Of a DNA stretch of 64,000 nt, positions 1 through 64,000 are shown piece by piece. Every line of letters begins with the position of its first letter. The stretch's first letter is position 1. The stretch is from Heliopora coerulea. Lineage: Eukaryota > Cnidaria > Anthozoa > Scleralcyonacea > Helioporidae. The notes under the pieces are model-generated. The model worked only from the letters and a program-made list of their open reading frames with translations, had not been told where the DNA came from and searched no databases. A program made the position numbers and the translations under genes. The stretch covers positions 124,001 through 188,000 of the forward strand of contig JASJOG010000141.1 in the NCBI GenBank assembly GCA_030142905.1, in the 5' to 3' direction.

Positions 1-226
1 GACAAAGCACTTATGAAATTCACCTTTATGAAATGTCTTATGACATTCATCTCTTGATACGCTAATTCGTGAAGAAAGTTTGGAAATTTATCGTTCGTAA
101 GCCGAAAAAATTGAACTTCTTCACATATGAAGGCACATGTATCTTTATCACATGTATAGATCCGACACGCTTATGAGTTTCTGATGTCTTTTCCTCATTA
201 ATGTTTAATGAATTTTATAAATATAT
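1..226 (-). repeat. Dispersed non-coding repeat family R1, copy 1 (cut by window edge)
   Basis: This segment matches 58570-58750 closely in the same orientation and matches 20098-20270 and 31664-31830 as the reverse complement. Shared landmarks are a 'cgctaattcgtgaagaaagt' block, a block ending 'cacatgtatctttatcaca', and a 3' end reading 'atgaattttata'. The hairpin end seen in the other copies is missing because the window begins inside the element. It has no coding capacity, which suggests a MITE-like or SINE-like non-autonomous element. Strand is arbitrary, set opposite to the copy at 31664. Confidence 0.75.
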
Positions 227-415
227 TGGGGGCTTGCCCCGAAACGTTGAAGTTTATCTTGATGATTTTATACATATATATGTATATATATATAGTGAGG
301 TTTTGCTTAAGAGTATACGGTTGCTACTCCGAGTTTCACGCGGATGCGATCTTCAAACTCTGCCCCATATGGTATCGAGCACTCTTGGATCCATCGTAAA
401 CATTATCATCTCAGT

Positions 416-487
<72 letters not shown>

Positions 488-2433
488 TGCGTATGTGTGT
501 GTGTGTCTGAGATTATTTGACTGGTTTTTGCCGTCAGCATTTCTTTGAACTTTATTTCTGGCGGTGAAAAAAAATAGAACCGGCTTGGGTTTGCTTTTCA
601 AAGATATTCCAATAATAAACAAAATGGCATCCCTTTTAGGCCCGCATGGTGAAGACATTGCCGATTCGTCAAGTCCTACGGCTATCCTGCCAGCCGGTTT
701 CCCTGGGTGATACGACACTACATTCGCATTTTTTTTTTTTGAACGTGAACAGGTGCCTTAGTAGGAGAACGACAAAAAGATGGCAAGCACTGAATGAAAA
801 GGCATCTGAATGTTTAGTGTAAAACCGCTTTGCTAATCCTTTTATGCTTAGGTTAATCTCGTTCAGTCCGAGAGAAAGCCTTATCAAAATCTCTCCTTTC
901 ATTGTTCCGCTTCTTAATTAAAACCTTAAGTCCTTACCCTTTCTTGCATTAAGTAATTAAACGTTGTTGCGAACGGCCTCTTGTTTTTAAAGTGCGGACT
1001 GTTTTGAAGCGTTACGCGTTCTAGTGCTTGTGAAGTCTTAATTCGAAGTGGTCTGAAAAGTGGAGTTTTGAAATTTATGAAAAGTGCTCATCTTTTTAGG
1101 TGTTCAACTGTTGGCGGGCGCACATTTTATAACCTACCTGGATTTCATATAATACGAGCAGCTATTTCAGAATCTATCCGCGCAAGGTATCATAAGGAGA
1201 GAACTTATGATTAAGGAAACTAAACTTAATGCGTGCACCTTTCATTTTAACAGCTATCCGTTGAGATTTTTTCCTTCAATATTTGGATGCTATCGAGTTT
1301 TTTTGGGAAACGTATTTTAACTGTATATGTATATTAGAAATAGGGAGCGTTTTCTGTGTCTCAATCGAGTTATAGATACACAAGAGGAAAGAAGTTTGAA
1401 TAGAATGCGAAACGGCTATGGGTTCACAAGTCTAACTGAATCGGTCTTTTCATGCTCTGTCGAACTTCCATGCACGAGTGTTTTTATAACTCGATGGGAA
1501 CGTAGAAAAAAATATGTTCTGTTTTCTTCACTAAAAACCGACTGAGTTTGGAGAGACATATCTCTTTTTTATTGCCATTAAGACAAATTCTCCTCGTCGT
1601 TTAGGATGGTCAATGTGATTGCTTGAGGTTTTTCCGTGTTCCTATTGAGTAACTGAAACACAATTATCGGATCGTCTGTGTAAATGTTTTCCGAAACGTT
1701 ATTTTATTAACGATTTTATTAGTGAACGTTAACTTATGAATGAAAACTCATCGGTATCTGCAAATATTATACAGAACTGATTAATGCAAAACATCAGTTC
1801 TGAATCGCATATACAACGTGCTATTTGCTTCTGAGAAAACACAGATATCCTCGATCTTAGTGCATTTTTTTGGGCAATTTTTCAGACAAAAATCATACAA
1901 CCTAATTTATAGTGTTTTAATGACAGGATTCAGAAATAATGCAAAAAATTCGCTTACGACAACACTGTTGTCAGAAGATCGTCGACAGGTATGAAACTAT
2001 GTAACAACGAACAAATCTGAATATCGACATTACAGTACTAAGATATCAAGCACTCTTTTTGTGCAACATTTGTGGCGTTAAAAATCGCCGTTAAAAATCG
2101 TCCAGTGTAAGATCACCTTAATTTCGGAAAAGAATTAGGCGATTGTCAGTATTTCTCTTCAGAAAACCATTCCTCAGGTGTGGGTTATCAACTTCCAGAT
2201 ATTCAGAAAATTTCGTAGATCCAGTTGTTTCGAAAACAGGAGGAATTCATATATTCCTGAATATAATGGATTAATTAAAACTTTCAAAAACCTACATGTT
2301 GATAACCCTTACAAAAGGAAAGTTTTAGTAAAAAATTAAGTCGCCAAAGTCTATTCCGACTTAAATTAGGTTGAAAGGAAATTTAGGTGCAATTTTAAAC
2401 CGTCATTGTTGCCACAGAAACCAATGAAATCCT
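227..2433. other. Unassigned DNA with one compound microsatellite
   Basis: No open frame here looks like a conserved exon, and I see no RNA gene. The only clear structure is a (TA)n run followed by a (GT)n run at about 416-507. The remainder is AT-rich sequence without obvious repeats. Confidence 0.5.
416..507. repeat. (TA)n(GT)n compound microsatellite
   Basis: About 25 bases of alternating TA are followed by about 35 bases of GT and then a GT-rich tail. Open frames reading through it encode only Tyr-Ile or Cys-Val strings and are artefacts. Confidence 0.95.
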
Positions 2434-2439
2434 TTATTT
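2434..2439 (-). promoter_or_regulatory. Candidate poly(A) signal for the 2608-2925 reading frame
   Basis: AATAAA on the minus strand, about 170 bases beyond the stop codon of the small membrane-protein frame. In AT-rich DNA such a hexamer can occur by chance. Confidence 0.4.
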
Positions 2440-2607
2440 ACTAATACAATTTGATGCCCTATGAAGCCTCATTATATGCACTCATGTACGCATACTCAGA
2501 TTGCCACATCGGTCTAATCTGTCGCTTGTTGGTTCTGAAAATTTTCCAAAGCAAGATAAATCATGCAAATTTCGTTCGTCGACTTTTTCCCATTACCCAC
2601 AATCTCT

Positions 2608-2925
2608 TTATATCCCACATGTGTAGTCAAATTTCTTCATAGCTCTTGTCTGCCACTTGCACCTCCCGCTTTTGTAAAGTTCTACGGAGATCACAAAAGT
2701 ACTGATCAGTACGAACGCAGCAAAAAGCCCGATAAACATATACAGCGAGACGTTTTCGTGATGAAATCGAACATTCCTTTCACGGAGTCTGGTACCCATC
2801 GATTGAATCGTGGTATGATTGCTCTTGTTGGTTGCGAACACCTCAGGGGTTACAAGTTCCGGTCTTAGCGTCGAACTCAGCATCAAGTACTTCTTAATTG
2901 TTTCATTACGCATCATGGAAAACAT
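2608..2925 (-). CDS. Putative small single-pass membrane protein (105 aa)
   Basis: I do not recognise this protein. The frame starts with ATG at 2925 and reads 105 residues. Residues 59-81 form a strongly hydrophobic stretch (LYMFIGLFAAFVLISTFVIS) flanked by Arg/His-rich sequence before it and Lys/Arg-rich sequence after it, as in a single transmembrane helix. The N-terminal half has four N-glycosylation sequons (NET, NKS, NHT, NVS), three of them just before the helix, so that half could be extracellular. There is no obvious signal peptide. A minus-strand AATAAA lies downstream at 2434-2439. The frame could be a single-exon gene, a terminal exon, or a chance open frame in repeat-poor DNA. 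Its hydrophobic segment and sequon clustering are better than most spurious frames here, but I have no homologue. Confidence 0.35.
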   Translation of the reverse strand: MFSMMRNETIKKYLMLSSTLRPELVTPEVFATNKSNHTTIQSMGTRLRERNVRFHHENVSLYMFIGLFAAFVLISTFVISVELYKSGRCKWQTRAMKKFDYTCGI

Positions 2926-3109
2926 CTTGCTTTGACAGAGTGACTATGTTGATACAGCCATTACCCAAATGGTATTTTGGTTCTTTCTCCTAATAAAAAT
3001 AAACCGATAAACGAATTAAAAATTAAAATGGCTCGCTGCATTGGTGTTTTTGAGTGTAGTGTATATGATTGCAAGCATTTTTAGACTTTCCGCCAAGATT
3101 TTTGGATTT

Positions 3110-3195
3110 TTGGGTGATCATTCTGTAATATAATGACGTAAAGCATGCGGACGTTGGGTGATCATCCTGCAAACATAATGACGTAAAGGCGTGGG
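3110..3195. repeat. Two-unit 44-bp tandem repeat with CRE-like sites
   Basis: Units 3110-3153 and 3154-3195 share 'ttgggtgatcat' at the start and 'ataatgacgtaaag' about 20 bases later. Each holds an ATGACGTAA sequence, close to the half-site bound by CREB/ATF bZIP proteins. No gene start is visible nearby. Confidence 0.75.
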
Positions 3196-3574
3196 CAAGG
3201 TCTGACGCATATGTTTTTCAGTTTTGGCCGTTACTACGATATAAACATTTGGGCTGTAAGATCATTTTTCCGACAAAAAAATGCCCAATTTGTTTTACTT
3301 GGGTTTGAAAAAAGTCATGATGGCGAAAGGATTGTTGCCTGCATTGAGCGTTTGTTAGTCTTGATTCTCGCCCCCAGGGCAACGAAATTGTTTTATTTTC
3401 TTTATCCGTGATTGGTTGGCTATGAGCGATGAAAAGAAGCTGTGTAGGGATTGTAAGTGTTAATTTCCTTTCACTTTGTGCTTTTAATGACCTTGATTTC
3501 AACACCCCAGTGTCCAGGAGCGATCAGTTCTGAGTATGAGGACCCTATTTATCCAGACAGAACCACTGATGACG

Positions 3575-3913
3575 TTATCTATTAATACGATCCAAATAAG
3601 CTTCCGGCAATAGACCACAGTCATCGCGATTTGAAAGGGGGGCGTTATTGATGTACCACACCTCCAGACAGCGTCTGATAGTATCTCGGACTAGTGGGAA
3701 TAATTCTGGAATTTTCCCACACAATCGTATGGTTGTTTTGTAACTCGTGCTTCGACGGAGCAAAATTTTCTGTTTTATGATAAGAATACAGCCTTTCGAT
3801 GTTCTTTTAAACGCGTTCCAAGCGGAGGTTTTGTGTGGCCGATGTACCTGGGTGAGTTGCAAATTTGCTCGTTTAAAGTCCTCAAACAAGATAGTGTTCA
3901 AATTATTGGGCAT
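3575..3913 (-). pseudogene. Retroelement C-terminal remnant
   Basis: A minus-strand frame of 112 codons ends with residues resembling the C terminus of reverse-transcriptase-type element proteins common in cnidarians. Those typically end in a segment like 'E(A/V)W(H/Y)IN...PLNRDDGGLLP(D/E)AYL', and here I read EVWYINNAPLSNRDDCGLLP followed by EAYLDRI. Nothing upstream looks like an intact polymerase, so it is a fragment. The family resemblance is from memory of such C termini and would need a protein search. Confidence 0.45.
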
Positions 3914-6693
3914 GCCATATCCGCATGAGTTACGTCCTGATTTGATTCGTTATCGGTATACTGGCATACTGTACACTATGAAGACAGCCAGGTGCATTTC
4001 CTCAAACAGAAAATGACTAGACAACGTACTTTAACACGAACAACAAAACGACAACTGTATAGAATATGAAGGACTTCGTGGCACGCAAAAAAAATGTTAC
4101 AATATAAAAGACCAATGTTTGTAGACAAATGTGGACTACAAGTCTACAAAAAGTTGTTAAGCTAGTATGTTTGAAATATAAAACAAAGCATACTCCATAT
4201 AGCAGCATCTTGTGCACTCAAGATTTAAGTAATAAACAAGACAGGAGGATATACGGTGATACTCCAATTTTATTCCGAAATCAATTGCGAAACCTACTGC
4301 AATTACAAATTTAAAATTGTCGGCTGGTAATGGATTCCAGTATGTTTGGACCTTTGAAAATTTATATTTAGGATATGATAGACTAAATGTTAAATACTGC
4401 ATCGTCATGCTCTGTACTTTAAAAACACCAAACATTGACAACAAAAAAAAAAAAGTTGAGATAGACTGGCTTGGCGGCACATGGTGCAGCGTAGCACAAA
4501 AGACGGAAAATGTTAGCGCGAAACGAAATTAGCTATAACTGAACACAACTCTGCTTACGAAACACAGCAGAGAAGAAAACAGAGTAAACCTGTAAGCGAA
4601 CGAATACCAAGGAACAGCCACATCGCCAAGATTACCTCATTTTACACACTAAATAATTGGTGACAAAGCCATGTAATCGTTTATTCCACCCATAACATTC
4701 AATAAAAATGTGTTCTGTAGTTGCTGACATAGAAGCACACCTGCTTTTGTTAACCGAGAGGAATAGATAAAGGTCCATCTAAATCCTACGTCTTTTATAG
4801 GTGAAATTAAGGTTCCATACTATCCCATCATTATAAATTACTAATGTATCATAAGAGTTTTGCCAAAATAACAGGAATATCTCTCGGTAGTCAATCCATG
4901 ATAAATTGACATTGTTCGACAGTCTCGTTCATCATTCCATACACAGAAATCTTGTGTCTGATTTAAACCAGGTTGCATATACCACTTATGCTCGTGAACT
5001 GCATTAAATTAATATCAACTTTCATGTACAAACCTTTCTGTTGTGATCAAAGTTTAGCTCTGACAGGAAACGTTTGATTTAAGAACGTCAGCGAAAATTC
5101 GACTTCTTTCATGAATAATTGAAGGTACAACAAGCAGGTACAGAAATGAACAATGGTTTTTTTACGGGTTGTTTCGGGAAATGGCGGTAGAGAAAACAAC
5201 TGAATCGATCCATTGATCTAAATACCGCAGTGAAACAGAAAAGAAATAGGACCTGTGAGAGGCTCAGTGCTTGACCGAAATACAGCACTTATAAGTCGGA
5301 TACAGATCCACAGAGACTCGGAAATAGGTTGAAATTCTTTACATTAGTTCGTATTTACGTTTTAAAAGCACTTTCTTTCATGGAGTAGAATAAAATCAAC
5401 TTTAAACACCACGAGGAACGGCCGAACAGAACTAAAATATGAACTTGCGCTAACCATAAAGATGTAAACCCGATTTGCTTTACAGATGACTAGTGTGTTC
5501 ATTTTTTATTTGAAGCCAGGAAAATTTTTCGCAAAACAAACTTCATATGTACTCGTTATTATGTTTTAATGAATACTGCAAATATTACAGTATTTAAATT
5601 GATTTCGTGTTGGAATATGAGTCCTTTCAGTACTGCTAAAAATACATACAAATGTAGTTGATAAATAGTGGGAAATATATTTTAAAGCCAGCTAGACCAA
5701 CAAAAGCAAGCAATGTTGTAAATGAAGATTTCCTTAAATGGAAGAATAGTTAAACAACTAAATACAGCTGTTTGTCGTTCAAAAACTAATATTATTCAGT
5801 AATTACCCCCTATGACTGGCCCTATCTCACAACTCCATATCTAGGTTACAAAGTTTTTGCAGTTTTTGTGGTGACTTTCGATAGGTTTTTTTCATTTTAC
5901 GTCACATCTCACATGTCAATCTGAAAAGGAAAAGTTAGTACCTCTGAAATACCATTCCTAAAGCGAGACAAACTTAGAAGTCCACGAAAATTATGGACTT
6001 GTGCTTTTAAAACTGAAGTTTTGGCGAATTTCCGAAAGCCCGTCAATCAAAGAAATTTAACAAATGTTAGTCAGGCTGAGAGCATATGAGGGTCAAAGTC
6101 TCCCCATCATGTGAAACTCATTAAAAGTCGACTGATGCTTCGTATTTTGAGGTTCGACTCTCAAATTTTTCAACATTTACCGAAGTAAACTTGTTCTTTG
6201 TATTTCAAGCACAGAGTAGTCTACATTGTAAAGTAATCTTAACAAGTGACGCCATTGAAAGAAACCTATAGATTGATGAATTGCATTACGCCTTCTGTTG
6301 AGCAAGTAATCGCACAGGGAATTTTGCTACCATTTCCCCGATAAACGGACTTTGAAAACGAACCGGTCTTCTCGAACAAATTCGGCTTTGCTGGACGTCA
6401 AGGAACTGTAAGTAAGGTCAAAGACAGAAACATTCCATCCATTGAAGCATGATTTACGGTTATTGTCGATTCCTCCTTGGGTGGTTTGTCGGTCAGGTTT
6501 TTTACCATATGAGCATTTCGTGCAAAGGACCAGTTGTTAATTGGTGGTAATTACTCTAAGTTTCAAAACCTCCGGTATGATAACTACACTTAACAATTAT
6601 CTAAGTATCTATATTCTGTCTTTATACTTTTATACTATCCTGTATGCTATAACCAGTATAGAAACCAAGGACTAAAATATTTTAAAACAGCAC

Positions 6694-6737
<44 letters not shown>

Positions 6738-7260
6738 ATGTATTTGTATGTGTATACATAACACATGAGACTTTCTTCGTGGACATGGAAGCCAGTAAAT
6801 GAACTAAAATCAACGTTTGGTTAACCAGCAAACGTCACGAACGTTCTTTGAACTTTATGCAAAGTTTGAAGTAAGTTATATCAGCCTGTTTTAAAGTTCA
6901 CGACTAATTCATTAAGTGTAGTACTGTTTACCAAACCTGAACAGTCAAGGCCTTGAATATAAGCCAACGACACTTCTCTGAAGTGCTTATTATATGATAT
7001 AAAACATGATATAAACTACAAGCCAAGGATTAAGTTTTGATTTTTGCTTAACAGTTCTTACTATTTAAAGTTTTCTACGTTTTGTTGATTCTGAACATTG
7101 CTTCCTAACGTCTTTAACTTCTCTGGTTAGTTTAATGGAACAAATAAGACAAACACATGTAGCAGCCAGGCAAAAATAAGAACAGAGGAAACTAGGTTTG
7201 ACAAAACAAAAAGGGAAATACGTGTGGTTATGCACGAGTTTGGCTCCGAGAGCCAATCAT
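3914..7260. other. Unassigned intergenic DNA
   Basis: No convincing exon, RNA gene or large repeat is visible. There is a long (AT)n run at 6696-6734. Open frames are short and compositionally ordinary. Confidence 0.5.
6696..6734. repeat. (AT)n microsatellite
   Basis: About 39 bases of uninterrupted AT dinucleotides. Confidence 0.95.
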
Positions 7261-7269
7261 GGGTAATCA

Positions 7270-7586
7270 CATAGGCGTACGAGCCGGGGGGCTGGGGGGC
7301 TGTATCCCTCCTCAGGTTCGGGCATCGTCAATTTTTTCGGGCGACATTTCCATTTTTCGGGCAGCGGCAATGGTCACGGGAAGTGTCATGGCTTATTGTC
7401 AGTTAATATTGTTTTGTTGGTACCTATTTCGATGTCATTTTAGTATTGCGTAAAATATATGATAAGCGCAGTTTTGTTGAAGGCATGACTTAGTGGTTGG
7501 TTCATTTTGAAAATTCGGATGATGCAGAAAATTTTCGGACAACAGGCCTCGGCTTCCCCCCGGTTGAAATCGGTCCCGTACGCTTG
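7270..7586. mobile_element. MITE with terminal inverted repeats and a 9-10 bp target duplication
   Basis: The left end reads CATAGGCGTACGAG. The right end, reverse complemented, reads CACAAGCGTACGGG or CAAGCGTACGGG depending on where the end is set. The element is flanked by a perfect direct repeat TGGGTAATCA at 7260-7269 and 7587-7596. Just inside the ends are G-rich and C-rich runs (ccggggggctggggggctg and cttccccccgg). At about 317 bp with no coding frame, it is a non-autonomous DNA transposon. A 9-10 bp duplication suggests a Mutator-like mobiliser, but I cannot assign a family. Confidence 0.8.
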
Positions 7587-7604
7587 TGGGTAATCAGGAC
7601 AAAT

Positions 7605-7643
7605 AACAGTTACGAATCAAGATAAACTTGATTCGTAACTGTT
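7605..7643. repeat. Perfect palindrome, 17-bp arms
   Basis: AACAGTTACGAATCAAG at 7605-7621 is exactly inverted at 7627-7643 around a 5-base loop (ATAAA). It lies just outside the MITE that ends at 7586 and could form a cruciform or hairpin. Confidence 0.9.
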
Positions 7644-7983
7644 GCGTTTCACTGGGGTGTCGATAGGGACTGATATGGCCAAAACTGCCTATTATTTGGT
7701 AAAATCCTGATCTCAAGACTCGTGATACTATGGATCTTACCATCATCGCACCACCTTAGTTGACTGACCTACTGTAGCATATTGAAAACTTGCTCTCTCT
7801 TCTTTTCTCACGAGTTGCAATGTTACTGTTTGCCAAGAGGAGAGGTGTCCCTGGTAAATCTTTGAGTGCAAGGTGTGAATATGGTTAAAAATGATTGAAG
7901 CGCCCCTCGGAGTAGTGACTTAACCCTTGGCTAGTACAAACTAGTTTCTGGTGCTTTTTCAATAAATTAATATCCAGTCCTCC

Positions 7984-7989
7984 TTTATT
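7984..7989 (-). promoter_or_regulatory. AATAAA overlapping the stop codon of the unrecognised gene
   Basis: The last codons read CAA TAA, and the same bases with the next A's form AATAAA. If used, the 3' UTR would be only about 10-30 bases long. A longer UTR using a signal further down is also possible. Confidence 0.45.
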
Positions 7990-8485
7990 GAGTATTGCTT
8001 CTCTTTTTCCTCGGATTAGGAGACTGTTTTCTACTTCTAACTAAGAATGGCTCACTTTTAAAGTTAGCTCTGCTTCTGTCCGCAAAAGTCATCGTTACGT
8101 CGATTATGAACCGGTTTCTTCTAAATCGATCGGTAGTACTCAGTTGGTAGAACCTGGTTCCAAGCGAAGTCAAGTACACTGCATCCAAGTTTATGGAGAA
8201 GTATTGCTGAAAATAACAACAAATCAAAGTTAACAAATCAGTGATGCGTGCATATATGTAGACGTTTGAATATCAAACTATAGCAGACGTTAGCAAACTC
8301 CATTGACCTCCTGGTAGCCGATTAGGTATCTGTGCATTGAGCAAAGGCTCAGATAGTGGGTCATGCGACGTCTCAAACGTAATATACATAAAATGATGGT
8401 GTGTGTGGATACATCTGCAGTACAAGGACATTTACACACGCTTATATATCCACACATGTATTAACACACAAATATATATACACAT

Positions 8486-8531
<46 letters not shown>

Positions 8532-11500
8532 TGTATGTATGTAATGTATGTATATAGTGTATATAGGCATACATATACTTCTAAAATACATTAGTTCCTG
8601 TCATTAATTTTTAAACTTTTTTCGTCAATTAGCTTATAAATGGGTTCGTTTATGCCAGTTAAAAACTCGTAGAGCATGCTATTTATACAAAGGTGCATTT
8701 TATGTTTATATAATACACAAACACATTTGCACTATATAAATATCTACATACATTTGCTCATATATACGTATGTACTTATATACGTGCATGTGCTTATATG
8801 TGGATGTACGTGCGTGAATGCATGTATGGATGTATGCTTTTGTACGTATGTACATATGCGCACGTGTACATACCAACATATATACATAGCTACTTCTACA
8901 AGGTCGTAGGTGTGTATGTGAGTTGTGTCATCATCATGACCCAAAGGTACATTTTCCCATCGCCACAATATGGCACGTAGGTTCTCCCATCGCCAATTTA
9001 TAAGATTTGTAAAAACGCTCCGTCTTCTTGATGTCTTCAAAATACCTACCATGTTGGGCAGAGTTTTCTCCACCGTGATTGGAAATAACATCTTATCTTC
9101 TACCTCCCCAGTTTCTGGATACCGATGCACATAAACTTCGATATGAGTGTAGGTTTTGCTAAAATTAGCAAACATATGCACGCGACAATCGACGAGGCGC
9201 TGCTCTGATATACCACCACGACGGACCTGAGTTTTCTCGTAGGTCTCCTTCAAGTCAATGAAATGAATGCTAGCCGAATCAGCGAGCACTGAATATTGTC
9301 CATAAACGGTCTGCAATGCGTAATCTGGTGATTGAAGGTTTGGCGAGGATGGTGGAATAGTTATGGTTGGAGATGTTGGAGAGAGGGAAGGTGGCGGGCT
9401 ACAACGCGTGAATTTATTGTCCTGGTGCAAAGGTGGAATTTGTGACATTGGGGAGTCACATCGTGATGGGCTGCTTCCGTCACAATAGCTCAGGGGAAAT
9501 AGGGGTTGAGGAGAATCCCGAAATGGAGTAGTTTCTGTTGGACTTTGGCATTCTGCAATATCTGGAAACCAAAGAAACATGCAATACTATGTTAAAGCCT
9601 TAAAATAATGAACAGAATGTCATTGGAAAAAGTTCTTGTTCGAAAAAGATTGAAATGTCATGGACGAACGGGAGGGAGTTTAAATGATGGTCGCGTTTAA
9701 GTCTCGGAGTTGTACGTTGAGAGGAAATACTGTTGGCGATCTAATGCTAATGTTTTTGGTGATGCGTGATGAGGTCTAAATCGTTGCTATGGCCGTCATT
9801 GTGAGTTTACGGCGTACGGAATGGAACAAACCGATAGGCAGGAACGAAACGAGAGGGAAATGCATGGGTCAGTACAAAAATTTCACGAATGTTTCACATG
9901 TGAAATGAAGAATGTTGTATGGAACAACAATCTGCTTATGAAATCTAACTGTTTTAGTATATGATTTTTAGTATACATTTCTGATTTTTAGTATATATTT
10001 CTGATTTCTAGTTCAAAAATTTAATTCAAAATTGGCACGGATTAGTTGTTATTCTTTTCAACATACCAGCCCGACTGGAGTGACGTCATTTCACTTACTC
10101 TCGGAGGATACATAATGGTAAGGTCTCAGGTAATACGATTGTCGTATAGGATTGTTCGTTCTGATGTATCTATTTCATTTAGTTATTAATTATTCTATAT
10201 TATTATAATAATTTATTTATAAGTTAGTTTAGCATACACAGCTCCAATGTAAATAAGGTTACCTTTTTGGATTCTGTGTCTAATAAAGTTTATTATTATT
10301 AATATTATTTATATTTGGAGTCTTCCTGAGATATTGGTACTTCAGCGAGCAAATCGAAAACGAAACTTGTGCCTTACCTCAGGATCAACAATCGTAAGCG
10401 TCTATTGTATCGTGTAAACTATCCCCAAGATACCCAATCAAATTCATACACTGCTGACATCAAAGGGAAAATTTATACTCAATGAAATTAGCTTTCGTGA
10501 AATTTCTTTAATCAAATTATGGAGCTTTCAATTTCATTTGAGAAAACGATGTTTCATACATCATAAATTGTGATACACAAAGCTTATACTTGCCTTGGCT
10601 GATACTGCGCCCTAGCATCTTAATCTAGCGATATCTTCTATAACCCTTGTTTGACTTCCGGCTTTTTCGTACTAGTCAGTCTGAAATAGGCATTCTTAAT
10701 ACGAGGCTTCTAATACGATTCTTAATACAAGCTTTATCGCAGGTTGCTGGGTATGAATTAATAAAATAGTACTTGTAGTTGTGACAACGATATAAATACA
10801 ATGGAGTGTTTACATTATATTGGACTGGAGTGTAAAAATATAAATAGAAACTTGAACTGAATTTTGATGAAAATTCTTTTTAGCAGTTATATCTCAAAGA
10901 GAAGTACAGGAACGGAAATACAGTTACAATAAACTTGAGTAGATAAGTGTCGTAGCAGCAACACATTTACACGACACAATTACAAAATAGAAGTTTAAAC
11001 GGAAAGTCGGTGAAAGCTCAGTTACAATAAACTTGATTGGATAAAGGAGTTTCGAGACGACAAATACAATTACAAATAGGAGACTCACACGGAAAACTAT
11101 TAAACTTATAAACATGGAAAGTGGATAAAAATGCTTTTTATCAATTATACCTCAAATGACGTGCAAGACAGAGACAATTATTACAATCTTGAGTAGACGA
11201 AAAAACAACCCGATAGAAATCGCAATTACAGAGTAAAACAAATGTGAACGCAAAAAACTTTAAGCATGAAACTAACAGAACTGAACTGTAGAAAATTGAT
11301 GAAAGTTTTTGAGTCATCACAAAGAAAGGTGCGAGACTCCAGATAATACCAGATTATTTTACTGTGGCGTTTGCTCGATGATTTTACATGTAGTAGGTGA
11401 TTTCTGGACCTGCTTAGGGATAATACAGACGTTCAAGTGAAGTTTAAGTCACTAAACGCAACAAATGAGGAATTTGATCGTAGTAACGATTCATGCCGAC

Positions 11501-14500
11501 GACCTTTGTTTTATTTTGATGTTCAGTAACTGATAAGCAGAAATTCGAGGTTTCGATTCCATTCACAAGGCCAGGGTCAAGTTTTGGAAACTGTCGAATT
11601 AAACATGGAGCATGTGAAAATTATGCACTCGAGTGCATCCTGTTTTTCCCGCTTCTAATGTTTCTTTGTTATTATCTTATTGAAACTTATTTAAAAATAA
11701 TACACGTCACCTCATACTCAATGGTTTATATATAGTTTACATACAGGTGAACGAAAGCAAAACCAAAAATAGCAATCACAATATTTTTACTGCTTTCAAT
11801 AATGTTTCTTTGTTATTCTTTATTGGAACTTATTCAATGATAAACAGGATAAAACCCACTACCTAATGCGCAACGGTGTTTACATGGGAGAACACAAAAG
11901 CAATCCAAATTAATACTTATGCTGTTTATTAATACTAAATGCGAAATAAAAATTATGTGATGTACCGATTCATTTCAGAATGGACTTTAGTTTAGTACTC
12001 CATATATTCTTTCTATTTTTAATTTGGGATTATCCCTAAAGTAGTCGTGAGTGCTTAACTTTGTTAAGTGCTAAATCTCTTAAAAATTAAGTGTCTTGAA
12101 CGTTGCAGTGAAAATTCTTTGGACTGGTATCAGAGCCAGTTTCGAGTAGTCGTCAGTAATTATAGAGAGCCAACTTTATGGGAAACTTTGTTAAGTGTTA
12201 AATGTCTTATAAATCAAGTACTTGGAACGTTGCAGTGAAACTTCAACTTTATCTTCGTCTTCAAGCAAACAGGTTCGTAGAAAACCAAGTCAATTGCTTG
12301 GCAACAAACTGTTAAAACCGCATTTTGCCGCTAATGATGTGCTGTAGGAGTCTCCACTTTTGTAACACTGGTTGAACCATACACCGAGACAATTGTCACC
12401 AGTTTTATGCAAATCTCTTTGACATACTCCTATTTATTTTTATTTGTGAGTCATTCCTCTAATCTCTAGACTAGTCACATTGGTTGAACTTCCTGACCTG
12501 AAGGAGCTTCTTAGCAAAGTAAATTGCTCGGCGCAATTTACATCTCATAATCATTTGTCGTGGTATAGTATCCATTTTTGTACAACTGTTTTAACCATAC
12601 GGAGAAACAATTGTTGCGAATTCAATGCCAGGCTTGCTGGATACTTCACCCAATATTTTTTTTAATTACGAGTCACTACTCTATAATCAACACAGGCCGC
12701 ATTGATTCGACAGTGTCTGTGTCCCCGACGGTGGGAGGTGCAAACTACCTTCGTCACGACTGGGGTCATTTGTTCATGGAAAAACCGAACAACTCATCCA
12801 GGGATTAAGTTACGGCTAGCTAAAGAAAAGTATTATCCATACTTCGAAAAACCGAATTTAAATTTTATTTCCATAATAATAAACCTGAAAAAATTTCTCA
12901 ATTCTGATTGGCTGAGAGCAGTACATTTTCAAGGTAACACTGTATGGCGCGGAGAGAAGGTAATCGAGTACCGATTAAGGTAATTCATTGCATACTTTAA
13001 AGGGCACTAGGGATCCCAAATGGCTAAAAACGTCCGTCAATTACGAACTCTAAAGTTAGGGAAAATGATGGCCAGGATCGTGAGAAGAGTTTCTTTGGCA
13101 AGCCATTTCTTTTTTCGAATATTCCCACACGTCATCTCCCACTTAATTTTTCCATTAATCATGGTAATCATACCATGATTAATGATATGATTACTATGAT
13201 TAATGCCCAAATTAATCTCAAATTAATCTCGTCCAAAATTAATCTGAAATTGAACCCGAAACCGTATGATTACCAATACTAAGGGCCCATTTACACGATA
13301 CGACTGTTGTATACGATTGCTTATTTTGATGTATCCGATTCAGCCATAAGAGTCTTCGGGACCAACTGCAGCTATCGCGAGCAAATAACAAGCAGGAATT
13401 GTGCTTTTGTGACATAATCGCATACGCCAAAGTGAAGAATCGTACACGACAATCGTGGAGGGAAGCCACTAGGTAAATGAAAACTTAATTTGTTACTATA
13501 GTTCTTTAAAGCAGTGGTAGTGCTGCTCTGTTGATGAGAAATAAATAATCCGCCGAATCATCTGTCTGGAACAACGGACCTCTGTCAGTTAGGTTGTTGT
13601 GCAGCAAATATTTAAATCAACTCGCGGAGCATGATGCGGTTTAGAGTTGACTTCAACAATTACGGGTTTTTTGCTGATGCTTATCTTAAATGCTCAAGCA
13701 AAAATAGATTTTAAAGTTCAACAATATCGGAAAGATTATCTGCCCTATAATCGCTACTTGCTTTGGGGTTTGGAGCACGGAAAGTACACGATGATAAAAG
13801 GACTCGCAAGGTTCCTATAATGCTTGTGAATGGAATAAACAGACCTGACTTCTCTTTGGAAATCTCCAGTTTTATTGTTCTCAGGATAAATCGTGGTCCT
13901 TTTTGTAGTTTTTATCAGTTGACTTGAACCAGGAGTTTACGTCAGACGACGATTCATAGAGAGTATTCTGTGAAAAATTACATCAGTTCCCTAATGACGG
14001 GTGAAAATTCTCTCGCCAAATGTTGCCAAACGTGAACTCCCGTTTTACGTCAAAATAGGGACTTCAAAAATGAGGAAAACTGTCTGAGCAACGAACGTCG
14101 AGTACAGAGTGGGAAAATGCTGTCAGTCACGTCGTGTTAACTAGAATGAGGTCGTTGAGATAACTGCTGGGACTAAAAGTAATACTTGATCTCTTTTTCT
14201 CTGAAATCTAGTGCAGTTGGGAGACGTTGTATTTTCGTCAGGTCTCTATTATTTCTGTCTTGAATGTGTCACAGCAGATTTGGTGCACAGACAACAAGTC
14301 CGCACGTGTTTAAGATTTTCGTGAGCTTTGCATCAGTAATTTCACTTGAAGTGTAATAGTATTATACGTTTTATAGACATTATGTCGGCTATCTTTGTAT
14401 TTGATTTATTCTTTCCGAGCAGGATTAGGCTTCTATTATTTTACTCCAGTAAACGGCAAAAGATTTTACTACGGTAAAAGTGAGACGATTTTACTCATGA

Positions 14501-15515
14501 GGGGGAGACCATGTCAGGAACGGGTTAACTCTTTCTGGGCGTGATAAGACTTATTTTATCCTGGCCAACTTCAGACGATTTTACTATGGCTAACGCCAGA
14601 CAATTTTACTTGTCAAAGCGAGTGCTCCTGCCGCCGAAGTGTTAAACTATTGAAAAAGCGAATCGTTTCAACATCTCAGTAAACCGTGTCAAGTCAGATC
14701 ATTAGCCATGACTTTGTGTAATCTCTCGCAATCTCAACATTACGTGATCAAGCATCTCACCTGAGAAGCCGAATATTTTAGTATTACAATAAATTTTGCA
14801 ATTGTGCATAACCTTCTTCAGTTTGGTTTCCATACATAGTCATCCGATCCAGGATTTTTTTAAAATTTTGATTGGGTGAGCTAAGGCAAGCACGAAGAGG
14901 AAAGTGAGAGTTACTTTAATGACCGGGGGCAGGTATTCTTTAAATAAATTTAAGCTACCCGCTGTTTGAAGTATTGGTTTGGAAGCGTCTAGATGTAAAT
15001 AAGTGCGATAACTGTTAGTGAAACAAAGAGTAGCGGCCGTTTTAAACCGCCCGGGGTTTTAACAGCGATTATCGACCGCACACATTAGCGGTTCGAAACA
15101 AAGCAAACTCAACGGGTATGCGATCCCGAAATACTGAAATGTAGAGTATATATGAAGCTGGACACATTTTGATAACTCAAGCTTTCGGAAATTAATGAGG
15201 AAACTTTTTAAATGCACTGCGACAGTGTTGCAAATTTGTTAATAAAGAACCGGAGAAACTTCGTTACTCATCAGAGTAGTTGCACAAACTGCGTGAACTG
15301 TGTTATTCCTGGACTTTAAATTGCTCTCTTACGCATGAGGTATCACATGCATCCGAGCCAAGTGACTTACCTTTTTCGAACCAGAAAAAATCCGACAGTG
15401 GAATGTCATTTTCGTCGTCGAGAAAGACGCAGTCATCGGGTGGATCTTGATTTGTTAATTTTGCAAACGTCTCAAAGAGAAATAATTCATCTTCGGCAGT
15501 AAAGTGGTCATCCAT
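7985..15515 (-). CDS. Unrecognised regulator-like protein, three coding exons, 292 aa
   Basis: Exons: 15371-15515, 9050-9561, 7985-8206. Junctions are canonical and in phase: donor GTAAGT after phase 1, acceptor CAG at 9562, donor GTAGGT phase 0, acceptor TTTTCAG at 8207. The ATG at 15515 lies 8 bases inside an exon opened by a TTCTTCTAG acceptor, so a 5' non-coding exon is expected. Residues 1-48 are acidic and hydrophobic (EDELFLFETFAKL, IPLSDFFWF), like a transactivation domain. Residues 50-128 are Ser/Pro-rich with many SP pairs. Residues 129-279 look folded and beta-rich (DCRVHMFANFSK, HIEVYVHRYPETGEVED, RFYQLSTTDRFRRNRF, SEPFLVRSRKQ), and the protein ends in a basic NLS-like cluster (NPRKKR). 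The layout suggests a sequence-specific transcription factor. I cannot match the putative domain to p53, Rel, Runt, T-box, IRF or STAT. The function is inferred from layout only. Confidence 0.72.
8470..8910. repeat. Microsatellite cluster in intron 2 of the unrecognised gene
   Basis: A perfect (AT)n run lies at about 8488-8527. Degenerate TACATA/TGTATG-type sequence follows at 8530-8570 and 8675-8885. The long minus-strand frame crossing 8744-9049 is exon 2 read past its donor into this intron. Confidence 0.9.
10850..11330. repeat. Degenerate tandem repeat in intron 1 of the unrecognised gene
   Basis: The motif 'ttacaataaacttga' occurs near 10924 and 11021, with a decayed form near 11180. 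A second landmark, 'cttttt(a/-)...caattata(t)ctcaaa', occurs near 10878 and 11133. The copies are substantially diverged, with spacing of about 100 and 255 bases, so this is an old duplication. Confidence 0.65.
11640..12250. repeat. Old local duplications in intron 1 of the unrecognised gene
   Basis: 'aatgtttctttgttatt' occurs near 11657 and 11800, each followed by 'ttattg(a/g)aacttatt'. 'actttgttaagtg' occurs near 12058 and 12186, each followed by a similar sequence ending 'gaacgttgcagtgaaa'. Both pairs are about 130-145 bases apart, consistent with an ancient tandem array of that period. Confidence 0.7.
13154..13183. repeat. Perfect 13-bp inverted repeat
   Basis: ATTAATCATGGTA and its exact complement TACCATGATTAAT are separated by ATCA. 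A run of repeated 'aaattaatctc' units follows at 13205-13255. Confidence 0.85.
13278..13465. mobile_element. Short inverted-repeat element
   Basis: The left end reads 'cacgatacgactgttgtata' followed by 'cgatt'. The right end, reverse complemented, reads 'cacgattgtcgtgtacgatt'. The element lacks a coding frame. A related block ('tacgattgtcgtataggatt' then 'tgatgtatc') lies at 10134-10175. A 'gggcccatttacacga' start resembles other MITE ends in this window. No clear target duplication is visible. Confidence 0.55.
14420..14620. repeat. Repeat with recurrent 'gattttact' units
   Basis: Short units built on 'gac(g/a)attttact' recur at about 14463, 14497, 14575 and 14600, with 'aactctttctgggcg' between. 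Related sequence appears at 42500-42725 and 60775-60880, so this is one dispersed family with internal tandem structure. Confidence 0.6.
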
Positions 15516-15529
15516 CAGCCTAGAAGAAT

Positions 15530-18250
15530 ATGCACACAAGAACACATCACGAGCGAGGCACGTTCCTTGACTATCGAAAATAAAGATGTCATGGAGAAAA
15601 AAGTGGCTCGAATAACTTTCAATCGGTTTTTCAAACCTGTCTCTCATAAATTGCACGTCGACTTACTGGTATATATTCGTCTATCCTTGTTCACATGCAG
15701 TGTAGAGAGTCTTCCGTCAGAATAAATCCGACAGCCCCCGCTTTTCATTCATATAGATTGGAAGATGAACAAAACAACATCCTGTTTCGTATGCTCCGTG
15801 CGACTTCCTGTGCAAGAGGATTCGATCCGCTTCGACAAAACTGTCTTGCAAAAACATGCACCAACGTGAAAATGTATAATCAGCATATTTTGAATTGTGG
15901 GAACTCACGGCGGTGACTTAACTGCTCAAAAAAAAATAGAATTTTGTGCAGCGTTTGATTTCTGGATTCCGACTCATTAACTTCGTTATTGCTTACATAA
16001 ATTAGAAGCGTTGGTTCTCGTTGTGTTGGGAAACTTACTTGTCATCGAGCGAACCTGACAACCTGAATGGCAACCAAAAAACTGCTGGGACATGTCAATA
16101 AATACGATACAATACAATAAAACTAAGTCAGGAGAACATATTCTCGTATTCTGATGTTTTAAGTTCGTACTTTTTGTTTAAATGTTGTGTTTAACCTCTT
16201 GGTTGACTCTTGTTGACCAATTGCACGGCATTGACTCGAAGGTGTCAACAAGGAAGTTCGTATCCTGTGGATCCCGGTTAATAACTCAAGGACCGAGACC
16301 CTATTATTTACCTGAGATTTAACTCTGTGTATTTAACATTAAAAATTCAAAATTCGTAAGTACGGAAGTTGCAGAAGAGACTTTAAGATTTTTACTCAAT
16401 TGAAATTGTCATATTCTTCTACATACTATCGAAGCTGTGCGTTCAAGCTATAGTGTGAACCAAATGATTTAAAGTCCAGAATTTTTGGATGCCACCCGAT
16501 TTTTAACCACAAGGAGAATAGGAGAATCATTGTTTGTTTGCTAAGCCCTCGCACAACTTATAATCACATAGCAGTTGTCATTTGGTTTCTTTTGTTAACA
16601 TTGGTTTAATCTTTATGGCAAGTAGTATCTGTGGCAAGCTTTCGGTGAGTCAGCTGTATAAAAGTACTTGATCAGGAGACTGAACATGTTAAGCCAATGC
16701 AGATTCGGTGCCCGCCTTTGGAAATCTCGATTCTGTTTTAGATGGTTACAACCATGCCAGGCAACTCGACAATACGATTCTACTTGGCTAGTTTATAGAT
16801 AAACACGAGACCATAGCTTTCGAATTTGAATAAGAGTGCACTGCAAAAAGTACACCAAAAAGTTTAATATAATTATACGGGCCGGAAACAGGCATTATTG
16901 ACTTCGATATGATATAATTTATGCTTTTATTTTCAAAAAATAAAATCCTCACGGTGCATTATTGCAATGAATATTTGTTTGATTTTAGGTTTAAATATTC
17001 TGCAGTATAAACTATATATATATATATATACTTTAAGACTGGAGCATCAATCAATAATGTGCGCGTAGAAATACATAGTTAAACCGATTAACAAAAATTT
17101 TCTCATTCGGTCGGAAAAATCCGTGGGCGGAAGCTTCTACGGAAACCGAGTTTTACTAGAGGAATTGAACACTTAAAATTTTTCACAGAGAAGTCTTTAC
17201 CAACGTATTTCGCCCCCTCACTGCCCAAGTCCTCATACTTGTTGTAGCGTAGTTCAAGCTACTGACATCGATATGCATTGTTTTCATCAAAAAGGATCGA
17301 GATAGAGAGTGCTGCTTTGTGAAAAGGATCACATTGTCCGTACAATAACTGAGCGCAAAAATTACCACTCATACCCATGTTTGTTTCGAGTGAAGCACGT
17401 AATGCGAAATTTCGTGTGAAATCGATTAACAAACGTGTCGTTTACACAAGAGAAAGCAAACTATCGCTTACATAATTAAGCCATAACGATTCAGGGTGAA
17501 GTTGTTTGTGACTAAATTAAGCAGCGGTTTACTGATTCCTGGGTGAAGTTATTCACGACTAGAATCAGCCGCGTTCGATGTTAGCCGTGACTTTCCCACA
17601 GAGAAGTTGCTCGCGACTTAGGGAAACCGCGGCTTAATATTCTTGTGTAAGTGCACTGTTCGCTGCCTTCTTTGGCCCCCAGCTTATTACTTAGCGTATA
17701 AACAGCCCTGTTGTCCTCCAGAACTCTCTGTGTACAATCTAATACAATGCCAAATAACGATTACCTCCTTGTGAAAATGACCACGTCTTCGCTTTTAGAT
17801 TAGACAATTAGGTCTTTACCTAATCCTTCGTTAATAAAGTGAATCACTTGTCATTATCGATTTGTAAAATGAAAAGGAACAAAATGAAGAGAAATGAAGT
17901 TAAAAGAAGCGAAGTGAAATGGGATAGAATGAAAGTAATGCAAAAACAGAACGACACCAAATAAAAATAAGATAAAACTTAAAGGGACGCTTTATGTCGC
18001 ATGATGCGTTCTCGTATAATACAATGCCATGTAATACGATCCAATACGGTGTGGTGTTTGAGAAAATGATGTGATATGACGTGTTGAGATGCGATGACAT
18101 GTGATATGATTTCACATGATGACGTGCTATGATTTGCTATCATGTGATGTGATGTGCATGGTATGATGATTCATGTCTGAAAGTTGAGATCCATTTTGAT
18201 GGTTAAAACTCTCACTTGAATCTTACCTGTGAAGGAAAACCAGCCTGGAA
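15530..18250. other. Intergenic DNA upstream of the unrecognised gene
   Basis: This should hold the promoter and 5' non-coding exon of the gene starting at 15515, but I cannot place either. It contains a short (AT)n run at 17012-17031, a trio of hairpin-like repeats at 17486-17637, and TGATATGA-type low complexity at 18050-18175. No protein-coding exon is convincing. Confidence 0.5.
17486..17637. repeat. Three tandem hairpin-like units
   Basis: Each unit has an inverted core around a 'gtgaagtt' or 'gagaagtt' and 'cgact' turn. The clearest reads 'gattcctgggtgaagttatt' then 'cacgactagaatc'. Units lie at about 17487, 17533 and 17590, spaced about 46-57 bases. Each could fold into an imperfect stem-loop. 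Confidence 0.6.
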
Positions 18251-18255
18251 AAATT

Positions 18256-18444
18256 GTAAAAAGTTCAAAGGTTGGTAATTGCCATGACTGATCGCAAAGA
18301 ATTTTAACGTTTCGAGCAAAGGCCCTTCGTCAGAGATTTAATGAAGGGCAGAACAAGTTTCAATCTCTGACGAATAGCCTTTGCTCGGAACGTTCGAATT
18401 CTTTACGATCAGTCATGGCAGTTACCAATCTTTAAACTTTTTAC
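18256..18444. mobile_element. Foldback element, about 80-bp arms
   Basis: The left arm begins 'gtaaaaagttcaaaggttgg' and the right arm ends with its near-exact complement '..ctttaaactttttac'. The arms share 'gccatgactgatcg(c/t)aaaga', the region around 'aacgtt', and 'gacgaa.gg..tttgctcg'. The loop is about 20-30 bases. There is no coding frame. It is typical of a foldback/MITE transposon. Confidence 0.8.
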
Positions 18445-18542
18445 TTATCCAACACTGTCTACACAGTATTCTATTGTGACAGACAAGTCAGTCAAACATA
18501 ATCGGAGATTTGTTGCTTAATACCTTTCAGGTTAAGCAATTG

Positions 18543-18776
18543 TCAGGACAGTTCTTCACCCATTGGAATTTTAATTGGCACGTCAGCGTGATTTTGATCT
18601 TTATATATTTTTGTTATTTTAATATTTGAAGAGAAATTTCTACGCGAGGAGGAATCTCTGTGAATGTGACGATGCTGGTTGCCTTCAGTTACATACAAAT
18701 CAGCGTCCTTCATGTGAAATAATTTAAATGTACAGACTCCTTCAAATAACGCAGACAACACAAATGCCTCCTGCAT
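18543..18776 (-). CDS. Doubtful 77-codon open frame
   Basis: The frame begins MQEAFVLSALFEGVCTFKLF and ends with a stop at 18543. Composition is protein-like, but no domain, signal or homologue is evident. A 'ttacag' on the minus strand about 35 bases upstream could be an acceptor, making this a terminal exon. I list it only because nothing else explains the stretch. Confidence 0.2.
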   Translation of the reverse strand: MQEAFVLSALFEGVCTFKLFHMKDADLYVTEGNQHRHIHRDSSSRRNFSSNIKITKIYKDQNHADVPIKIPMGEELS

Positions 18777-19674
18777 AGTACTTATTTGCTTAAGCCTGTA
18801 ATTGACATTTTAACATCCTCTAATTTCTTCAACTTTGAACCGCAAAATTACCTTTTTCCAAGACAATTGCCGTCATCTAAGTGTGCTCAAATTTAAATCC
18901 TCTTTTACCTGTTTTATCATCTGTACACGGTTGCTTTACATGAAATCTTTGGCGGGTTTCATAGTTTTGCCCATATTTATGAATTTCGAATTGTGAGAAA
19001 CGCGATCGGGCATGTCAAAATACCAGGGAAAGTGTTTCCAGTGAAAACACCCAGCAGGAGGCGTAATTTATTGGCAAATAAGGCAATTTTACAACCGTAA
19101 GTCGATGGCGAGAAGACAGTCTGTCAAAACTTTGGTCCAGCCGTGAAGACAACAATCACTGATAACACATACAAAAACAAAAACAAACAGCTCAGATATG
19201 GAAACAATACATGACTTTCAAGCCATCTACCTCTCTCGTCAGCCAACTAAATCCAAACTCCAGCACAAGTAATTTACTCATTTAGTCCGCTTGTTAAAAT
19301 TATGGAGTATTCTCTTTCCGGATCTTTTTGCTCAATCAGGCTGGGTTTCTCGGTTATTGTTTCTCCCATGACAATTCAGCTGAGCTACAAGATAAAGTAT
19401 ATTCCGTGAAAAATAATGTCATCTTTGTAAACTCAAGATTTGAGACAATTAAAAGACGAAACAGTGCTTTCGAAATGTTATAGTTTTCACTATTTCGTCT
19501 TGTTATTGGCTTAGTAGAGAGTTTTTGAGATGAAATTATTTCCCCAAATCTGCTTTAGCTCACTTTTAAAAGTTGTGCAGGCTGGTCACGGTTTTTAACT
19601 CAGCTAGATGTATGTGTTATATATAGCATTCAATGCATATCAAAATTGAGTCAAGTTAAATCAAGGAGACTCTC

Positions 19675-19765
19675 AAATATTCACCAAGGTTTTACTGGGC
19701 GGAAATCGCAAACGAAAGACAAATTCGAGAGCCCAGGTCAAAATTCTGATGACAACAGACATTTC
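19675..19765 (-). repeat. Dispersed fragment with conserved reading frame, copy 1
   Basis: The minus strand reads VVIRILTWALEFVFRLRFPP then SKTLVNI. The same segment occurs on the plus strand at 21780-21855 (IHIRILSWALIFILRLRFPP) and in part on the minus strand near 56740-56790 (RILSWALIFVLRLRYPP). It is a recurring mobile-element end, not a host gene. Confidence 0.6.
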
Positions 19766-20021
19766 CCGGAACATACTAATACAAAACAGTGCACAAACAT
19801 GTTTGAAGAAGTTTACTGAGCTTTCGTTGCAAACGCGATTCAACATTTTGAACCTCAAGATACATGCATTAGGCCACGGTATGAAAAAATATATACGATG
19901 TTTAATGTAACATGTATACCATATGACTGTAGGTTAAACATGGCTCGTAAGGAATTGTTATGCGAATTCGTTGTGAAACCGAGACTCGTGCCGATCATAT
20001 ATATTAACTTTCATTTATTTA

Positions 20022-20027
20022 CATGTA

Positions 20028-20058
<31 letters not shown>

Positions 20059-20084
20059 GTGTGTGTATGTATATGTATATGTAT
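20022..20084. repeat. (TGTATG)n microsatellite
   Basis: Alternating TGTATG/TGTG units abut the R1 repeat that begins at about 20096. Confidence 0.9.
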
Positions 20085-20095
20085 ACTGTATATAT

Positions 20096-20350
20096 TTCCA
20101 AAACTCATCAAGAATTCATGAGGAAAATACGAAAGAAAATCATAATCGTATCGTGTCTTTAGATGTGATAAAGACACATGTGACTTTACATGTGAAGAAG
20201 TTACTTTCATTCGTCTTTGAAAAAAAATTTCCAAACTTTCTTCGTTTATCAGCGTGTTAGGAGGTGCATTTTAGAAGACATCTAAAAAACCCGCAGTGTG
20301 TGCTTTATCGGATCTAAAACACTCAGCTATCGCCTGGTGTTTGAACAGCG
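20096..20350 (+). repeat. R1 family, copy 2
   Basis: It shares long blocks with 31664-31960 in the same orientation: 'attcatgaggaaaatac', 'cacatgtg.ctttacatgtga', 'cattttagaagacat' and 'gctttatcggatctaaaaca'. The hairpin end is degraded here (ctcagctatcgcctggtgtt). Confidence 0.8.
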
Positions 20351-21308
20351 ATATACTAAATGAATACACATTCTTCGTTTTCCACTTTTTTAGCGGTGAA
20401 TAAAAATACATATTTACTTTCAATAATTATTTAGCAACTGTTAAATAACTGTTTCATTTTTTTCAGTTGTTCTTATGCTGTCTTACCGACTCGCTCTTGT
20501 AATAGTAGCACGTAAGCTTATGTTTGTCAAAGTTGACATATGTCTTCATTAGCAGTGAACGATCCCATCATTCTTTCAAAAACTACTCGTCTGCTGTTAA
20601 TTTGTACGCTTCGGTGAAGGTTTTTCATTCGTTACTTAGTGCTTGTAAGTAGTGTATTCCAGTTTATTTCACTCAGGAGGTTGGCAAACAAAATTATCTC
20701 GTCCCTTTAAATCACATGAACACGTTATTAAACCTACGAAACTTTTAATTGCAAATGGATTTTACTGTTCATTTGATCCCAACTTGAAACGAAAACAGAG
20801 AAGTTAATTAGAATTTAATAGCGATCAATACTGAATTATTCTGATTCGAATGTCAATTTCATGCAGCCTTAACACTTTCTCTTTTTTTACATCTTGTCAA
20901 GCAGTTTATATTTGTTTGTCAAGAGAGAAATTTCCATTTAAGTAAATCTACTACTGTGAAATTTTCGAAAGGGGATTAAAACCATTCAATTACATGTAAG
21001 ACATGGAAATAACAGTTTCGCATCAAAGCTAAAATATTTACAGTGTAATATCATTTATTGATTCTATGTAGTCTCGTTCGGCAAAATACCTTGGCATAAC
21101 TTGTACCCGAATCTGGCCGAATGTTAATTTTTAGTTTCTGTGGTATTTCCTCCTCAGCTGATAAGCATACTTTGGCTGTCAATAAAGATGAAGACTGCCC
21201 GAACAGCAATGTTTACTTCAATTTACGTTTCTTAAACGTTGAAATAAAATTGAGAAAATTGGGCCTTAGAAACGCCATAGGAAGCGAAGTTAGGCCAGTG
21301 AGAGTTTC

Positions 21309-21831
21309 GTAGGATGAATATTAATGCCCAGCTCAAGATTCGAATGTGAATAGCCATGACAGGATAAAACACGACAAATAACAAAACATGTTAGTTTATA
21401 CAAGCTTTACTGACGTTTCGTTGGTAACGCGCAACATTTTCAAAGTGATATACATGATGGATAAGGTAAGGATATAAATATGATATTTACAAGGTGTGAA
21501 AAATGATTAGCCAATGAGAGAGGAGAAAAGGTGTGAGAAAAGTAGAAGAGGAAGAGCGGAAGGAGAGAAGACTAATTAAAAGGCAAGCGGAACAGACCTG
21601 ATGTTTTCATTGAGGACAGACTTAAATTTGTCAATGAGTAAACTCTCCCGAATGAGTAACTCAAAGGGCGAGTTACCGGACAAAATAATAGAAAAGTCAT
21701 CGGCGGAGATGGTGTGAAGAGAAGCTTTGGTGTGAGAAAGGATGCTAGACAGTTTAGTGTAAGACCTTTTCTTATCCTGTCATGGCTATTCACATTCGAA
21801 TCTTGAGCTGGGCATTGATATTCATCCTACG
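21309..21831. mobile_element. 523-bp element with ~55-bp terminal inverted repeats
   Basis: The left end 'cgtaggatgaatattaatgc' continuing to 'gccatgacaggata' is the near-perfect reverse complement of the right end (21775-21831). The interior is A/G-rich, with 'ttactgacgtttcgttggta' near the left end, and has no transposase. The right arm overlaps the RILSWAL-type segment, linking the element to copies at 19.7 and 56.7 kb. The flanks both contain 'agtgagagtttc' (21297 and 21875), but too far from the right end to be a clean target duplication. Confidence 0.75.
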
Positions 21832-21839
21832 ACTACGAT

Positions 21840-23480
21840 TCCCACCTGGTAAATCGTTGGTCAATATTTTAACAGTGAGAGTTTCACCCTTAAATATACC
21901 CGACCTTTGAGTTGATGCCAATAGCACAGATCAAAATGCACTAGTAAAAGTTTCCAGCACAATCGTTCTGGATTATCCTTGGATGTTTCCGAAACAAAGT
22001 TATCCTTCAGTTTGAAACAGTGTTCTATATAAAACAACTCCCTGAATTTATTTTTGTTCCAACCAATAAGGCAGAAGAGATGAATCACACGACAGCTAGA
22101 TTACATAGTATCTCACGCGTTCGTTTTACATCACCCAAGGTTTGCTGCACTCGATCGAATTGACGAAGAGTCCAGCGAAATACGAAAAGCCAGGAAAGAA
22201 TTTTTGATTGTCGGAAAATCTTAACTGTGGTAGTGTAATGTAGTAGTGTGAACCGTATCTTTATGACATTACAAGGTGGCTAAAGTTACAATGCCAAAAC
22301 CGGACGCCTGACAATGTTTTCCTTCAGCGCGAATCCGATGCACTGTCAACTTTGGTATTTTACTTCATTAAGCAGTTAATATACTATCGATTACTTTATG
22401 GTAAATGCGTGGGAACAATTTTTATTCACTCGTGGTGGTGTGTTATAAAACGAGCGAGCGAGTGGGTTTTATGATAAGTCACGACAAGTGAATGCAAACC
22501 CTACAAAGAATTTACCATTAAAACTATCAAGGTTTTAAAGTTAATTATATGGAGAACACCGAATCTGATCACTTAAATAACGACTGCAATGTTACCATAT
22601 TGAACTCACGACCAATTTTTTGTTTTAGCCGAAATTGTGCATAGTTAATAGTTTCCATTATCAATTTGTCTTCTACATCAGCTCATGTGAGAGTTATTTA
22701 TTATAAAGTTATTATTCAGTGCACTTTCCTTAAACAATTCTTTGACAATTCATACAGTTTCCAAAACGTTAAAATAGTAGGCTTAAAAGCTGGTTTGCTC
22801 AAGACCACTTCACAAAATAAGTCCTTGATCAGGAGTCCAACTGCGCGACTGTTTCGTCCGCGTGTTTTTCACAGTCGCTATGTTCACAGTTCGTCCAGAA
22901 CGAGTTTTTGCTAGAAGTCACTTGTCTTCAAACAAAGCTGTTTATCATAAATTTTCCAAACTCAAAAATTGTCTACGGTACAGCAGTCTTTCTCAAAAGG
23001 AGCATAGGATTTACACCAAAACATTTCTTTTCACTGGTGAGATAGAATTGTACGACCACTCTGAACGTCAGATAGTAGTAAAGTTGTTTGTTGGTTTCCT
23101 TATCTTCGTTTTCTCTATCTGTCGTTCTGACATCTTTGTTTCTTTTGTGGCCACCTATGTCCTCCTTTTCATGCGAAGACGTGACAAATGAAAGCAGCTT
23201 TTAGATTAGATGCAGGGAAGACGCCGTTGTTAAATTCAACCATACTTCGGGAAAAAAATAAAGTGGTTGGAAAATCGCAGTGAAAGCACAGGTAGTTTGC
23301 ACGGCATAGCTTGGCATTGCTCGTAAAATGGCGGAAAAATTCGTCGAACCCTCGAGGATTAAGGAAATTACCACTCGGTATCAGACAAACAAAAAGTGTG
23401 CTATCCTCCTTTGGCCCAGCTGAAAGAGCACCCACTCCCCAATCGACAAATATGATATATCAATCGAGGAAAACATTGCA
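21840..23480. other. Unassigned intergenic DNA
   Basis: A plus-strand frame at 22862-23191 (109 codons, two hydrophobic stretches near its end) has no recognisable domain, and I do not call it. No RNA gene or clear repeat is visible. Confidence 0.45.
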
Positions 23481-24302
23481 TACCGTATTTATTCTATTAA
23501 ACGGCTTGTGCGTTTATTTAAAAAAACACTTTCAGAAGGAGGCGTCTATTAGAGAGACGCGTTTGTTAGAGAGGGGCATTTAATTAAAAAATTTTAACTT
23601 CGTACAGATAACAAATGCATTATCCTAATACCGAAATCAATATGCACAAACTTCAAACATATGCTGTTCAAACGCGAAATGCGGCAAAATACATCGCGTT
23701 TTTAAATATAAACAGTCATTGTAATATGAGAATAAAACCAAAATTTTTACGTCATGTAACAACGAAATGTTTACACAATGTCAATGTCAGTTATGTCATC
23801 GTCTTCCCCCTCGTTGTCCACTGTATAATTTTCATCTACAGCATCTTCAACGTCAGATTCTGAGATGTCTTTAAAAGGGTCTGGCCGTTCGCATTCCGTC
23901 AAGACCGAAAGCTGCGATTGAAGCTGCGTCGCACCAGCTGCACATGGCTGATCTCTCTTAAAGCAATGAATACAGAAAAGGAGAGGTGGGTCTAGTCGTA
24001 TCGGGTATCTTTAAAGCCAGAACCAAGTCAAAAGTTTGTGCGAGGATTCTCCATGAAGAACTGACGCGTATCAAAGATACATATACTCATTTTGAATTCG
24101 GCTACGAACAGTCAATGACCTACAAACAACCTTATCTTATAAAATATCTACCTATGGTGTCTTACATTCTCAAAGGATCGTTTATTAGGGAGAGGCGTTT
24201 ATTAGAGAGAGGCGTTTAATTCAATTTTTCGCAAATTATGGGGGCGTTTATTAGAGAGAGGCGTGTATTGGATAGTAGGCGTTTAATAGAATAAATACGG
24301 TA
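23481..24302. mobile_element. Internally deleted DNA transposon
   Basis: The left end 'taccgtatttattctattaa' followed by 'acgg' is inverted at the right end ('gcgtttaatagaataaatac' then 'ggta'). Just inside both ends are repeated GGCGTTTATTAGAGAGAGGCG-type units (23542-23575 and 24180-24265). On the minus strand at 23771-23977 a 68-codon frame resembles a transposase C terminus, so the element is a decayed or internally deleted relative of an autonomous transposon. Confidence 0.75.
23771..23977 (-). pseudogene. Transposase C-terminal remnant
   Basis: The minus strand reads CIHCFKRDQPCAAGATQLQS, then an acidic tail (PDPFKDISESDVEDAVDENY, then DNEGEDDDITDIDIV) and a stop. A Cys-Phe-Lys segment followed by an acidic tail ending at a stop is how DDE-type (pogo/Tigger-like) transposases commonly end. 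I infer that family from memory. The catalytic region is absent. Confidence 0.5.
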
Positions 24303-25410
24303 ACTCCCATGCATAACGTAAATCCCGCTAACTGTTTTCCCCTTCAATTAGTTTATAATCATATGAACAGATACATAAGTCGCGCTGAAAGAGGCGCACA
24401 GACTCCGCAGAATATAATAGAAGCTGAAATCTAATAATGATAGAGTGATATGACAGAATGTCTTGGTACGTGTCTTCTGGGAAGCTCAGGACGCTAGTAT
24501 AGGTGACCACCCAGTTATTCTGTTGTGCCATAGTTGGTAATTACTAGGCTGGCAAGAATGGACGATAAGCGAATTCTCGATATTACTTGAAAAGAACGAA
24601 TATTTTACCGTTACAAGGTTAACTAACTTAAGGGCTTTCCATTTCTACGTACGATCAGGTTGGTCAGTCTGTTTATTTTAAAAAGAAACAGAGTAATTTT
24701 GAGGACTGAGGCCGGCCGGCCTGGATGAATTTCGGCCTAAATTAAATGAACCGCGAAGTCCATTCGGCCACAGACTCAAGAGTTCGCTGACCCATTTTCA
24801 AAATTGAGCGCACTGACATTTAAAAGAGTTTTGCCATGAACCTCTCGGAACACTCAATTTCACCTTATTGTCATGGAGTTGAAAATGACCACACACGGGC
24901 CAAGATTCTGGTAAACCTCTTCATGATGACTGAAATTTGTTCTGACACCTCGGATTAAAGATTGTGATTTTATGTCAGCAATGTGTCTCAAAAAAGTGCA
25001 GATCACCGGTCTTGTTAAGGGCAAAAAGAGTAATTTTAATTAAATCCTAGTCTGCCAGAATTGAATCTAATCTCCAGAATGTTGTGATTTGGTTTCTTTG
25101 CAATACATGTCGAACTTTATTTTTTCCTCGATCCCTTAGCCAGGGAAATTGGACAATGTATCCTTGCTTTTATCTTCTTTAAATATATTATTAATACGGA
25201 TATGATAATCTTTCATAATCCATGGTTTTCCTGGTTTATATCACTGTCATAATATTTCTGCTTCCTTTGCTGCTTCTTATAACATTAAAAAATGACAGCT
25301 TTTCCTTATTATTAGCCTGCACAGACTTTCTTCATGCTTGGACCTTACTCATAGGGCCCGTTCACACTAGCTAGTTAGATTGATCTCAGAGCAGATCTCA
25401 ACAAATTCCT
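24303..25410. other. Unassigned intergenic DNA
   Basis: No convincing gene or repeat. A 'gggcccgttcacacta' block at 25355 resembles the ends of MITEs elsewhere in the window but has no partner nearby. Confidence 0.45.
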
Positions 25411-25411
25411 T

Positions 25412-25412
<1 letters not shown>

Positions 25413-25453
<41 letters not shown>

Positions 25454-25623
25454 CCCCCACATTTCGATGTTGTTGAGCACTCTACGGACATATAAGGATA
25501 ACCAATAGCGTTAAGCAATGCCCATCGCTCGAGTAGCGGTTTGAGCACTCTGGTCCCTTATCGATCCAAGTTCGTTCCGAGCTGCACTGATGAGCTGTAG
25601 TACAGCGAAACGTACGTCTGCAG

Positions 25624-25670
<47 letters not shown>
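25413..25670. repeat. Unique-looking 175-bp segment between two (AT)n arrays
   Basis: (TA)n at 25413-25452 and (AT)n at 25629-25670 bracket a segment with 'gagctgtagtacagcg', itself a small inverted repeat, followed by 'aaacgtacgtctgcaga'. The bracketed layout suggests a repeat unit that spread with its flanking microsatellite, but only one copy is visible here. Confidence 0.6.
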
Positions 25671-25672
<2 letters not shown>

Positions 25673-26141
25673 TTGGTTATTTTCGTAATTGAGATGGTTA
25701 GTGTGCCCAGCAAATGGTTTTAGGCAAAATCATAATAAAGGCTTAATATTTGAAGAATATGTTATAATTTAGATATTGTTCAAGTAACAAGCTTTGGGTT
25801 CATTGTCACTTTTGTCAAGTACATTTGTTGGGCAATTTTATTCATTACACGAGTTCGCTTTCTTCCTGGTTCCTCCATTGCAACGAGTTGGTTATTTACC
25901 TAAATTATCTGGGGTCTTGTTTCGATTCCGGTGGTTCAGGTTACTTCACCTCACCGCGGCCTGTCTCCCATTCAAATGTGCTCACATTTATCTGTGCTCA
26001 CTTAGTGCTACCTTTCAAACAAACCGATACACTGCTACGGTCATTTTGATAAATTTCTTGGTAGATCAATTCGAGGCTGGCTCAAGGTTTGCGAAGAAAG
26101 AATATTGGTCGAATTAGCTCAACGTCATTAAACGTTGAGAG

Positions 26142-26495
26142 ATGCCACCCGGCAAACCTTGGGGAACAATTGAGAAGCCAAACATGGGCCTTGGACACCA
26201 GAAGATGAGCGCCGAACAGATCGAGCAAATGGTGGAACGGCTAAGCTCTCCTAAAAAGAACTCAGAGTCAGGAAAGAAAAAGCGAAGTACACCAACGCAG
26301 AAGCGACTGCGGTTTGACAAGGAGCGAGTGGACGCCATGTTGGAAAGACTTGCTAACAAGGAAGTTAACCGAACGAAAACACCAGACACCAATAGAGTTT
26401 GCCCTCACAAGAAAGTCTGGGGAGCCGTGCTGAACTCTTACGCCTGGAACGGATTAAATCATCAAGCGATTTTGTGTAACGAAGAAAGCCCTTGA
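26142..26495 (+). CDS. Uncharacterised single-exon protein A (117 aa), paralogue of 27600-27950
   Basis: I do not recognise the function. The ATG at 26142 has a purine at -3 and the frame is uninterrupted. Near residue 5 is KPWGTIEKP, then GLGHQKMSAEQIEQMVERL, a Lys/Ser-rich linker, a second helix-like motif KERVDAMLERL at about residues 61-71, then TPDTNR and NSYAWNGLN. The two 'S/E..(I/V)..M(V/L).RL' motifs look like an internal repeat. The neighbour at 27600 shares the N-terminal KPWGTI, both RL motifs, the DTNR/DSNR block and the C-terminal N(S/T)(Y/F)A(W/C)xGxN, which argues that both are real genes. The protein is basic, with no signal peptide or membrane segment. Short proteins with repeated '..RL' motifs and PWG-type starts include ciliary microtubule-associated proteins, but that link is a guess. 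Confidence 0.7.
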   Translation: MPPGKPWGTIEKPNMGLGHQKMSAEQIEQMVERLSSPKKNSESGKKKRSTPTQKRLRFDKERVDAMLERLANKEVNRTKTPDTNRVCPHKKVWGAVLNSYAWNGLNHQAILCNEESP

Positions 26496-27072
26496 AACAA
26501 AGCATTTGAGGATTTATTGTGGATTCAAAAAGACACGCTGCATAGCAACAGTGACATGAATTGGCGCATCGGGAACATTTAGAGGTTCCTTTGCTTCGTG
26601 TTTTATGGATAAACGCAGTTCGTTGAAATGATGCTGGTACTGAGCAGATCAGTTGCATTTGGAAGGTGAATTTGCGTTCGCCCTAGCTCAAATCTTTGAC
26701 TTACCGAAAATTCAGGTGCTCTTAGCTTAAAATTTAACGTAAACACGATGTGAAAGTTGGCAAGTTGGAAAGTTAAATTAAACATCCAAATCAAACATTA
26801 ATCCCAAAAATACTTCCGTTACCTAACGTGCTTGACCCAGCGCTTACTTTAAATTTTAGAACATTTTCGATTTCTTTGAGCTATATAGAGAGAGAACTGA
26901 GAGCAACCAAACGACATAAAAATGCTCACGACATATTACTCTTCAGAGCCACAATCTACGTATAGACACCGTATAGGTTTGTTTCTTCGAATGAAACTTT
27001 AAACTTCAAGATCGCAGTTCTAACAAATGGCGTTTAAACACATTTAATGGCTACTATCGCGGGAACAATATA

Positions 27073-27324
27073 TCACGGAAAGCGTAATTCCTCCAGACAC
27101 CACACCTTGGCTGTATATTTTTTGCGGTGTCCGTTTGCAGGATTAGAGGACTTCAAGTTCAACGCATAAAACGACCTGTCCCAGAACAATAGCCTCTTAT
27201 CCATGTCAAAAGAGAGGAAATAATCTGCAAGGGAGGCTGAATGCTTGACACAGGTTGGAACTCGGACTGGCAAGAGATTATCTTGTAATCTCTCTAGATC
27301 TAGTAGCACGACTTTCGTATCCAT
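27073..27324 (-). CDS. Doubtful 83-codon open frame between the paralogues
   Basis: It starts MDTKVVLLDLERLQDNLLPV and reads to a stop at 27073. Composition is protein-like with a central FDMDKRLLFWDRSFYALNL stretch, but no family, splice context or second copy supports it. It lies opposite the likely promoter region of the 27600 gene. Confidence 0.2.
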   Translation of the reverse strand: MDTKVVLLDLERLQDNLLPVRVPTCVKHSASLADYFLSFDMDKRLLFWDRSFYALNLKSSNPANGHRKKYTAKVWCLEELRFP

Positions 27325-27599
27325 CTACCCTTGATTGTTACAATATGTCTGTTAAATCACACATTAAGTTAAGCTTCTGTGATAAGGTTTTGAATAATGA
27401 TACAGTCCGGCACCATGGCAACAACTTTGTTCGTAGCCTGACCGGATTACCGGTACTGTTCGGCGAAGGAAAACGATAAACTCAACGCCAAACGAAGACT
27501 GTTTCTCTGATTTGGTTAGAATTTTGAACCCGGAGTAAGGAAAACAAAGTCGAAGGACGCTAAAACGACGCGACAAGGCTGAGAAAATAACCCAGTAGA

Positions 27600-27950
27600 A
27601 TGCAAGTGATGAACACGAGTAAAATACGAAAACCTTGGGGAACAATAACACATCCCAAAGAACGAAATCCAGGAAATCTTTTGGGCTACCAGAAGCTTTC
27701 AAGTAAAAAAATCAGTGAGTTGACTAGCAGGCTGTACCAAGAAGACTGGCTGGAAAAACGCGAAAAATCGCGGTCTGGATTACACAAAGGAGAAATGAAA
27801 CCTTTACGTAAAAGGACGGCTTCAGAGGTCGAAGAGATTGTGAGGCGACTGACTTATAAAGCGGAGAAAAATGTCACGGACAGCAATAGAACAGGCTCGA
27901 TGAAGGAGATGGGAATTTTCAACACTTTTGCTTGCAAGGGGTGGAACTAA
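27600..27950 (+). CDS. Uncharacterised single-exon protein B (116 aa), paralogue of 26142-26495
   Basis: A tandem, same-strand, diverged copy of protein A, starting about 1.1 kb after its stop. From residue 10 it reads RKPWGTITHP, then LLGYQKLSSKKISELTSRL, a Lys/Arg-rich linker, TASEVEEIVRRL, then TDSNRTGSMKEMG and NTFACKGWN at the very C terminus. Conservation with protein A is confined to these blocks and the linkers differ freely, as expected for paralogues under selection at a few contact motifs. The first ATG (27600, A at -3) is used here; a second in-frame ATG at 27609 is an alternative. Protein B stops right after GWN, while protein A carries 13 extra residues. Function is unknown. The strongest evidence for coding status is block conservation within a single open exon in each copy. 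Confidence 0.7.
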   Translation: MQVMNTSKIRKPWGTITHPKERNPGNLLGYQKLSSKKISELTSRLYQEDWLEKREKSRSGLHKGEMKPLRKRTASEVEEIVRRLTYKAEKNVTDSNRTGSMKEMGIFNTFACKGWN

Positions 27951-28099
27951 CAGCTGTATTAACTTCTGGACGGTAGTTCCATTTGAAACTTCCTAACAGT
28001 CAGATACATGAATTTCCAAAGGCTAGACCAATAGTTACGGGAACCATTAAGTATTTTGGTCAAATACAAAACAACGGTAATTCCGAACAATATTCCTGA

Positions 28100-28105
28100 A
28101 ATAAA
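28100..28105 (+). promoter_or_regulatory. Candidate poly(A) signal for protein B gene
   Basis: AATAAA about 150 bases after the stop codon at 27950. Confidence 0.4.
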
Positions 28106-28184
28106 CCGTTGTTTTGTGTTATACTAGACCAAAGATTGCCTGCCGGATTCGTAGGCAATTCGGAGACTTCATTCGAATTCAAAG

Positions 28185-28465
28185 TAGCTGTTTACACTTA
28201 AGTAACGAATCCCGTACAGAAAGTCTTCGGATTGCTCACGAATCCAGATGAATACGAATCCGGAAATGAACAGCATATTTTGAATCCGGATAGCTTAGAC
28301 TCTGGAGAAATCTTTCTCATTTTTGTGAAATGCTTCGACAAGAAAGTACTGTTTGCTTTAACGTGAGCATGCAATTAATCCTGATATTTCTTCCTGTGTA
28401 AACGGTCAACGAATCCGAATACTTTTTGAATCAGAAGACTTTTGCTGTAGTGTAAACGTAGCCTA
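28185..28465. mobile_element. Probable MITE with imperfect inverted ends
   Basis: The left 'gtagctgtttacacttaagt' and, reverse complemented, the right 'ggctacgtttacactacagc' are similar. The interior has repeated 'aatccg/cggatt' blocks in both orientations. There is no coding frame. The right boundary lies about 320 bases from the COPS2 poly(A) signal. Confidence 0.5.
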
Positions 28466-28787
28466 AATGAGTTAGACGTTTGTGTCCGTCAAGCTTTGTT
28501 GTTGAACCAAGCAGTCAGACGCTGAGCTTTTTGTTTCATGAAAAACAAGGAACTCTAGGCATGAACAGCAAAGTTTATGTTCGGAATGAATGGATAATTA
28601 CGTGTTTATATTTAACTTTACTTGGAGACAACAGAAGATATATTGGTTCATCAAGGCAAAGAGGCGTACAAGGTCCTTATAGAGGCCATTAAACTTTACG
28701 AGCTATGTTAAATCTCGTTATTGTGATAAATGGTGCATTTTTACAAAAAAATAAATGATGATAAACGATCAGTGTGATAGGAAAGCG

Positions 28788-28793
28788 TTTATT
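28788..28793 (-). promoter_or_regulatory. COPS2: COPS2 poly(A) signal
   Basis: AATAAA on the minus strand 39 bases beyond the COPS2 stop codon, giving a short 3' UTR. No better signal lies closer. Confidence 0.7.
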
Positions 28794-28831
28794 CAACAAA
28801 TATAACGAAGAACACATAAGAACTCTCGGCT

Positions 28832-40487
<11,656 letters not shown>

Positions 40488-41062
40488 CTTTCAAAATGGC
40501 AAATGTGGCAGCTAAATCGTAATCGCAAACGAAATAGAGGAAGAATCGATCTGTTCAACAAGTGATCAGTGTAAAGACTGCGTACATTTCCTTAGTTGTA
40601 ATCAGTGGTTGTAATCAAATTGATTCGGAAGCCATCGTACAGCCGACGGAAAGGCACGTTGTGGATCGTGATCTGATCAGTGGATCGGCCATTTGTAAAT
40701 GACGCGAACAAAATACTTGTTCTACAAAAGCCATTATTAGTTTAAAAACGCAACAAACACAACCTGTTTCCCAAAAAAGGAACTTTGCTAGCTTTAAAGG
40801 ATGTTAAATATGGCAATATTTATCTGGACTTAGCTTTCTGTGGGAAAGCTGTTTTACTTAGTTTCGCATGAAATTATGAGTTCAAGTGATGTACGTCCAG
40901 TACAAAAATATAAAGTGCTGAACCCTATTTTGCCATTGGTGCGAGTCTTTTTGTCGGAAAATCTGGATTTGTTTTGGGTTGTCTACGTACAATAGTTAGA
41001 AGCAAGGTTCAGGTATCCTGAAGGATGGAAGTTTACTGTTACCAACTGTGATTAAAAACAAT
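40488..41062. promoter_or_regulatory. Shared (bidirectional) promoter region of COPS2 and MAU2
   Basis: Only 575 bases separate the two divergent start codons, so both 5' UTRs and both core promoters must lie here unless 5' non-coding exons lie beyond. No TATA box sits at a sensible distance. An inverted CCAAT box (attgg) lies at 40935-40939, and ETS-like GGAA cores at 40628 and nearby. The stretch 40600-40700 is less AT-rich than its surroundings. Confidence 0.7.
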
Positions 41063-44000
41063 ATGGCTGCTGCATTTGACAACAACAGTGGCTACGTTTC
41101 ACTTCTTGGAATCGCCGATGCTTTTCTGAAATCTAATCCGCCACGGATAAGACACTGTATACATTGCCTCGAAGCCGTTTTCAACTATCAACTACCTCCA
41201 CAATTAGAAGCACACGTGCGAGTACAATTGGGAAGCATATTATTGAAATATACACAAAATGTCGATTTGGCACGATCACATCTTGACCGATCTGTAAGTA
41301 CTACACCCACTTGATTAATGAAGCTTTTAAAATCGTAAAGGACTGAAGTTGCAGGAGAACATTTTATGTCGCAACCCTATCCCTTATAACCCCAAAGCGA
41401 GACATTTGTGAGAATTAAATGGAGTAGAAAATACGAGTTCAATATGTTGAAGTGTGAGATTATGTTTGACTTACTGACAGTAATATTAATGTGATGTCAT
41501 TTACAATTCGTGATTATTTTTGTCAAAACTCCAAGTACGGAGTCTAATGTACACTACACGTACGTAATTATCTAAATGTTCTTCATATCTTTTCAGGTTG
41601 TGCTCATACAATCAGTATCCTTTGAGATATGAAATTTGTGTCACAAACAAAGAAATATCAGGAAAAAAGCTCAAAAGTTGTGTTAACTTTATTAAACTAC
41701 AATATAAAAATGGAACTTGTTCCTATTGTTTCAATCCAAAAACATTCATCAGATTATTTTCATAACCATGAAGGGTAATACGTAAGGGAAATAGAAGAGT
41801 TACACTATAATTTACATGGATGCACAGAATTTAGAAAAATGTTTTTGACCCCTTTATGTTATTGTATAGTACTGTAAATAACCAACAAGTTAGGTTTTAG
41901 TTGTCATGGATAAAACATTGTATGGTCTGGCAATAGCAGTGACCTGAATGTTTAACTAGTATGGCAGTGACAGAGTCATTTTTCTAAGGTCTTTGTACAA
42001 ATTTTCAGGAGCTCCTGGTGCATCAAAGTGTAAGCCACCAACTGCCAACCTCCAGTTCCATTGTGACCACTTTGTCATGATTATATTAATTTTCATCAGA
42101 TGTGGAACTAGTGGTCTCAAATTAGAACATTTTATCTTGTTCATTGCTGAGTTCAATAACCATAATAACCATTGTTTATCATTACCCAAAGCAAAATTAC
42201 AAAATGCCAGTTTTGGGCTTAAGTTACCATTCCTCCCTAGAATCAGGCCAGTTCCTTCTCTCTGTTGAATAAAACTGTCTGGCATTGGCTAGTCTGAGAA
42301 ACAAACTTTGTTTACTTAATAGATGGATGGGCGAAGGGGTAAAGCAGGATAAATTTTTTATTCTAAACCCCAGGCTGGCCAGGATGTCTCCTCCTGAAAA
42401 ATAAAATAGTGTGTCATTTGCCAAATGAAAATTACTACTGACAGTATACTGTAATGTAATATTTTGTCATTTGATAAGTTAATCACATTAGTCTTTAAAA
42501 CTGTCTCAACTCTTTCCCTGTACGATTAGTCTTCTGTTATTTTACTCCAGCTACTGTAACTACATATGATTTTTGCTTCTGTAGAAGAGAGGACCTGCTG
42601 GGAAAGAGTTATAACTACAGCATCTCAATTAACTCTTTTCCAGTACATGTCTCCTATTATCTAACTCTGGCTAATGTAATATAAGTTTTCAAGTGGAGAA
42701 GTCCTGCTGGGAAAGGGTTTTTGTTGTGTCTTCTGGTTTTCCATGTTGTCCTATATATTAATAATGTTCCACCATATTGTTTTCTAAATCATTGTGAATG
42801 CATGTCCACTGTTTTATCCTTGACATACTTTCTAATTTAAGCTTGGGCCAGGGTTTGAAGATCTGTTATGCCAAGCAGTAACTCATCTTACAGAAATTTT
42901 TAAAACACAAGTAAGTTGATGTTGGAAAATTACCTCAAAAATGCAGTTACTACAAGATTTTAATCTAAAGCATCCATTTTAATCTAAAGCATCCAAGTGC
43001 AGCTGGGACAGAAAAAAAAATTAACAACAGAAAGAATAGAACACATGGTGTTGCACTGTGTTTTTAAATTAAAATAAAGTGCATGCTAAAACAAACTGAA
43101 AATAATAAATATTTCACTAGTACAGTAAAATTTCAGTGGTACCCCCTAAGACTTTAAAGACACAGGCTTCATGGTTGATAACTACATGTCTTTGGTTGCA
43201 TGCTACTGAACAGAGCAGATTAAGTTTTTAGGCTGTAGACAGTGCTGCCAAGAGCTACTGCAGGCCCTGGGGGGGAGACTCAAATGTAAAGAAGTTGGTA
43301 GTCTCCATCCAGTCAAAAATTAATTTGACTAATCTCTCTAACTATCAGGTGGAATGAAGCTTCGTATTCTTTAATTTTCAGGATTTTTCACAAGACATTT
43401 AATTTACCCAATAAATTCACAATAGTGCACTAATGTCTCACCATATGAGCTTCAGAAATGTATAAAAGCAGTTCTAAACTTGGATAAATATAAGTAATAC
43501 CAAGTACAGGATTTTATAGCAAGTTTACAAATGTTATTTCATATATATCTAGTCAATTCAGTATTGCCATGAATGATGAACCCATACCACCCATGTTCTA
43601 AAGTGCTACTTTTAGTGAAACCATGCAATTTAATGTTGTACAATTGAAAACATTGTGTAATATAAAGTCATTTTTTTGTGTTTGGATGTGGGAGTTGCCA
43701 AATTGGAATGCAAAAATAATCATATATTGTTTTATCTTGCTTATAAGCACAGATGGCACTTGGCCATTAGTTCTTTATTCTAGTGGTAAAGATCTGAATT
43801 CAACATAATACTTCCCAACCAACTGGGCCCCTTGATTTCTTCTGGACCTGGGATCAATTTGACCCCACTACCCCACCCTCTCAGCAGTACTGACTATAGA
43901 CCTTGTCAAAATAATATGTACTGGTCAATACATATACTTAAATCACTAGAGAGAACATGTATAGCAAATGAGACCACATTGTGTGGTACTCTATAAGTTA

Positions 44001-47000
44001 CAGTTACTGACTGAGTAACTTTAGTTTCTGAAATGTAATTATTACCAATAAATAAGTCCTGACATGTGAGATTCTTTTGTGCCACATTCTGTGTGTAGCT
44101 TTTGTTTGTCCTCTTTTGAAGCTATGTCTGTCCAGAAAAAACAGTTGGATAGCATTGTACTTTGTCAATATAACTTGTGAGGTAATTTTCATTAGTGATC
44201 ATTCTTTTACCTTCCAGAACCAGCCTCGTGCAGCAATACCATTCTTACAAGTTGCCCTAAAAGCAACTCAAGTTCCAATTCATCATTCCTGGCATTATCA
44301 ATTGTTGTTTCACCTTGCAGTAAGTCTGTAAGGCCTGATCAGCAAAGTTAAAAATGGTTACTAACTCACACAAATTCTTCACTGTTTAATTTGGTTTACT
44401 GGTAGTTTAAACAATACAGTATTAACATTTTATTTACCTTATTGTTACTCAAGAAGTGCTGCCACAAAAATGCTTGAGGAAGGACTTACCCTGTTCTTTG
44501 GGCTCACATCTTTTCTCTATTTCATGGTTACCTCTTACTTACTATAATTTCAAACCCTTTTTAATGTTGTCTACCCAGTATAAATTATTCTGCTATACAG
44601 GTACAGCATGAAAATGTACAACCAAGTTATCAAAAGACTATTCAGACATTTGAGTTCAATTCTTGCTGTATTTTACTGATGTTGTGCTATAGGAACTTCA
44701 TGCTTCTGCAAATGAGATGCCAAATGCCATTGAAGTACTTCTAGCTGGAGAACAATTTGCTCAGCAAAATGGCTCAGAATACATGAGGTAATCTTTATCA
44801 TTTTTTACATCCAACAGTGTACTGCATCTCTGTTCACTTTCTGTCCCATTTAGTTCATAAATCCATCCCATCCCATTGTCACCCTCCATTCCATCATCTA
44901 TCATTGGCCCATCTCTAAGCTTGTGTATCCACCAATTCATCTATCCATCCATCCATTTGTACATCTCATTTTTTGACAGGGCACTACCTTTGAACTTTTT
45001 CTATGTTGATTCAGAACTGCCTGCACAGCATTCCATTATATTTTTTAATTTAATTTTTAATTTAACAAATTTCCAATTATTAATTATATTAAAATAATCT
45101 ATACACAATAGAAAAATAAAAATAAAAACACATTGTGGCCACTGGCAACAGGGCAAGGCCTCAATCTAAGGCCAGTGACCAGTTATTTAAAAAAGAAAAA
45201 GATAAAATAAACAAATAAAGAACAAATTAAAAACAATGCAATAATTAGCCACAACAAAAATTCAATTTCAATTGACTTGTAGCATTCCCACACATATAGC
45301 ATGTCAACTTCCAAGTTTGCTGATGAGTGGTGTCAAATGTATTCTCCATATGTTCTTTACAATGACATTTATTCATCCATTCAGCAACTTATAATGGACC
45401 ATCTGCTTGTCTGTATTTAACATGTACATGTATACGGTGTTCAGTTTCACAATCAAGGCTTCAGATATTGCCAGATCAAACCAGGGAATAAAGACTTTTC
45501 CACTTATTCACTTTTTATTATTGCTATTATCTTCTTTTTTTCAGGTGTTTGTTTATTTTGAGCAGAGTTCTGGTAATTATGAATGTTAATATGTATAGTT
45601 TGTTATTAAATAATTGTTCAAAACTAAAAGTGTGATCACAATTTTTGCATTGCATAATTATCAATGATGCACCACAAGTACAAAGCCCATGTCTTAGCTG
45701 AAACTTCATGACAACAATCATGCATTGTATTAAGTGAGAGATTTCCTGGGATGGTAGGGGTGAAAGGTACTGGTACTAGATTTTAGAAATCTTTAGCTGC
45801 TATCTCCTATCTGCTGATAATCCCAAGCACAGCTGCTTGTCAAATAGGGATGTTACCAGCTCCCTCAGTTTCGTGAGTTTCTTTATAATCTCATTAGGTG
45901 AACCAATTTAAGGTTGATTTAATTACAGGTGTAGAAGGAATTGCTATCTGTCCTTAAATGTTGTCAAGGTGATAAAAGGTCTGAATTTCTGAATATTCAG
46001 GCTACTGAATAACTTGTTTTAGGCTAAAATAGGCCATTTCTGAACTACATTTTCAGCCATCTCTGAAACAGGCTTGTGCTAAATGTTTCACATGAAAGTT
46101 AGGTTTTACATCAAAGGTTGTGAGGCTCATTTCAGGATAGACAAAGAGGGGTGATTCAGAAATGGCTCATTGATCTCTTCAATGAAAGCTCTTAAAGAAC
46201 GTGTTTTGAAAAGTAATTTTTAAACTCTTGAAATGTTTTCTAATTTTCTTTTTTTCTTGTATGAAATGCAGTATTTGCTAGTGATACATGATTACAACCA
46301 GGCTTCTCTGATACTAACAAGTTTTGGTCCATATTTGGAGATGTGGCGAGGTCCACAATTTCAAGGAGAACATATCAGAATATTTTACCTGGCTCTGCAA
46401 GTCTGGCTTGGTATTGCTTCAGGACAGGTGTGGTAAATTGTGGTAAAGGGTTTTGTAGAAGTCAGTTGTGAAAGCAAAGGGATGTGAAGGGCTAAAAGGA
46501 AATGAAGGGAAAGGATAGAAGGAAAGGGAATGGAAAGAGTGAGAAGGTAAGGTAAGAAAAGTGAATAGAGAGAGGTAGTAACTGGAAGGAATGAGAAGGG
46601 AATGGGAAGGGAAGGAAGGGAAGAGAAAGGAAGGAATAGAAACATGATAGAAAGCAATGTCAGTGAAGTGACAATGCATTGGAGTGCAGTATTGATTGAC
46701 TGGTGAAGCAGTAAAGTTAACTGGTTAAGTGATATGAAGTGAAAGTAAGGTGAAATTAAAATAACCAAAGTGCAATGCAGAAGAAAAATGAAATGGAGTG
46801 TATTGAAGTTTAAGGTAGGAGAGTGAAGTGATGCAGTTTGATGTGTGATGAAGTTACAATAATTTTGACTTGAAGTGAAAGAGAAATGAAGTGGAGGAGA
46901 GTGGAGTGAAGTGAAAGAAGTAAAGTAAAGTGAAATGAAAAGGAAGTAAAGTGAAGTGAAATGGAGTGGAGTGAAGTGAAGTGAATTGAAGTGAAAGAGA

Positions 47001-49965
47001 AGTGAAGTAAAGTGAAGTGAAGTGAAGTAAAAACTAAGTAAAGTAAAGTGAAGTGAAAGGGAAGTGAAGTGGGGTAAAGTGAAGTGAAATGGAGTGGAGT
47101 GAAGTGAAGTGAAAGAGAAGTGAAGTGAATTGAAGTTAAGTGAAGTGGACTGAAGTGAAGTGAAGCAAAGGGAAGAAAAATGAAGTCCAAGACATGTCAT
47201 ATGAATTGGAGTGAAGTGAAGTAAAGTGTAAGAGGTATGATATGTAGAGGAGTGAAGTGAGATGAGGTAAAATGGAGTGAAGTGAAGTGAAGTCAAGTAG
47301 AGTCAAGTGAAGCAACGTGAATTAGTAGATATAGTAGCAAAGTGCAGTGAGCTAGTTAATCACAGTAAGGTGGATTAGAGAAGTGTTGCCCAGTGCCTTA
47401 CCATAAGTTTTTTTTGTAGATAAAAAGCACTCATATCGTTACCGCATCTCTCTCTTATATTTGACTTGCTCTTTCAGCCTAAGACTGTAAGACCGTTCAT
47501 TAAAGAACTTCAACACTGTATTCAAGTTATCACGTCACATGATCCAAGAGCTGGTAAGAATCACTAGAGAATAACCCACAATTCCTTAATACAAGTCTTC
47601 TGCCACGTGCAAGTATTTAGGATTTCAAAAATGGTCTGCAAGATACTTCTTAACTCCTTGAATTATCAGGGATGAAAGTCTTCTTCGTTGCTGCTTGAGT
47701 AAACAAAAAGTTGACCTTAATCAGGACAATTTTGTTAGTACATAACATAATACTCACACAGTCGTTTCTTCATAGTTTTCTGCGCATATCAATAAATGAA
47801 TATTCTCTTTGGCTTTACTGCACGATCTCGTCGATTTCTGAGGTCAGTGTGAATCTCGGGAGAACAATATTTTACGCCCACATAAAGATGACTGACACTT
47901 AAATCAACACGTCTAACAATTAGATCGACTCTGGAGTAAAATAAATTCCTATGTACTCGGAGTTATGGAATGCCTGACCCCTTACAAATCGCTCCAACTT
48001 TTTTTCGCATTGTAAACTGTGTCACTTACCCCAAACTGGAGGCTTAGACTGTACCATGCCCTGAGAGGTGTTCACTTACGTCTGCATCGATTGTTTTATC
48101 ATTGCAGAAGCAAATGTACCAGAACATGAAAAATTTCAGTGGTTAACGAGGGAACATCTTTGCATTATTGTATATCTGGTAAGTGTTAAGTTGATGGAAA
48201 AAACGAAGCTCAAGTCACGCAGATGATCGTGAGTCGGGCATCGTGTAGTGTTCTTGAACACAGTCGTAATGAATAACGCGCAAAATGCTGAAATTGGTGG
48301 AGAATTTTTCCCAATAACCGGAAATCATTAATGAGTAACCTATCATTTCTCTTGTACCCTTTCCTCAATCTCAACGACCAGATGTATGTGACAAAGGGAG
48401 CCAATTTCGCCAACAAGGCAACATATCACTATTTTGATGTCTGCAGGTATCGGACGACCACATTCAATGTTTCTCTTTCTATGTTTGTTTCCATACCTCA
48501 GAATTTTCTCAACTCCAGTCACGGCCACCGTTACTGTTTCTTGCTTAATCCAGATTAGGAAACCTACGTTTTCTGTAGAAATCTTATTTCCAGATCCTGA
48601 TTCTGTTGATATTTTGGCAGAGTAAGTTACAAATTTGGAAAAGTACATTGCAAATTTCCTATAAAAGTTCAAGTACAGTTTACTAAACATACCGCCTAGA
48701 TAGTGAAAATTTCAACCAAATTAGCAAGGCGAAGTAGGGACAGTTGACGTAGTTCTCCGATTATATAATTATTCGATGGGGTTATTACCTGTAGTTGATT
48801 GATTTCCAATTGTCTTCTTGAATATTTAGCTTACTGTAATTCACTGCGTGCAAGGTGGACACATGGAGAAATCCTTGAAGTACAGTCAAAAGGCACTATC
48901 GCAAATAGCAAGTTTGCAAGGTACGGCTTTTTTGTTTTACTGTTTTAAGATTTTCTTAAATAGCTAATAACTCAATCAATATTCTATGTTCTTTGCTCGG
49001 TATTCTTCATTCTGTACTCTGAAGTCAATATTCTTTTCTTTATATTCTATATTCTATGTTCTATATCCTATATTCTATATCCTATGGTCTATATTCCATG
49101 TTGTATATCCTATATTCTGTATCCTGTGTATTCTATATTCTGTATTCTATATTCTGTATTCTGTATTCTGTATTCTATATACTGTACTTCATAATGTACA
49201 TTGTATATCGTATAATCTGTATTTCATGTGTGTGTATGTATACATGCATGTACTTGTATGCGTGTTTGTATTTATTTAAGTATGTATGTACGTATATGCA
49301 TGTAAACTCATCTGTATTCCGTTTTTACCTTATTCTAATATCTTTCTAGAAACGCAGTCAAGTCACTTGCTTTCGTTATTTGAGCTCGTCTTATTGGAAA
49401 ACGTGATTGTGTGTCACGTTATCCTGGGTCAATCTAACAAAGCCGTTAAAGAGGTAACTGAATCTGTAGATTACTTTAACTCGTTTAGCGCAACTGCTCT
49501 TGTTAGATGGCTTTTATTTGAATAATAAAAAATTAACTTCCCACCTTCAGGGCTCGCAACTAACTTTTCGGACTACTAGCGCAATGGCTAGTGACAGGTT
49601 TGATTTCACCAGCCAAAATAAATTTTCACTCGCTACACTTGTACTGGTGGCCTCAATAAAATAGCAAGTGCATGAGAATAAAACATTCTCAGATGCAGTT
49701 TGATCAGTTTTTCAGGTCCTCAACAAATTCCATTGCTTTTCAGTTAGCTCTAATTATTAATTTATTACAGGATATCAGTATACTGAGTCTGCGTTGTAGT
49801 TGGGTTCTCTCAATTTAGTTTTGCGATTCATCGATCAGAAAATATTAAATTTTCATTTGGTTTTCTTCTGGTACGCGAGAGGAGCAATACGCCACAATTC
49901 CCACTTGCCAAAATGGCTAGTTAAAGCCAAAATCTGCTGGCCAAAAATGAAGTTTTACTGGACTT

Positions 49966-49999
<34 letters not shown>

Positions 50000-52900
50000 C
50001 CCTTAAAATCTTGGTGTGAATGAAATCCTAAAGTAACCTAGAAGACGAAATGGCAAATGAAGTTAACGTGTAGAGTCTATTATCAAACTTTTAAGTTAAT
50101 TTGTTATAAATTGATTTGTTATTGTTGCAGCGACATCTTTACAATATATAAATACCCAAAGTTGTGAACTTCAATCAAATTAAGGTCATCACAGGTCAGG
50201 GGGGTGTACCCAGGAATTTGTGGAGTGGGGTGGGGACGCACTTCATCATCACGAACCGAATTTCCTGCTAACGAAACCTGGGGACAAACTTAACAGGATT
50301 TGTCTTTCTAGGAAACCAGCCTCAAAAGATATTTGCTATCATTGTATAGTATAGTATCACGAGTATATGTAATTGAGGGTGTTTTATGTAATAATTGAAG
50401 GCCGACAATGAGGTCTAGACCGGGTTTTCAAGTACTTAGTACGAGGAATTCGTTCAAAATCAATTGGTGTATCGGCACAATCAGTTAGTGCATTAGTAAT
50501 GAATGAATCGATAAATGAACCGATTGCGAGAAATCATATTTTAAGTCCAAGGACTTGAACTATTATTTCCAGTCCAAGGACTGGAGAAGAACAGTTCAAG
50601 TCCTCTGCGTAGTACTTTCATGGTATTTCAAGTTCGCTCACGTGGTGCCATTCAGCGCGTCTGATTGATTGATATACTCATGAATTATTAATGAGTTTGA
50701 AAAGAGTTAATAATTGTAAATATCATACTAACATAAATTTTTTTTGCCAAATTTCTAAATCAGATTTTCTTTGGTAACCTCCCAAAACTACTGAATACAA
50801 AACAACATACTTATTATCACTATGCGCAAATTTGTTGGCCTGAACGGAGGGTGTACCCCATGGACCCACCTAGATCTGCCACTGCAGATGTTTTCATCAG
50901 CTCCCAATTTCCATTTGGTATTATGCATTTGTTTTCCTTATAAAAATGTGTAAATATAGACAGTAGTGTTACCAGTTGCCTTTATTTATTTTATTGTATT
51001 ATTTGCTACGTAGGTTGCATCAGCATTTCAGATCTGTGCCCGTCACCCAAAGCTCCTAAACAGCCACAGCTCAATGATGCACACTCTTCTGGTACTGTAA
51101 CGATTCAACTTTTGTGCTCTCTTCGCAAAACCCTGACTAAACCATGGTGCCAATCACTCAAGGTTCCAACTAGGGTGTCGTTAGGACCCTCGTTCTCACT
51201 AATACACGTTGGTTGTCATTGATCCGCAGCAAGTTTGAGCAAGTTCAAATTTGGATACAAGTTGTCTTCGGTTTCTACTAGCCTGCATTGTCGTTCGGCC
51301 GCCATTGCGAGCTGTTAGTTATCACTGTTCTTGTCACTACAAGAAATTTAATTGTTGTCGAAATTATATTTCTCGTGCGCGTGAAGGTTGTAGTCGAAAC
51401 CTACAACTGTGACTTAGTTTAGCATTCGGATTTAATCTTGTTTCGACTTGCGAACCCGTTTGACAGTCTCGAAGCAAGTTGAGGCAAGGTGGCTTGCAAC
51501 GGCAGTATTTTCATTTTGCCAGGGCTTAAATTTCATATTTTTTAGCAACAACTTCTGAAAGGTTACATTAAGTTTTGTTTTATGTTACAGAATTGAATGT
51601 TGTAGGGTAACTTGATTCATATGTTACACCAGTTAGCCACTTTGAGAATGTTTACAGCAACAGATCTGCCATGTTATTTTTTTTCAAGTAAATTTCGCCT
51701 GAGTATGAAGCATAACCAAGTTTGACTATCCTTCACACCTGAATGTAATTTACTTCTTACGGAACGCCGCATCTGTTACTTGTAACAGTCTGAAACACAA
51801 GTGCGAGGTTCATTTATGAAGTGGCTGATTTCGAAGTACATGCACACATTGTAACCTTTGCTCTAGCATCCAACATCTTGTAGAGTTCGATTCTCCATTA
51901 GAAGCTCAGAAATCATTTCTACTCATTCAAGGTTTAGGATAGGCATTCGTGTAAATGAAGTTTTATGAGTGCATTTTTCAACTTCGTTTGTGGTTGCAGG
52001 GATTGTATGCTATGTCTATGAATCAAATGGAACATGCAGAGTTTCAATTTAAGATTGCCTTACGGGTGAGTTTCATTCACTCATGAGCTCTTTTGGGTAG
52101 AGTAAGGTGGGGAAGAAGCCATAGCGCCGGGGGGGATACCGTATTTTTTCAAGGGGATGGCTGTAAGATGCTTAAGCGTTGAACACCTCACAACACAACA
52201 CTAGTTACAGTGTAAGGCATTTTTTGACATTCCTTATCAGTAAGCTGACTGTTACAATTTATGCACATTTTCCGCACAAAAAAACTGTTGACAACACATC
52301 GTGATTATGACAGAGTGTTTCGTAAGCAAAGCTCTTTGAGACGAGCTTACTTCAAGTAACCGTGTCGAGTAAATGTGTCGGTTAGGATTGGGACAGGAAA
52401 GTAGGGTGACTAGTAACGTAGTCGTCCTCCTTGTATCTGCCCTAATGGTGAGTAGACTAAGCCTAAGAATTATGTCAAAAAAGCTTCATCTAAACTTTCC
52501 TGTGTGTGGCTTTACATCAGATGTACGCTTAACTTACACATTTTTCCCACTTGCATTCAACAGGGCTGTCGCAATCAGGAACAATATTCATTAATAGCCT
52601 TGAATCTATGTATAGTGTATATCAGATTAGGAGAATCTCGGAAAATTAAGGTATATTTTTTACTTCTTATAAAATAACCTGAGGACAGTGATTAGTTACG
52701 CCAGATTAGCTTGCTATCCATGGTTACAATGGTTACAACAGTTTTTCGTCAACTGTAGGAACCCAGACCTTATCCGTTTTGAATTACCTTTTTTTCGTGC
52801 CTTACTGGCATTACGAACCAAGTATTGATGCTCCACATGGCAATTTATTTGAGAGCTTTGATCACAATATCGATTTTTGTCTGCTTATTTTTGTTAACTT

Positions 52901-55900
52901 TTTCTTGCAGCTGGAAGAGTTAATTCAAACTTTTTCAAATGCGGAGAAAGCTTCCCTCAGGTGAGGTTTGTGAACAAGTAAAGGGGCTTAAAATATAAGT
53001 AAATTCGGGGCAATGAACCTTGGTCGTAATTCATGTCTTATTTAATATTCTTTAATGGGCATGTTAACTAACCTCTGAGTGTAACAAATTCAAAAGAATT
53101 CCTACTCTCAAACGTGATTAGGAGGCCTAATTGCTAATTGTACGAAAGGATATCAAATAAGGCCCAATGTATGAATAAGGTTATCGACGAAGGGGACTAA
53201 ATTTGGAGTCCGTTTCTAAATATTGCCAATATCTAACGATCTAGAGGAGATAACGTACACCTAAATTACGATATAATATGCAATATACCGTACACAATAT
53301 ACAGTGTGCAATGCACGCTGTACAATCTACAATATACAAACTATAGCATATATATCGATATCATGTTTCATTAATACAGACTGCTCTTTCTATCAATATG
53401 TAGTAAATATTTTAATTACACTTTTGATCTGCCTAACTATCGATGCATCTTTTAAATCGTCCGCCCCCGTTCACCCGCCTTCCTTGTTCTTATAAACGTT
53501 AAAGCCTGGTTTACACGAGCGACATAAGCATAAGGACAAGATCAGCACGAAAACAAAGCATGATATCTTCTCTGGGACTTGCGAAGATAAAACAACAAGA
53601 ATTTTTCTTTGTCTTTCGGCTTTTGACTTATGCTTGGAATACGATCTTATGCTTATGCTAGTGACAATCCTTATGTCGCAGGTTTGACTTCATTCCTTTG
53701 GTTTGCCTTTTGTTTTGTCCTTATGCTTATGCTAATGCTCACGTGTAAACCAGGCTTAAAGGCCTGAGAACGACTGGGCGACAGGAGACCAAATTATGAA
53801 AAGAATAATAATAAGTACTGATAAGTACACTTCTTTTCATAAGTCTAAAATACAACGTACGGCGCTAAAAATGTTGAATCTAAAACTAAAAGTCGACATG
53901 GATAATTGGTAACGTGTTACAGTACTGAACTTTCGCATTATTGAACTTGCGTGTGAAAATTGAGTGGAGAAAGGATTTGCGACGGCTTTTGTTTGAAAAC
54001 AGGAACACGAAACGAGAACAACTAACGTCAAGTTGCGCCAATATTTTCATGTTAAAGTTTGCCCGGTTTTCTTATACTGAAATATTAGTCGGCGCCCATC
54101 CTCTTCTAAAACTCCAACTAGGTAGATTTGGAGGAAAAAACAGTAAACGTACATTATTGGAAACTAGCCTACGAAAATGCTTGCCAAAAATCGAAACTTA
54201 ATGCAAACCTAAAGAATATAAATGGGCAAATGGAACCTTGTTTACATGACTGGGGTAATTACAATGCAACATAATACAATATAAAAACTGTTGTTCGTAA
54301 CTATTAACCATGATTTGTTTATACCCGGTTAGTCTTCAGTGGTACAAAAATTGCTGTTATGTTCGTGTATCTCAATTTTTCTCGAAAATGATTTGCAATT
54401 CGCTGCAAACATGAAGGCAGAACAAGGAACTAGATTGTTTTTGTTAATTAGTTGGACGAACTCCAAAATGTCGGAAAGAAATTTTGGAATACGGTCAAAC
54501 ACATTGTACCTCTCTTTTGTTCTCGCCGATCTGCTTTAGATAATTACTTAATAACTGGATATAATTCGCGCTGACATCAATAGACTTTGCACTGCGGGGG
54601 ACACGAATGAACCTGAAAAACAAATATTAGAAGGAACAAAGAAGCTAACGTTGCCAAAATAAGGAAACAGCCTGAAGGCAAACTGAATGTAGAAAACAGG
54701 AAGGGATATGAAATATTGATGCTTGTTTGATTCCTTTGATGTATTAGAGAGCTGTGAGAAGTACATTGCGAGCCAAAGGTTTGTGGTTTCTTTCAAAGAC
54801 AAAACCCTGGCTCAACGTGTGATGCATACGCAAGCCAAAGCGGTATTTACATGTGAACTGGAGTTAAACAAACCCAAACACGAGCACTTAACAAAAGAAC
54901 CCCAAAGCTAAAAGATAAAACTTACAAAGAGTTAAAGCGAAAGTCTTGGATCCACAGCATCATCACCACCTGAAGACGATCCTTTAGCTCGAAAACGTTC
55001 GTTTGAACTCTTTGTAAGTTCTAACTTTCGGCTTCAGAGTTTTATCCTGGCATAGTGATGCACCAAAGAACCTTTATATTCTGTCTAGCTTTTATGCTTG
55101 TCCTTGTGCTCGTGTTGTCCCTCGGGAACACCTGCTTTGTCTTACCTTTTGTTTCGACCTTGTGTTTTGCGATTGCTTTCCTAAGGCCGGTTCTAATATA
55201 ATCGTAAAGATCGTGCGATAGTTCCACTATCGTTATGATTATATGAGAACCAGTTTTGACGTAATATTTAAAGGCCAACAATGAGGACAAGACCGGGTTT
55301 TCAAGTACGAAGAATTCATTCTAGTCAGAGGCAAAGCCGAGGATTGGAACGAATTCCGAGTACTTGAAACCCGGTCTAGTCTGAATTGGAGGCCTTTGAA
55401 TGACTTCTCAGAATCAATTACTGTATTGGCACAATGAATTAGTGTATTAGTAATGAGTGCAGGGATGAATAAACCGATTGTGTAGAATTATATTTCAAGT
55501 CCAAGAACTTGAACTATTATTTGCCGTCCAAGGACTGGAGAAAACAGTTCAAGTCCTCTGCCCAGTTCTTTCATGGTATTTCGATTTGTTCACGTGGTGG
55601 CATTCAGCGCGTCTGATTGAGTGATATATCATGAATTATTAATGGGTTTGATAAAGTAGACTTCAAACCTACTTCCACGTGTCACGTTCTACGACTGCCA
55701 CGATCTCCGCGATAACAATGACCGATATGTTTTCGTAATCGTACGATAATTGCACGACTAAAAAAACTTCTATCGTGCGACTATCGCATGATCTTTGTGT
55801 TTATATGAGAACCAGGCTTTAGAAACTACGTAACATTCACGTATACTAGTACCGACGGGGCTTACAGTCCCTTTCTCGTACCCAGAACGTCGAGTCTGCA

Positions 55901-58900
55901 TAGACTGGATATTTTTCTAACTTTTGACTCACTTCTTTTGAACTTATAGATCGTGCAACATTCAAGCCGGATATTATTACATCTTGGGACTAAAGTCGTT
56001 TTTCGAAAGCAAATATCAAGATGCAAGGCAAGAGGTCTTCGCTACATCGTTACAAAGATGGTTATGTTGTCGTGGTATTAGTTGGATAGTGATGGGTTGA
56101 AGACTCGGAATATATTAATGTGCATGGTTTTATCCAGTGGAAGATGCGGTTAAAGCTCTCCCCATACACTCTAGCCTCCCCTTCCTAAGAAAATAAGAAA
56201 CCTTTAAAACTGCCTGGTATAAACGACTGACAAACTGACTACATGTTGATGTGGGGAAGATGATCATTTTCAAACTAACTTGCATATAACAATGGGTAAC
56301 TGAAAAATTAGATGCGCTACTTGTGCATACGTTTTCCTATGTTGGCCCTTATCGCAGTCTTAACTGTCTACTCATATCTTTGCACTAATTTAACCTAGTC
56401 AAAATAATTTTGAAATAAGCACAAGTATTGACATCCAATATTCTATAGTAACAGTGTCAAGTACGTTGTATTTCCGTTGGGAGGCCAACATGCCAAAGGT
56501 TTACGTTCTACATTATATATTATATTCTCGTCAGAATTACATGTAGGTTAGTTAATGATTTAAAATTTCTCCCCCTCAGTAAATCTTACCCTGGATACAA
56601 TCCGTGGACAAGGATGAGATCTGAGGACAGTTGCTCGAGCGTGGACCTTCCCTAAATATCAAATACGTCGTTAACTTACTTTTTTATGTGCAATATGTTT
56701 GCGTGTAGGATAAAGTCAACGTAGCAATGCGTGACCAAGGCGGGTAGCGTAATCTTAGCACAAATATTAGAGCCCAGCTTAATATGCGAAATAGAACCAT
56801 TAAACGAAGTGGTTTAATGGAGGTTAATGGGCAACCTCGTCGTTTAATGGCTCTATTTCGCGTACTATGCTGGGCTCTAATATTTGTGCTAAAGTCAACG
56901 TAAGAAAAATAATCCCAATCTGAAACATGTCTTCTTGTTGCTACCCAATGGCAATGTTTGTCCTGAGTTTTCAGTTTCAGCATTTCGAGCTTAACTCCGT
57001 CGCTGGATGCCATCTTTATGAAAAAGAAAAGTGTGTATGGTTCAGTGGCCTTACGTCAACGAAAGATAATCTAAACATTGTTTGCAGTTACGACACACCC
57101 TTAAACAGTCCAGTTTATATTAAGCAATTCGTTATATTTCCCGGCTTTTAATTTTAGAAGGCATTTGCGAGAAACGCTAAAAATATCGAATGGAGAGGAG
57201 TCATACAGGTTGACAGCATGCGCGCTGATTTTACTGGGACACACTTTTCTGAAGAATGGGAATGTAAAGGTACTATATTTACTATATATTTCCAAAAGTC
57301 AATATAATTGTCCTGGGTCTCCAAAAATGTTTGCATCATCGCAGTGAAACTTATTCACTAACCATTAATTCATTCGCTCTCTCATTCCTTCCCTCACTTC
57401 TACTTTCCCTCACTCCCTCCCTTCCCTGAACTCCCTCACTTCCTCACCTCCTCCTTCCCTCCCTCCTCCACTCCCCCACGCACTCCCTAACTTCTTTCCA
57501 CGCTCACTTCATCCCATTTTCCCTCTCGCTCAGTCACCCACTCCCTCCCTTCCTCAGCCCTCTCCCTCCTCTCCCTTCTATCCTGCCTCAGACCATGCCT
57601 TACTTACTTCCACGCCTCCCTCACTCTCGCACGCACTCCTTTCCTAACTCCTTTCCACTCTCACCTTCTTTCTGCATCCATTTCTCCCTCTTGCTGACTC
57701 TTTCTCCCACTCCCTCCCTTCCGCATTCACTCACTTCAGATATTAACCCAAGCTATTGGGATAGTCACTGTCATATTCTGAAGAAGTATTTCATTGATTT
57801 TCTTTTAATTTGCTTTACTTTCCTCCCTTCCATTCTGCCTTAACAAAATCTTTCATAATCAGCGATAATATTGTTTATAGGAAGCTTTAGATATGGTGAA
57901 ACCTGGTATGCAATTGGCGGATAAAATGCCGGACGCCTACATTCAACTATGGGCGGCATCACTTTTACGAGGTAAGGTCAGTTTCGAACTCAAGGACGAT
58001 CGGTTTGGGATTCCTCTGAGAATTATTTTTATGAGATATAAATTGCCTTTGGGAAAAGAGGAAGTTAAAGGAGTTTCTGGGTACGTGAAAATAGAACTTC
58101 GAATTTAGATGTTTACAACTTTTTCAGAAGTTTCCTTATGGGATACCTGTAAACGTTTGCGACTAACGCTTGTGAATCGTCTTTATCCATACGAAACTGG
58201 TCAAAATATAACCAAGGCAGTTGCTCCTTTCCTTAAAATTACCTTTCCATGCGGAGAAACCCTCGTATACCACAGCACTCGAAACTGATCTAACTATTTG
58301 AACACTTACCATGTGGTAGTACCTGGTATACAAACGTGAACAAAATGCAAGATTATATCATACCATTCGGGCTCGAATATTGGAAATTGCCAACGGTACA
58401 ATCACATTTGCTACTTCTGTCTGAGTGTTGACTTCCCTCTTATTTTTTGAGTTTCTAAGTAATATTTAAAAACCGAACAGGATTGCTTTATCGGGATTTA
58501 AAACACGAGACAATAGCCGAGTGTTTTAGACCCGATAAAGCACGAACTGCGAGTTTTTTAAATGTCTTCTAAAATAAACCTCCTAATACGCTAATTCGTG
58601 AAGAAAGTTTGGAAATTTATCTTTCGTAAGCCGAAAAAGTTGAACTTCTTCTTCACGTATAAAGGCACATGTATCTTTATCACATATATAGATCCGACAC
58701 GCTTATGATTTTCTTTTGTCTTTTCTTCATGAATTAATAATGAATTTTAGAATAATTATTATAACTCTTTGTAGATCTTTATCGAATTGTGGGGGATCAT
58801 GGGAGAGAAAGTGAAGCTTTTCAGTTACACAGCGGATTTACAAAAAAACTGCTGAGCAGTAAGTAAATCGAACCCAGCTGGCGAAATAGCGAGTGTCGTG

Positions 58901-61898
58901 GGGTAATTGGGGATCGGGTAGGACTTGAGAAACAAAAGTGTGTTTGGTTGGGATATGATTAGATAAAATTGGTTAAAATGAAGTGAAGTGTCCGTGACCT
59001 GAAATTGGAAAATAGAAATTGAAATGGAGGGTAAAGATGAATTGAAGTGGAGTTGGAGGAGAAGTGGAAGATGGAGACGAAGGTAAAAGTAAAAGTGAAA
59101 TGGTAGTTAAAGTGGAAAGGTTAGTAGAAGGTAATGGTGAAGGCGTAGTTGAAGGTATAGGTATAGATGAAAGTGAAATGAAAAATGTTGATGAACATGA
59201 AATGGAAGGTAAAGTGGAAGCTGATGATGAAACTGAAGTGGAACATAATGGTGAAATTGATGTGAAAGGTGAGGGTGAAGTGGGAGGTGATAGTGAAAGT
59301 GAAGTGGAATGCGAAGGAGAAGATCAAGTGGAAAGAAAGGGTAAAGGTATAATAGAAGGTGAAAGTGAAGTTGGATGAAGGTGAAGGTGAATTGGAAGAA
59401 GGTGAAGGTAAGTTGGGAGAAGATGAAGCTGTAGTGGAAGGTGAATAGAATAACAAGAGTTGAATGAAATGGGATAAGATATGCAATGGGGTAGTATGGC
59501 AAATAGCAGGTGGCGCTAATTTGACGTCAAAGGTTGTATAGCAAATTAATGTATCTTTTAGGTCATGGTGAAGCTATTCAAAGTCCTGAGCATAAACTTA
59601 TAGAGGTAAGTCTTGCACAGTTACAACTTGACATGCCGTTGTTTTTGCTAATTCCCCGTAAATAGTGTGGTAAAGTGTGACGTTAAAAAATTACAGTATT
59701 TTTGTTTGTGACCGACCGATTCGGAATAAGTGACGAAATACCTTTACAACCGTACAGGTTAGAAATACCGGTCGAGAGGTTAAACTCCTTAAGCAAACAC
59801 CAGGGAGGCGTCAACGACGACGACCGTCATACAATAGACTTTTCATGAAAACAAGGAGAATGGTTAGTTTTTAGTCCCGAAGGTAGTCGCTGCGCCGTCC
59901 TCGTTCTGCATTCAATGTCACTTGGAGCATTTTCGCTTATTTTGGAAGACGTCAGGTCGTGCAACGGCTAAAGCTGTTCATTAAGTTTGACATCTGCTCA
60001 GTCAACAGAATCTTTCCGGACCCGTTAAAGCTTCTTGGAGGTCGGATAACATACATTAACAATCCAAAACGACGTCACTAATCCGTGGTTTCTTATAAAT
60101 CGTAAAATTTCGACAGCCAAGCTACGGTCCTTGCTGTTTCGCTTGCTTAAATTGCCTATTGACCATGGAATTTTCATTTACAACTCACTGTACTTTCGGG
60201 ATTGGTCATATGTTTTGGAACAAAGACAAAAAATAAAGAACGTATTGAAGAAATTATTGCCTGAACATCAGCCACTGTTTAACCTACACGTCTGGTTTTT
60301 GATGCGTAAAGTTCTTTCAAGCTGTTATACTAGGCTACATTTCTGTCGTGCCACCAAGCTGTCAGACAGAAGCAAAGTGTAGCGCCACCCCTTACCAGCA
60401 ACAAGCCTCGCTACCATTTGTGCTTGGGCCTTGTTTGTTAATTCGAAAGATGATTAACTTAGTTCCGGATTAGTGAATTCTTATAGCATTACTACTATGG
60501 AAAAGTTCTGGGGACATTTCAGAAGGTTGAAATTTTCAGCGACTATGCTTTGAGATTTAAACTCGACTGGTGAACGAAAACATGCAGAACCAAACCACTG
60601 ATGAACTGGGAATCCTGTATTAGATGGAGAGTCCTCCTTTGAACAACTGGCCCCTTGAAGCTTTTTGTGAAATAGGATTGAAGCCGGCTTGTCGTAAGGT
60701 CTGCCGCCGCAAAAATGCTGGGAGCCTCGTTGTTGTTTAGCTTACACTGCCAGAGTCTACGAAAATTTAAGTTGACTCTTGGCTAGGATTCTTAGTTTAA
60801 CTCCTTTCGCTCGGACTTTTATAATTTTACACTTGCTACAGCCAGACCATTTTACTCGTCAAGAAGAGATGTCTTGGACCGAAAAGCATTAAGAATATCT
60901 TCATTAATACATCATAAGTGTACAAGGGAGATTATCAAAACTACTAAATAATTATCCGTGAGGATGTGTCATGTTTACTTTTGTATTTCATTCCTCAGGG
61001 TAACACGAAGACTAATCTTCATGATTAATCATGAAATATTTTAAATCTCATGGTTAATCGTAGAACTTCCTCGTCATGTTGTCCTACCCTAGTTGGGATA
61101 ATTCAGAGGTAAAATAGAAACACTGAACATCCTGATGGACAAACTCTAAGTTGTTGCATAAATCTCTCGTGCACTTATAATGGATTAAACGGAAATACTG
61201 TAATAGTCCCCAGTTGATTCGATATATCAATTGGTAGAGTAGCGCTCCTTACACTCATGGATGCGAGTTCGGATGTCGTTCAAGTCAACTCAAGTTTTCA
61301 CGTTGGCTTTCACAACATGGGATGATCACGACATTTTCTCTTCATGTTACCCTAAGGATGATTCTGAAATTGAATCAAAACTCTTCACATCCTCACGAAT
61401 AAGCGTTAAACTTTTGCTGGAATCTCTCGTGCACTTGACATGCAAATTGTAATTGGTTAAACGAGCAACGATTACTAATCTTGGTTGATTCGGTAGCTCA
61501 TTTGGTAGAGCAGCGGTCCAGGATCCTGAAGACGTGATTCCGAATCATGCTTAAGTCAACTTAACTTCTCGAGCTGACTTTTGCAGTGCAGGTTAAACAA
61601 GTAATGTTCTTTACACGTTTAAGTAGCGACGCAAAATTGCGATCACCGTTGCATGAAAAACCGCTTGGTGTAAAAGCGCGTGTATGGTAGTCTTTTAGAA
61701 CCGGGAATCAAATACTGCTGAAGCGGAAATTTACAGTTTATGATGTCATGATTTTACCTCTGTTTTTGTTAACTTGTTTGTTACTTTCGTTTACAGTGGC
61801 ACAAAGGTCACCCGCATCTCGTAGGACATGGAGGACCATCACAAGGAATGAGTGGATATCAGAGGGTTCAGCAGGGTACAATGATGCCTCAACCTTGA
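41063..61898 (+). CDS. MAU2: MAU2 chromatid cohesion factor (SCC4 cohesin loader), complete, 21 exons, 610 aa
   Basis: MAU2/SCC4 binds the N terminus of NIPBL/SCC2, and together they load cohesin on chromatin. It is a TPR-like helical superhelix. Exons: 41063-41293, 41597-41614, 42842-42910, 44218-44319, 44693-44787, 45545-45572, 46272-46427, 47478-47553, 48108-48178, 48830-48920, 49350-49453, 51014-51091, 52000-52065, 52564-52650, 52911-52960, 55950-56027, 57158-57269, 57881-57971, 58775-58858, 59562-59605, 61797-61898. Every phase closes; 610 residues against 613 in human. Matches to human include NPPRIRHCIHCLEAVFNYQL near the start, QLGSILLKYTQNVDLARSHL, HSWHYQLLFHLA, LHTLLGLY-type HTLLGLYAMS, RRHLRETLKISN, YRLTACALILLGH and a proline-containing C-terminal tail. 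Intron 16 is GC-AG. The ATG has A at -3 and G at +4. The first exon lacks the poly-Ala/Gln N terminus of the human protein. Exon 2 (18 nt) is the least certain. Confidence 0.95.
41597..41614 (+). CDS. MAU2: MAU2 candidate microexon 2 (18 nt)
   Basis: TTTTCAG precedes GTTGTGCTCATACAATCA, followed by GTATCC. It encodes VVLIQS and restores the spacing between SHLDRS (exon 1) and LGPGFEDLL (exon 3), where human has a six-residue WLISQQ. Both flanks are phase 0, so exon 1 could also join exon 3 directly. The donor is weak, hence moderate confidence. Confidence 0.65.
42500..42725. repeat. Dispersed repeat copy in MAU2 intron 2
   Basis: Two sub-units of about 120 bases each contain 'aactctt(t)tcc.(t)gta' and 'cctgctgggaaagagtt' or 'cctgctgggaaagggtt'. 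They resemble the 14420 and 60775 repeats ('ttattttactccag'). Confidence 0.6.
45545..45572 (+). CDS. MAU2: MAU2 microexon 6 (28 nt)
   Basis: A long pyrimidine tract and CAG precede 28 bases ending CTG before GTAATT. Joined to the phase-2 end of exon 5 it encodes RCLFILSRVL, matching the human RALFLLSKGM at the same place. It is required: without it exons 5 and 7 are out of phase. Confidence 0.92.
46440..47310. repeat. Long purine-only (GAAGTGAAGT-type) array in MAU2 intron 7
   Basis: For about 870 bases the plus strand is almost entirely A, G and T, with repeated GAAGTGAAGTAAAGT motifs of 5-base period and GGAAAGG blocks at the left. The minus-strand frame of 303 codons (Ser-Leu-His-Phe-Thr repeats) is a translation artefact of it. 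Confidence 0.95.
48975..49235. repeat. Degenerate (ATTCTATATTCTGT)n array in MAU2 intron 10
   Basis: Repeated TATTCTATA/TATTCTGTA units with about 7-base periodicity fill this stretch, then give way to TGTATG sequence at 49230-49310 just before exon 11. The open frames across it are artefacts. Confidence 0.9.
50395..50700 (+). repeat. Interspersed repeat R2, copy 1, in MAU2 intron 11
   Basis: It shares with 55268-55645, in the same orientation, blocks including 'gaccgggttttcaagta', 'caagtcctctgc', 'ctttcatggtatttc' and 'cattcagcgcgtctgattga', and ends with 'catgaattattaatg'. Confidence 0.85.
53503..53756. mobile_element. MITE with TAA target duplication in MAU2 intron 15
   Basis: The termini AGCCTGGTTTACACG and CGTGTAAACCAGGCT are exact inverted repeats. 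Flanking TAA triplets at 53500-53502 and 53757-53759 fit a 3-bp duplication of the TWA type produced by PIF/Harbinger transposases. The interior consists of repeated 'cttatgcttatgct'-type words. It has no coding capacity. Confidence 0.85.
55183..55821. mobile_element. MITE-like element carrying an R2 repeat, MAU2 intron 15
   Basis: The left end 'aaggccggttctaatataat' then 'cgtaaagatcgtgcgatag' is inverted at the right end ('ctatcgcatgatctttgtgt' then 'ttatatgagaaccaggcttt'). R2 copy 2 (55268-55645) lies inside, so one element may have inserted into the other. Confidence 0.7.
55268..55645 (+). repeat. Interspersed repeat R2, copy 2
   Basis: Similar to 50395-50700 over most of its length. It has an extra inverted segment near the start, where 'agaccgggttttcaagta' style sequence is mirrored by 'tacttgaaacccggtcta', forming a stem of about 25 bases. 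Confidence 0.85.
56020..56035 (+). other. MAU2: GC donor of MAU2 intron 16 (GC-AG intron)
   Basis: Exon 16 must end ...GATGCAAG at 56027 to keep frame with exon 17, and the intron then begins GCAAGA. The nearest GT (56034) gives a phase that does not match exon 17's conserved frame (RHLRETLKISN). GC-AG introns are a known minor class with consensus AG|GCAAGT, which fits. Confidence 0.85.
56755..56892. mobile_element. Foldback element in MAU2 intron 16
   Basis: Arms of about 52 bases ('ttagcacaaatattagagcc' and its complement) surround a 30-base spacer. A 12-base direct repeat AAAGTCAACGTA lies at 56712 and 56891. Part of each arm encodes the RILSWAL-like segment also seen at 19.7 and 21.8 kb. 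Confidence 0.8.
57355..57740. repeat. Pyrimidine-rich (CTCCCT/CACTC)n array in MAU2 intron 17
   Basis: About 385 bases of C/T-rich sequence with CACTCCCTCCCTTCC motifs. It is strand-asymmetric in the opposite sense to 46440-47310 and 58980-59450. Confidence 0.95.
58465..58752 (-). repeat. R1 family, copy 4, adjoining MAU2 exon 19
   Basis: A nearly full-length copy with the hairpin end intact (about 58485-58541, 'gctttatcgggatttaaaac' against 'gttttagacccgataaagc'). Its other end lies about 22 bases before the exon 19 splice acceptor. Confidence 0.88.
58980..59455. repeat. Purine-rich (GAAGTGGAAGGTGAA)n array in MAU2 intron 19
   Basis: Purine-dominated plus strand with repeated GTGAAAGTGAAGTGGAAG-type words. 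Open frames on both strands (Glu/Val/Gly-rich on plus, Phe/Thr/Leu-rich on minus) are artefacts of it. Confidence 0.93.
60775..60885. repeat. Dispersed repeat copy in MAU2 intron 20
   Basis: 'taactcctttcgctcggact' followed by 'agccagaccattttactcgt' is the same family as 14420-14620 ('aactctttctgggcg', 'gccagacaattttactt'). Confidence 0.55.
61155..61600 (+). repeat. Tandemly duplicated tRNA-derived SINE in MAU2 intron 20
   Basis: Two copies about 265 bases apart share 'aatctctcgtgcactt', then 'ggttgattcg(g/a)ta...' or 'agttgattcgatatatcaat', 'ttggtagag.agcg' (A-box like), a B-box-like 'gagttcgg' or 'gattccgaatc', and 'aagtcaact'. Neither folds as an intact tRNA. Confidence 0.65.
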
Positions 61899-64000
61899 AC
61901 TTCGTCCGTCAACAAATCCAGCTTGACTTGTAATCCTGGCTGAATGCGTTAGGATTTGGATAATTTTCTGATGTGTCACCATAGGATGTTGAACAGAAAA
62001 CCAAGAAAGGACACAAGAAATAAGTTTGGCGCTGCCCAAGAACCCTGAGTGTTTGCTCACAGTCTGTGATACTGTCGACTCACACATCACAGTTCTTCGT
62101 TTGGCTAAAGGAAGAATCACGTCGCTTCGCTTCGGAGATGAATAGATTTCACTGGTTGACTATGTGTACACAGATGGTCCGTATTGGAGGATGTTTGGTT
62201 TTATGTAGATAGTTCGAGAGATGCCAAAGATATTTTTAGGTTTTAGAGTGAGATTTAAATCTTATAAACTTGTTGAAAAGCTTTCATACGAGTTGGGTTA
62301 AATATAAGTATAGATAGGATAAGTTTTCAAACCAGTTCAAATTGCTGGAAAACACGTTTGCTCGGCTGTACCTGCTGAAACTATATTGTGAGAGAAGAAT
62401 TTTCTAAAAGATCTTTCTCGAGATATGTTGTGATCGTTTTCTGATTTCCCCGCCATTCCTTTTAATTAATGTTTTCCCTTTTTTATTTTTCTGCATGTCT
62501 TATTTAGCCGGAAGAGATGTGCTTCGTTAACTCTTGATTTTCACCATCTTGCTACTAGTGGCTCTGACATTACATTAGTAAGGTAAAACTTGATGACAAA
62601 CATTGCCTTAAAAATGTCACCTTCAATTTTCTTCTGTTATCATCTGATAGCTCTCTTGTTTTAAAACTAAGGTAACAAAGAGATCTGTTTTTCTGATAAT
62701 CACGAATAATTTGCAAAACCGCTCCGGACACCGAGTTGGATAAGCGTTGAGCTCAAACCCTTCTCTTTACCTTACCAGAGTTTTGAGAATAGTTTATAAA
62801 CCATGGTATTTGTCACATTGAAATAGGATATCGACGTTGTGTGTGGTATATATGCGAGAAAAAATCACGACTCACGGGATCTTTCCAATTCAAACAATAT
62901 TCAGTTATCCGAATCGTTCACTGGGAGCTATTTGCAAGGTAAAGAGACCTACGTTAGGTTTATTATTATTAATGACAAAGTAAAACTATTGTTGAAGATC
63001 CATTCACGTCGACGAGACAAAAAGCATTTTAAACGTCACACATTAGTTATTAATTGTCATTGAAAATCAATAATAAGTTAATGAGAAGCAAACGGGATGT
63101 AAAACTGTTGAAACGGTAAAAAACGTAACATACTGTACGTTGTGACCGAAATGTCGGAATCCGAGGAATTAATGAGAACTTTTGTAAACTTCACTCGTGA
63201 CATGAAGACTTGGACCTATGCTTTTAGCGCATTCATAATGTTTGTTGCGTAAATGTAATGTTTTTATTTATGCATTTACTATAATCACACTCTAGGTTTG
63301 ATCGCTCATTGGCCCAACCGATTAAGAAGAATAACTTAAAATTTTTGAAGTTATGGCTGATCAAAATTTCAATAGATAAACTTTCCTGTGAAAATTAAGG
63401 CTGATTACGCCTGGTGTAGTATGCTGTTGATGCATTTCTGAGTTAGACTCTCACCGTCGTTGACTTGTTACTTAACTAACTGGAACTTTGACATCTAATA
63501 TTGCAAAGATAAAATTTAATCAAAGGGATAGAAGCTTGAGTAAAAATATTTCTGATATCAACGTCCCTGCACGCACACAGGAAACCACATACAAGTTAAA
63601 ACAGGCACTAACATACGTGTATATAGATGTGTATACGCATCTATATGTCTATACATCCATCTATCTATATATGTATATGTTAATGTACATATATATGTAT
63701 TTGGATGTGTATACATGTATGTACAGATGTGTACCACAACTCGATGTTAAGCGACCACGCTAGACATTTTTATTAATTACTGGACATTCTTCACGTATAA
63801 CTAAACGCTTTATAATAAGTCACTCAGCTCAGCAAATATTCCGTAAAAAGTTAATACGCATCATCTTATAAGTATTTGCGTTAAATCACTGAACGATATA
63901 ATAGAGCCGACGAATATAGAGCGCTCATGCAAAGTTTCCATAGTTGATGATAGCATGCCACGAGAAGTCATCATTGTATATGTATAGGATGTCGTTTTGT
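61899..64000. other. MAU2 3' flank and unassigned DNA
   Basis: The MAU2 3' UTR begins at 61899. No AATAAA follows within 500 bases; AATATA at 62301-62306 is a weak variant signal. Beyond about 62400 I see no convincing exon. A TATA/TGTA-rich microsatellite-like stretch lies at 63610-63735. Confidence 0.5.

What the first reader, a model, noticed from the sequence alone, without database searches (positions are those of the whole stretch)
7985..15515. Unrecognised transcription-factor-like gene with an unfamiliar binding domain
Three exons join in phase with canonical splice sites to give 292 residues: an acidic, aromatic-rich N terminus, a Ser/Pro-rich linker and a beta-rich C-terminal part ending in a basic cluster. 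The C-terminal motifs (RFYQLSTTDRFRRNRF, SEPFLVRSRKQ, HRYPETGEVED) do not match any DNA-binding family I can recall. It may be a lineage-restricted regulator or a very diverged member of an Ig-fold family such as Rel, Runt or p53-like proteins.
Basis: partly seen in the sequence, partly recalled or inferred. Interest (0 to 1): 0.8.

Follow-up and report, generated by a model that had tools for sequence, protein, structure and literature searches.

The report
Coral-wide orphan regulator-like gene family
This is a real three-exon coral gene from an unannotated protein family shared by sea anemones, stony corals and soft corals, and its end domain looks like a stripped-down relative of the DNA-binding part of the Notch-pathway factor CSL, so corals may own a class of gene regulators that has gone unnoticed.

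Summary
The gene is real. Exons 15515-15371, 9561-9050 and 8206-7985 (minus strand, GT-AG) join into 292 codons plus stop. Four full-length homologues carry both junctions; one comes from a 1165-nt contig, too short for these introns. A search with its domain and four paralogues found 69 proteins; the 14 rows naming an organism are all anthozoans, named only as hypothetical or uncharacterised. The genome holds at least seven copies, five within 140 kb.

The C-terminal domain of a homologue is predicted as an Ig-like beta-sandwich (pLDDT 84.5). Profiles of the third-exon half matched only CSL (RBPJ/Su(H)) in the PDB at E<=10, weakly (E 0.05-0.53), over late strands and basic tail of CSL's DNA-binding Rel-like domain. 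The second-exon half shows no such signal, and the whole-length profile found nothing.

Best reading: a nuclear regulator with an acidic N terminus and a stand-alone CSL/Rel-like Ig-fold DNA-binding domain, without CSL's other two domains. Fold is predicted; DNA binding and CSL kinship are inferred, not shown.

The parts
15371..15515 (-). Exon 1 (coding part): start codon, residues 1-48 plus first base of codon 49; acidic/aromatic region resembling an activation domain
   Evidence: Junction GAAAAAG|GTAAGT; 15 D/E, 2 K/R, 14 F/W/Y/L of 48; DELFLFETFxKL-like block shared by P0001, P0002, P0003, P0005
9562..15370 (-). Intron 1, 5,809 bp, phase 1, GT-AG
   Evidence: junction matched by full-length homologues
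9050..9561 (-). Exon 2: Ser/Pro-rich linker and first half of the beta-sandwich domain (to residue 219)
   Evidence: homologues
9050..9283 (-). Domain, first half (residues 142-219)
   Evidence: AF2 model of homologue P0025 and alignments A7/A10
9197..9241 (-). YEKTQVRRGGISEQR (residues 156-170): conserved basic hairpin between the first strands, proposed DNA-recognition element
   Evidence: K23, Q25, R27, S32, Q34, R35 (P0025 numbering) invariant in the 38 rows of A7; in the 20-row A10 with diverged paralogues C, D, G only K and one Q of them stay invariant; net charge of family columns 16-39 about +3.7
8207..9049 (-). Intron 2, 843 bp, phase 0, GT-AG; in paralogues B, C, D, E and G the domain is split into two open frames at about the same place (their splice sites were not examined), in F it is not
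7985..8206 (-). Exon 3: second half of the domain, basic tail and stop (residues 220-292)
   Evidence: paralogues; homologues
8012..8146 (-). Residues 240-284 (QLSTTDRFRRNRF...FKSEPFLVRSRKQSPNP), the segment that aligns to CSL RHR-N (RBPJ TLYISDSDKRKHF...ISKPSKKKQ)
   Evidence: hhalign P 5.2e-4, 0 of 200 shuffles as high; PDB profile search hits only CSL at E<=10
7988..8044 (-). Basic C-terminal tail LVRSRKQSPNPRKKRSNTQ (residues 274-292), NLS-like and proposed DNA-backbone contact
   Evidence: 7 K/R, 0 D/E of 19; aligned with CSL ISKPSKKKQ, which holds K169

Best explanation
The gene encodes a small nuclear regulator of an anthozoan family not described in the sources searched. The N terminus (residues 1-48) is an acidic, aromatic activation-type region, followed by a Ser/Pro linker. 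Residues about 142-279 form an Ig-like beta-sandwich related to, or built like, the Rel-homology N-terminal domain (RHR-N) of CSL (RBPJ/Su(H)/LAG-1). I propose that it grips DNA with the hairpin between the first strands (YEKxQxR....SxQR, where CSL has AQKSYGNEKRF), the loop before the RRNRF strand, and the basic tail after the last strand (RSRK..., where CSL has ISKPSKKK). It lacks CSL's beta-trefoil and C-terminal Rel-like domains, so it should bind weakly alone and need a partner or a dimer, and it should not be the Notch effector. Shown: gene, splice model, family, conservation. Predicted: fold. Inferred: nuclear location, DNA binding, activation, CSL kinship.
For: Gene and splice model. 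Family of 69 hits whose named members span hexacorals and octocorals. AF2 domain model pLDDT 84.5, pTM 0.78, beta-sandwich. 12 of the 21 invariant columns of A7 are polar or charged, and the largest charge sums lie in the hairpin segment (+3.7) and the tail (+3.6). The profile of 27 exon-3 halves hits only CSL among 177,635 PDB sequences at E<=10 (8 of 8 rows; Su(H) E 0.052), and still does after removing the three rows that had prompted the idea (8 of 8; Su(H) 0.12, RBPJ 0.5). Four closely related members have LAG1-DNAbind as their only Pfam match, in the same register, E 0.012-0.18. hhalign to RBPJ NTD: 0 of 200 shuffles as high for A7, A8 and A9; p65 and RUNX1 gave no match. In CSL the aligned tail holds K169 and the first loop holds E63, R65 and F66, all with a reported role in DNA binding (PMC9398005, passages; positions). 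No membrane-like stretch (highest 19-residue mean hydropathy 1.25) in 24 of 24 proteins; first 60 residues have pI under 5 in 19 of 24.
Confidence: 0.55

Rival explanations
1. An Ig-fold transcription factor of independent or unresolved origin: it binds DNA through the same loops, but the CSL resemblance is convergence or chance.
For: Acidic N terminus and basic tail, beta-sandwich fold, conserved basic hairpin and tail; CSL signal weak and confined to one half.
Against: The only matches of the exon-3 profiles in the PDB are to an Ig-fold DNA-binding domain at the topologically fitting place, a coincidence if unrelated.
Confidence: 0.23
2. An intracellular Ig-like protein-binding adaptor (SKICH-like or similar), with the conserved surface serving protein or peptide binding and no DNA contact.
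Confidence: 0.17
3. Chance joining of unrelated exons or a decayed gene.
For: None in the window copy; paralogue D on the same contig carries a TAG in one match and a degenerate second exon-3 copy.
Against: Full-length homologues with both junctions and a compact 1165-nt source contig; open frame through all three exons.
Confidence: 0.02

Closest known systems
CSL (RBPJ / Su(H) / LAG-1) RHR-N domain, Pfam PF09271 LAG1-DNAbind
   Same: Ig-like fold class; weak sequence match, the only one of the exon-3 profiles in the PDB, over the late strands and basic tail in one register; basic first-strand loop and tail in the places where CSL touches DNA (the placing of the first loop is by eye)
   Different: No beta-trefoil and no RHR-C; the full-length members read are 213-327 aa and end with or soon after the domain; acidic N-terminal region in most; exon-2 half has no detectable similarity; below the Pfam cut-off
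NF-kB/Rel, Runt, p53 (other Ig-fold DNA-binding families)
   Same: General plan: beta-sandwich with conserved basic loops; acidic/aromatic N terminus as in p53 (recalled); a 15-column hhalign match to p53, P 0.054
   Different: No Pfam hit in this class; no hhalign signal for p65 or RUNX1
SKICH domain (TAX1BP1)
   Different: 14% identity, tied with unrelated Ig folds, no sequence match listed

Membership tests
CSL (RBPJ/Su(H)/LAG-1) | RHR-N domain (PF09271) above cut-off | tested here: inconclusive
   Best 17.2 bits against cut-off 25, 44 residues, only in the P0077-type members, not in 37 others; exon-3 profiles find only CSL in the PDB but at E 0.05-0.53, the whole-length profile finds nothing
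CSL (RBPJ/Su(H)/LAG-1) | Beta-trefoil domain (PF09270) after RHR-N | tested here: not met
   The frame stops at the basic tail in the window gene and at or soon after it in the full-length homologues read; PF09270 was not listed for any member scanned. One ricin-type trefoil hit at E 0.15 among 27 exon-3 pieces is taken as noise
CSL (RBPJ/Su(H)/LAG-1) | RHR-C / IPT domain | tested here: not met
   As above: nothing of that size follows the domain; no such family listed
CSL (RBPJ/Su(H)/LAG-1) | Binding to the GTG(G/A)GAA site | not testable with these tools
   Needs protein; site as given in the abstract of PMC1973085 (listing)
Ig-fold (beta-sandwich) DNA-binding superclass | Ig-like beta-sandwich domain | tested here: met
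   AF2 model pLDDT 84.5, pTM 0.78, all-beta with three short helices; listed matches are mostly Ig-like sandwiches. A prediction for homologue P0025, not for the window protein itself
Ig-fold (beta-sandwich) DNA-binding superclass | DNA contact through loops and tail | not testable with these tools
   Conserved basic hairpin and tail are consistent; no coordinates or binding data were available
NF-kB/Rel, Runt, p53 | Family-level sequence match | tested here: inconclusive
   None of these families among the 13 listed for 37 members at E<=10; hhalign of A9 with single recalled sequences: p65 P 0.42, RUNX1 0.17, p53 0.054 with 0 of 60 shuffles as high; low power

The most novel reading that the evidence does not exclude
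Anthozoans possess a family-level innovation: stand-alone Rel/CSL-type DNA-binding domains cut loose from the beta-trefoil and Notch machinery, coupled to acidic activation regions and expanded in a local cluster. The window gene belongs to an octocoral branch of it that could compete or cooperate with CSL at its half-sites.
Probability: 0.37. Interest if true: 0.8.

Novelty: new variant of a known kind. Interest (0 to 1): 0.6.

Why it matters
Catalogues of animal transcription factors rest on known domain models, and this family stays below the Pfam models tried, though it has members in hexacorals and octocorals and at least seven copies in this genome. If it binds DNA it adds a regulator class to corals and anemones, and if it derives from CSL it shows that the DNA-gripping part of the Notch effector can live apart from Notch. 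Both claims are directly testable in Nematostella, which has a member (P0039, LOC116616144).

Tried and rejected
Pfam: no hit to the window pieces; NDT80_PhoG (E 1.1) lies in the N-terminal region of P0002, not in the domain, and was dropped; AIRC, HCV_env, Forkhead, DNA gyrase B and others at E 0.041-1.9, one or two members each, were taken as noise. PDB by sequence: tail tubular protein at E 0.65 for the window domain and dynein light chain at E 1.4 for A1 were taken as noise; the whole-length profile A6, the family consensus and copy F found nothing at E<=10. The first AF2 model (P0001, 6 rows) was poor, pLDDT 54, and gave only generic matches. VIA-align names no DNA-binding family among the 50 entries shown for the better model, which is no evidence against one. 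Exon-2 profile against RBPJ and against the PDB: no CSL signal. hhalign p53 control: 15 columns, 15.6 against a shuffle maximum of 15.3, not followed up. Literature: no paper of the library holds any of six locus names of members. Searches on the subject listed only their best rows (15 of 30 papers; 52: 3 of 2,709; 60: 10 of 109; 64: 10 of 70; 71: 1 of 1; 72: 8 of 107; 116: 10 of 22; 120: 10 of 145), and no title or abstract start listed describes such a family; I read passages only of PMC10340346, PMC9398005, PMC1973085 and PMC2770060. One search was a translation at a wrong offset and was discarded.
Full report
WHAT IS THERE. The window lies in a 430-Mb genome of 769 contigs. Of the four full-length matches, two are named and are octocorals (Paramuricea clavata P0002, Xenia P0005; class recalled) and two are unnamed (P0001, P0003). 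They align end to end with both exon junctions kept. P0001 (297 aa) comes from a 1165-nt contig, too short to contain such introns, so it is probably a spliced transcript. Transcription in the window's own species was not tested.

FAMILY. A search from the window protein's domain reached 9 proteins at E<=10, and one from a five-sequence alignment reached 14. Searching with an alignment of five genomic copies from this genome (four paralogues plus the window gene's own domain) reached 69 proteins at E<=10, the weakest at 2.2e-11. Fourteen of the 69 rows name an organism: Paramuricea, Dendronephthya, Xenia, Stylophora, Orbicella, Oculina, Desmophyllum, Porites, Nematostella, Actinostola, Actinia, Acropora and Pocillopora (two rows); that all are anthozoans is recalled, not looked up. 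The other 55 rows name none. The search finds only relatives that share short exact words, so absence elsewhere is not proven. Names given are 'hypothetical', 'unnamed' or 'uncharacterized'. On a tree of 43 domain sequences the window gene sits with P0001, P0002, P0003 and P0005 (99/100) on a long stem of 1.1 changes per column, apart from an E-type clade with the other octocoral rows (91/88), a B-type clade (99/94) and hexacoral clades. The tool warns that the bootstrap had not settled and that this long branch and own_D may attract each other.

PARALOGUES. The genome holds at least seven copies: C (contig C48, 5.0-6.1 kb), G (17.0-18.5 kb), D (46.3-47.8 kb), B (87.7-90.2 kb) and the window gene (132.0-139.5 kb) on C48, E on C113 and F on C751. 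In B, C, D, E and G the domain lies in two open frames broken at about the place of the window gene's second intron; F reads the corresponding part in one frame. Splice sites of the paralogues were not examined. The exact count is open because the genome search stopped answering.

LINK TO CSL. One member (P0081) matched Pfam LAG1-DNAbind, the RHR-N domain of CSL, at E 0.12, 0.015 when trimmed to its exon-3 part; three close relatives did so in the same register (P0077 0.012, P0079 0.13, P0080 0.18). The other five members (only P0074 and P0076 hold exon 3), the ten, the 37 and 24 of the 27 exon-3 halves did not. I then searched all PDB sequences with the profile of those 27 halves (A8): at E<=10 there were 8 rows, all CSL (Su(H) E 0.052, RBPJ 0.18-0.2). 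Because three of those halves had been picked after the Pfam hit, I removed them (A9): again 8 rows, all CSL (Su(H) 0.12, RBPJ 0.5-0.53). The 8 rows are two proteins in several constructs, so this is one finding, not eight. The whole-length profile A6 had found no PDB sequence at E<=10. hhalign against the RBPJ N-terminal domain put A7, A8 and A9 in one register with P 0.0097, 0.00026 and 0.00052, and 0 of 200 shuffles reached each score, with a narrow margin for A7 (22.4 against 21.0). As controls with 60 shuffles each, p65 and RUNX1 gave nothing; p53 gave with A9 a 15-column match, P 0.054, just above all 60 shuffles (15.6 against 15.3), and with A7 2 of 60 shuffles were as high. The stretch aligned to RBPJ is strand F, strand G and the basic tail. 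In RBPJ the tail holds K169, and the first loop (AQKSYGNEKRF) holds E63, R65 and F66; the paper reports that E63 and K169 variants weaken DNA binding and gives R65 and F66 a role in it (PMC9398005, passages; positions checked). The family's hairpin stands in the same place of the chain, but its alignment to the CSL loop is by eye only: the exon-2 half alone gives no CSL signal (43 of 200 shuffles as high; its PDB search finds ribosomal S20 at E 0.43). That last result also shows how strong a chance match can be here. What lifts the CSL match above such noise is that it falls on an Ig-fold DNA-binding domain, at the fitting strands; it is probable rather than proven.

HOW IT LIKELY WORKS. In the window protein an acidic N terminus (first 60 residues pI 4.1), basic last 150 residues (pI 9.8), no membrane-like stretch and a single cysteine in the last 150 residues point to a soluble nuclear protein. 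I infer a transcription regulator that binds DNA through the hairpin, the F-strand loop and the tail, with residues 1-48 recruiting co-activators and the SP-rich linker open to proline-directed kinases. Lacking the beta-trefoil and RHR-C it should not bind as CSL does and would need a dimer or a partner. Against this, four E-type paralogues have neutral-to-acidic last 150 residues, and 5 of 24 N termini have pI above 5, the Nematostella one at 9.0, so the plan may not hold for every branch.

VERDICT. I rate it a new variant of a known kind.

Noticed in passing
G000:C48:46348-46784 (locus L022): Paralogue D has a second, degenerate exon-3 copy just downstream of the first, and one match there carries a TAG, suggesting partial duplication and decay.
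   Followed up: partly
G000:C751:1024701-1025096 (L012:1390-1785): Copy F reads the stretch across the family's conserved break in one open frame and is very diverged; it may be intron-less there, a retrocopy or an older type. P0060 looks similar.
   Followed up: partly
Linkers of members P0007, P0009 (IKLEP), P0008 and P0003 (FKPEP): Motifs like the SUMO-linked synergy-control motif of transcription factors (recalled) occur in some homologues but not in the window protein.
   Followed up: no
window 46385-47302 and 44001-48000: A 305-residue open frame of Ser/Leu/Phe/Thr/His-rich near-repeat sequence in a 4-kb stretch with raised GC skew, 0.137; looks like low-complexity repeat, not a gene.
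   Followed up: no
window 15516-15530: A splice-acceptor-like TTCTTCTAG lies just upstream of the start codon on the minus strand, so a non-coding 5' exon is possible.
   Followed up: no
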